Below are positions 1 through 50,520 of a stretch of DNA of 50,520 bases, in pieces; the stretch's first letter is position 1, and the number at the start of each line of letters is the position of its first letter. A model generated the notes under the pieces. That model was not told where the DNA came from. It ran no database searches and saw only the letters and a list, made by a program, of their open reading frames with translations. This DNA comes from Anaerolinea sp. (GTDB lineage: Bacteria > Chloroflexota > Anaerolineae > SpSt-313): positions 1 to 50,520 of the forward strand of contig DYEI01000541.1 of NCBI GenBank assembly GCA_020725765.1, read 5' to 3'. The position numbers were made by a program, and so were the translations under genes.

Positions 1-84
1 CGCGCAGGCCACGGGCGCCTGCACTCCCCCAGGCCACTTGTGGGTAACGGATAGGTCCGTCCAGGGAAGGGGCAAGACACTACA

Positions 85-141
85 GGGTGTTTTAGGCTCC
101 GCTGGCGCGCCGCGGCCCGCCAGCGGAGCCTAAAAACACCC
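85..141. repeat. Long inverted repeat / hairpin
   Basis: GGGTGTTTTAGGCTCCGCTGGCG (85-107) pairs with CGCCAGCGGAGCCTAAAAACACCC (118-141), one bulged base. Confidence 0.85.
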
Positions 142-146
142 ATTGG

Positions 147-201
147 GAATGACCCCTCCCCCAGGCGGGCACGATGTGCCCCCCTGGGGGAGGGGTCATT
201 C
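147..201. repeat. Long inverted repeat / hairpin
   Basis: GAATGACCCCTCCCCCAGG (147-165) is perfectly complementary to 183-201; inner GGGCAC/GTGCCC. Confidence 0.85.
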
Positions 202-295
202 GAGCTACCATCGCGAACCTGCCAGTCCACGCCGGCAGCCGCAGCACGGCAGGGCAGCCGCTCTGCCAGACGCCCCTGGCTGCCTGTCGAATGCC

Positions 296-1219
296 TCAGT
301 CAGTCAGATTGACCACGCGCACACCCGTATCGATCGTCCCTCCGCCTTTCTGCGGAACAACATCCTTCAGGAAGATGCCCCCGACGTACTTGGGATTGCC
401 CCGGTCGACGACGACTACGACCTTGAACGCCGCCACAGAGACGATGCGGTAGTCGATCTGGCCACTCCCCATCTGCCCGGGCCGGACCTGGTCATAGACA
501 GGGACATAGATGGTCGTGTTCAGGCGGACGCTATCCAGCGCCTTCATGGCAGATGTCTTGGTTCCGGGAGTGCCATTGATCCACATCGGAGGACGCACTT
601 CGCCGTTCCAGCCATACGTGATCCACGACACCAGCTCGGAGTCGCCGACCGCGCCGCCGTCAAAGTTCAGCCAGCCACGCTGCCCATCGGAGATGATACC
701 CTCTCCGACAACAGTCTCCTCTGTGTCCCAGATCTCCACATAGTCGCCATCCAGCCGGCCCTCGAGGGCACCCGAGTACACCGCCAGGGGCATGAGGTCT
801 CCGCGCCAGGGACCCACGGGCTCGTAGCGCGCCGCTGCGGACGCGCTCACCGTAAAGGTCGGCACCCCCACGATCGAGGCAAAGAAGGTGCGGAACGTCT
901 CACTCGCGGTCACCGCCACGGTCGGCGGCTGTATGGTCGTGGTCCAGCTCTGGGCGCCGTTGGCCAGTGCGTACCGCCCGACCGCATCGCGCACCGTCGC
1001 CTCGCTCTCCCCAAGGGCGAGCAGGCGGCACGCCGCGAGGGCGCCGGCATCTGCCGCGTTCTGCATGCGGCGACGCTGCGCGTGCACGTTGCCAAGGTCA
1101 ATCGCCATGGCCAGGAAGCCAACCAGTGCCACCAGCACCACGGCCGCCAGGACCACCGTCTGGCCGCGCTCCCGGCCCAGGCGCCAGCCCTTCTCATCCC
1201 ACCCGGATCTCGGTTCCAT
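296..1219 (-). CDS. TadG-like pilus assembly / TadE-TadG family protein
   Basis: N-terminal GQTVVLAAVVLVALVGFLAMAIDLGNVHAQRRRMQNAADAGALAA typical of TadG-like proteins. Confidence 0.8.
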   Translation of the reverse strand: MEPRSGWDEKGWRLGRERGQTVVLAAVVLVALVGFLAMAIDLGNVHAQRRRMQNAADAGALAACRLLALGESEATVRDAVGRYALANGAQSWTTTIQPPTVAVTASETFRTFFASIVGVPTFTVSASAAARYEPVGPWRGDLMPLAVYSGALEGRLDGDYVEIWDTEETVVGEGIISDGQRGWLNFDGGAVGDSELVSWITYGWNGEVRPPMWINGTPGTKTSAMKALDSVRLNTTIYVPVYDQVRPGQMGSGQIDYRIVSVAAFKVVVVVDRGNPKYVGGIFLKDVVPQKGGGTIDTGVRVVNLTD

Positions 1220-1257
1220 CGCTCCGTCCTCCCCTCGGTGTGCGCATCACTCCTCCG

Positions 1258-1713
1258 TCACGGTGTGGCCATGATGCAGCGGCTGCGCATCAAGATCCCG
1301 GCCCCCGAGCGGTCAATGATGCGCCCAATCCACCCAATGATCGGATGGAACGTGTAGGAGACGGTCACCTGAATGTTATTGCCGCCAGGCCGCGTCACAT
1401 CGACAGAGAGGTGCTCCGGCTCCAGCCCGACCACCAGCGCCATCGCCGCCTTCTTGACCCGCTCGAGCCCGGCGGTATCCTCCGGGGGATGGGCCACGCC
1501 ATAGCGGGCCCCCTCACGCGCCGCACTCGCGATCACGTTGCGCGCATAGACGGCCCTCGAGAGGTCGATGATCCCAAAGATGAACAGGAGGAGGATGGTC
1601 AGTACCACCGCAAACTCGGCCGTCGTCTGGCCGGCTGCAGTCACCCCGCGCAGGCGCCTTGATGGGGTCCCCAATCCTTGCTTGCCGACCATGTCACGAA
1701 CAGCTCCCCACAA
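1258..1713 (-). CDS. TadE-like pseudopilin family protein
   Basis: GQTTAEFAVVLTILLLFIFGIIDLSRAVYARNVIASAAREGARYG motif; start codon uncertain. Confidence 0.8.
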   Translation of the reverse strand: MWGAVRDMVGKQGLGTPSRRLRGVTAAGQTTAEFAVVLTILLLFIFGIIDLSRAVYARNVIASAAREGARYGVAHPPEDTAGLERVKKAAMALVVGLEPEHLSVDVTRPGGNNIQVTVSYTFHPIIGWIGRIIDRSGAGILMRSRCIMATP

Positions 1714-2131
1714 TCATCATCCAGGTGGTCGCCCGTATCGTGAGCGGGTTCCCTCCGAAAAGGAACAAAGTCAGCAGTGGCAGGCGATACTCGGCTGTGA
1801 CACCAACCGAGTTGCCGGGGCCACACCCATACGGCATGGAGACAGTTACCGTGACGCTCCCAGCCAGTCCCTCCGCCTCGACATCCGCCTTTGCCCGGGT
1901 CTCAATGCCGTAGACGTCATAGGGAGTGAGGGCCGCGTAGCGCGCCCCCTCACGCGAGGCATTGCTCAGGACCACCCACACAGAGAAGGCACGCCCGAGG
2001 TCGATGCAGCCCACGAGGATGAGCATCAGGAGTGGCAGCAACAGCACCAGCTCCACAATCGACTGTCCGTTCCGTGCGCGCACCCCCCAACCCCCCTGTC
2101 GTCTCTTACAAACGCAAAAGCTGGCGGGCAA
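1694..2131 (-). CDS. TadE-like family protein
   Basis: GQSIVELVLLLPLLMLILVGCIDLGRAFSVWVVLSNASREGARYAA motif; start codon uncertain. Confidence 0.8.
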   Translation of the reverse strand: MPASFCVCKRRQGGWGVRARNGQSIVELVLLLPLLMLILVGCIDLGRAFSVWVVLSNASREGARYAALTPYDVYGIETRAKADVEAEGLAGSVTVTVSMPYGCGPGNSVGVTAEYRLPLLTLFLFGGNPLTIRATTWMMIVGSCS

Positions 2132-2154
2132 GGATTTCCCCCTTGCCCCACCAG
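2121..2154 (-). terminator. Hairpin downstream of second Flp pilin
   Basis: CTGGCGGGCAAGG ... CCTTGCCCCACCAG near-perfect inverted repeat just after the pilin stop on the minus strand. Confidence 0.5.
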
Positions 2155-2179
2155 TGTGTGTGCTGCGTCGCGACGGGCT

Positions 2180-2380
2180 TCACGGCTGAATCTGGTTTGC
2201 CCTCCCGTTCTCGAGCGCGTCGCGCATGGTGTTGAAGATGTTCGCAAGGCCGCCGGACATCGCGCCGACCACGAGCACCAACACGACCCCTACGAGGGCA
2301 ATGAGCAGCGCGTACTCGGCCAGGTCCTGCCCCCGTTGCCGCCGCAGCGTCCGCACCCAGATCGTCAGGTACCGCAGCAT
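2180..2380 (-). CDS. Flp/Fap-type pilin
   Basis: 66 aa MLRYLTIWVRTLRRQRGQDLAEYALLIALVGVVLVLVVGA; start moved to the internal ATG that matches the tandem paralogue. Confidence 0.82.
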   Translation of the reverse strand: MLRYLTIWVRTLRRQRGQDLAEYALLIALVGVVLVLVVGAMSGGLANIFNTMRDALENGRANQIQP

Positions 2381-2464
2381 TCTCTGCTCCTCCACTCTCT
2401 GGGGGACAGTCCCAGCCGCAACTCTGGCCCGCCGCCCCCAACCCTCAGCCTCTTGTGGGGCGCT

Positions 2465-2504
2465 CACCGGTGGGGCAAGGGGGCGCCGCCTTGCCCCACC
2501 GGTG
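2465..2504 (-). terminator. Intercistronic hairpin between the two Flp pilins
   Basis: CACCGGTGGGGCAAGG (2465-2480) / CCTTGCCCCACCGGTG (2489-2504), 16 bp perfect. Confidence 0.6.
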
Positions 2505-2527
2505 TTGCCACATCACAGCGGGCCTTA

Positions 2528-2728
2528 CTACGGCTGGATCTGGTTGCTGCCAGCGTTCTCGAGCGCGTTGCGCACGGCGTTGAAGGTGTTCGCAAGGCCG
2601 CCCGACAGCGCGCCGATCACCAGGATCAGCACAACCGCGATGAGGGCGATGAGCAGCGCATACTCGGCCAGGTCCTGGCCCTGCTCCCGCCGCAGCGTCC
2701 GCACCCACGTCGCAAGATAGTGCAGCAT
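2528..2728 (-). CDS. Flp/Fap-type pilin
   Basis: 66 aa MLHYLATWVRTLRREQGQDLAEYALLIALIAVVLILVIGA, same length and highly similar to 2180-2380. Confidence 0.85.
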   Translation of the reverse strand: MLHYLATWVRTLRREQGQDLAEYALLIALIAVVLILVIGALSGGLANTFNAVRNALENAGSNQIQP

Positions 2729-2906
2729 CTCGTACTCCTCCTTCTGGTTCTCAACTTCCGGCGGGCGAACCCACTCCTCTTGACCCGCCCTCCCATCCGT
2801 GTGGCGCCCGGTAAGCTATCGATACCTGTATCTCCCACCTTTGGGAGAGGCATCGCCTGTCATAGCACCGCTGCCCGACCACAGGCCCCGGGCAGCAGGC
2901 CCATCA

Positions 2907-4385
2907 TCAGCCGCTAGAGACCAGCAGCGTCGCCACCTCATCCGTGTACACCGCCCGCCATCTGCCGCTCTCCGCCAGCAGTACCGCAGGCGGGCTGTCC
3001 GTCTCGATCAGGACAAGCTCGACCCCGTGCTTCCGCAGGGTCTCCTCCCACTCGCGGCGTACCCCGGCTACCGCCAGGTAGTCGCTCACGATCTCGTCCC
3101 CGTATACCTCGGTACGGCCATCGATGAATACCCGATACCCCTGCCAGATGAGGTAGCCGCCCCAGTGATAGGTGTTAAAGATCCGACCCTCGAGTCCATG
3201 CTCGCGCATGTAGGCCAGGGCGCCCGCAGGATAGAGCCTGTGCTCCAGGCGGGCATTGGACCGCACCATGTCCGCGCCCCTCATCCCCACAACAACGGCC
3301 ACAGCCGCCAACCCCACTCCCAGCACAACCTGCATCGGCCGCGGAAGCGGTCGGGCCGGCCGCCCGTGGACCCCGAAGGGCAACAAGTCCGCGGCCTGCT
3401 CTGCAAGGAGCGGAGCCCCCACCACCGACAGGAAAGGCACATGCCGGCAGGAGTACAGGGCTGCCACCGACGCCCCCAAGACCAGCAGCACCTCCCGCAA
3501 CGCGGCCCGTCGCCGCGAGAGGGCAAATGTCCCCAGCAGCGCCACCCAGTAAGCCAGCAGGGGCCAGGCCCAGGACTGGTGAAAGTCCGGCGAGAACCAC
3601 TCTTCGATGTAGGACTGGATCAGCCGGTTGCTCAGCGTGCCAAACGGGAAGAGCGCCGAGTGCAGCCCGTTCGGCGTTGCCAGAGAGCAGATAGCACTCG
3701 CCAGCAGTACCAGCCCCAGTCGACGCGGGCCCGGGCCAAGCAGCGGCTGCCCGGGCTTGCGGCCGGCCATCCAGCCCACCTCGTCGGCCAGCATGACCAC
3801 GCCCAAAACCACGAGCCCACTGACGAACCCGCTGTGCAGGTTCGCCCACAGCAGGCTCAGCGCCGGCAGGAGCCAGAGCCACGAGGGCCGCCTATCCAGG
3901 ATGTAAAGGTACAGGCTCACAAAGAAGAGTGAGAACATCTGCGGGCGCACGCCCCAGGTCATCACCGAGGCTATGGCCCCGAGAAACACCGCCCAAGCCG
4001 CGACGGCTGAATGTGCCTTGCACCGGTCATACACCATCGCAAACGCCGCCGCTATCAGCCCGGCAAAGATCACCGCCAGGCCGTTCAGGCCGACCGCCCG
4101 GTACCCGACGTACAGCAGGACGTCGGAAAGCCACTCATGGGTAACCCACAGATGGTCCGTGGCCGTGAACGAGAACACATCGGTCGCCGGAATCGTGCGC
4201 TCGCTCAGGATGTAGCGCCCCGTGGCCACATGCCACCAGAAATCGGGATCGGCCACCTGCCGCAGCGCAATCCCGGCGATGGCCGCGAGCACCACTGCCG
4301 GCGGCACCCACTCTCTCCAGGAGAGCCGTCGGGCCTCCCTCGCCTGCACCGGCTTCATCGCTATGGGTTCTGGGAAGGTTTCCAT
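2907..4385 (-). CDS. Polytopic membrane protein, glycosyltransferase-like (unassigned)
   Basis: 492 aa, many TM segments, large open frame; DPDFWWHVATGRYILSERTIPATDVFSFTATDHLWVTHEWLSDVLLY. Confidence 0.65.
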   Translation of the reverse strand: METFPEPIAMKPVQAREARRLSWREWVPPAVVLAAIAGIALRQVADPDFWWHVATGRYILSERTIPATDVFSFTATDHLWVTHEWLSDVLLYVGYRAVGLNGLAVIFAGLIAAAFAMVYDRCKAHSAVAAWAVFLGAIASVMTWGVRPQMFSLFFVSLYLYILDRRPSWLWLLPALSLLWANLHSGFVSGLVVLGVVMLADEVGWMAGRKPGQPLLGPGPRRLGLVLLASAICSLATPNGLHSALFPFGTLSNRLIQSYIEEWFSPDFHQSWAWPLLAYWVALLGTFALSRRRAALREVLLVLGASVAALYSCRHVPFLSVVGAPLLAEQAADLLPFGVHGRPARPLPRPMQVVLGVGLAAVAVVVGMRGADMVRSNARLEHRLYPAGALAYMREHGLEGRIFNTYHWGGYLIWQGYRVFIDGRTEVYGDEIVSDYLAVAGVRREWEETLRKHGVELVLIETDSPPAVLLAESGRWRAVYTDEVATLLVSSG

Positions 4386-4724
4386 TCCGTTACCTACTCG
4401 GCATTATAGCATGCTTCTTCCGGCGTAATGTGAACAATGCATAAAGCCGCACCATTTTCCCGGGGTATTCGCAGGTCCGCCCGGCTTGCCTGCCACACAG
4501 CACCCGGCATCCGCCGGTCCTTGTCACCGTGCGGCGCACGTCGCCCGCCAATCATAGTCGCTGCGTCCCCAGGCAATCACGCGGTCGCCCCGGCCAGCAC
4601 CGTTCCTCCGCGCGCCTTTCCGGCGCATCGTTGCGCTGCATTGTAAGACGTCGCATTCCCCGAAAAGCCACGGGCCAACGCCCGCGTCCCTCGGCCCTTG
4701 GCGGAGGGTACCCCATCCCCCCGT

Positions 4725-4760
4725 CCTCCTTCCCCGCCGCCGAGGCGGCGGGGAAGGAGG
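4725..4760 (+). terminator. Intrinsic-terminator-like hairpin
   Basis: CCTCCTTCCCCGCCGCC / GGCGGCGGGGAAGGAGG (17 bp) followed by CGCTCTTTTTTG. Confidence 0.6.
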
Positions 4761-4777
4761 CGCTCTTTTTTGCAAGG

Positions 4778-4814
4778 GGGTGTCCGCGGGCGGCTTCGCC
4801 GCCCGCGGACACCC
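4778..4814 (+). terminator. Intrinsic-terminator-like hairpin
   Basis: GGGTGTCCGCGGGCGGC / GCCGCCCGCGGACACCC, 17 bp perfect, 3-nt loop, followed by TTTCTT. Confidence 0.55.
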
Positions 4815-4915
4815 TTTCTTGCATCCCCGCCCCCGCGGCGCTATCCATTAGCCACAAGTGGCCTGGGGGGAGCGTAGGCGCCAACGGCGCACGTAGCCCC
4901 TCGCATAGGAGGCTG

Positions 4916-4981
4916 CCCCCTCCCCTGCCCCTCCCCAGGCAGGGCGCCCGGCGCCTGCCTGGGGAGGGGCAGGGGAGGGGG
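4916..4981. repeat. 28-bp perfect inverted repeat
   Basis: CCCCCTCCCCTGCCCCTCCCCAGGCAGG (4916-4943) perfectly complementary to 4954-4981, 10-nt loop. Confidence 0.9.
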
Positions 4982-5269
4982 CATGCTGGGGTTCCAGCAC
5001 ATGCCGGCCCCCGCTCGCCAGCTCCGAGCTCCAGTGCGCGCGGCGGGTGGTCCGTTGGGATCGACACCGGCGCGCTGTCTCATGCGCCTTGATGCCTTGC
5101 TGCCCGACTCGTGGGTAATGCACAGGCCGCGGAGGGCGGGGCCCGGGGCCTGCAACCGGCGCAGAGGTGCCGGGCCCCTCAGGCCAGCCGCCGCCGTGGC
5201 ATAGGATGTGCTCGGCGCAGAATCGCCGGCTCGGCGATCGGCCACGCCAGCACCAAGGAAACTGCGAGC

Positions 5270-5938
5270 ATGCACGGCATCGGCCGCCGCTCGCACAGGA
5301 TGGAAGGGATGTCACGCCAGGGAGGTTCGTCGGGCGCCGGCCTGCGGCTGTTCCTGCTGCTCGCCATCGTCGCAGCCGCCGGCGGGATGGCTCTCGCCCT
5401 CTTGTACCAGCTCGTTGGCGGTGGGACTCCGCCAGGAGGTGTTTCCGTTGCCCATGCGGCACCGCCCGAAGCTCCGGCCCAGAGCGCCGCAGGGGTCTCC
5501 TTCGAAAGCCTGCGGGCCGCGCTGCAACATGCTCCGGAACAGTCGCCATCGACAGAGCCTCAGGAGGCCGTGCCGGCTCAGTCGGGAGGCGAGTTCATCA
5601 CCCACATCGTACAGCGAGGGGATACACTGTTCGCCCTTGCCCGGCGCCACGGCACCACCGTCCAGGCCATCAAAGCAGCAAATGGCCTCAAGTGCGACAA
5701 GATCATTGTGGGCCAAAAGCTGCGTATCCCCGTCGCCATCGTTTGCCCGAAGCCGGTTGTCACCGTCTGCCCGACCCCGGTCCCTGTCGTCGCGCCAGCG
5801 TGCCCACAAAAAGTGGTCGTCTGCCCGCCGCCCGTCGTTGTCGTGGTGTGTCCGCCGCAGCCGGTGTGCGTGCCCGTGTGCCCGGTCGTCTGCGCGCCCG
5901 TCTGCCCGCAGGTCTGCGTCCCCGTCGTGGACCCCTGA
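5270..5938 (+). CDS. Signal-anchored LysM-domain protein with Cys/Pro/Val-rich C-terminus
   Basis: THIVQRGDTLFALARRHGTTVQAIKAANGLKCDKIIVGQKLRIP is a LysM motif; N-terminal hydrophobic segment; tail of CP/PVC repeats. Start at 5270 or 5300. Confidence 0.75.
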   Translation: MHGIGRRSHRMEGMSRQGGSSGAGLRLFLLLAIVAAAGGMALALLYQLVGGGTPPGGVSVAHAAPPEAPAQSAAGVSFESLRAALQHAPEQSPSTEPQEAVPAQSGGEFITHIVQRGDTLFALARRHGTTVQAIKAANGLKCDKIIVGQKLRIPVAIVCPKPVVTVCPTPVPVVAPACPQKVVVCPPPVVVVVCPPQPVCVPVCPVVCAPVCPQVCVPVVDP

Positions 5939-6115
5939 CCGGGTGCTGCGCGCTTGCCCTGCTACATGCAGAGGACTGCTCGAGAAGGCCAGACGCACGA
6001 GAGGGGTTCGCCGACAGGCCGGCGCAAGGCCGATCCCGACGGCCAGAGCTACCAGCAACCTGCATCCATTCCATGCGCTGAACGCGAGCCCGCACATTTG
6101 CCGTCCTGTCGTGTA

Positions 6116-6144
6116 TTGACAAACACCCGTCCCCATGGTACAAA
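6116..6144 (+). promoter_or_regulatory. Sigma70-like promoter upstream of rhaA
   Basis: TTGACA (6116-6121), 17-nt spacer, TACAAA (6139-6144). Confidence 0.5.
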
Positions 6145-6210
6145 TGTCCTCGCTCCCTATCCACAAGCCGTGGCTCCGCGGCGCCGGGTCTCTCGTGAAT
6201 GGAGGCTCCC

Positions 6211-7488
6211 ATGCCAGGCGATCTTACCGACAGACACATCCTCGACGGCTACAGCCTCGCCAGAGAGCGCTACGGCGCGCTCGGGGTCGATACCGACGCC
6301 GCGCTCGACCAGCTCGGCCGGATATCCATCAGCCTCCACTGCTGGCAAGGCGACGACGTCAGCGGATTCGAGTCCCCGGGCGGCCAGCTTGGCGGCGGGA
6401 TCGCCGCCACCGGTAACTACCCCGGCAAGGCGCGCAATGCCGACGAGCTCCGCCGAGACCTCGACAAGGCCTACAGCCTGATCCCCGGCAGGCACCGCCT
6501 CAACCTCCATGCCATCTATGCCGAGACCGGCGGCCGCAGGGTCGAGCGCGACGAGCTTCGCCCCGAGCACTTTGCCCGCTGGGTCGATTGGGCCCGCGAG
6601 AGAGGCCACGGGCTGGATTTCAACCCCACCCTTTTCTCCCACCCCAAGGCGGCCAGCGGCTTTACCCTGGCAAGCTATGACCCCGGCATCCGCAGCTTCT
6701 GGATCCGCCACTGCCTCGCCTGCCGCGAGATCGGCGAGCACTTTGGGCGCGAGCTCGGCACCCCCTGCATCACCAACATCTGGATACCCGACGGTCTCAA
6801 GGATGTGCCGGCCGATCGCAAGACGCCACGCATGCTCCTCAAGGAGTCTCTGGACGCCATCCTCTCCCGCAAGCTGGATCGCGCCTGCATCCTCGATGCC
6901 GTCGAGGGCAAGCTGTTCGGGCTCGGCTCGGAGAGCTATGTCGTCGGCTCTCACGAGTTCTATCTGAGCTATGCCATCACCAACCGGGTGCTCCTCTGCC
7001 TGGACTCCGGGCACTTTCACCCCACAGAGACGATCGCCGACAAGCTCTCGTCCGTCCTCCTCTTCCTCGACGAGGTCCTGCTTCACGTCAGTCGGGGCGT
7101 GCGCTGGGATAGCGACCACGTGGTCATCCTCTCCGACGACCTGCTCTCGATCATGCAGGAAATAGTCCGCGGCGGATTCCTCGACCGGGTTCACATCGCC
7201 CTGGACTACTTTGACGCCTCCATCAACCGCGTCGCCGCCTGGGCCATCGGCACGCGCGCCGCCCTGCGCGCGCTCCTCATGGCGCTCCTCGAGCCGACCG
7301 ATCAGCTCCGCGCGCTCGAGACTGCGGGTGACTATACTGCCCGCCTTGCCATGCTGGAGGAGCTCAAGGGCATGCCCTGGGGTGCGGTCTGGGACTACTA
7401 TTGCCTCCAGCAGGGGGTCGTTCCGGGGAAGGGCCTGATCGAGGAGGTCAAGGCCTACGAGCGCGAGGAACTGGCCAGACGGGGCTAG
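6211..7488 (+). CDS. rhaA: L-rhamnose isomerase
   Basis: [15 protein letters not shown]...[50 protein letters not shown] precedes ATG at 6211. Confidence 0.92.
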
Positions 7489-7752
7489 GCGTCCGCATCG
7501 GGAGCGTGCGCCCGGATGAGCCCGACAGGCAGCGCCTTCGGGGGTGGGGCGTTGATGATGGCAGAGGCATCTGATTGGCGCACGGCCTGGCAGGATGCCC
7601 GGAACCAAGAGATCGACGGAACCCGACGAGAGCGCGTACACTGCTGATGCCCCGTGCGCAACAGACGGCGCGACCATGCCTCCTTCCACGCCCCGGCGCT
7701 CTTGACTTGAGGGCGCCCGCCTGCCCGGGTCAGCAGAGATGCGAGGGTCCAT

Positions 7753-8460
7753 ATGTCATACACGGTGCTGGTCGTTGAGGACGAGCCAACGCTGCTCGAG
7801 ACCCTGGAGTACAACCTGGCACACCAGGGCTACAACGTCCGCACGGCGACCGACGGGCTCAAAGCGCTCGAGACTGCGCGGGAGGCGCGTCCGGACATCA
7901 TCATCCTCGACATCATGCTTCCCGGCCTCGATGGGCTCGAGGTGTGTCGCGTGCTGCGACATGAGACGAACGTCCCGATCCTCCTCCTGACCGCCAGGGC
8001 CGATGAAGTGGACAAGGTCGTAGGCCTCGAGGTCGGGGCCGACGACTACCTTACCAAGCCGTTCAGCATGCGCGAGCTCCTGGCTCGGGTGAGAGCCCAC
8101 CTTCGGCGAGTCCGCCTCATGAGAGAGGAGCTCACCGCGACGGAGCGGGCTGCTCCCAGAGAGCACCTTGTCTGCGGCGACCTCGTGATAGACCTGGCAC
8201 GCCGCGAGGTGCGGAAAAGCGGCCAGGCTCTGAGGCTGAGCCCCAAAGAGTTTGAGCTGCTGGCGTTCCTTGCGCAGCACAGAGGTCACGTCCTCTCCCG
8301 CGAGCAGATTCTCGACCAGGTGTGGGGATGGAGCTATGCAGGCGGCACGCGCACGGTTGACGTACACGTGCGGTCCCTCCGCGAGAAGATCGAGCGCGAC
8401 CCTGCGAACCCCGAGCGCCTCGTCACCGTGCGCGGCGCCGGCTACCGATTCGAGGGATAG
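7753..8460 (+). CDS. phoB: OmpR/PhoB-family response regulator
   Basis: Receiver ([19 protein letters not shown]) plus winged-helix C-terminus ([17 protein letters not shown]); adjacent to phoR-like kinase and pst genes. Confidence 0.9.
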
Positions 8461-8463
8461 GCC

Positions 8464-10221
8464 ATGTTCAGACACATCCGATGGCGCATCGCTATCCCTC
8501 ACGTTCTCTTGATCGTCCTCGTGATGTCTGCCCTCGCCGGCTCCCTCTCGTCTCTATCTCGCCAGGCCCTGCAGAGCGACCTGCGCAGGCAGTTGGCTTC
8601 GGAGGCACGCCTCCTTGCCGACTGGTCCGCTCCTCTCGTAGCCTCGCACGCTGACGGCGACGCCCTGGACCGGCTGGCGCGCCGTGCGGCAGACCTCACC
8701 GGGAGGCGCGTAACGTTCATCGCCCCGGATGGCACCGTGATAGGCGAGTCCCACGCCGACCGCACGCAGATGGACAACCACGCCGACCGCCCCGAGGTCA
8801 GCCAGGCCCTGCGGGGCACAGAGGGCAGCGACATTCGCCTCAGCCATACCCAGGGCAGGCCCATGATGTACGTAGCCGTCCCCATCCGCATGGATTCCGG
8901 GCTGATCGGCATAGCGCGGGTGTCGCTGTCGCTGGCGCAGGTCGACGCCCGGGTCGCCAGCCTGCAGCAAGCCATCTTCACGGCAGCTGGAGTGGCAACT
9001 CTGCTGGCTACCCTGATCTCCCTCTTCATTGCAGAGAGGATCGCCCGCCCTGTGCGCGAACTCACGGCAGTGGCAGACCGCCTGAGCAAAGGTGACCTCA
9101 ACGCCCGTCTGACACCCAGCACCCGCGACGAGGTCGGGCGGTTGACGCTCTCCTTCAATCGCATGGCCAGGCGCCTGCAGGAGCAGGTGGCCTCGCTGAG
9201 CCGGGAGCGGTCGCGGCTGGCCGGCATACTCGAGCATATGGCAGATGCGGTGATCATCACCGACCGTGACGGTCAGGTACAGCTCCTCAACCCGGCGGCC
9301 ACCCGACTCCTTGCTCTCCAGCCGCCCCAGGCCCTCGGGCACAGCTTTCGGCAACTCGTGCGCCATCCTCGCCTCCTCGAGCTATGGCGACGAGCTGCCT
9401 CATGCCGCGAGGAGCAGACAGCCACTATCGACACCGGCGCCCATGGCACCTATCTGCACGCGATTGTCACACCCCTTGAGCAGACCGACGAGCAGGGCTA
9501 CCTCGTCATGCTGCACGACCTGACTCGGCTCCGCCAGCTCGAGGCAGTGCGGCGCGACCTCGTGAGCAACATCTCCCACGAGTTGCGCACTCCTCTGGCC
9601 TCGCTCAAGGCCCTGACCGATACCCTTCGGGATGGCGCCCTCGAGGACCCGGAAGCCGCGCGGCGATTCCTCGACCGAATGGAGGTCGAAGTCGACGCCC
9701 TGATCCAGCTCGTCCAGGAGCTGCTCGAGCTCGCGCGCATCGAGTCGGGCAAGGCGCCCCTCAATCTTCGCGCCACCCCGGTTGAGTCCGCGATCATCCC
9801 ACCCGTCGAGAGGCTGCGGGCCCAGGCAGAGCGCGCCGGCCTGACCCTCACAGCAGAGCTCCCAGACGGCCTCCCTGAGGTGCTCGTGGATACCGAGCGG
9901 ATCCATCAGGTGATGACCAACCTCGTGCACAATGCCATCAAGTTCACCCCGCACGGTGGCCGCGTTACCGTCTCCGCTGAGGCACGCGGGGACCGTGTCG
10001 TGATTGCCGTCGCCGACACAGGCGTGGGGATTGCGCCCGAGGACCAGCCCCGCATCTTTGAGCGCTTTTACAAGGCGGATCGTGCGCGCAGCAGCGGGGG
10101 CACCGGGCTGGGCCTGGCAATCGCCAGGCACATCGTGCAGGCCCACAATGGCCACATCTGGGTCGAGAGCCAGCAGGGCAAAGGCAGCACCTTCTACGTC
10201 TCTATCCCCGCAGCCCCCTGA
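8464..10221 (+). CDS. phoR: PhoR-like sensor histidine kinase (HAMP, PAS, HisKA, HATPase)
   Basis: LVSNISHELRTPLASLKALTDTLRDGALED, N box, GGTGLGLAIARHIVQAHNGHIWVES. Confidence 0.9.
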   Translation: MFRHIRWRIAIPHVLLIVLVMSALAGSLSSLSRQALQSDLRRQLASEARLLADWSAPLVASHADGDALDRLARRAADLTGRRVTFIAPDGTVIGESHADRTQMDNHADRPEVSQALRGTEGSDIRLSHTQGRPMMYVAVPIRMDSGLIGIARVSLSLAQVDARVASLQQAIFTAAGVATLLATLISLFIAERIARPVRELTAVADRLSKGDLNARLTPSTRDEVGRLTLSFNRMARRLQEQVASLSRERSRLAGILEHMADAVIITDRDGQVQLLNPAATRLLALQPPQALGHSFRQLVRHPRLLELWRRAASCREEQTATIDTGAHGTYLHAIVTPLEQTDEQGYLVMLHDLTRLRQLEAVRRDLVSNISHELRTPLASLKALTDTLRDGALEDPEAARRFLDRMEVEVDALIQLVQELLELARIESGKAPLNLRATPVESAIIPPVERLRAQAERAGLTLTAELPDGLPEVLVDTERIHQVMTNLVHNAIKFTPHGGRVTVSAEARGDRVVIAVADTGVGIAPEDQPRIFERFYKADRARSSGGTGLGLAIARHIVQAHNGHIWVESQQGKGSTFYVSIPAAP

Positions 10222-10228
10222 ACGATTC

Positions 10229-10290
10229 CTTACCCTCTCCGTACACAACCCTTACGGACCATTGATCTCTCCCTGACACGCGCCTAACCT
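10229..10290 (+). promoter_or_regulatory. Putative Pho box array (11-bp-periodic direct repeats)
   Basis: Heptamers every 11 bp: CTTACCC(10229) CGTACAC(10240) CTTACGG(10251) TTGATCT(10262) CTGACAC(10273) CTAACCT(10284); five of six fit CNNAC. Confidence 0.6.
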
Positions 10291-10295
10291 GGGTG

Positions 10296-10304
10296 TGCTA
10301 TCCT
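10296..10304 (+). promoter_or_regulatory. Extended -10 promoter element for pstS
   Basis: TGCTATCCT (TGN-TATNNT) about 44 bp before the pstS ATG, just after the repeat array. Confidence 0.5.
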
Positions 10305-10347
10305 CTTGCCAGAAAGAGAAGCTAGCACACCTCAGGAGGAAACAAGC

Positions 10348-11241
10348 ATGCGTCGTGTGTCGGTCATTCTGCTGCTGGCGGTTGTGCTCATTGCTGGCTG
10401 TGCGCGGGCAACACCCACTCCTCTGGCCCGTGAGCAAGCGACCGCGGCATCGCCAGTCACCGAGCCTGAGCCGAACCCATCCCCCACTGCCGAGCCCGCC
10501 CTGGCAGGTCGAATCACAGTCGCGGGCTCGACGACCGTGCAGCCACTGGCCGAAAAGCTGGCCACCGCCTTCCGGGCTGCCAACCCCAATGTAGAGATCG
10601 TCATCCAGGGAGGCGGATCGAGCGTCGGCGTCAAGTCCGCCGCGCAAGGAATAGTGGATATCGGGGCGACATCCCGCGAGGTCAAGGACTCCGAGAGGAC
10701 CGAGTTCCCCGACCTGGTGGTCCACCGGATCGCGGTCGACGGCGTGGCTATCGTGGTGCATCCAGACGTCCCTGTCGATAGCATCACCACGGAGCAGGTA
10801 CGGGCCGTCTTTGCCGGCGACATCGCCAGCTGGAAAGAGCTCGGCGGGCCAGACCGACCCATCACGGTCGTAGCCCGGGAGGAGGGTTCTGGAACCCGCG
10901 ACTTTTTCCAGGAGCACTTTATGAAGGACAGGGACATACTCGCCAGGGCGATCCTGCAGCCATCCAACGGCGCGCTGCGAACGGCGGTCAGCACCACGCC
11001 CAACGCCATCGGCTTCCTCTCCTTCGGCTACCTCGACGACAGCGTGAAGGCTCTCGCCGTAGATGGCATCCAGCCGACCGAGGCAAACGTCTACGGGGGC
11101 ACTTATACGGCGTGGCGCTATCTCAACATGCTGACCAGAGGCGAGCCGGCCGGGCTGGCCAGGGCCTGGCTCGAGTTCATCCTCAGCGACGCCGGGCAGC
11201 AGATCGTGACCGCCCAGGGCTATCTGGCGGTCAAGCGCTAG
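10348..11241 (+). CDS. pstS: Phosphate ABC transporter substrate-binding lipoprotein PstS
   Basis: Lipobox LIAGC; ITVAGSTTVQPLAEKLATAF...GGGSSVGVKSAAQG; AGGAGGA before ATG 10348. Confidence 0.92.
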   Translation: MRRVSVILLLAVVLIAGCARATPTPLAREQATAASPVTEPEPNPSPTAEPALAGRITVAGSTTVQPLAEKLATAFRAANPNVEIVIQGGGSSVGVKSAAQGIVDIGATSREVKDSERTEFPDLVVHRIAVDGVAIVVHPDVPVDSITTEQVRAVFAGDIASWKELGGPDRPITVVAREEGSGTRDFFQEHFMKDRDILARAILQPSNGALRTAVSTTPNAIGFLSFGYLDDSVKALAVDGIQPTEANVYGGTYTAWRYLNMLTRGEPAGLARAWLEFILSDAGQQIVTAQGYLAVKR

Positions 11242-11393
11242 CGACCACAAGGGCGCCAGAGATGTTGGCCGCCCGGCATATCCTCCTCCCCGCCGCCGAC
11301 CCAGATCGCGAAAGCGGCAGGAGTCACGCCGCGGGCGCTCGAACTGAGCCCGCGGCGTCTGAACGACCGACGAACTGAAGGGGGTGTCCAACA

Positions 11394-12281
11394 GTGCAGA
11401 GACGCTGTCTCATCGACCGGCTCATGCAGGGCGTGCTCCTTGGCAGCGCCCTGCTGTCGGTTTGCATCGTCCTCATGATCGGGCTGTTCACTTTCCTGCA
11501 GAGCCGGCTGGCCTGGCAGTCCATCGGACCGGTAGCGATGCTGACGGGCACTGCATGGCGTCCGGGGTCGGGCAGGTTCGGTCTCCTTCCCATGATAGCC
11601 GGCTCCGTGCTGGCGACCCTGGGCTCCGTGGCCATCGGCGTGCCGCTGGCAATTGGGTGCGCCCTCTTTGTCGCCGAGGTTGCGCCCGCTCCAATCCGCG
11701 CCCTTGTGCGACCCGCCGTGCAGCTCCTCGGCGGGATTCCTTCGGTCGTCTATGGGCTGTTCGGGATGGTCGTCATCGTGCCCCTCATCCGTCGCATCCC
11801 GGCGCCCGGCAACTCGGGATACGGTCTGCTCGCTGCATCCATCGTGCTGGCCGTGATGATCCTGCCCACCATCACCAGCATTGCTGAGGATGCCATACGC
11901 GCTGTGCCCCGCGAGTACAAAGAGGGCTCCCTGGCCCTCGGGGCGACCGAGTGGCAGACGATCGCGGGAGTGACTCTGCCCGCGGCTCGCTCCGGCATCG
12001 TCGCTGCGACGATACTGGGCATCGGGCGCGCCCTCGGCGAGACGATGGCCATGACTATGGTGATCGGTAACTCGGTCGTCGTGCCCGCACCTCTCACACA
12101 GAATCCCCTGAGCATCTATCTCAGCCCGGCGCGCACGCTCACGGGCAACATTGCAGTTGAGATCAGCTATGCTACCGGCCTGCACGAAAGCGCCCTGTTT
12201 GCAACAGGGGTAACGCTCTTTGTGATGATCATGGTCGTCAACAGCTCGGCCCACTTCCTGTTGAGGAGCAGGTCACGATGA
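11394..12281 (+). CDS. pstC: Phosphate ABC transporter permease PstC
   Basis: [31 protein letters not shown]; position after pstS. Confidence 0.9.
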   Translation: MQRRCLIDRLMQGVLLGSALLSVCIVLMIGLFTFLQSRLAWQSIGPVAMLTGTAWRPGSGRFGLLPMIAGSVLATLGSVAIGVPLAIGCALFVAEVAPAPIRALVRPAVQLLGGIPSVVYGLFGMVVIVPLIRRIPAPGNSGYGLLAASIVLAVMILPTITSIAEDAIRAVPREYKEGSLALGATEWQTIAGVTLPAARSGIVAATILGIGRALGETMAMTMVIGNSVVVPAPLTQNPLSIYLSPARTLTGNIAVEISYATGLHESALFATGVTLFVMIMVVNSSAHFLLRSRSR

Positions 12282-13180
12282 GGCAACCAGCCCTACCACG
12301 GACGCCATCAACACGGCTCCGGCCCAGGCGTGTGCTGCGCCAGAGGTTGGCGTTCCTGTTCCTGTGGATGGCTGCCGCAGCTGCCGTGAGCGCGCTCATC
12401 GCAGTGGTTGCCTTTGTCGGCGTCCGCGCCGTGCGCGTCCTCAATATCGACCTTCTGCTCACGTCGCCTGCTGGAGGGCTCTCGGGTGAGGGAGGCATCT
12501 CGACCACGATCGTAACGACCCTCTATCTTGTAGCTCTCACCACAGGCCTTGCCACACCTCTCGGCGTCGGCGCAGCCATCTACCTCACAGAGTACGCCGG
12601 GCAGGCGGATGGCCGGCGCAAGCCCGCTTTGCTCCTGCTGAGCGTCGCCCGGTTCGGCGTCGAGACGCTCGCCGGCGTCCCCTCCATCGTCTTTGGGCTC
12701 TTTGGCTATGCCCTCTTTGTCAGCGCTCTGCATTTTGGCTTCTCGCTGCTCTCCGCCTCTCTGGCCGGAGCCTGCCTGATACTGCCAGTCATCATCCGCG
12801 CCACCGAGGAAGCCCTCCGCGCCGTGCCACAGGCCTACCGCGAGGGAAGCCTCGCCCTCGGAGCCACCCAATGGCAGACGGTGTCCGGCGTGGTGCTGCC
12901 CTCCGCCTTGCCCGGGATCGTCACCAGTGTGATCCTCAGCATAGGACGTGTGGTAGGCGAGACAGCCGTGTTCTATGTCACGCTGGGCGGCAGCAGCGAC
13001 CTTCCCAGATCCCTCCTCTCGCCCGGACGTACCCTGGCCTTGCACCTGTACTCGCTGGCGATGGACACAAGAGCCTTCGACAAGGCCATGGGCACGGGAG
13101 CTGTGCTCGTCCTCATCATCATCCTGCTCAACGCAGCCATCAGCCTCCTCTCACGCCATATGCTTCGAATCCGAGGATAG
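12278..13180 (+). CDS. pstA: Phosphate ABC transporter permease PstA
   Basis: [48 protein letters not shown] overlap with pstC. Confidence 0.9.
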
Positions 13181-13182
13181 GC

Positions 13183-13950
13183 ATGCCAGACGTCAAGTTG
13201 GAGACACGTGCTCTTGAGCTATACTATGGCCCAGTCCGCGCCCTCTCCGGCATTGATCTCCCGATACCAGAAAAAAGGATAACCGCCATCATCGGCCCGT
13301 CAGGATGTGGCAAGAGCACGCTGCTCAGGAGCTTCAACCGGATGAACGATCTGATTCCCGGCGTGCGCGTCCGCGGACAAGTGCTCCTCGACGGCCAGGA
13401 TGTGTCCGCGATGGACGTGGTGGTGCTCCGGCGGCGGGTCGGGATGGTCTTTCAGAAGCCCAACCCTTTCCCAAAGTCTATCTTTGACAATGTCGCCTAC
13501 GGACCACGGGTGCACGGCATACGCGACCGGGCACGCCTGGCCGAGATCGTCGAACAGAGCCTGAAAGCCGCCGCCCTTTGGGACGAAGTCAAGGATGATC
13601 TGGACAGGCCCGCACTCGCCCTGTCTGGCGGGCAGCAGCAGCGCCTGTGCATCGCGCGGGCGCTCGCAGTGGGGCCAGAGGTGATCCTGATGGACGAGCC
13701 GTGCTCCTCGTTGGATCCCATCGCCACGCTGCGCATCGAGGAGCTGATGCGGACCCTTCGACAGGACTATACCATCGTCATCGTGACGCACAGTATGCAG
13801 CAGGCCGCCCGCGTCTCGGACTATACGGCGTTTCTCATGGCGGATGGCGATCGCTCCGGGAGGCTGGTAGAGCACAGCACGACGCGGGAGCTGTTCACCA
13901 ACCCCCGCGACAAACGCACAGAGGGCTATATCACGGGGAGGTTCGGATGA
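13183..13950 (+). CDS. pstB: Phosphate ABC transporter ATP-binding protein PstB
   Basis: [51 protein letters not shown]. Confidence 0.93.
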
Positions 13951-14411
13951 CCGCCAAGAGGCGCGTCCTTTTCCTGTGCACCGGCAACTCGGCCCGCAGC
14001 CAGATGGCCGAGGGGCTCGTCAACCATTTCCTGGGCGACCGTTGGGAGGCGTCCTCCGCCGGGACGGCGCCGGCCGGCTATGTGCATCCACTCGCCGTCG
14101 AGGCCATGCGCGAGCTGGGGATAGACATCTCCCAACACCGCTCCAAGCGAGTCGACGAGTTCCGCGAGGCGAGCTTTGACCTCGTCATCACACTCTGCAG
14201 CGGCGCCGCCGAGGACTGCCCTTTGTGGCTGGGGGGAGGTGAGCGCCTCCACATGGGCTTTGCCGACCCGGCCGCGCTGACCAGAGCAGACAGCGACGAC
14301 CTCGCCGCATTCCGCTGCGTGCGGGATGCCATCCGAGAGAGGGTGCTCGCAGCCCTCGAGAGCCGCGATCAGCCAGGAGGCAGGCAGGAACAGCCAGAGG
14401 CGCAGGCCTGA
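13947..14411 (+). CDS. arsC: Arsenate reductase (thioredoxin-type) / low-MW phosphatase fold
   Basis: [31 protein letters not shown] (Cys pair i,i+7), GFADPA; ATGA overlap with pstB. Confidence 0.82.
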
Positions 14412-14507
14412 GGATCAGGCCCACGGCAGCACGCTGCGTGATGAGCCCCGGCCGGCATCGTCCGTCGCTCTTCGACCCCGCCACCGCAGGGCGCGTTCGG
14501 AGAGGTC

Positions 14508-14636
14508 CTAGGAGCGTACTGAAAAACCCCATTAATGAGCGACTCAACTGTCAACGGATAGTGGTCTCCCGGAAGGCGGACCACTACCAGTTGTGGAACA
14601 GATTTCAACAATGACACTTTTTCAGCGTGCTCCTAG
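14508..14636. repeat. MITE-like element with terminal inverted repeats
   Basis: CTAGGAGCGTACTGAAAAA (14508-14526) vs TTTTTCAGCGTGCTCCTAG (14618-14636), 16/19 paired; internal TAGTGGTC/GACCACTA hairpin. Confidence 0.55.
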
Positions 14637-16378
14637 AGCGATGCGACCATAGGCCCTGCCGGCAACCCGGGCTCCGCCGGGCCGACCTCCATCATCGTTT
14701 CATACAGCGGGTAGAACGGGCCCGGGGGCTCCATCCCTGTTACCGCCTCCCCCCTCCAGCGCGCCACACACTGTATGCGCCTCCCACCGGCGCCCACCTC
14801 GTACCAGGTGGTTCGCTCCAGGAGCGGGTAGTACAGATCGGCCATCTCCCCCGCATCCAGCGAAAACCGCACGTAACCATGGGCGGCCTTCAGGGCCTGT
14901 GCCCGCCTCGCCGACACGGCCACGGCTTCGGACGTGCCCTCCGGCAGCCTCACGGCCACCAGAAGGCCCTCCCGCGCAGAGAGGCGCAGCCGACCCACTG
15001 CCGGCTCATAGCTGACCACGCGGATGAGAGGGTTCTCCACACTGAAGCGCAGATGTACGCTCACTTCTGGCCGCCCCCTGCCAGATGCAGGCGCTACCCC
15101 CAGCGCGTAGCGCCACAGGTCATAGAGCGCGCGCGTGCCGGCCGCATTGCAGCACTGCATCAGGCCCGTCGCATCGAGATGAAAGGCGTCATTCAGCGTA
15201 GGCCGCGAGGCAAAGCCACCGACCTGCCTCTCGGCAATGCGCCCGCCTGTGGAGAAGCGTCCGCCCCATGGGGCCGGCTCCGGGTCCGGAGGAAGGCGAT
15301 CGATGGCCGCCTGCAGCCGATCAGGGGAGAGGAACTGACTCTGCAGGAGGTGATTCCGGCCAAAGCGCTCTGCGTCGGCATAGTACCGTCGGTCGACGTG
15401 CTGCCCGAGCAACAGGGCAATCTCGATCATGTCCGTCGTGGCGCAGATCTCCCCGTGGCGTTCCCCGAGGCCCTCGGGGAACCATCCAAAGTCGGTGCCC
15501 CAGGTCTTGGCATGCTCGTAGGTCTGTCGGGCCCAGGCGACGTACTCCCGCCGCCCGAGGGCCAGGCCCAGCTTCAGTGCGCCGGCCGCAAAGCAGGTGT
15601 GCGTGTGAAAATGCGCCGCCTCCGGCTGACCGGGAGCCACGGGGCGAAAGCTGCCATCAGGCAGATAGCTCGCCGTATGCCTGAGGGCAAAGCGGAAAAC
15701 CTCGTCCGCTAGCTCCAGGGCTGGCACATAGCCACAGACCTCATACAGCCGCACCGCCGGTTGCACGATGACCGCATTGTACTCCTCGAGCCCCGGGTAG
15801 AGGCCCGGATCTCGCGTGCCCCAGCCCCCTTCGCAGTAGTAGCCCTCGGGGAAGTAGAGTCCGTCCGGGTGCTCGACCGCAATGCGCAGCAGTCCATCAA
15901 CCAGGCGTCGGGCCAGCTCCAGGTACCGCTCGTCCCCCGTGCGCAGGAACCGCGTCGTCAGGCCCATCAGCGTGCCCCGCTGCGCCCAACTGACCTCCGC
16001 ATACCGCTCCCCGGGCCGGTACCCGGCGAGCAGAATCTCCCTGCCCCACGGCTCGGCCCACGGCTCGGCGGGCAGCCACGAGAGGCCATCCTCACCGATC
16101 AGTCCCAGCATCCACCTCTCGAGCTGCGCATCCCCCTGCCCCGGGAGCGCCGCGGGCGACCCCTGTCGCACCATCGCCCGCGCCAGGGTCAGCGCGTCCA
16201 CGTGACGTCCAGAGCCATCACCACAATCCCACAGGCCATGATCGGCGCGCGGCGGCCGTGCCCGCCAGCTGGCCAGGAAGTACATCAGACCCTCGCGCTC
16301 CGGATCGAGCAGCCCCGTCAGCGCGTTGACCGCCAACCCGGCACGCGCCTGCAGATCGAAGGGATGGATGTCGGTCAT
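14633..16378 (-). CDS. Six-hairpin (alpha/alpha)6 glycosidase-like protein
   Basis: 581 aa; RHVDALTLARAMVRQG, Trp/Tyr-rich; similar layout to 25874-27580; in sugar ABC cluster. Confidence 0.55.
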   Translation of the reverse strand: MTDIHPFDLQARAGLAVNALTGLLDPEREGLMYFLASWRARPPRADHGLWDCGDGSGRHVDALTLARAMVRQGSPAALPGQGDAQLERWMLGLIGEDGLSWLPAEPWAEPWGREILLAGYRPGERYAEVSWAQRGTLMGLTTRFLRTGDERYLELARRLVDGLLRIAVEHPDGLYFPEGYYCEGGWGTRDPGLYPGLEEYNAVIVQPAVRLYEVCGYVPALELADEVFRFALRHTASYLPDGSFRPVAPGQPEAAHFHTHTCFAAGALKLGLALGRREYVAWARQTYEHAKTWGTDFGWFPEGLGERHGEICATTDMIEIALLLGQHVDRRYYADAERFGRNHLLQSQFLSPDRLQAAIDRLPPDPEPAPWGGRFSTGGRIAERQVGGFASRPTLNDAFHLDATGLMQCCNAAGTRALYDLWRYALGVAPASGRGRPEVSVHLRFSVENPLIRVVSYEPAVGRLRLSAREGLLVAVRLPEGTSEAVAVSARRAQALKAAHGYVRFSLDAGEMADLYYPLLERTTWYEVGAGGRRIQCVARWRGEAVTGMEPPGPFYPLYETMMEVGPAEPGLPAGPMVASL

Positions 16379-17388
16379 GAAGGCTCTCCAGGCATGAAGG
16401 TAGGGAGGTTCGCGCCGCCCAGGTCGTCAAAGACCACCAGGGCGCCATAGTTCACAGCGTAGGCGTAGAGGGTCTGGCCATCCGCGCTGACACTCACGCC
16501 CTCGATGTCGAGGTGATCCCCCGTTATCCCCGCCGCCCGATACTGAGCCGCGGCGCTCGCGGTAAAGACTACCTCGTCGCTCTCCGTGTCTATAGCCGAG
16601 ATCGAGCCATCCTGCACGTTCGTCACGTACACCAGGCGGCCGTCGGGGCTCATGGTCAGCCCCGCCGGCCGCCGCCCGACTGGGATCGTGCGGAGGATGC
16701 AGCCCGCCTCCGGATCAAACACCTGTACCGCTCCCGGCAGGCCGGCGAGGTCCCCGTGGCTGGCCGTGTACCCCTTGCGCTCATCGAGCGTCATTACCAG
16801 GTCATCAGGCTTGGAGAAGCCGCCAGGCACCAGAGTAATCAGCGCATAGTCGTTGGCGAGGTCGAGGCCAAAGACTGAATGCGTGTGCCAGTTAGCGTTT
16901 ATGTAGCGGCGCCCATCGGCCGTAAAGTGGCCCTTGCCCCCGACTGAAGAGTCCGGCGGAGTCCAGCGGTTGACCCGGAACACTTTCTCGATGCACACCC
17001 GTCTTGGGTCCTCCACCTTGTCGAGGACCACGATCTGGCCGTCGCCACAGAACAGGAACATGCGCCGCCCTTCGGGGAAAGCATTCAGGGCGTAAAAGTT
17101 GTGCTCGAATCCCTGCCCCGGAAGGATGCGCACAACCCGAAGCTCCTCAAGGTCGATCACGGCCAGGTCCCGGCCGGCCACATAGAGGAGACGCCCGTTG
17201 ATCGTCGTCGCCGTCACGTCGGGCGAGGGGGCTACGGTCAGCCGCTTGATGCACCGCCGTGTGCTCAGATCGAAGACGTTCACATAGTCCGCCGTTCGGT
17301 TGGGCACAAACTCGTAGCGGTCCGCCACGCCATAGCTGCGGTGCGGGCGGATCGGGTCAAAGTGCCTGCTTCTGCACACTCGCTCCAT
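16375..17388 (-). CDS. YVTN-type beta-propeller protein
   Basis: GRRPAGLTMSPDGRLVYVTNVQDGSISAIDTESDEVV repeats; 4-nt overlap with 14633-16378. Confidence 0.75.
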   Translation of the reverse strand: MERVCRSRHFDPIRPHRSYGVADRYEFVPNRTADYVNVFDLSTRRCIKRLTVAPSPDVTATTINGRLLYVAGRDLAVIDLEELRVVRILPGQGFEHNFYALNAFPEGRRMFLFCGDGQIVVLDKVEDPRRVCIEKVFRVNRWTPPDSSVGGKGHFTADGRRYINANWHTHSVFGLDLANDYALITLVPGGFSKPDDLVMTLDERKGYTASHGDLAGLPGAVQVFDPEAGCILRTIPVGRRPAGLTMSPDGRLVYVTNVQDGSISAIDTESDEVVFTASAAAQYRAAGITGDHLDIEGVSVSADGQTLYAYAVNYGALVVFDDLGGANLPTFMPGEPS

Positions 17389-17398
17389 GGAGGCCTCT

Positions 17399-18304
17399 CT
17401 AGCCCTTCAGTCCGGTGAAGACGATGCCCTGGATGAAGAGCCGCTGGGCGAAAAAGTACACCAGGATGCAGGGTATGGCGATGATAACGGACGTGGCCAT
17501 CAGCAGGTGGATCTGGATCGTCGAGCGTGGACTGCCCTGGAAAAAGGCGAGGCCGAGGGGCAACGTAAACAGCCGCTGGTCGCTCACGTAGACCAGCGGG
17601 CCGAAAAAGTCGTTCCAGGCGCCCATGAAGGTAAAGATGGCCACCGTTGCCAGGGCTGGCTTGGCGAGCGGCAGAATGATGCGAGCGTAGGTGCCCAGGA
17701 AACCGGCGCCGTCGATGCGCGCCGCGTCCTCCAGCTCCAGAGGTATGCCCAGCAGAAACTGGCGCAGCAGAAAAATGTGGAAGGGGCTCCCAAAGAACGC
17801 CGGTACGATCAGGGGATAGTAGCTGTTGTACCAGCCCAGCTTCTGGAAGAGCACAAACTGCGGCACCATGTACACCGCCCACGGCAGGATCATGGGGGAG
17901 ATCAGCACCAGAAAGATCGCTTCCCGGCCAGGAAAGCGCAGCCGGGCGAACCCATAGGCGGCGAGCGAGCAGGAGAGCAGCGCGCCCGCAATGACCAGAC
18001 TGGAGATGATCAGCGAGTTTCGCACGTACAACCCGAGCGGGACGACGCTCGCCACCTCGAGGTAGTTTTCCGGGTGTGGTGGGATCGGAATCCACAGCGG
18101 CGGCCACCGGAATACATCCGCCGGCGCCTTCAGCGACGTCGACACCTGCCAGTAGAACGGGAAAAAGACGACTACAGCCCCCAGCACGATCAGGGTGTAT
18201 ACGACCGTGTGAACCATCCGGGCACGGGTCCTACGACTCCGCAACCAGAGTCGCTCTTTGGCGAGCACGCCGCCCGACCGCAACAATCTGCCAGACACGG
18301 TCAC
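17399..18304 (-). CDS. Carbohydrate ABC transporter permease (MalG-like)
   Basis: LELEDAARIDGAGFLGTYARIILPLAKPALATVAIFTFMGAWNDFFGPLVY (EAA loop). Confidence 0.9.
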   Translation of the reverse strand: MTVSGRLLRSGGVLAKERLWLRSRRTRARMVHTVVYTLIVLGAVVVFFPFYWQVSTSLKAPADVFRWPPLWIPIPPHPENYLEVASVVPLGLYVRNSLIISSLVIAGALLSCSLAAYGFARLRFPGREAIFLVLISPMILPWAVYMVPQFVLFQKLGWYNSYYPLIVPAFFGSPFHIFLLRQFLLGIPLELEDAARIDGAGFLGTYARIILPLAKPALATVAIFTFMGAWNDFFGPLVYVSDQRLFTLPLGLAFFQGSPRSTIQIHLLMATSVIIAIPCILVYFFAQRLFIQGIVFTGLKG

Positions 18305-19224
18305 CGCCCTCCTCGCGCTTCATAGTACACCCAGAGCGGGCTGGAGCGAAAAACGGCCAGCGTCAGCAGGAACACCATCACAAAGAACACCCAGGCCAGG
18401 GCCGAGGCGTAGCCCATCCTGAAGTAGCTGAAGGCGTTGCGATAGAGGTAGAGCATATACGTCAGCGTACTGTTCTCGGGGCCGCCCCGCGTCATGACAA
18501 AGGGCTCTGTAAAGAACTGAAAGACCCCGATCAGGCCCATCACCAGGTTGAAGAAGATGATAGGGCTGAGCATGGGCAGCGTGATGTGGGTGAACCGGCT
18601 TGTCGATCCGGCCCCGTCGATCTCGGCCGCCTCGTAGAGCTCGGTGGGAATGCCCTGCAGCCCCGCGAGGTAGATCACCATGTTCCCGCCCACGCCCCAC
18701 AGGCCGATGAGCACGAGCGAGGGAAGCGCCGTGCGGGTGTTTCCCAGCCAGTGCGGGCCCTTGACCCCCACATACCGCAGCAGCACGTTCAGCAGGCCGA
18801 ACTCGGGGTTGAGTATCCATGTCCACAGCACGGCCACCGCCACCCCCGAGATCACCGCCGGCAGATAGTAGACCGTCCGCCAGAAAGCGATCCCTCTCAC
18901 TTTCTGGTTCATCAGAACCGCCAGCGCCAGCGAGCAGACCAGCCCCAACGGCAGCGCCGCCAGCGCATAGCGGATGGTGACGTTCAGGGACTGCCAGAAC
19001 AGCGGGTCCCGGACGAGCGTGCCATAGTTGGCCAGACCTGTCCAGCGCGGCGGCACGATGAGGCGAAACTCGGTCAGGCTGAAAACCAGAGAAGCCACGA
19101 TTGGGCCAGCCACAAAGACCACAAAGCCCACAACTGCAGGGGCGATGAACATGTACCCCGCCAGGGCCTCCCTCTTTCGCAGTGAGACCCGCCGCGTCAC
19201 CGTGCCGCTAGAGCGTATGGCCAT
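18301..19224 (-). CDS. Carbohydrate ABC transporter permease (MalF/UgpA-like)
   Basis: LYEAAEIDGAGSTSRFTHITLPMLSPIIFFNLVMGLIG (EAA loop). Confidence 0.9.
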   Translation of the reverse strand: MAIRSSGTVTRRVSLRKREALAGYMFIAPAVVGFVVFVAGPIVASLVFSLTEFRLIVPPRWTGLANYGTLVRDPLFWQSLNVTIRYALAALPLGLVCSLALAVLMNQKVRGIAFWRTVYYLPAVISGVAVAVLWTWILNPEFGLLNVLLRYVGVKGPHWLGNTRTALPSLVLIGLWGVGGNMVIYLAGLQGIPTELYEAAEIDGAGSTSRFTHITLPMLSPIIFFNLVMGLIGVFQFFTEPFVMTRGGPENSTLTYMLYLYRNAFSYFRMGYASALAWVFFVMVFLLTLAVFRSSPLWVYYEARGGR

Positions 19225-19283
19225 GCAAGCCTTCCTCTACATCCGTGGCGGTCGTTCCGCTCGCTTCGGAAAGGCGCAGGGAT

Positions 19284-19321
19284 CCTCAGCCTGGGGGCAG
19301 AGGTGCTCCCCCAGGCTGAGG
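19284..19321 (-). terminator. Intercistronic hairpin between SBP and permease genes
   Basis: CCTCAGCCTGGGGG / CCCCCAGGCTGAGG, 14 bp perfect. Confidence 0.6.
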
Positions 19322-19355
19322 CATGGTGCCGGGCAAGATGCCGCCGGCGGCTTCC

Positions 19356-20759
19356 CTACTGCTCCGCAATCTTGGCGTTGATCCTGGGCTCGATCGTCGT
19401 GACCAGCTCCTGAGCGGTGATGGTCCCGTTCATGAACTTTTCCCACTCTGGGTTGATGATCGTGTCCCAGATCTCGTTCCAGTTCGGGGTCCAGAGCGAG
19501 CCGTTGCGGCCGCCCTCCAGGCACTTGACGCACGCATCGCCGCCTGGGACATCTTTCCACGCCGAGGAGTATAGCTCATCGAACTCGCGGACGATAGGCG
19601 CGCCGCAGTTCTGGCCGGAGGATGCCATCATCTCATTGGCCGTGCGGTCCACCGCCAGCCAGCGGGCAAACTCCCACGCTAGGTCCTTGTTCTTGCTGCC
19701 CTGGAACATGACCAACTGCGCCGCGTACCACAGGGTCTGGAACCGTCCCTTTGGCCCCTTGGGGATCACGGTCATGCCGATCGGGAAGCTGGCCCCCTTG
19801 TAGGCCGAAAGCATCCAGCAGCCGTCGATGACCATGGCCACCTTGCCCGAGAGGAACGGACCGCCCGCCTGGCTGAGCACGCTCTGCACCGCTGGAGAGG
19901 GCGCCACCTTGTCCTTGTAGATCAGGTCCTGCATCCACTGAAGGGCGTCGATGACCTCGGGGGTGTTGAGCGTCAGCTTCTCCGGGTTAAAGTTGGTGTC
20001 GTAGAGTTGCCCGCCGCGACCCCACACGAGCGGATCCCAACCCCCGTTCCAGCCAACCAGGAACCCCAGGTCGCATCCCCACTGGACCGTCTCGTCGCCC
20101 TCCGTGATGGTCAGCTCTTGCGCTGCCGCCCTAAAGTCGTCCCACGTCCAGTTCTCATTGGGGTACTCGACGCTCGCCTTGTCAAAGAGGTCTTTGTTGT
20201 AGTAGAGCTGCATACCGCACAGAGGTCCATACTGCGCCACATAGATGTGGGATCCATCAAAGCGCACCAGGTCATAGGCCTCGGTGCGGCTCTTGGCCGG
20301 ATCGCTCAGGACCGGGTCGGCGTTAAAGAACTCGTCCAGGGGCACGACCAACCCCTGCTGCACATAGTTCATGATGTCGCCCGGCATCGCCGCAAGGTCG
20401 GGTGGTGTGCCGCTCGACATGAGCAGGGTCAGCTTGGTGTTGAACTGGTCAAAGGGCACCAGAGTCACGTTCACTTTAGTGCCGGGATGGGTTTTCTCGA
20501 ACTCTGCCGCCTGGTCCTGGAGAACCTTGTCCATCTCCGGTGTGATGTTCCAGACGAGGACGGTGATCTCACCAGACAGCTTTTTCTCCGTCACCGGCGC
20601 CGTTGTGGGCGCAGCGACAGTGGCCTGTGTCCCCCCTGTTGCCGCAGGCCCGGCCGTTGGTGCAGTCTGCGGCGCGCCGCAGCCGACCAAGAGGCCCAGC
20701 ACCAGACCAAGTGCCACAAACCTGTACAGCCAGAGTCTGCCGGAGCGCAGCCTTGCCAT
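19356..20759 (-). CDS. Sugar ABC transporter substrate-binding lipoprotein
   Basis: Lipobox LVGCGAP; EKTHPGTKVNVTLVPFDQFNTKLTLLMSSGTPPDLAAMPGD. Confidence 0.88.
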   Translation of the reverse strand: MARLRSGRLWLYRFVALGLVLGLLVGCGAPQTAPTAGPAATGGTQATVAAPTTAPVTEKKLSGEITVLVWNITPEMDKVLQDQAAEFEKTHPGTKVNVTLVPFDQFNTKLTLLMSSGTPPDLAAMPGDIMNYVQQGLVVPLDEFFNADPVLSDPAKSRTEAYDLVRFDGSHIYVAQYGPLCGMQLYYNKDLFDKASVEYPNENWTWDDFRAAAQELTITEGDETVQWGCDLGFLVGWNGGWDPLVWGRGGQLYDTNFNPEKLTLNTPEVIDALQWMQDLIYKDKVAPSPAVQSVLSQAGGPFLSGKVAMVIDGCWMLSAYKGASFPIGMTVIPKGPKGRFQTLWYAAQLVMFQGSKNKDLAWEFARWLAVDRTANEMMASSGQNCGAPIVREFDELYSSAWKDVPGGDACVKCLEGGRNGSLWTPNWNEIWDTIINPEWEKFMNGTITAQELVTTIEPRINAKIAEQ

Positions 20760-20874
20760 GGTAGTACCCCTCCTGATGCAGTGCAGGTGCCTGCCGGCAC
20801 CTATCGGATAGCGTGGTGCGTACAACTGGACTCGAGACTGGGACGGGACCTCACCTCCTTCCCGGTACAGCGCC

Positions 20875-21960
20875 TCACGCCTTTCCGACCAGCCTCTTCA
20901 GCGCCTCCGCGTAGTAGCAATAGTGCTCCCAAGACACATCGTCAGGCACGCAGTGGTCCAGATCGGGGATGTACCGCCCACACTCCACCGCCGGCCGGAT
21001 TCGCTCCAGCTCCCGGTCGATCGCCTCCGGGCCCTCCGCCAGGGCCCGCTTGTCGATGCCCCCCATCATCGCCAGGCCTGGAAAGGACGCCTGAAAGTCG
21101 TTCACGTCCGCCCCCGCCGCAACCTCCATCGGGAAGATATAGTTCACCCCAGCCTCCATCATGGGAGGGACGATCAGACGCGGGTTACCGTCAGTGTCAA
21201 CCGAGAGCAGCGGGATGCCATGCTCGTCCGCAAAAGCCTTGATCCTCCGGTAGTTTGGCCCCATGAACTCCCGCCAGTGCTGAGGGGAGATTAGCGGTCC
21301 CTGCCGCCCGCACATGTCCTCCCAGATGTGGATCATATCCACACGCACCTCATGGACGACCTGCTCAAAAACTGTGAGAAACAGCGATGTCAGGTGATCC
21401 ATGATGTCGTGCACCAGGTCGGGCATCGTGTAGAAAGCGGCCAGGCACTCCTCGTCGCCCAGCAGCCAGCGCAGGCCGCCATACAGCGACACGCTCGGAT
21501 ACTCTCCGAGCTGGATAGGATAACCCCGCCGCATCCACTCTGCACCGAGCTCCCGCCACGGCCCCCGCAGCCGGTCCGGATGGTCCGGATCGAACCGCTC
21601 CTGCTTCAGCCGCTCCCAGTCCCGCCGGTCCTTCACCGGGAACTCGAGGAACTCGGACATCGACATGGAGTGCTTCAGGTCGCGCCGCTTGATTCCCAGC
21701 CCGTCTATGTGCACGACATAGTCCTCGGTCTCCTCAAGGACGACGGGCTCGAAGGCGGGGCACGGGCCACAGTTGACCGGCAGCACGAGGGGCGGCTGGT
21801 CCGGGTCCATGAAGGTCCGATGATCGGTCACCTCAGCGGGCTTGCCTTCCCTCTCCCAGCGCTGCCATGTCGTCGGCCAGGGGTCCCAGTATAGCCAGTA
21901 TGGCGGGCGGTCCGCCGGCTTGCCCAAGAGACAGGCGAGAAAACGCTCGCGATCGTTCAC
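20875..21960 (-). CDS. Uroporphyrinogen decarboxylase (URO-D)-family protein
   Basis: MNDRERFLACLLGKPADRPPYW start; MIHIWEDMCGRQGPLISPQHWREFMGPNYRRI; VDTDGNPRLIVPPMMEAGVNYIFPMEVAAG. Confidence 0.82.
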   Translation of the reverse strand: MNDRERFLACLLGKPADRPPYWLYWDPWPTTWQRWEREGKPAEVTDHRTFMDPDQPPLVLPVNCGPCPAFEPVVLEETEDYVVHIDGLGIKRRDLKHSMSMSEFLEFPVKDRRDWERLKQERFDPDHPDRLRGPWRELGAEWMRRGYPIQLGEYPSVSLYGGLRWLLGDEECLAAFYTMPDLVHDIMDHLTSLFLTVFEQVVHEVRVDMIHIWEDMCGRQGPLISPQHWREFMGPNYRRIKAFADEHGIPLLSVDTDGNPRLIVPPMMEAGVNYIFPMEVAAGADVNDFQASFPGLAMMGGIDKRALAEGPEAIDRELERIRPAVECGRYIPDLDHCVPDDVSWEHYCYYAEALKRLVGKA

Positions 21961-22172
21961 GGCCGTCTCCTCTACGATGGTTACCGCAACCAGTATATCG
22001 CCTCAGGACCTCTCCCGGCCAGAGGTTTCGTGCCACAAGAGTGCCAGCAATTTCCGTCTCTCCGTCCGTAGAGGGGGAAGGGTTCAGAAGGGAGAAGCTT
22101 CCGTCCCCTTGCGCAACCGTAAGGATCTTCCATCGCGAAATGCTTACCCCTAACCCCGCCCTGCTCCGCAAC

Positions 22173-22201
22173 TTGACATCGGCCGTCTTTCCTCATACCC
22201 T
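22173..22201 (+). promoter_or_regulatory. Sigma70-like promoter for the HTH-REC regulator
   Basis: TTGACA (22173-22178), 17-nt spacer, TACCCT (22196-22201). Confidence 0.5.
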
Positions 22202-22235
22202 CACCTTACTGTAGAGGCCGCCGGCACTGTAGGTC

Positions 22236-23537
22236 ATGATGAACACTCCCCGCGAACCCGAAAGCTGGTCGATCTCATCGGGCAATGACCGCGCCCTGAC
22301 CCGACTGGTGCGACGCGCCCTGTCGCACCTCTACGACTATGCATACCTGCAGAGCCACCCCCTCGCCCTCTTGCTCGACGCCGACCACAGCCTCGACCAG
22401 GTCACACGCGCCCAGAAGCTCCGGCGCCTGCTCATCGAGTGCCTTGAGGCCCTGCGGCCCAACGGGGCGCGGGGACCGTCGCCTTCCGACGCCATGCGCG
22501 CTCACGCTATCCTGACCTACCGCTACCTGGACGGCCTCACCATCGGCCAGATTGCAGGCCGCCTGGCACTGAGTCGCCGGCAGATCTACCGGGAGCATGA
22601 GAAGGGAATCGAGGCGGTCGCCAGTGTCCTCGCAGACAGGCTGAGGGGTGAGATGCGAGGCAGCCCTCACAGCGTGCCTTCGGCCGACGATGCCTGTGCT
22701 GACCGCCTGGAGGCCGTGAGAGCTGAGGTAGCGCGCCTGCGGCAGGCAATCCGCACCGAGTCCGTCTCGCCGCTCGAAGTGCTGGAGGGAGTGATCGGCT
22801 TGCTCGCCCCCTTGCAGGAGCAGGCGCCTGTGCGCGTCCAGATTACACCCGATCCTCCCTGGCCCCAAATCATCGCCGATCGAGTCATGCTCCGCCAGGT
22901 GCTCCTGAACATTCTCAGTCACGCCCTGAGCGGAGGCGTCTCCGGCCACCTCCAGGTCGCCCTCTCGCAGAATCACGATGAGGTGACCATCAGCATCCGC
23001 GGTACCCGGGGCCAGTCGCCGGCCGACGCCCCGACTTTCCAGCCAGCAGCCCAGGACGTCGGCCTCGCCGTGTCGCAGGCCCTCACTGAGGCCCAGGGAG
23101 GGCGCCTGCAGGCGATAGAGAGCGCTGAGAGGTGGGAGGCAGTTCTCACCTTCCCCGCTCCCGGGCGCAAGACGATCCTTGTCATCGACGACAACGCCGA
23201 TATCGTGACGCTTCTCGAGCGCTATGTGGCAGGGCACGCGGTCTCTGTCGTGGGCGCAACGCAGCCCTCGAGCGCCCTCACCCTCGCCATCGAGCTGCAG
23301 CCACAGCTCATCACCCTCGACGTGATGATGCCCGGCATCGATGGCTGGGAGCTTCTCCAACAGCTCAAGGGGACTCCGGCCACACGGGACATCCCCGTGG
23401 TCATCTGCTCAGTCCTCAACGAGCCGCGCCTTGCCTTCGCGATGGGCGCCAGCGACTATATCACCAAACCGGTCCGCCAGGACGATCTGTTGGCCGTCTT
23501 GCGGCGCTGGCTGGGGCCGCTGCGGAGCGTCGCGTGA
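22236..23537 (+). CDS. HTH (sigma region 4-like) - degenerate HATPase - receiver regulator
   Basis: LDGLTIGQIAGRLALSRRQIYREHEKG (HTH); MLRQVLLNILSHALSGG (N-box-like); TILVIDDNADIV...LDVMMPGIDGWE...TKPVRQDDLL (REC). Confidence 0.75.
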   Translation: MMNTPREPESWSISSGNDRALTRLVRRALSHLYDYAYLQSHPLALLLDADHSLDQVTRAQKLRRLLIECLEALRPNGARGPSPSDAMRAHAILTYRYLDGLTIGQIAGRLALSRRQIYREHEKGIEAVASVLADRLRGEMRGSPHSVPSADDACADRLEAVRAEVARLRQAIRTESVSPLEVLEGVIGLLAPLQEQAPVRVQITPDPPWPQIIADRVMLRQVLLNILSHALSGGVSGHLQVALSQNHDEVTISIRGTRGQSPADAPTFQPAAQDVGLAVSQALTEAQGGRLQAIESAERWEAVLTFPAPGRKTILVIDDNADIVTLLERYVAGHAVSVVGATQPSSALTLAIELQPQLITLDVMMPGIDGWELLQQLKGTPATRDIPVVICSVLNEPRLAFAMGASDYITKPVRQDDLLAVLRRWLGPLRSVA

Positions 23538-25674
23538 TCACGGGAAGGGTGCTCTGCAGCACCTGCAGCACTTCGGTAAACGAGAACCCATCTCCCCGCT
23601 CGAGCCGCACAGGTCCGACCAGCGGCACCGACGATTCCTCTGTCGGCCGCACCGAGACGACGATAACGTGCGTATCGGCCAGCGAAGGGTCTCGCCGGAC
23701 CTCCTCCAGAAACTCGTACCCGCTTAGCTCGGGCATGTAGAGGTCCAGAAGCACCAGATCGGGTCGTTGCGCCCGGGCCGTCTCCAGCCCTGCGCGGCCC
23801 CCGAAGGCCTCCGACACCTGCGCAGCCGGGCAGCAACCAATCAGGAGCCGCGCCAGCAGCCGAACGACGTCAGGATCATCATCCACAATGAGGGCGCTCT
23901 GTGGAGGCCGCGGCAGCCGAGCCAACACCTCGGCGAGGTGCTCCCGTGTCACCGGCTTGGCGAGGTAGTCGTCCGCGCCCAGGAGCACGGCAAAGCGTCG
24001 CATGCTCGGCAGAGGACAACTCACGAGCGGTGTACCCTCAGGAAGGCCCATCTCGGCCACGGCGGGCATGCCGCCAGGCCAACTCGCATCCACCACCACC
24101 GCAACCGGAAAGACCTCCCCAACCCTCTCCCGGGCCTCCTCCGGCGTCGTCGCCAGCACAAACTCGCAGCCATCGACATACCGCCGCAACAGCGACAGCG
24201 TGCGTGCGTCGTCGTGTAGCAGAAGGACCGCGGGCAACTCGCTCCGCCTGTGCGGCAGAGCACTTCTGCTGCGACGGTGAGCGCTGACTGATCCCCCCTC
24301 TGCAAGCGGCAGGCTGAAGCCAACCGTCGTGCCGCGTCCGGGCTTGCTGTCGATCCACATGCGCCCGCCGTGAAGCTCGACGAACCGTTTGCTCACCGCC
24401 AGGCCCAGCCCAGACCCCTGCCGCACGTGGTCCTCGTCCAGCTGGCTGAAGGCCTCGAACGCCCGTGCCAGGCGATCTGGCGGTATCCCCTGCCCCGAGT
24501 CCTCCACAGTGACGAGCACCTCGCGCTGCTCTGCGTGGATTCTCAGCGCAATCCAGCCCCGCTCGGTGAAGCGTGTCGCGTTCGTCAAGAGGTTCAGCAG
24601 CACCTGGCGGATGCGCGTGCGGTCCAGCCGCACCGGCGGCAATCCTTCCGGGACGGACATCTCGAGCCGCAGCCCTCGCGCCTCGGCCAAGCCCCGCACC
24701 ATCTCGGCTGCCTCCCTTGCCACCTCGCCTATGTCGGTTTCCTCTTTCAGGAGGGGCATGGCACCCGCCTCGAGCCTCGACAGGTCGAGCACGTCATTGA
24801 TCAGGTCTGCGAGATGCCGGGCACTGCGGTAGATTGCCATGACGTCGCCCCGGTAGGGATTGGGGAGGATGGCGCCCCCATAGCTCTCCGGCGCGGTCGC
24901 GATCAGCTCGCTGAACCCCACGATCAGGTTGAGCGGCGTCCGCAGCTCGTGGGACACGTTGGCCACGAACTCGGCCTTGAACTGATACGCCCTTTCCGCC
25001 GCCTCCCGCGCATAGATCAGCGCTTCATTGGCGCGCTCAAGCCGGACGTAGGCCTCGTCAAGGCTCTTGAGAACACGCCGCACCTCGGCGCGGTGCTCAC
25101 GCGCAAGGGCGGCGCTCTTCTGGGCCTCGCGGGTCATGCTGAGGGCCCATGCGAGGGCCGTGAGCAGCCGTCGCGAGCTGAGCCACAGCGCCAGCGCCGC
25201 CAGAAAGATCGTCGTGACCGGAAGCGGCAGTTGCACCAGTGGAAGGCCATATACCCCGCGCCCAATGGCCACCACCAGCGCCGCCGCAACCGACGCCAGC
25301 CCCCAGACCGCACCAGGAGAGGCCAGTGTCGCCGCTACGGGCAAGATAACCACATAGAGGTACAGCGCCCCAACGCCCTGAAACGAAAGCGCGATCGTCG
25401 TTGTGGCCGCCATGGCACCCAGCAGATAGATGGCGATCGCCGGCCGCAGCCACCACCGGTGCAGCCGGTAGCCAAGCCACAGGACCGCCACCATCAGAGC
25501 CATTACCCCGTAGGCATGCAGCGCATAGTGCTCCGCGCAGTACAGGACTGCCACCGCCCACGCCCAGACCACCGCCGCCGTGACCGGCAGCAGCAGCCGG
25601 AACGAGTCCCGGGTCAGCTCTTCCAGCACCCCTGAGGTATCGTTATGCCCAATCGAAAGCGCATCGGACGCCAT
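23461..25674 (-). CDS. Membrane hybrid histidine kinase with two receiver domains
   Basis: N-terminal TM segments; EFVANVSHELRTPLNLIVGFSELI; GSGLGLAVSKRFVELHGG; two C-terminal REC-like domains. Confidence 0.87.
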   Translation of the reverse strand: MASDALSIGHNDTSGVLEELTRDSFRLLLPVTAAVVWAWAVAVLYCAEHYALHAYGVMALMVAVLWLGYRLHRWWLRPAIAIYLLGAMAATTTIALSFQGVGALYLYVVILPVAATLASPGAVWGLASVAAALVVAIGRGVYGLPLVQLPLPVTTIFLAALALWLSSRRLLTALAWALSMTREAQKSAALAREHRAEVRRVLKSLDEAYVRLERANEALIYAREAAERAYQFKAEFVANVSHELRTPLNLIVGFSELIATAPESYGGAILPNPYRGDVMAIYRSARHLADLINDVLDLSRLEAGAMPLLKEETDIGEVAREAAEMVRGLAEARGLRLEMSVPEGLPPVRLDRTRIRQVLLNLLTNATRFTERGWIALRIHAEQREVLVTVEDSGQGIPPDRLARAFEAFSQLDEDHVRQGSGLGLAVSKRFVELHGGRMWIDSKPGRGTTVGFSLPLAEGGSVSAHRRSRSALPHRRSELPAVLLLHDDARTLSLLRRYVDGCEFVLATTPEEARERVGEVFPVAVVVDASWPGGMPAVAEMGLPEGTPLVSCPLPSMRRFAVLLGADDYLAKPVTREHLAEVLARLPRPPQSALIVDDDPDVVRLLARLLIGCCPAAQVSEAFGGRAGLETARAQRPDLVLLDLYMPELSGYEFLEEVRRDPSLADTHVIVVSVRPTEESSVPLVGPVRLERGDGFSFTEVLQVLQSTLPVITRRSAAAPASAARRPTDRPGGPVW

Positions 25675-25873
25675 GGTCTCTCACTCCATTCAGGTCATCG
25701 GCCACGCCGATATCATAGCAGAGGATCACTGCCCTGTCACAACCCGCCCGAGCTGAGGGAAAACCCTGGCACATTCCGGGCACAATGGCTCTGTTCACCA
25801 GAGAATGGCGACGCTATAATCGATGGAGGGGCCGTAGACGTTGGCCCGCAGGCGAACACTTGAAAGGAAGAGG

Positions 25874-27580
25874 ATGACTGCCTCTTACACTCAGGGCTAC
25901 CGTCCCGACCAGTGGCTACAGCAGGCCACCGACCTGGCCATGTCGGCCCTTCTGGCCCGCCTCGACCTCGACATGGGCGCCCGACCATACTTCTGGGTCG
26001 ACCTGAAGGAGGCACCCCCTCGGGCGTGCCATGCCTACTGGGACTATAACGACATCGCCGGCAGGTTCGTCGATGCCCTCGTCCTCGCCCGTGCCATCAC
26101 CGGCAGACAGGACGCCACCGCGGAGGAGAACCTGCTGCGCGAGTTCCTGTGGGCCGCGCAGGACCCCGTCGACGGCCTCTTCTACAATCCGGTCGAGCCC
26201 GGAGGTCCCGGGATCGAGATCGACAAGTATCGCCCCAGCGCTCGCGCAGGTGGCTGTGACCGCCACGTCGACCTCTTCTGCCAGCGGGCGCCCCTCCTGG
26301 CCATGGCCACGCTGACCGCTGCCGGCGAGGAATATGTCTCACCGCGGCTTCAGGCAATGGTCCGAGGCCTGTCGGCGATCTCCAGGCGGGAGGGCGACGT
26401 CATCTGCTTCCCAACCTATCGCTGGGCCCGAACCCTCCGTCCCGAATGGTACTCACCGACCTCAGCGCCAGAGCGCTGGGTTGCGTATCGCTATGCTCTG
26501 CTCACTGGCCTTGCCCGCTACGTCGAGCTCTCCGCCGACCCCGAGGCCACCGCCCTTGCCACCGGCCTGGCACGCTTCTACATGCGCCACGGCGACGTGC
26601 CGCCCGACGGCAGGTTCCGCGGGAATACCCACTCTGGCGGCATCCTGCCAGCCACCGTCGGGATTGCCCGCCTCGGACTCGCCCTCGGCGACCGCGACAT
26701 GATCGAGTGGGCCGATCGCGTCTACCGATACGTTCGGGAGCGTACCCCCGACTTTGGCTTCATCGTCGACGCCCTCGGCCTCGACGGAGTGTTCGCCGGC
26801 ACCTGCGAGACCTGTGCCCTCGCCGATCTCCTCCACCTTGCCATCGTGTTGAGCGAGGCAAAGGTTGGAGACTACTGGGATGACGTCGAGCGGTTCGCTC
26901 GGAACCAGTTGCTGGAAAACCAGTACCGCGACGCAGCAATGCTGCGTCAGGCGCTGCCAGGCATCGCCGATCGCGTCCTCGCCATGCTCCTCGGCAGCTT
27001 CGAGTGCGCCGCACATCCCAACAGCCTCCTCACCTGGAACGGAGTCGAGGCCTGCTGCATCGGCGGCGGTATCCGCGCCCTCTACCTCGTGTGGCGGGCG
27101 GCGATCGTCGAGACCGGGCAGGAGAGCCGCGTGCACCTCGGGTTCTCGCGCTCCACACCCCACGTCGAAGTGATCGCCCACGAGCCATGGGCCGGCCGAC
27201 TCGAGGTGTACGTCCGCTCGCCGCGGCGACTGCTGGTTCGAATGCCCTGGTACGTCCTCCCGGGCGAAATCAGCACGCACATCGACGGCACCGTGGTATC
27301 CGCCGCGCGGCGCGGGTCTTATGTCGTGTTCGAGCCTCTGCAGCCGGGACAGCACGTCGTCATCGAGTACCCTCTGCACCAGCGTACCCGGAGCTACGAG
27401 ATTGCCGGTCGAAGCTATAGCGCTCGCTGGCTGGGCAACACTGTCATCGAGATCGAGCCAGCCGGCGAACGCTATCCCATCTATCGCCGGCGAGACCTGA
27501 TTCAGCCTGCGCGGCCGTGCCCCGGCGCCATGCCGGAGCCTGTTCCTCACTCGGCTGTTCCTGCGCCACGCCTGTGGTAG
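25874..27580 (+). CDS. Six-hairpin glycosidase-like protein
   Basis: GRFVDALVLARAITGRQ...GRSYSARWLGNTVIEIEPAGERYPIYRRRDL; paralogue-like to 14633-16378; GGAAGAGG before ATG 25874. Confidence 0.55.
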   Translation: MTASYTQGYRPDQWLQQATDLAMSALLARLDLDMGARPYFWVDLKEAPPRACHAYWDYNDIAGRFVDALVLARAITGRQDATAEENLLREFLWAAQDPVDGLFYNPVEPGGPGIEIDKYRPSARAGGCDRHVDLFCQRAPLLAMATLTAAGEEYVSPRLQAMVRGLSAISRREGDVICFPTYRWARTLRPEWYSPTSAPERWVAYRYALLTGLARYVELSADPEATALATGLARFYMRHGDVPPDGRFRGNTHSGGILPATVGIARLGLALGDRDMIEWADRVYRYVRERTPDFGFIVDALGLDGVFAGTCETCALADLLHLAIVLSEAKVGDYWDDVERFARNQLLENQYRDAAMLRQALPGIADRVLAMLLGSFECAAHPNSLLTWNGVEACCIGGGIRALYLVWRAAIVETGQESRVHLGFSRSTPHVEVIAHEPWAGRLEVYVRSPRRLLVRMPWYVLPGEISTHIDGTVVSAARRGSYVVFEPLQPGQHVVIEYPLHQRTRSYEIAGRSYSARWLGNTVIEIEPAGERYPIYRRRDLIQPARPCPGAMPEPVPHSAVPAPRLW

Positions 27581-27686
27581 CATCTGTTTGTGGCGTCCCA
27601 AGGGCCCATGGCATCGAGGTAGCAGTCTCCTATCCGGTTCGGTCCTGCAGCAGACAGGGCCCCAATCCTGACCAGAGGAGGATGAA

Positions 27687-29087
27687 GTGATGACGCGTGC
27701 ACTCTCTCACACCCTGTGCCGCCGGGAGGTCCTGAGGTGGCTCACCATGACCCCGGTTGCAGCCGTGGCGGCAGGCTGCGCCCCTCAAGTGGTCAAAGAG
27801 ACCGTCGAAAGGCCGGTCAAGGAGACCATAGTCGTCCGCGAGACAGTCGTCGCCGAGCCGACGCCCTCATACGAGCAGGGCGAGCTCAAGATGCTCGGAT
27901 GCTGCTTCTCTCCTCAGAGCTATGAGATCGCGCAGGCCTTCAACGCCCGCTTCGAAACAACACACCCCGGCACCAGGCTCACCCTCGACCTGCTCCCAGC
28001 GGGCCAGAACTACTTCGAGAAGCTGCAGACCCTGTTTGCGGCCGGCACCGCCCCCGACGTGTTCGACATGTGGGAGGGATACGTCCAGCCCTACGCGGCC
28101 AACGGCGCGCTCCTCAAGATGGATCCCTTCCTGGAGATGGACCCCAAGATCAAGAAGGAGGACATCCTTCCCGCTGTCTGGGAGGGCGGAAGCTGGCAGA
28201 ACAGCCTCTACGCCCTCATCTTCGGGTTCATCCCCGGGCCGGTCTCTCTCTACTTCAACGTCGACCATTTTGACCAGGCCGGGCTCAGCTACCCGACCTC
28301 CGACTGGCTCTGGGATGACGTCCGTGATGCTGCCCGCGTGCTGACCACCCCGGCATCGGGCGCCGCGCCGGAGCGCTGGGGGCTGGCTTTTGACCTGTGG
28401 TTCGTTCCCTGGCTATACTGGATCTGGTCCAATGGCGGGGACATCTTCAACGAGGATGAGACCCGGTGCACTCTGACCGACACCAGGTGCCTGGAAGCCC
28501 TTCAGTACTGGGCTGACATGGTCAACGTGGACAAGTCCGCAGCTACCGGCTCGACCCTCCAGTCCCTCCAGGGGGCACTGAACGCCTTCATGATCGGTGC
28601 TGTTTCCATGTACCTGGGCAACGCGTGGGACGTCTCGACCCTCACGTCGAACCAGGAGCTCAAGTGGAAAGCCGTCCTCTCACCCAAGGCCAACAACGGC
28701 AACCGAGTGTGGTACATGCACTCCCACTGCTGGTCCATCGCCACGACGACCAAGATGCCGCGGCTGGCCTGGGAGTATGTGCGCGACTTTACCCTCGAGG
28801 TCGAGCCCTCGAAGGAGTGGCAGGAGGCCAACCCGGAGATTCCAGGCCTTCGGCAACTGCTATACGCCTTTGCCACCCCCACGTCGAGTGCTCTGGGCTA
28901 CGACCCACTGATCGCTCTGGTCAGCCAGCCCGGGGTGCTGCGCGTCCCCGGCGCGGGCGACAGGTGGGACAAGATCAGCGGCATCATCCAGGCCGAGCTA
29001 GACCTCGCCTTCATCGGGGACAAGAGTGTGGCCGAAGCGGCCGCGGCCGCCGCTCCCAAGGTTGACGAGGAGCTGTCCGCAAGCTAG
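27687..29087 (+). CDS. Sugar ABC transporter substrate-binding lipoprotein (no adjacent permeases)
   Basis: AAGCAPQVVKETVERPVKETIVVRETVV linker; FETTHPGTRLTLDLLPAGQNYFEKLQTLFAAGTAPDVFDM. Confidence 0.85.
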   Translation: MMTRALSHTLCRREVLRWLTMTPVAAVAAGCAPQVVKETVERPVKETIVVRETVVAEPTPSYEQGELKMLGCCFSPQSYEIAQAFNARFETTHPGTRLTLDLLPAGQNYFEKLQTLFAAGTAPDVFDMWEGYVQPYAANGALLKMDPFLEMDPKIKKEDILPAVWEGGSWQNSLYALIFGFIPGPVSLYFNVDHFDQAGLSYPTSDWLWDDVRDAARVLTTPASGAAPERWGLAFDLWFVPWLYWIWSNGGDIFNEDETRCTLTDTRCLEALQYWADMVNVDKSAATGSTLQSLQGALNAFMIGAVSMYLGNAWDVSTLTSNQELKWKAVLSPKANNGNRVWYMHSHCWSIATTTKMPRLAWEYVRDFTLEVEPSKEWQEANPEIPGLRQLLYAFATPTSSALGYDPLIALVSQPGVLRVPGAGDRWDKISGIIQAELDLAFIGDKSVAEAAAAAAPKVDEELSAS

Positions 29088-29115
29088 GCCGCGCGGTGGA
29101 CGAGAGTAACGACAG

Positions 29116-29150
29116 CCTGTTGGCGGGCAGGCGAACTGCCCGCCAACAGG
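29116..29150 (+). terminator. Intercistronic hairpin downstream of orphan SBP
   Basis: CCTGTTGGCGGGCAG / CTGCCCGCCAACAGG, 15 bp perfect, GCGAA loop. Confidence 0.65.
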
Positions 29151-29203
29151 CCCGGCAGACGGCGCCACAAGCCGGCATATATGCTACCGAAACCAGAGGA
29201 CGA

Positions 29204-30652
29204 ATGGCCGTGAGATTCAGCGCTCCCGCCGACTGGCTTCATCCCCTCAGCCCGGAGGAGATCGCACGTATTCACCGCTCGGCCTTGCAGGTGCTGCAGG
29301 AGATCGGGCTCGAGGTCGACAATCCCGTCGCACTCGACATGCTCGCCCGAGCGGGCGTCCGCATCGAGGGGCATAGGGCCTACTTCGAGCCGTCCCTCGT
29401 CGAAGAGCAGTTGGCCTCGCTCCGTCGCCTGCAGAAGCCGGCGCCGGGCGGTCCAGCTGGCAAAGCGCTCTCCATTGGCATCGGGGACATGTGCCAGCAC
29501 TATCACTCTCCCGCGACCGATGCCATCGAACCAATGACTACGGCCAACCTCGTCGAGGCGACGCGCAGCGTCGAGACCCTCTGCGCTCTCGGGCTGCACG
29601 GGAACGTCCCCGGCATCCCCGCCGATGTGCCGCCGCAGCTGCAGGCCCTCGTGACCTACAGGGTTGGTGCCGAGTTCCTGAGCGCCGGAGGCGGGGTGCA
29701 CACCCTGCACCCCCCCGAGGCCCTCCCCTACCTCTTTGCCATGGCCGAGGCGCTGGGGCGCCCCATTCGGAGCATGGGCATCTTCCCCGTCAGCCCATTG
29801 CGCCTCGCTGGCTTTGAGTTCGACACCCTGGTCGCCCACATCGGCCGCTGGGAGCGCCTTTCCGTCACCACCCTGCCGGCGGTCGGTGCGAGCGCTCCCA
29901 TCCACCCGCGTGCAGCGTGGGTGCTTTCCACAGCCGAGGCCCTTGGTGCTGCCGTCGCCCTGCACCTGATCTCCGGCGGCAGGCCGGTTGGGATGAACAT
30001 CTGCATGTACCCCTTCGACCTGCGTACCCTGACCATCGTTGGCGGCGCACCCGAGCTGGCGTGGATGCGCTGGATCGGTGCCCAGCTCAGCCGCCACTAT
30101 GATGCCGGGGCTGGCTATGCCACGATCCTCGGGACGCAGGCCAAACGGCCCGGGCTGCAGGCCGGGATGGAGAAGGCGCTCTCCGGCACCTTCGCCGTCC
30201 TCACCAGCTGCACACACTTGGACTACGCCGGCGTCCTCAGCTACGACGACATCTTTAGCCCCGAGCAGGCCGCCGCCGACATCGAGTTGCGCGACGCTCT
30301 CCAGCATCTCAGCCGGGGTCTGCCCCCCGACGATCCCGACCGATGGGTGGAGGAGATCAGGGAGGGGCTCGCGCGCGGCTACGTCCAGGCCGATGCAACC
30401 CTCGATCATTACCGAGAGGTCTACTGGCTGCCGCGTCTGTTTGACCGCGCCAGTTGGCAAGTCTTTCAACTGGAGGGGGGCCGGACTGCACGCCAGCGGG
30501 CCCGCGACGAGGTCCTGTCGCGCCTCGCCGGCTATGCCTTTTCGCCTCCGGAGGGGATCGAGCAGGTCCGCCGCATCTTCAGCCAGGCCTGGCGCGCCCT
30601 CGGAGGCGACCCCGACGCCGGCTACCTCCCGCTGCTGGAGAACCATGGCTGA
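29204..30652 (+). CDS. Trimethylamine methyltransferase (MttB)-superfamily protein, non-pyrrolysine
   Basis: PLSPEEIARIHRSALQVLQEIGLEVDNPVALDMLARAGVRIEGHRAYFEPSLVEE; uninterrupted frame, no internal UAG. Confidence 0.8.
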   Translation: MAVRFSAPADWLHPLSPEEIARIHRSALQVLQEIGLEVDNPVALDMLARAGVRIEGHRAYFEPSLVEEQLASLRRLQKPAPGGPAGKALSIGIGDMCQHYHSPATDAIEPMTTANLVEATRSVETLCALGLHGNVPGIPADVPPQLQALVTYRVGAEFLSAGGGVHTLHPPEALPYLFAMAEALGRPIRSMGIFPVSPLRLAGFEFDTLVAHIGRWERLSVTTLPAVGASAPIHPRAAWVLSTAEALGAAVALHLISGGRPVGMNICMYPFDLRTLTIVGGAPELAWMRWIGAQLSRHYDAGAGYATILGTQAKRPGLQAGMEKALSGTFAVLTSCTHLDYAGVLSYDDIFSPEQAAADIELRDALQHLSRGLPPDDPDRWVEEIREGLARGYVQADATLDHYREVYWLPRLFDRASWQVFQLEGGRTARQRARDEVLSRLAGYAFSPPEGIEQVRRIFSQAWRALGGDPDAGYLPLLENHG

Positions 30653-30750
30653 CGCCCAGGCGCCCATCGACGCAAGGATCGCACCTGGCGATAGAGGAGC
30701 GCTGGCCTTACCCCTCACCGGGCGGATACTCGCGCCAGACGGAGCCATCT

Positions 30751-31404
30751 CTAGTTCGGAAACAGCCGCGGGACCCGCCGGGCGTACTCCTCGTACTCCG
30801 GAAAGTGCGCCGCCAGCTCCCGGTCCTCCAGCACCGCCAGCACCCACAGGGCCGCAGTGAAGAGCAGCCAGTTGGCATCGATCGAGTGGCTGTAGCCGAA
30901 CCCGTAGATGGGAAAGCCCTGCGGCTGGAACACCCGCGTGGCGAAAAAGATCATCCCTATGGTCGCCAGAAACTGAGGATGCCGCACCAGCGCGTACGGC
31001 CCCGACGTCACCAGCCCGTCATCGACGCTCCGGTACAGGAAAGACCGCCGCAGCCCCAGCGTCGCGACCGCCCACGCGCCGAACGCAAAGAAGCCAAGCG
31101 AGGCCGCCCAGCACAGCACCTCGGTCAGCGAGTGCAACGGCAGCCAGGCTATGGCCGGCCCGCGCAGGAAAGCGGGCCCCTTCGTCGGCGCGTACAGGGC
31201 GAGCCATCCGACGGCGATCAGCACTACCCCCAGGGGGCGTATGATCGCCGATAGCATGTAGTAGCGCCTCCCCCAACGCTTGCCGAGCTGATGGGTGTAG
31301 CGCGTCAGCCACAGGCACACCACTCCAGCCAGCCACACCAGCGGCGCATACGGGTACAGAGGCACCAGAGCAGGAGTATACACGGGAAACAGCGGCGGTA
31401 ACAT
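30751..31404 (-). CDS. Isoprenylcysteine carboxyl methyltransferase (ICMT/PEMT)-family membrane protein
   Basis: LVTSGPYALVRHPQFLATIGMIFFAT motif with TM segments. Confidence 0.75.
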   Translation of the reverse strand: MLPPLFPVYTPALVPLYPYAPLVWLAGVVCLWLTRYTHQLGKRWGRRYYMLSAIIRPLGVVLIAVGWLALYAPTKGPAFLRGPAIAWLPLHSLTEVLCWAASLGFFAFGAWAVATLGLRRSFLYRSVDDGLVTSGPYALVRHPQFLATIGMIFFATRVFQPQGFPIYGFGYSHSIDANWLLFTAALWVLAVLEDRELAAHFPEYEEYARRVPRLFPN

Positions 31405-31433
31405 CGATCGAGCTCTCCTTTGCCTTGTCGGCG

Positions 31434-32573
31434 CTAACCCCGCGCCAGGATCGCCTCCGCCCACTCCATCGGGAGCGCGTGCCCGACCAGGGGCTGCGAC
31501 AGGTCGGCCTGCGACTGCTGCCAGGAGGCATAGATGGTATCGCCGGTCACCAGAGTCGCGACGTAGCGGCTGCACCCCGTGCCATGGGGCGAGACAAAGA
31601 GCGCCCGCTCAACCGACAGGCGCTCCATCCGTGGAAACAGGTGATCATAGCCCCAGGCCAGTCCTCCGATCTCCTCACAGGAGTAGCCCCGCGGCCGCCG
31701 AACTGCCGAGGGGTGCTCGTCATGCGGCCTCAAGCACTCGGCCCCGTCGTAGAAGTACAGCGACAGGGGCGGGAGGTCCCGAAACGGGCCGAAGGGAGGA
31801 ACCGGCAACCGATCGGTGATCCGCGTCGCGGCCACATCCCACACCGGCCCCCGGGGGAGCACCTCCTCGGCGACGACCTCAAAGGTCTCCTCGCCGGGCC
31901 TGCGAACGGCCAGGCCCGTGTTTGAGCTCGACCAGGTGAAGGGATGGCTGCAGAACAGAAGCGCCGTCCCTCCGGCTGGATGGGCAAAGACCACAGGGTC
32001 CTTGACGTGCAGGGCGGCGGGGTTCTTCCCTGCAAGCACCGGCTGTAGCTCTGCCGGGTCGAGGCTCGACACATCCTTCGCCTCCAGCCGGCCGATGGAC
32101 CAGATACCGGTGCCGGACTTCTGGTAGGCGGCGATCTGCTCCGGGTACGCGGCCTCCTGCTCGCACGAGACGTAGAGCTCGAGGCGTCCTCCATCCTCGT
32201 AGAGACAGGAGCCTTCGATCGATACGACCGCCTTCCCGGGCCCGCTGAGATCGGCCTTGGAGAAGGACCTCACCTTCTCAAACGGGCCAAAGAACCCCGG
32301 CCCGGCAAAGATGGCCAGCTCGAGCCCTCGCGCCCCCGCCGCGACGCCCGTGCGCGAGTCTCCGGGGTTGCGGTACCTGCCGACCACGTACCACGTCGTG
32401 TCCTCTCGACGCATGGCGTTCCCGCCGCCAAACCAGTAGCCGCTGTCGGCCGCCTTCGGCGGCACCAGGACCCTCGCCCGCTCCTGATCCACGAGCGCCG
32501 TTGCCAGCCTCACCAGGCGCTCAGCCAGCCGCCGGTCCAATGCCTTCGTGTCAGCCACCCTGCTTTCCTCCAC
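31434..32573 (-). CDS. Hypothetical protein, possibly glycosidase-like beta-propeller
   Basis: 379 aa continuous frame in sugar operon; LHVKDPVVFAHPAGGTALLFCSHPF. Confidence 0.55.
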   Translation of the reverse strand: MEESRVADTKALDRRLAERLVRLATALVDQERARVLVPPKAADSGYWFGGGNAMRREDTTWYVVGRYRNPGDSRTGVAAGARGLELAIFAGPGFFGPFEKVRSFSKADLSGPGKAVVSIEGSCLYEDGGRLELYVSCEQEAAYPEQIAAYQKSGTGIWSIGRLEAKDVSSLDPAELQPVLAGKNPAALHVKDPVVFAHPAGGTALLFCSHPFTWSSSNTGLAVRRPGEETFEVVAEEVLPRGPVWDVAATRITDRLPVPPFGPFRDLPPLSLYFYDGAECLRPHDEHPSAVRRPRGYSCEEIGGLAWGYDHLFPRMERLSVERALFVSPHGTGCSRYVATLVTGDTIYASWQQSQADLSQPLVGHALPMEWAEAILARG

Positions 32574-32686
32574 TACCTGCCTGTCAGCGGTCCATCAAGA
32601 GTCTGCGCCCCTGAGGCACGCATCACAGGCTACCAGCCTTGAGACAACTTTGGTGCCGCCGTACGATCGCACTGCCCGGGCGCCCC

Positions 32687-33655
32687 TCAGACCACCTCGA
32701 CCGCATTGCTCCGCGCCGATCGATTGAAGGCCAGGCACACCCTGAGCGTGTCGATGGCGTCATCGATATCCGTCAGCGGTTTCGCACCCCGCTCGACACA
32801 ATCGAGAAAGTGGCTGTGCTTCGTCACCACAGAGCCGCCGATGGGCACCTCGACTGTCTCCCCGTCCATCGGCGTGAGCCACACCCGGCCATCCCTGAGA
32901 ACCGCGCTCCCCCCATGCCCCATGATACCATAGTTCTCCTCCGGAGCCACCCCCGCATGCCGGTTGACCTCGAGGAGTCCGACACCCCTCTCACACTGCA
33001 GCAGGGCATAGTCCGCATCATCCAGAGTGAACCCCTCCGTGACGCACAGCGCGCGCCCGTACACCGTCTGCGGCCTGCCCAGCACCCAGAGGAGCCAGTT
33101 CACAGCGTGGGAGCAGAACTCGTTGATCCGTCCGCCCGAGAGCTCGGCCGACGAGCGCCAGTGTCCGCTCTCGACGATAGAGCGCCAGCGCGCTGATGGC
33201 GTCGGCGCATACCATCGGGCCCAGGCGGAAACCACCCCGCCGAGCCGGCCACTATCCGCGAGCGCTTTGAGCTGAACAAATGCCGGTACGTACCGATGAT
33301 TGAAGGCGACCATGAAGGTCACCCCAGCCTGGCGCACCACCTCGCGGACCGCCTCTGCCTCCTCCAGGCTCAGCGCCACGGGCTTTTCGCACAGGATCGG
33401 CCTGCCCGCGGCGGCCGCCAGCTCGACGTACCGCAGCCGCGCGAACCCGGGCGTCGCAATGACCACCACATCGCTCGCCGAGACCAGCTCCTCCGCCGAG
33501 GCCACCGCCTCCGCACCCCACTCGCCCGCCAGACGCGCCGACGCGGCCGAATCCGTGTCGAAAGCATAGGCCACGCGGGCCCGGCCTGTCTCCCCGAACC
33601 CCTCGCAGTGCGACCGGGCGATCGCCCCACAGCCGATGATGCCTACCCTGAACAC
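32687..33655 (-). CDS. Gfo/Idh/MocA-family oxidoreductase
   Basis: MFRVGIIGCGAIARSHCEGF; GRPILCEKPVALSLEEAEAV. Confidence 0.92.
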   Translation of the reverse strand: MFRVGIIGCGAIARSHCEGFGETGRARVAYAFDTDSAASARLAGEWGAEAVASAEELVSASDVVVIATPGFARLRYVELAAAAGRPILCEKPVALSLEEAEAVREVVRQAGVTFMVAFNHRYVPAFVQLKALADSGRLGGVVSAWARWYAPTPSARWRSIVESGHWRSSAELSGGRINEFCSHAVNWLLWVLGRPQTVYGRALCVTEGFTLDDADYALLQCERGVGLLEVNRHAGVAPEENYGIMGHGGSAVLRDGRVWLTPMDGETVEVPIGGSVVTKHSHFLDCVERGAKPLTDIDDAIDTLRVCLAFNRSARSNAVEVV

Positions 33656-34449
33656 GCGTTGACCTCCGCCTCCAGCATTCTCCTCAGATTGCTCGCTGCC
33701 CGCGCGATGTCCAGCCGCCGGTCCTCAGCACCTGCATGCATCTCGATGGTGAGGTAGCCCTCGTACCCGGCCTCCCGCAGAGCGTGCAGATACGCCCGAT
33801 AGTCCACCACCCCCTCGCCAGCCGGAACGTTGGCCTGTTGCTGCACCTGGCGCCAGTTGTAAGGATAGTCCTTCGCATGGGTGTGCACTATGTGTGGCGC
33901 CAGGGCACGTGCCGCATCGACGGGGTCGCGCCCTGCGTGCACAATATTCGCCGGATCATAGTTCACCTTGAGACTGGGCGACCCTACAGCCTCAGCCAGC
34001 CGGAACCACATTTCGTGGTCGCGGATGAAGCAGACCCCGGCAGGCTCGATGGCCAGCACAGCTCCTACGCTCTCAGCATAGCGACAGATCTCGCCAACGG
34101 TCGCGACAACCGAGCGCCATGCCTCCTCTTCGCTGAGGCCATCGGGCTTGCCCTTGGACTCAGCCGTCACGATACGCGGGCCCAGTATCACAGAGAGGTC
34201 CAGAAACTCGCGGAAAAGCCCCACCGTTTCGCGCGCACAGCGGGGGTCCACCAGATTGGGGCCGCCGCCGACAGCAGAGATCTCCAGCCCAGAGTCTCGG
34301 CACAGTTGCAGGAGATCGGATGGCCCCAACCCATGCGCATCGAGGTCGCGCTTCCACACCTGTAACCCATGGAAGCCGTTTTCCGCGAGCCACCGCACCT
34401 TGTCGACATAGCCTCCGATCACATCGTGCGCACACGCACCAATCTTCAT
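33643..34449 (-). CDS. Sugar phosphate isomerase/epimerase-like TIM barrel
   Basis: LAIEPAGVCFIRDHEMWFRLAEAVGSPSLKVNYDPANIVHAGRDP; GYEGYLTIEMHAG. Confidence 0.88.
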   Translation of the reverse strand: MKIGACAHDVIGGYVDKVRWLAENGFHGLQVWKRDLDAHGLGPSDLLQLCRDSGLEISAVGGGPNLVDPRCARETVGLFREFLDLSVILGPRIVTAESKGKPDGLSEEEAWRSVVATVGEICRYAESVGAVLAIEPAGVCFIRDHEMWFRLAEAVGSPSLKVNYDPANIVHAGRDPVDAARALAPHIVHTHAKDYPYNWRQVQQQANVPAGEGVVDYRAYLHALREAGYEGYLTIEMHAGAEDRRLDIARAASNLRRMLEAEVNACSG

Positions 34450-34515
34450 ACGACTTCCCTCTGACTCTGACAGTCTTGCACTCCTCGGAGCAGGAACGGA
34501 TGCCCGCTGTTGGCC

Positions 34516-35625
34516 TCACTTCGCAGCTGACTGCGAGGCCGCCTCTAGCACAGCCCTCAGATGGCTGAGAGGGGTGCCAGGAGCGACATTGTTGCCATCC
34601 TGGAGGATGTAGCCACCACAAGGCGCAAAGACATCCATGTAGCGCCTGGTCTCGCGCTTGATGGCATCAGTGGGCCCCTCCAGTAAGAGAACAGGGTTCA
34701 GGCCGCCTGACATTACCGCCCGTCCCCCCAGGTACCGAACAAGCAGAGTAGGGTCAGTTGAGAATCCAAAGCCAACCAGATGGGTGACCGCCAGACGGTT
34801 GGCGATTAGCGGCAAGAGATGATCGATTCTGCCACACATGTGCAGGCCACGGACACCCGCAAACGCTTCGTAGCAGCGACTGTAGTAGGGCACAACGAAC
34901 TCCTCGAACAGCGCCGGTGACAGCATCTCGCCCGCATCACACCCCATGTAGAGACCGGCGATTCCATCGCCGCGCAGCGCACGCACGTGGCGCTGGAGGT
35001 TTATGAACGCCTTGGTGAGAGTATCCATCAATCTGTGCACGCGCTGAGGGTGCTCCAGCATCCACACAAAGAGTCTCTCCCCGGCCAGGGCGTAGGCATC
35101 CGGGATCGGGCCACCTGGCACCCCGATGGTCACGCGGATCTCGAGAGGCCGTCCATTCAACGTGACCTCGTACTCCGCCGCCAGGTCCTTCATTTCGCGA
35201 TACCAGCTGAGCATGCGGCCATAGTGGCCTGCCTCGACCTCCGGTACGGCGAGGGCGTCTATGTCCTCTGGCTCACAAAGGATCGGCTCGGCACAGGCGC
35301 TGCCGTCACTGTACCAACGCACGCCCACATCGTAGTAGCCGCCACGCAGAGTCGAGAGGTCGGGCGCAACAGTAATGGCGTCCGTCTCGACCACCCTCTC
35401 ATCCACTGGGTGCTCTAGGAGCCATTTGTGGTTGAGCAGCTGCTGCTCCAGTTGAGTGCGCGGGTTCCGATAGTAGTCGCCTATCGGCTGACCGCGGGCA
35501 TGGAACAGGAACCGAGACGTCAGCGAGAAGACTACCGGGGGCCGGTCGACTGCCGCCAGGCGCTGGCAGGCCTGCAGGCGCGCGCGGCGGGCCTCATTGC
35601 CGTCCAGCCACTCCGGCGGGCACAT
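34516..35625 (-). CDS. URO-D-family protein (MtaA/CmuA-like)
   Basis: LHMCGRIDHLLPLIANRLAVTHLVGFGF; CGGYILQDGNNVAPGTPLSHL; start placed at internal ATG 35625. Confidence 0.78.
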   Translation of the reverse strand: MCPPEWLDGNEARRARLQACQRLAAVDRPPVVFSLTSRFLFHARGQPIGDYYRNPRTQLEQQLLNHKWLLEHPVDERVVETDAITVAPDLSTLRGGYYDVGVRWYSDGSACAEPILCEPEDIDALAVPEVEAGHYGRMLSWYREMKDLAAEYEVTLNGRPLEIRVTIGVPGGPIPDAYALAGERLFVWMLEHPQRVHRLMDTLTKAFINLQRHVRALRGDGIAGLYMGCDAGEMLSPALFEEFVVPYYSRCYEAFAGVRGLHMCGRIDHLLPLIANRLAVTHLVGFGFSTDPTLLVRYLGGRAVMSGGLNPVLLLEGPTDAIKRETRRYMDVFAPCGGYILQDGNNVAPGTPLSHLRAVLEAASQSAAK

Positions 35626-35702
35626 GATCTCGATAGCTCGCGCGGGCACAATCAACTCCTCAATGAGATGGGCGCCAGAGGTAGGCGCATGCACGTGCGC
35701 AC

Positions 35703-36578
35703 CTACCCCTTGACGCCGGTGAAGACAATACCCTGAAGGAAGTATCGCTGAGCAGAGAAGAAAAGGACTATCAACGGCACCATGCACACGAACGAGGCCG
35801 CCATAAGCTGGGGCCAGTGCGCCCCGCCGAACTCGTTCCGGAAGTAGAGCAGCCCAACGGATGCCGTGAGCTTCATTCTCTCATGCAGATAGATCAGCGG
35901 ATCAAAAAAGTCGTTCCAGCGGCCCTGGAAGACGAGCACGGCTACCGTTGCCAGCGCAGGCCCAGACTGAGGCACTATAATGCGCCAATATACCTCGAAC
36001 GATGAGCAACCGTCGATGCGCGCCGCATCGTCCAACTCCGACGGAATAGTCATGTAGAACTGGCGCAACATGAATATGAAGAACGGCCCGCCAAAGAACA
36101 TGGGCACGATGAGCGGCCTGAACGTGTTCAGCCATCCCAGTTCCTTGAACAGGATGAACTGGGGTATCAGCGTAACCTGCGACGGTAGCATGAGCGTGGA
36201 CAGCATGACCAGGAACAGTATGTCCCGGCCCTTCCAACGGAGCCGTGCAAAGGAGAAGGCCACCAGCGAGCTGGAGAGCACACGACCCAGCGTGCCTGTG
36301 GCAGCAATGAGAAAAGAGTTCAAGAGATAGATGTGGAAGGGCTGAATCGTCAGGGCGTGATAATAGTTCTCCCAGCGCAGGGAGGAAGGCACCCACTTTG
36401 GCGGGAACAGATACACCTCCTGAGGAGCCTTGAGTGATGTGCTGATCATCCAGGCCGCAGGAACGAACAAGACCGCCACCATCGCGAGGAGGGCCATGTG
36501 GGTGAGAGCTCTGGCCAACCGCTTCTGAACGGTGTAGCCCACTCGCCATCTCGGGGTCAAGGCGCTGCCTCGACTCAT
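35703..36578 (-). CDS. Carbohydrate ABC transporter permease (MalG-like)
   Basis: SELDDAARIDGCSSFEVYWRIIVPQSGPALATVAVLVFQGRWNDFFDPLIY. Confidence 0.9.
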   Translation of the reverse strand: MSRGSALTPRWRVGYTVQKRLARALTHMALLAMVAVLFVPAAWMISTSLKAPQEVYLFPPKWVPSSLRWENYYHALTIQPFHIYLLNSFLIAATGTLGRVLSSSLVAFSFARLRWKGRDILFLVMLSTLMLPSQVTLIPQFILFKELGWLNTFRPLIVPMFFGGPFFIFMLRQFYMTIPSELDDAARIDGCSSFEVYWRIIVPQSGPALATVAVLVFQGRWNDFFDPLIYLHERMKLTASVGLLYFRNEFGGAHWPQLMAASFVCMVPLIVLFFSAQRYFLQGIVFTGVKG

Positions 36579-36584
36579 CTTCGC

Positions 36585-37523
36585 CTACCTCTTCAGTTCG
36601 CTCGTATAGTAGACCCATGCCGATGAACTACGGAACACGAGCAGGGTCAGGATCAGTACGTACAGGAACAGTACCCATGATAGTGCAGCCGCGTAGCCCA
36701 GCTTGAAGTATTCGAAAGCGTTCCGGTATAGATAGAGCACGAAGAAGAGGGTTGCATTCTCGGGACCCCCGTTGGTAATAATGCGCCCCTCAGTGAAGAC
36801 CTGGAGTGAACCAATCAGGCCCATGACCAGATTGTAGAACAGGATCGGTGTCATCAGTGGCCACGTGATATACCACCACCGCTGAATCGGCCCGGCTCCA
36901 TCAACCTCAGCCGCCTCGTAGTACTCGGTCGGTATACTCTGCATTCCTGCGAGGTAGATGATCATGCTGCCACCGAAGCCCCACAGACTCATCACGATGA
37001 GCGACGGCAGGGCATATCGGGTGTCGCCCAGCCAGTTACAGCCATTCAGACCCAGCTGGCGCAGGAAGGAGTTGATGAACCCATAGTCATGGTCGAACAC
37101 CAGGAGCCAGAGCATGGACACGGCGGCTGCCGGAAGGATCGACGGAAGATAGAACATGGTGCGGTAGACCCGCAGCCCCCGAAGCTTGGTGTTCAGCAGA
37201 GTGGCTACCACCATGCTCAAGAGAAGCACCAGCGGGACCCGCACAAAAGCATAGATGCTGGTCACCTTTAGTGACGAGACGAGCAGCGGATCGCGCAACA
37301 GGCGAGCATAGTTTGCGGAGCCTATCCATTTGGGTGGCGTGATCAGATCGTATTCGGCAAAGCCAAGGAACATGGCGGCTACCATCGGACCAGCAGTAAA
37401 GAAAGCAAAACCCAAGATCCACGGCGATGCAAAAAGCCATCCCTCGATGTTCTCACGCCCGGAGGTCCTCAACGCAGGTCTCCAGCGGGTAACCCGCCAG
37501 GCCAGCCTCCTCACTGTCGACAT
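36585..37523 (-). CDS. Carbohydrate ABC transporter permease (MalF/UgpA-like)
   Basis: YYEAAEVDGAGPIQRWWYITWPLMTPILFYNLVMGLIG. Confidence 0.9.
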   Translation of the reverse strand: MSTVRRLAWRVTRWRPALRTSGRENIEGWLFASPWILGFAFFTAGPMVAAMFLGFAEYDLITPPKWIGSANYARLLRDPLLVSSLKVTSIYAFVRVPLVLLLSMVVATLLNTKLRGLRVYRTMFYLPSILPAAAVSMLWLLVFDHDYGFINSFLRQLGLNGCNWLGDTRYALPSLIVMSLWGFGGSMIIYLAGMQSIPTEYYEAAEVDGAGPIQRWWYITWPLMTPILFYNLVMGLIGSLQVFTEGRIITNGGPENATLFFVLYLYRNAFEYFKLGYAAALSWVLFLYVLILTLLVFRSSSAWVYYTSELKR

Positions 37524-37550
37524 GGGTGTCCCTCACTCAACCTTGCGGCC

Positions 37551-37679
37551 TGTGGGAACTCGTGGCGGCGTGAGGTCGGCCGGTGGCCTGCTCGACGCTG
37601 CATCCGGGTACACAGCATCCGTTCGTCCACCATGCCAGCACCGCCGGCCGTGCCCGCTCCTACCCCACGAGTTCCCACA
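37551..37679 (-). terminator. Long-range intercistronic hairpin between SBP and permease genes
   Basis: TGTGGGAACTCGTGG (37551-37565) / CCACGAGTTCCCACA (37665-37679), 15 bp perfect, structured 99-nt loop. Confidence 0.5.
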
Positions 37680-37694
37680 ACCGCCACTTCGGCA

Positions 37695-39074
37695 CTAGCT
37701 CGCCAGTATCTCGTTGGCCTTCTTGGTCATTGCCAGTGCCACTTCCCTGGCAGTGGCCTTGTCTGCCCACAGTCGGTCAAGTTCCGGATTGAACGCCTCC
37801 TGAAGGAGTTGGTTCCATTTGGGCGTCTTGGCCGGCTGGAATACCGCGTCAGCCATCTGATCCACGAAAATCCGGTTCTCCTCAGGGCTGTTGGTATCCG
37901 CGAGAAAGGTCTGAGTCATGGTGATCGACTTCCGCTGCGGAACCCCCTCGATTCCAAGCGTCAGTATCCCCTCCGTGCCCGCCAGCCAACTTGCCAGGAT
38001 CCAGGCCTCGTCCGGACTCTTGGTCTTGGCATAGACGCTGAAGGCCCACGAACTCGTGGTCGACCGGCGACCGCCGGGCCCCTTGGGCAGGGGAGCCAGT
38101 CTCCAGTTCCGCGGAAGGCCCTGGCGGACGTAGGAACTGGACACCCAGCGACGGTCGATCATGACCCCTACACGCCCCGCAGGGAACAGGTTCCAGGCGC
38201 GCTGAGTGACCATCGTCTTCGCAGGGGCCACCTTGTGCTTGTAGATAGCATCGTGCATCCATTGCAGGGCCGCGATGGCCTCTTCCGAGTCCAGCAGGCA
38301 GCGGGTGGCATCCTCGTTGAGCAGCCTTGCACCCCCGCTGTAAATGTAGATGAACCACTCCTCATGCGGGGCTACCCACCCCCAACGAGTCACGAGGTCA
38401 CCTTCGCGCTTGGTGAGCTTGCCAGCAGCAGCGATGAGGGCGTCCCAGTTCCAGTCGTCGGCCTGTGCCACGTCGGTGGGAAGAGGGTCCAGCCCTACCT
38501 CCTCAAAGGCTTCGGTGTTATAGTACGTCACCAGCGGGCCGCCATAGGCCGGCAACCCGTACAACTCGCCCTGGTAGGTGAAAAACTCGCGCGGGACGTC
38601 GAAAAAGTCCGCCTTGTCAAAGCCGGGGGTAGAGGCGATGAAAGGTTCAAGACTGAGAGCCACGCCTTTGCCCTCGTAGTTGATCCACATGCCTGCTTCC
38701 ATCTGGAAGACGTCGGCCGCCGTTCCAGCCGCCAGCCGCGTCTGCATGGTGGCTCCGTACTCCGCCGATGGTACGTGTTCGAGGTCGGCGTTCACCCCAG
38801 GATGCCCGGCATTGAATATCTCGAGCGCTCTGAGGTAGTTCTTGGCCTGATCCTGGGTGCCTGAAATCGTCAGGGTCACATTGACCGCAGGGCGTGCAGG
38901 CGGAGGTGTCGCCGTAACGACCTTCTCGACCACCTGGGCCGTGCCTTCAAGGACCACCGTCTCTCGGACGACCCTCTCCACCACCCGGGGCGCGCAAGCC
39001 GCGACGAGAGCGCCAAATGAGGGCAACAGGCCGATAGCGATGAAACGCCGCCGCGTGAGCCTCTTGTTGTCCAT
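37695..39074 (-). CDS. Sugar ABC transporter substrate-binding protein
   Basis: LTRRRFIAIG twin-Arg-like start and ACAPRVVERVVRETVV linker; FNAGHPGVNADLEHVPSAEYGATMQTRLAAGTAADVFQME. Confidence 0.88.
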   Translation of the reverse strand: MDNKRLTRRRFIAIGLLPSFGALVAACAPRVVERVVRETVVLEGTAQVVEKVVTATPPPARPAVNVTLTISGTQDQAKNYLRALEIFNAGHPGVNADLEHVPSAEYGATMQTRLAAGTAADVFQMEAGMWINYEGKGVALSLEPFIASTPGFDKADFFDVPREFFTYQGELYGLPAYGGPLVTYYNTEAFEEVGLDPLPTDVAQADDWNWDALIAAAGKLTKREGDLVTRWGWVAPHEEWFIYIYSGGARLLNEDATRCLLDSEEAIAALQWMHDAIYKHKVAPAKTMVTQRAWNLFPAGRVGVMIDRRWVSSSYVRQGLPRNWRLAPLPKGPGGRRSTTSSWAFSVYAKTKSPDEAWILASWLAGTEGILTLGIEGVPQRKSITMTQTFLADTNSPEENRIFVDQMADAVFQPAKTPKWNQLLQEAFNPELDRLWADKATAREVALAMTKKANEILAS

Positions 39075-39190
39075 TGTCTCACTCCTCCTAGTGGTCGCAG
39101 CAGGGAGGTTCCCTGCAGCTGCTGGAGTCGCGCCCGGCTGAGTGCTCGTCAGCACTCTCATCCAAGCTTGACCACTGACCAGCTTAATGT

Positions 39191-39241
39191 TACGATAGGG
39201 CACAGTTGCACGTGCGAGCCGTCCCATCTGGCCCTATCGTA
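39191..39241. promoter_or_regulatory. Inverted repeat, candidate operator between divergent SBP and regulator genes
   Basis: TACGATAGGGC (39191-39201) / GCCCTATCGTA (39231-39241); internal palindrome GCACGTGC. Confidence 0.45.
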
Positions 39242-39281
39242 CCACGCTTCCTGTCCACGCTCCAGGTCAAGAGTCGGTCAA

Positions 39282-40550
39282 ATGTCTGCCACAGAAAGAG
39301 CCGCTGAGTCGTTCGATGAGTTGCGGCATCAGCTGCGCGAGGCACTTGCACACCTCCATGACCCCGACTACCAGCCCCCCGAGCTGCTCCGCCAGGTGGT
39401 CGGTCATCCTCAAGCCCAAGACAAGGCAGCCTTCCAGGCGGCCATCCTGCAGAAGATAGCGGACCTCGCACCACACGCTGACGCACCCGCCACGAGCCGA
39501 GCTCAGCGTGACTATGAGGTACTGCGACATCGCTTTGTTCTCGGCCTGACTCAGGAAGAGGCGGCAGAACACCTCCACATGAGCGTCCGCACCCTCGGGC
39601 GGGCGCAACGCCAGGCCACCCATGCCCTTGCCAGGATGCTTTGGGAGCAACGCCAGAGGGCAGACGCAGGCACGGCATTCTCCGAGCACGAGGGAAGCTC
39701 CAGTCAGAGCTCCGACGACTGGCGGTCACAGGTGAGAGAGAATCTCGCGGCGCTGCGTGCCAGTGCACCCGAGTTGGTCAGTAACGTCTACGATGTGATC
39801 GCGTCTGCTTTGGAACGGGTGAGCACGGTCGTCTTACAGTCGGAAAGGCCGCGCGCCGCAGGAGTACCGCGCGATCTCGTGGCGAAGGTGCATCCATCTG
39901 TGTTGCGACAGGTGCTGATTATGGCAATGACCCAACTCCTCGCCACAGGTCTCGGCGGGGTGGAGCTGAGCGCCCACGCGGAGGAAGACCGAGTAGTCAT
40001 CCGCATCACAGGGCCAGCCTCAGATTTGCCCGAGGACCCGGAGGTTGCTCTGCTGCGCGAGATTCTGGCCTGCGATGGGGGTGACCTGGAAATCAGGGCT
40101 GAAGGTGGTCGCCTCGAGGCGCGCATCGCTATCCCGGCTGCAGGCAAGGTAACAGTGCTGGTGGTTGACGACAATATCGATGCATTGCACTACTACCGCC
40201 GCTGCGTGGAGCAGACCCGCTTCCATCTCATCCACGCCCGAAGTGGAGACGCCGCACTCGAACAGATGCGCTCGCGCACACCGGATGTCATCGTTCTCGA
40301 CATCGTCCTTCCCGACATGGATGGCTGGGACTTTATGCAGAAGCTTCGGCGGAATCCCGTGACGCGCTCCATCCCCGTGATCATCTGCTCAATCGTCAAA
40401 GAAGAGCGCCTGGCCTCAGCCCTCGGCGCCATCCAGTGTCTACCCAAGCCGGTACGAGATGCGGAATTCCTCCACGCGCTTGAACAGGCTATCGCCCAGG
40501 CCCCAACAGCATCGCCGAGAACTGGAGCGCACAGCACAGCAGCCTTCTGA
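39282..40550 (+). CDS. HTH (sigma region 4-like) - degenerate HATPase - receiver regulator
   Basis: RHRFVLGLTQEEAAEHLHMSVRTLGRAQRQATHALARML (HTH); VTVLVVDDNIDAL...LDIVLPDMDGWDFMQKL...CLPKPVRDAEFL (REC). Confidence 0.78.
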   Translation: MSATERAAESFDELRHQLREALAHLHDPDYQPPELLRQVVGHPQAQDKAAFQAAILQKIADLAPHADAPATSRAQRDYEVLRHRFVLGLTQEEAAEHLHMSVRTLGRAQRQATHALARMLWEQRQRADAGTAFSEHEGSSSQSSDDWRSQVRENLAALRASAPELVSNVYDVIASALERVSTVVLQSERPRAAGVPRDLVAKVHPSVLRQVLIMAMTQLLATGLGGVELSAHAEEDRVVIRITGPASDLPEDPEVALLREILACDGGDLEIRAEGGRLEARIAIPAAGKVTVLVVDDNIDALHYYRRCVEQTRFHLIHARSGDAALEQMRSRTPDVIVLDIVLPDMDGWDFMQKLRRNPVTRSIPVIICSIVKEERLASALGAIQCLPKPVRDAEFLHALEQAIAQAPTASPRTGAHSTAAF

Positions 40551-42666
40551 CTGGCATTCCGTCGCTGGTACTCAGGATGAGAAAGGGACTTGCCAGTGCC
40601 TGCTGTCCTGGATCCTGAGCCGACAGAATGTAGATGGCAAGCTCCTCCGCTGTCCTCTCGCGACGTAACTGCTCCAGCACTTGCCATCCACTCATGTCAG
40701 GCATGGTTATGTCGAGAAAGACCAGATCGGGAAGCAGCCTCGCTGCCTTCTCGAGCGCTTGAGCACCACTGGTCGCCGTAAACACCTCCACCTCAGGGAG
40801 CGCCATCTTGAGCATTCGTCGCAGCAACGTCAGAAACTCGATCTCGTCGTCGACCAGCAGTATGCGCCGGACGCAGCGGCCGGTTGATTGCACAGCCTGA
40901 AGCAGGTCAGCCTCGCCAACCGGCTTGACCAGATGCCCCTGCGCGCCAAGTCCCACAGCGCGGGCCTCGGAGGGGGACACGACGCAGCCACATAGCGCCA
41001 CGTCGGAGATCTGGCCGCGCACCGCCTCCAACTCGCCCCACGCACGATCTACACTTGACGCGTTGAGCAGCAGAGCATGCGCAGGAGTGTCGGCAAGAAG
41101 AAGAGCAGCCTCTTCCAGAGAGGCGACGCTCACCAGTTCGGCAAGGTCTGCGTGGCGCTCCAGTTGACTACCCAGCCCTCCTGTCTCGTCGCAGACTACG
41201 ACACGAGGTTTGGTGAGATGGGGCGTCGCAGCCGCTCTTGCCCCGATAAAGTCGCGCTCTCGCCACTCCCAGTCCTCGCGATTCCAGCGCCACGGCATAC
41301 TCCCGCCCTGGTTTGACGGGCTGAGTGGGAGCTCCACATAGCAGGTCGTCCCCACCCCGACCTGGCTTTCCAGCCAGATCCGCCCGCCATGCAGCTCTAC
41401 GAACTGCTTGGAGATGCTCAGACCAAGGCCAGTGCCACCCGCGCTCTGTGACCCAGAGCCGGTCTGCCAGAATGGCTCGAAAGCAGCAGACAGGTCCTCA
41501 GCGGCGATACCAGGCCCCGTGTCAGTGATGCGCAGGAGCATACTGTCACCGCGCACCTCGGCACCCACTGTGATGCCACCTCGCTCCGTGAAGCGGGCGG
41601 CATTGCTGAGCACATTCAGAACGACCTGGCGGATACGGGTCGGATCGCATACGATCGGCGGCAGGTCAGCGGGCACGTCGACCGTCAAGCCGAGCCCCTT
41701 CCTCTCCAGCAACGGCCCGACGATCTCCAGCGCGCTGTGAACGATGTCCGTCACTCGGACGGACTCACGGCGCAGCGCGATCTGCCCAGCGTCCAATCGT
41801 GTCAGATCCAGCACGTCGTTGACCATGCTGGCGAGATGCTCACAGTTCCGCTGCACGACCTGCAAGTCCTGCCACAAGTCAGGGGGGAACTCCCGGCCAT
41901 ACATGTAGGGACGACGCACCATGAGCCCCACCAGGCCAATGATCATGTTGAGAGGCGTGCGGAACTCGTGGCTGACGCGCGATACGAAGGCAACCTTGGC
42001 CTGCTGCGCCTGCTCGGCAATCAGGCGCAACGCTGCCGTGCGCTCGTTGGCCAGCGCCAACTGACGGTTGGCGTGAGCCAGATCGTCCAGCGCCTGTTGG
42101 AGCTCGGCCTTGCGGTCGCGCGCCTGCTCCAGCAACTCCTGCGCCCGACGAGTATGAGCCCACGCCCAGGCTGCCGTTCGCTGAAGCGAGCGGTGGACCC
42201 CCCACAACACGGCAAAGGAACCCCAGATGGCGACGACCACTACGAGCGGGTGAGTTCTGACCTGCCCGGGTGAGCTGGCAGTATAGAGCCAGAGAAGCAA
42301 TGTCTCGGCGATGCTTACCAGGGCCGCCTCTTCGAGGCTCAGCACAGCGGCAGCTACCAGAGGAGGCAGGGCAAGAAGTGCCAACAGCCCCTCGACAGCC
42401 AGCAGACGGTCCCCAAGGAACATGACGATCTGCAGCGACACAATGGACAGCCACGGACCAACTCGGGGCGCGCTCCTGGCCATCCAGCACACCGCAGCTG
42501 CGCAATAACACAAGGCGGCCAGCAACGCAACCGACAGGCGCTGCGACATATCCGGAATGGCATCGGTCGCGAACACCAGCGCTACACCGCAGGAGGCCAG
42601 AGCGATCACCACCAGAGCCTGCGGCACCTGCGCCTCCACTGCAGACAGATTACTCGAGCGGGCCAT
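40489..42666 (-). CDS. Membrane hybrid histidine kinase with two receiver-like domains
   Basis: AFVSRVSHEFRTPLNMIIGLVGLM; GGTGLGLSISKQFVELHGG; REC-like domains; start placed at ATG 42666. Confidence 0.86.
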   Translation of the reverse strand: MARSSNLSAVEAQVPQALVVIALASCGVALVFATDAIPDMSQRLSVALLAALCYCAAAVCWMARSAPRVGPWLSIVSLQIVMFLGDRLLAVEGLLALLALPPLVAAAVLSLEEAALVSIAETLLLWLYTASSPGQVRTHPLVVVVAIWGSFAVLWGVHRSLQRTAAWAWAHTRRAQELLEQARDRKAELQQALDDLAHANRQLALANERTAALRLIAEQAQQAKVAFVSRVSHEFRTPLNMIIGLVGLMVRRPYMYGREFPPDLWQDLQVVQRNCEHLASMVNDVLDLTRLDAGQIALRRESVRVTDIVHSALEIVGPLLERKGLGLTVDVPADLPPIVCDPTRIRQVVLNVLSNAARFTERGGITVGAEVRGDSMLLRITDTGPGIAAEDLSAAFEPFWQTGSGSQSAGGTGLGLSISKQFVELHGGRIWLESQVGVGTTCYVELPLSPSNQGGSMPWRWNREDWEWRERDFIGARAAATPHLTKPRVVVCDETGGLGSQLERHADLAELVSVASLEEAALLLADTPAHALLLNASSVDRAWGELEAVRGQISDVALCGCVVSPSEARAVGLGAQGHLVKPVGEADLLQAVQSTGRCVRRILLVDDEIEFLTLLRRMLKMALPEVEVFTATSGAQALEKAARLLPDLVFLDITMPDMSGWQVLEQLRRERTAEELAIYILSAQDPGQQALASPFLILSTSDGMPVRRLLCCALQFSAMLLGPGR

Positions 42667-42712
42667 GACAACACACCTCGCAAGGGTGGGTTCTGAGCGG
42701 GACTCAACGGTG

Positions 42713-42740
42713 GTTATAGCACAATGTGCCCCAAGAGCAA
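42713..42740 (-). promoter_or_regulatory. Sigma70-like promoter for hybrid kinase
   Basis: Minus strand TTGCTC - 16 nt - TATAAC. Confidence 0.4.
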
Positions 42741-42981
42741 CTCGGGCCTGGGATGCGGATCGGGTGGAGGCCAGGCGTGCGGGGATGCCTGCGAGCCTTC
42801 GTGTGTTCAAGCTACAGCAGCGCGAAATGGTTGCAGTCTGCACTGACGATCCTGGGATACAGCCGGCCCTTCTGGTTCCGCTCCAGGCGACAGACTCTCC
42901 CCTGCACCACTGCGGTGGAGATCCGCGGGAGACTTCCAGCCCTGACCTTGTGCGAGCCCTGATCGCGGGCGCCGCCGCAGC

Positions 42982-43833
42982 CTACCGCGGCGGCCGGCGC
43001 CGCTCCTGCTCTGCCGGCCCATAGGGGCTGGGGATGTACTCGACAGAGGGCCGGCGCATCCCCGCCTGGGGGAAGAGGCTCATGATCTCATAGACTTCCT
43101 GAGGCATCTCGGTGCTCACCGGCAGGCCCAGCTCCCTCGCCTCGTCGACGGTGATCGGATAGTCGTGCGTCCAGGTCCCGGAGGAGAGGGTCTCGGCGAG
43201 GGCCTGCGCCCGCTCGGCGGGCATGCGATCGCTCAGGATGCGCGTGATCGTCCGCTGCACCTGCGCAATCGCCTTGCGCGCCTGATCCGCCATGATGAGC
43301 GTCTGGTCGTCGATCTCGTTGATGTCCTTCTGCTCGAGCACCTTCAGGACCGAGGCCGCCGGGCACTGCCCGAGCTGCGGGTCGACCGGCCCGAGCACGG
43401 CATTCTCATCCATCACAATCTCGTCCGCGGCCAGCGCGATCAGCGTGCCGCCCGACATGGCATAGTGCGGCACAAACACCGTCACCTTGGCCTTGCGCCG
43501 CTGAAGGGCGCACGCAATCTGCTCGGCCGCCAGAACCAGCCCGCCCGGCGTGTGCAGGATCAGGTCGATCGGCATCTCGGGATCGGTGAGCTTGATGGCG
43601 CGCAGCAGAGCCTCCGAATCCTCGATGCCAATGTAGCGGGCCAGCGGAATCCCCAGCAGCGAGATCGTCTCCTGCCGGTGCACGAGGGCGATGACGCGGC
43701 TCTTGCGCTTCAGCTCGAGTCTGTGCAGCGCCCGGCGACGCGCGGCATCCAGCATCCCCTGCCGGAGCATCGGCTGCAGCGACATGACGAAGAAGAGCAG
43801 GAAGAACATGAACCAGGAGGGATCAAAGAGCAT
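42982..43833 (-). CDS. SDH-family Clp-fold membrane serine protease
   Basis: IDLILHTPGGLVLAAEQIACALQRRKAKVTVFVPHYAMSGGTLIALAADEIVMDENAVLGPVDPQ. Confidence 0.85.
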   Translation of the reverse strand: MLFDPSWFMFFLLFFVMSLQPMLRQGMLDAARRRALHRLELKRKSRVIALVHRQETISLLGIPLARYIGIEDSEALLRAIKLTDPEMPIDLILHTPGGLVLAAEQIACALQRRKAKVTVFVPHYAMSGGTLIALAADEIVMDENAVLGPVDPQLGQCPAASVLKVLEQKDINEIDDQTLIMADQARKAIAQVQRTITRILSDRMPAERAQALAETLSSGTWTHDYPITVDEARELGLPVSTEMPQEVYEIMSLFPQAGMRRPSVEYIPSPYGPAEQERRRPPR

Positions 43834-43854
43834 AGTCCTTCGCTCCTGTCCGGC

Positions 43855-44556
43855 TTACCAGGGCCAGTACTCGTCTGGGAAGGGCCGCCTGTAGTAGCGC
43901 CGCTCGAACACCTTGACCAGGACGAGACCCGTGACAAAGCCACCGATATGGGCCCACCAGGCCACGCCGCCATAGGTGTCGATCAGCCCTGCCATGCCCA
44001 GTGCAAAGAGCCCGTTGAAGAGTTGGGAGATGAACCACGAACCGATGAACAACAGCGCCGGTATCTCCACAAACCAGGGCAGGAAGAACCCCGGCACCAG
44101 AGTGACCACCCGCGCACCGGGAAAGAGCACCAGGTAGGCGCCCATCACCGCCGAGATCGCTCCGCTCGCTCCGATGGTGGGAACCGTCGAGTTCGGGCTC
44201 ACCAGGACATGGGCCGCTGCCGCTCCTGCCCCGCCCAGCAGATAGAAGATGAGGTAGCGGCCATGGCCCATGCGATCCTCGACGTTGTCGCCAAAGATGT
44301 ACAGCGCCCACATGTTGCTGATGAGGTGCCACCAGCCACCGTGGAGAAACATCGAGGTGAGCACCGTCAGAAGCTGATCGGGCCCTGGATGGGCCAGGAA
44401 CCGCGCCGGCACGAGACCAAGGACCCGCGTGAGGATCTCGAGTTGCCGCGTTCGGAGGGAGGCCTCGAAGAGGAAGACGAGCACATTCGTCGCGATCAGT
44501 AGCCAGTTCACAACCGGCAACTCGCGCGCCCGCACAGTATCGCGGAGTGGAAGCAT
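43855..44556 (-). CDS. Rhomboid-family intramembrane serine protease
   Basis: SMFLHGGWWHLISNMWALYIFGDNVEDRMGHGRYLIFYLLGG, GASGAISAVMGAY, AHIGGFVTG. Confidence 0.92.
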   Translation of the reverse strand: MLPLRDTVRARELPVVNWLLIATNVLVFLFEASLRTRQLEILTRVLGLVPARFLAHPGPDQLLTVLTSMFLHGGWWHLISNMWALYIFGDNVEDRMGHGRYLIFYLLGGAGAAAAHVLVSPNSTVPTIGASGAISAVMGAYLVLFPGARVVTLVPGFFLPWFVEIPALLFIGSWFISQLFNGLFALGMAGLIDTYGGVAWWAHIGGFVTGLVLVKVFERRYYRRPFPDEYWPW

Positions 44557-45096
44557 CCCAGAAGCCTGCCTTTGGTCACGGAGAGGACGCGTGCGACACG
44601 CGCACTGCCATTGCAGCAGAGATCAGACGCGCCCGGCCCGGATTCGACCCAAGAACCGCTGACTCCGAGGTCGGCCACACGTACGAGAGCACCCAGGCAC
44701 CGAAGGGCCATTCCCGCGGCGGTTGCAGACCCTGGGCCTTCAAAGTGCTGCTCCGGACGCATTGGCATCACAGCGGGCCGCGTCGACCCAGCCACTCGTC
44801 TGCATGATACCACCGCCGCTACGGCCGGTCAAGCAACCGCGCGACCCGCCCATCTGCAGGTCTACCGGCTCCTTACCGCGACCGATGCGGCACGCCTGCT
44901 CGCGGCTGGCACGCTCTGTGCTGTGACTGGCCGGTGCTGCTCTGGTGCGGCCCCGGCGTGCCTTGCCTCCCCGACCTGCTGGAGCACACATGGCGGATCG
45001 GCCCTTTCACCGCGAGCACAGGGGCAGGGAACGAGCCCACCGGTACAGGCTCCGCCCGCAGCGACAAGCGAAGAACAAAGATCGAGAGGATGCGCG

Positions 45097-45537
45097 ATGT
45101 CAGTCAAGCAGAGTGAAGCCATCGCCCGCCGCTTTGAGCAAGTCTTCAACACCGGCAACACTGAGGATGTGGCCGAGTACATTGCTCCGGGCTTCGTGCA
45201 GCACGGCCCGGGCACACCATCGGTGCCACCCGGACCCGAGGGGTACAAGGAGATCGTGCGCGCCTATCGCAGCGCGTTTCCCGATATCAACGTGACCATC
45301 GACGAGATCATTGCGACCGAGCACAGCGCGGCTATCCGCTACCATGCACGGGGCACGTTCCTCGGCGAGCTGGTTGGCATCAGCCCTACCGGCAAGAGCT
45401 TTGAGGTCATGGGCACCGACACTGTGCACATCGCCGACGGCAAGATCACCGAGGCCTGGCAACTCTACGACACCTTGGCCTTCAATGAGCAACTCGGCCT
45501 GCTTCAGCTGTTGCCACAAGCAGAGGTAGCTCGCTAG
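45097..45537 (+). CDS. SnoaL-like / ester cyclase family protein
   Basis: ARRFEQVFNTGNTEDVAEYIAPGFVQHGP...YRSAFPDINVTIDEIIATEHSAAIRYHARGTFLGELVGISPTGK. Confidence 0.82.
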   Translation: MSVKQSEAIARRFEQVFNTGNTEDVAEYIAPGFVQHGPGTPSVPPGPEGYKEIVRAYRSAFPDINVTIDEIIATEHSAAIRYHARGTFLGELVGISPTGKSFEVMGTDTVHIADGKITEAWQLYDTLAFNEQLGLLQLLPQAEVAR

Positions 45538-45728
45538 GCCCCCCGCTCACGACACAGATCCCGTGCAGGAGTAGGGATGGCTTTCTCCGTGGAGATCCCG
45601 TCGGAGCCGGCCACCTTCATCTCCGCCATAGCCACAACACGCAACCCCGCCTGCACCAGCCGTGCCACGGTCTCGAGGACCGCATCGCCGATCCGCTGCT
45701 GGATGATCCTTTGGAGCCGTTCGATCAC
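45534..45728 (-). CDS. Small hypothetical protein (64 aa)
   Basis: GTG-start ORF directly after the DUF2254-like stop; MIERLQRIIQQRIGDAVLETVARLVQAGLRVVAMAEMKVAGSDG. Confidence 0.3.
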   Translation of the reverse strand: MIERLQRIIQQRIGDAVLETVARLVQAGLRVVAMAEMKVAGSDGISTEKAIPTPARDLCRERGA

Positions 45729-45748
45729 CGCGGAAGAGTCGACGCCGA

Positions 45749-47291
45749 TCAGACCCTCTCAACTTCTGCCGCCGGCACTTTGCGGATTCGGCTCGCGACC
45801 GCGGGCGGCGCCGCAGTCTCCAGATCCTGGAGCGCCTCCCTGAGCCATTGCGCCTCCACGGCTCGCCCCTCGGCCAGCGCTTCCTGCGCCACACCCTCAA
45901 GTTGGCCAGCCATGGCCTGCAATGTATCATGGACCTGGAGCTGTGTCATCGCCAGGCGATACAGGGGCATGAACGCATCGAGCAGGCGGCGCATCTTCTC
46001 GCTAGATCCCTCGCGCCCCATGCGGAGCAGCAGGGCAGCGAGCCCCGTGCCCATCTCCCGGGGTACGGCGTCGAGTTGCCGGCTGACGGCTGCATCCATG
46101 ACCCGTCGGAACGCCACCATAGTGGTGGCAAAAAGGTCGACCGGCGGCCGCTCGACCCGCACTATGACCCCATCAATCTCCCCCTGCAGCCGGGTCGCCA
46201 CCCGGGGCGCTGCCAGCACACGCAGCAGCACCGCGAACAGACCATTGACACACTCGACAGCCACCTGAGGGGAACCATCGGTGCACGCCTTGACGCCCAT
46301 CGCCTCCAGCAGGATCACGCCGTACTCGGCATCCTCTACCGGGCGTCGTTCCCTGCCGATGTCGTACGCTATCTGCACCCAGGTCACAATCTCGTCGAGC
46401 CTGCGCGCTGCCAGCGGAGCTTCTATCACCGCCATCACGTCGCCCTCCATGACCCTCTCCCCGGTGCCTTTTTCGGCACGCAAATGCCAGGCGGTGCCTT
46501 CCGCGGCTTCCTGCGCCTCCAACCAACGCCGAGCATGCCGGCGCAAGGCAGCCAGCAGATCCTTCCAGTACAGTCGGACCACGATGCCGTCCCTTGGCGC
46601 CCGCACCTCTCTGCGCGGTAGGTCGCGACCAGTAGGCTGCCAGGAGTAGGGATCGGCAGGCTCGATCCATGGCGCCGCATGCGGCGCCCCGAGCGCGCCC
46701 AGGGCAGCAACCGTGCTCTGCACGGTACTCTGGATGAAGCGAAAGGGTCGCACGAACGAGAGCAGGTTGGCGATGTACAGCACAAGGAGCAGCAAGTCGA
46801 GCACGGCCCACAAAATGGCTACGTTGGTGCCCAGGGTTGGCGTGAACACCACCTGTCCACCTTCACCGGTGCGCACCGTCTTGAGCACGAGAAGGGCATA
46901 GGTGATGGAGCCAACGTAGGCTCCCAGCACCGCCTGTGTAGTCTTGTCCCGTTCAAACTCGGTGAGCACCTGCGGAACATAGTTGTTGGCAGTGAGTTGC
47001 ACAGTGACCAGGGTGACGGAGAAAACGACGCCCAGGATGGTCCCCCAGCCGGCAGCGATCGAACTGAGCACGCTGCGAGCCGCACTCGGGCTGCCGGCGA
47101 AGAAGACAAAGCGGTCCAGCCCGCCACCGAACACCGACTGGAAGGACAGGCCCGTCATGTCGACCAGGTTGGTCAGCGCAAAGAGGCCCACAGCGCCGAC
47201 CAGGATCAGCGACGGGATGAAACCATATCGAGTTGTAGACCCTCAACAAGCCACGCCGAGCTCTGACCAGCCAGAGGTGGATTGCTTCCAT
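45749..47291 (-). pseudogene. DUF2254-like membrane protein, apparently frameshifted near its N-terminus
   Basis: 45749-47191 frame is DUF2254-like; 47291 ATG frame encodes ...LLRVYNSIWF, and removing one A from AAA 47220-47222 joins it to IPSLILVGAVGLFALTNLVD. Confidence 0.65.
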
Positions 47292-47358
47292 CAGCCGGCC
47301 TCCGCATCGCTCTTGCCGCTGGATGGCCGCTCCGAGACCAGTTCGGGGTGCACAGCTC

Positions 47359-47538
47359 TCAACTCACGAAGATGACCCAGATGATGGCCTGCGGGCTCCG
47401 TTTGGTTGGCGTCCATGGCGGCCGCACCAGATCAGTCAGCTCGACGGCAATCACCAGTACCCACGCAAGCGCCACGATGGCCATCGGCACATCGAGCCGG
47501 TTCCTGATCCTGTCAGGGAGTTGCCGTCGCTCCTCGGA
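47359..47538 (-). pseudogene. N-terminal remnant of an ion-channel-like membrane protein
   Basis: Minus-strand EERRQLPDRIRNRLDVPMAIVALAWVLVIAVELTDLVRPPWTPTKRSPQAIIWVIFVS*; resembles first TM of voltage-gated channel-like proteins; right boundary approximate. Confidence 0.4.
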
Positions 47539-47618
47539 AGTTCTCTGGCTGAGCGGTCTCGCCTGCGACCACCTTTGCCTGGTTATGTCGGGTCCGGCGT
47601 CCCCTGGGCAATCCTGCC

Positions 47619-48713
47619 ATGGAGAGCAAGCAAAGGATATGCCAGGGCATCATGCCGCTGAGGCAGGATGAGAATCCGGTCTCCCGATGCGGTGAGACTG
47701 AACCCGGGAGTGAGGCCGGGGCGGAGCGACCCGGTCTTCAGCGCACGCTTGGGCAACGCACCCGGCGTATTCTCAAAGGCTTCATCCGCCGGTACCTGCG
47801 GGGCATCCAAAGCCGTGACTTTCGAGAACTGGCCGGCTTCCACGTCATGGCCAACAACTATGCCATCTTCTCTTACCTGCTCTGGCGGCTCATGGCCAAG
47901 GACTGGGTCGAACCCGAGTTCCTGCTCGACGCGTTCCTCCAGATATGGACCTTCTTCTGGGGTGATCGTTCCCATTCCGGCTATTTCCGTGAGCTGGGCC
48001 AGGCGGAACAAGCAGACTTCGCAGCCTTGGTCGCTCCCTACCAGGCCGATGCTGTGTTTCTCGCGGCGCTGTACCAGGGAGAGGTCTGGACGCGTGCAGG
48101 GAATCGCGAAACCCAACGGCTTGTCCTGCGCGACTTCTGGCGGGGCGTGCTCAGCAGCCAAGCTGTAGAGGTGACCCCAGACGCATTGGAGCGCGCCTCG
48201 CTCCTGGCAGCGCAGCTGAACCGCTACGACCCACCGCTGCCGTCGCATCTGGTCAAGGCTCTGGCGTCCCTGGCCGCCTTTGAGACCCGCCGGACGTTTC
48301 TCCGGGCACTGGAGGCAAGCCACCACTACACGGAAGGCAGCGCCAGCTTCGAGCAGGCCACTGTCTCCGCTCGACGACAGCCTGTGACGGTCCTGGTGCT
48401 GCAGGCTAAGAGTGCTCTGAGTACTATGGAGGATGCCCTGGCGATACTTGGGCAATGGATGAGCTTCGAGAAGCTGGATTACTATCGCATTGCCACCCCC
48501 GATGTCGATGGCACGCGCCGGATGCTCTTCTTCGACGTGACCAAGTCAGATGGAGTCTATTGGAACAGGCAAGCCGGGCAACCGCCTAAGGCCTTCGTGC
48601 GCGTCGCTCCAGTCCTCCGCGATTGGGAGACTAGCCTGGAGCGTCTCCGAAAGCTCGCCGCTCAGGTGGATTCCAAGGTGGCTGAAATCCAGTCTCAGGC
48701 CAGCATAGCCTAG
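47619..48713 (+). CDS. Hypothetical protein, possibly C-terminal part of a larger protein
   Basis: 364 aa; coherent from KGFIRRYLRGIQSRDFRELAGFHVMANNYAIFSYLLWRLMAKDWVEPEF onward, N-terminal ~45 aa low-complexity-like. Confidence 0.6.
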   Translation: MESKQRICQGIMPLRQDENPVSRCGETEPGSEAGAERPGLQRTLGQRTRRILKGFIRRYLRGIQSRDFRELAGFHVMANNYAIFSYLLWRLMAKDWVEPEFLLDAFLQIWTFFWGDRSHSGYFRELGQAEQADFAALVAPYQADAVFLAALYQGEVWTRAGNRETQRLVLRDFWRGVLSSQAVEVTPDALERASLLAAQLNRYDPPLPSHLVKALASLAAFETRRTFLRALEASHHYTEGSASFEQATVSARRQPVTVLVLQAKSALSTMEDALAILGQWMSFEKLDYYRIATPDVDGTRRMLFFDVTKSDGVYWNRQAGQPPKAFVRVAPVLRDWETSLERLRKLAAQVDSKVAEIQSQASIA

Positions 48714-48785
48714 AAGAACACTGAAAAACCCATGGTCGTCGAGAGACCCAACACCTCGAAACCATCGGTCTCTCAGTGTTCTTCT
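48712..48785. repeat. MITE-like or terminator hairpin element
   Basis: AGAAGAACACTGA (48712-48724) / TCAGTGTTCTTCT (48773-48785), 13 bp perfect, nested inner stem. Confidence 0.55.
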
Positions 48786-48884
48786 GGGGCTGCGGTTTAT
48801 GTCACCCTACGCTATGATCAAAACGAAGCGGACAGGCCACACGTGGTGTGTGCCAGAGATCACCTTCCTCGTTCCGTTGCCTGG

Positions 48885-49070
48885 TCACGGCTCGACGACG
48901 AACAGCCTATACTTCCGCTCGCCAGGGGCGTTCCCCGACATCGCCAGTCGCTTGCCGTCGGGCGATCAGGCATCGGGCCGCGCCCGGTACTCCCCCGTGG
49001 CCCACGAATTGAGCGGGCGCCCTTCGGGGAAGCTGTAGACCGACGTCCAACCTTCGTCGACGGGGGAACG
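48885..49070 (-). pseudogene. C-terminal remnant of a PD40/TolB-like beta-propeller protein
   Basis: Minus-strand DEGWTSVYSFPEGRPLNSWATGEYRARPDA*SPDGKRLAMSGNAPGERKYRLFVVEP*; TGA at 48966-48968 where Trp is expected. Confidence 0.55.
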
Positions 49071-49261
49071 GACCCCGTGCGCGAAGGCGGACGGTTGCCG
49101 CCGAAGGCGCCTCTAGCGCGCGAAGCGTGCGCAACGCGATTTCAATCGCCAGCGTGGTTGCGCCTGCCACCGTGCGGCCCGCAACCCGCAATCAATATGT
49201 GGTTCACATTAGGAATCCCAGAGGTGCGCACTGGGCTGCGGAGCGCGAGCAGAAGCGGGAG

Positions 49262-50272
49262 ATGGTGCCTGTGAAGCGACGACTCTTCCTCGGCATCGAT
49301 GCGGGAGCCACCAAGACGCATGCACTCATTGCCGACGAGCAGGGCCATGCCTGGGGCGCCGGCCAGTCCGGGTCCGGCAACTGGGAAGGAGTTGGCCTCG
49401 AAGGGGCCTATCGGGTGTATGCTGAGGCCACCAATCAGGCGCTGGCTGCCGCCGGTCTGGCGGTGACCGACCTGTGCGGCGCCGGCTATGCGCTGGCGGG
49501 GCTGGACTTTCCCAGCGACGAGCCGCGCCTCGACTCGGTCGTCGAGCGGCTTGGGGTGCCGGGCCCGCGGGTACTGGTGAACGACACCTACGGGGCGCTG
49601 CGGGCGGGCGCCCGCGCGGGCTATGGCGTGGTGGTGATCGCGGGCACCGGCACGACGGTGGCCGGGGTCAGCCGCGACGGTCGCCGCTTCCGAACCTTTG
49701 GGGAAGGTCCGATGCTCGGCGACATCGGCGGCGCCGGCGACATCGTCATGCTGGCGGTGCGGGCGATCGCCACCGCCTACACCGGTCGGGGGCGGCCAAC
49801 GGCGCTCACGGACCGCTTTCTGGCGATGTATGGCTTCCGCGACCCTCTCGAGCTCATCGAGGGCCTCTGCCGCCATCAGATCGACCCTCCGCGGGCCGAG
49901 CATGCGCCCCTGGTCTTCGAGGTGGCCGAGGAAGGGGACGAGGTCGCCCGCGGCATCATCCGCTTCGCGGGCAGCGAGCTGGGTGCCAACGCCGCCAGCG
50001 TGGCGCGCAAGCTCGGCCTCGCCGATGAGGCGTTCGACCTCGTCCTGGCGGGCGGTGTGTTCCGGTCGCGGAGCGAGCTCCTCATCGGTGCACTCGAGGA
50101 AAAGGTCCGGGCTGTGGCTCCGCGCGCGCAGACGGTGCTGCTGGAGACGCTTCCTGTTGTCGGCAGCGTGTTGCTGGCGATGGAGGCTGCCGGGGTGCAG
50201 GTGGCGCCCGAGGCCCGGGAACGGCTCAGCCGAGAGGCGCGCGAGCTCCTCGGCGAAAGGAGGGAGGGCTAG
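49262..50272 (+). CDS. BadF/BadG/BcrA/BcrD-type ATPase, N-acetylglucosamine kinase-like
   Basis: LFLGIDAGATKTHALIADEQGH; VVVIAGTGTTVAGVSRDGR; GEGPMLGDIGGAGDI. Confidence 0.85.
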   Translation: MVPVKRRLFLGIDAGATKTHALIADEQGHAWGAGQSGSGNWEGVGLEGAYRVYAEATNQALAAAGLAVTDLCGAGYALAGLDFPSDEPRLDSVVERLGVPGPRVLVNDTYGALRAGARAGYGVVVIAGTGTTVAGVSRDGRRFRTFGEGPMLGDIGGAGDIVMLAVRAIATAYTGRGRPTALTDRFLAMYGFRDPLELIEGLCRHQIDPPRAEHAPLVFEVAEEGDEVARGIIRFAGSELGANAASVARKLGLADEAFDLVLAGGVFRSRSELLIGALEEKVRAVAPRAQTVLLETLPVVGSVLLAMEAAGVQVAPEARERLSREARELLGERREG

Positions 50273-50463
50273 CCCCCGGTAGCAGGGGCCCGCCGGTGCC
50301 CGGCGCCAGCGGACATCCGGAGCGCGCAGTTGAGTATTGGGGCAGTTGGCACTCTGCCAGGCGTCACCGCCCCCTCGCCGGTCCCCTCTTCAAGGGCGGA
50401 CAGCCCTCTTTGGTCGCAGGGCGAGGGCATGGCCCATCGAGGGCCCCCCACCCCTGGGGCATT

Positions 50464-50492
50464 CCCCGCTTTGCCCAGCAGACAAAGCGGGG
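50464..50492. terminator. Hairpin downstream of kinase-like gene
   Basis: CCCCGCTTTG / CAAAGCGGGG, 10 bp perfect, weak T tract. Confidence 0.35.
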
Positions 50493-50520
50493 TTAAGCCC
50501 CTGACCCCGCCCCCGCGCCG

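Follow-up and report, generated by a model that had tools for sequence, protein, structure and literature searches.

Two-component systems of the YesM/YesN type are found with sugar ABC operons, and the HTCS of Bacteroides with polysaccharide loci. In PhyR-type regulators a sigma-like domain is followed by a C-terminal REC domain (PMC3892343). The genes of neighbouring two-component partners are normally co-directional, with a cis to trans ratio of more than 15:1 at distances of less than 200 bp (PMC3018481), and for convergent genes that overlap by more than 4 nt the phase 123:132 is the commonest one (49%; PMC2174442). The cassette analysed here consists of a response regulator and a hybrid histidine kinase of which the genes lie tail to tail and overlap at their 3' ends. 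Two such modules are present in a 50,520-nucleotide stretch of DNA from Anaerolinea sp. (assembly GCA_020725765.1, contig DYEI01000541.1; the window hereafter), and their features are collected in Table 1. A paper on convergent overlapping two-component pairs or on this regulator family was not found among the open-access papers searched.

Table 1. Positions of the two regulator/kinase modules and of adjoining features in the window
Feature	Position	Strand	Remarks
Copy-1 regulator	22236-23537	+	architecture as copy 2, other clade
Copy-1 hybrid histidine kinase	23461-25674	-	
Copy-1 3' overlap	23461-23537		77 nt
URO-D superfamily protein, copy-2 locus	34516-35787	-	
ABC permease 2 (BPD_transp_1), copy-2 locus	35703-36578	-	
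ABC permease 1 (BPD_transp_1), copy-2 locus	36585-37523	-	
SBP_bac_1, copy-2 locus	37695-39074	-	sugar-type solute-binding protein, divergent from copy-2 regulator
Perfect 11-bp inverted repeat	39191-39241		TACGATAGGGC-29-GCCCTATCGTA; SBP/regulator intergenic region
Copy-2 regulator (REG)	39282-40550	+	HTH, degenerate HATPase-like domain and REC
Copy-2 hybrid histidine kinase	40489-42666	-	DHp, ATPase domain, REC1, REC2
Copy-2 antiparallel 3' overlap	40489-40550		62 nt; phase 123:132

The open reading frames, their strands and both overlaps were as described in the earlier note, and both regulators do have the HTH, the HATPase-like region and the REC domain that it had ascribed to them. The HATPase region is degenerate in both regulators, with a Pfam match in copy 1 only. 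Protein alignment gave 28% identity between the regulators of copies 1 and 2 and 37% identity over 551 aa between the kinases; judged from these sequences, the modules are homologous but distant. In the trees the two copies belong to different old clades, each with members from other genomes, and therefore they do not derive from a recent duplication. To call one of them a second copy was mistaken, as the window's own assembly contains 26 full-length regulators of this type, both window copies counted. The gene order SBP-permease-permease-URO-D, which had been given for both loci, is correct for copy 2; in copy 1 the operon starts with URO-D, which separates the regulator from the SBP gene.

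The copy-2 regulator is composed of N-terminal helices, a sigma4-type HTH (residues 73-133 approximately), a HATPase-like region (142-286 approximately) and a REC domain (292-406) in which the phospho-acceptor Asp340 and Lys389 are intact. Its structure model is confident (mean pLDDT 90), its REC fold matches REC structures, and D297, D340 and K389 are invariant in 70 regulators. A Sigma70 region-4 type HTH was found by sequence in 23 of 39 regulators and also in the structure model. The regulator may be considered a putative DNA-binding response regulator that would act via this sigma4-like HTH. In the HATPase region the N-box, DxGxG and GxG motifs that mark an active HATPase are not conserved, and 15 of the 39 regulators reached the Pfam HATPase_c profile, even weakly. 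The combination of a sigma4-like HTH, a degenerate HATPase domain and a REC domain is unusual. When the regulator fold was searched against the PDB, the 50 matches listed were mostly to REC domains or to kinase ATPase domains on their own, and none of them covered the whole architecture.

For the copy-2 kinase six membrane helices are predicted at the N-terminus; its core of a DHp domain (His233) and an ATPase domain is intact, with profile matches to PF00512 and PF02518. H233, N351, N355, D382-x-G384-x-G386 and G411-G415 are invariant in 47 kinases. With a phosphorylatable His in HisKA, an N/G-box ATPase domain and a C-terminal receiver that carries an Asp, it is a hybrid histidine kinase. 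The NCBIfam models for TorS, BarA and ArcB match it, all below their cut-offs, and an Hpt domain was not found in the kinase. In REC2 the residues D607 and D652 are invariant and the switch Lys is missing; REC1 has kept K581-P582 and has a consensus Asn at the Asp site, so that it is without a phospho-acceptor. The losses of REC1 and REC2 (Asp versus Lys) look complementary throughout the family, for instance at 40489-41220 of the window. In the mechanism that we propose, the kinase would sense a sugar or the state of the transporter through its six-helix membrane domain and would phosphorylate the REC domain of the regulator (at Asp340 in copy 2), and the phosphorylated regulator would switch the promoter of the divergent ABC operon and probably its own promoter as well.

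The left arm of the inverted repeat in the SBP/regulator intergenic region (Table 1) contains TACGAT, the -10-like hexamer in a promoter-like sequence of the regulator (39168-39196, +), and the repeat is a candidate autoregulatory operator. An operator shared across the modules was not revealed when the upstream regions of 69 regulators were searched for enriched k-mers and dyads. Most of the enrichment came from a signal resembling TATAAT and from words that seem to be codons of the conserved HLYD(Y) residues, and inverted repeats occurred mostly at chance level.

The arrangement of the pair was followed in a series of genomes that are largely draft, with open reading frames called mechanically. 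In the window's own genome all 26 regulators have a convergent hybrid kinase at their 3' end, which overlaps the regulator in 21 cases. Among convergent pairs of relatives, overlap was present in 17 of 19 from the same genus, 6 of 10 from G025, 6 of 6 from G027 and 3 of 3 from G028. A class-wide survey added 40 loci from as many genomes and yielded 34 convergent pairs (29 overlapping) and 2 co-directional ones, the remaining 4 being lost where the contig ends near the regulator. In a third set, which takes in nine convergent pairs of G368, a genome of another class, all 17 convergent pairs overlapped (17/17) and 1 pair was co-directional. Summed over all sets, mostly from one class, there are 122 paired loci with 118 convergent pairs and 101 overlaps, of which 89 are in phase 123:132. 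The modal overlap is exactly 68 nt (27/101) and was found across many families, also in another class; overlap lengths range from 4 to 179 nt and the stop positions drift. The earlier note had considered that the overlap might be absent in close relatives. This is contradicted by the survey, which, as far as these sequences reach, shows the overlap to be an old feature with a wide distribution. The family itself is patchy, with matches at E<=1e-40 in 68 of 298 genomes of the class, and in a sample of the phylum G368 was the sole match outside the class. A peptide-pattern search of GTDB contigs returned generic REC relatives only.

At four loci, L206 (G163), L189 (G245), L108 (G001) and L165 (G285), kinase and regulator are co-directional (head to tail). 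They are scattered over separate clades and two of them have an ordinary 4-nt operon overlap; they look like flips within an otherwise convergent family. Besides, the regulators L113 and L117 (G025), L205 (G368) and L215 (G169) are without an adjacent hybrid kinase on contigs that continue for kilobases, and are possible orphan regulators.

Divergent ABC genes were present within four genes of the regulator in 47 of 52 informative loci. In the window's own genome, which has 53 SBP_bac_1 matches in all, a divergent ABC operon lies beside 20 of the 21 regulators that have enough upstream sequence. At L026 (G000, contig C371) two adjoining modules have a single ABC operon between them. The inheritance of the signalling pair was studied in trees made by 'quick' searches with SH-aLRT support. 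For 63 pairs, 37 of 60 splits were common to the regulator and kinase trees, against at most 3 after 200 label shuffles, and of the 30 regulator splits with strong support 28 were present in the kinase tree, with no supported conflict. The congruence of the two trees implies that the pair duplicates as a unit, as the earlier note had supposed; its alternative, that the two pairs were assembled independently, does not agree with these phylogenies.

The co-inheritance of the pair with the sugar ABC locus that was implied in the same note is rejected. The nearly constant synteny would fit a mobile unit in which two-component system and sugar ABC operon are copied as one. However, within this genome the SBP and permease trees matched the regulator or kinase trees in 0 of 16-17 splits, whereas the regulator and kinase trees have 12 splits in common. 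Several branches of the SBP and permease trees are weak, with 7-8 strong splits in each. In AU tests of the copy-1 clade permease 2 gave a rejection (p=0.0009) and permease 1 a marginal result (p=0.052); the grouping of L010 with L122 was rejected for both permease 2 (p=4e-11) and permease 1 (p=8e-43). A mobile whole locus is hardly credible on these grounds. The trees indicate that the conserved unit is the regulator/kinase pair and that the adjoining transporter is exchanged repeatedly.

The overlap was further compared with that of other convergent genes, from gene calls that cover approximately 0.43 Mb of this genome's contigs. An overlap of 40-100 nt was present in 18 of 25 modules and in 2 of the 27 convergent pairs that other genes form on these contigs (Fisher p=2e-6). 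It could be argued that convergent genes of a GC-rich genome tend to overlap everywhere and that the modules show nothing beyond this. Phase 123:132, commonest in general as mentioned above, is also the commonest in the background pairs here (6/9), and the phase by itself is not special. But the difference in frequency at 40-100 nt, and the recurrence of exactly 68 nt in numerous families, one class apart included, make such a general tendency very unlikely as the sole cause.

The constancy of the overlap was related to the codons at which the kinase stops. In phase 123:132 a regulator codon pair xTC-Axx reads as a TGA stop in the reverse complement. For 58 of the 89 overlaps in this phase, the kinase ends exactly opposite the two regulator codons that follow KP in the receiver motif KP(V/I)(S/T), where the antisense strand reads a stop; the commonest codon pair at this position is GTC-AGC, with TGA on the other strand. 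An antisense stop in the same codon pair was also encountered in 45 of 125 KP motifs scanned in kinases, mainly those of REC1, which lies outside the overlap, and in 16 of 31 KP motifs of regulators that do not have this overlap. As the antisense stop is this frequent outside the overlap, the trap is partly built in. A kinase frame that runs into the regulator 3' end in phase 123:132 would be halted at the antisense stop in the KP(V/I)(S/T) codons, selection on the receiver motif would retain the kinase stop, and a single helix of constant length from the motif to the regulator stop would give the modal 68 nt. The modal overlap encodes the last helix of the regulator and a Pro/Ala-rich tail of the kinase. 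The stop trap leaves 31 of the 89 phase-matched overlaps unexplained, both window copies among them. The copy-1 kinase ends some 4 residues before the regulator KPV motif, upstream of it, and the overlap encodes alpha5 of the regulator and a Pro/Ala/Arg-rich tail of the kinase; in copy 2 the kinase stop is about 10 residues downstream of the motif, and the overlap encodes the last helix of the kinase (alpha5 of REC2) and the end of the regulator with its disordered tail.

The earlier note had also suggested antisense coupling of the two mRNAs. A functional overlap, in which antisense pairing or polymerase collision balances the levels of kinase and regulator and is kept by selection, would be in line with the almost universal convergence (118/122) of genes that as two-component neighbours are normally co-directional, and with a region that is constrained in both frames. 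Between orthologues, third positions of the regulator had 0.128 substitutions inside the overlap versus 0.227 elsewhere (p=5e-4); the kinase tail was looser than the kinase body. This double constraint, however, is accounted for by the presence of two coding frames. In addition, no intrinsic terminator was found near the copy-2 overlap, the RNA folding energy in the overlap windows of 55 modules was ordinary (mean z about -0.2 and -0.1), and conserved RNA structure gave no signal in the overlap. A gap replaces the overlap in 17 of 118 convergent loci, and the drifting stops and the four head-to-tail members argue against coupling as well. A functional role of this kind is therefore unlikely, and nothing in the present evidence requires antisense coupling, for which these sequences offer no support. 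The overlap seems to be mostly passive and self-locking, its geometry coming largely from shared descent and the stop-codon trap. That KP-V/I-S/T has served as a ready-made antisense stop, locking the overlap at about 68 nt through dozens of duplications and in two classes, with a portable cassette being re-paired with other sugar transporters, is a proposal that could go either way. For the locus as a whole, the probable explanation is a lineage-expanded two-component cassette with descent as a unit, an exchanged transporter, the putative signalling route outlined above and a passive stop-trap overlap.

The presence of 26 cassettes in a 4.6-Mb genome breaks with the usual operon rule at scale. 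A pair that is inherited together and yet re-paired with different transporters offers a natural series for the rewiring of sensor specificity. If a constrained motif conceals the stop codon, this would provide a molecular reason for an antiparallel overlap that is long fixed without antisense regulation, and in our view it is a warning that a conserved overlap need not mean regulatory coupling.

Pairs of the TorS, BarA and ArcB type resemble the cassette in their DHp and ATPase domains, C-terminal REC and paired regulator, for which DNA binding is predicted in the cassette. The cassette differs from them in that its genes are tail to tail and overlapping instead of in an operon, that REC1 is without the Asp and REC2 without the Lys, that no Hpt was found and that its six-helix membrane sensor is unrecognised. 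With PhyR-type regulators the cassette regulator has an N-terminal sigma-like HTH and a C-terminal REC in common, whereas of a full sigma2-sigma4-like domain only the region-4-like HTH was detected in it, and a degenerate HATPase domain is inserted. The PhyR_sigma-like model matched 1 of 39 regulators, weakly (E=0.0037), and a link to the general stress response was not seen for the cassette. Like YesM/YesN and the HTCS, the cassette comprises a large set of paralogues that act as local regulators, with a locus for carbohydrate uptake next to each. In contrast to these, it has another domain architecture in which no AraC-type HTH was found, its genes are convergent and overlapping, and its transporter is exchanged relative to the two-component system. 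Finally, prokaryotic convergent overlapping genes (PMC2174442) share phase 123:132 and common 3' ends with the cassette, whereas the cassette keeps nearly the same overlap site in many paralogues and families, and its stop falls within the codons of a receiver motif.
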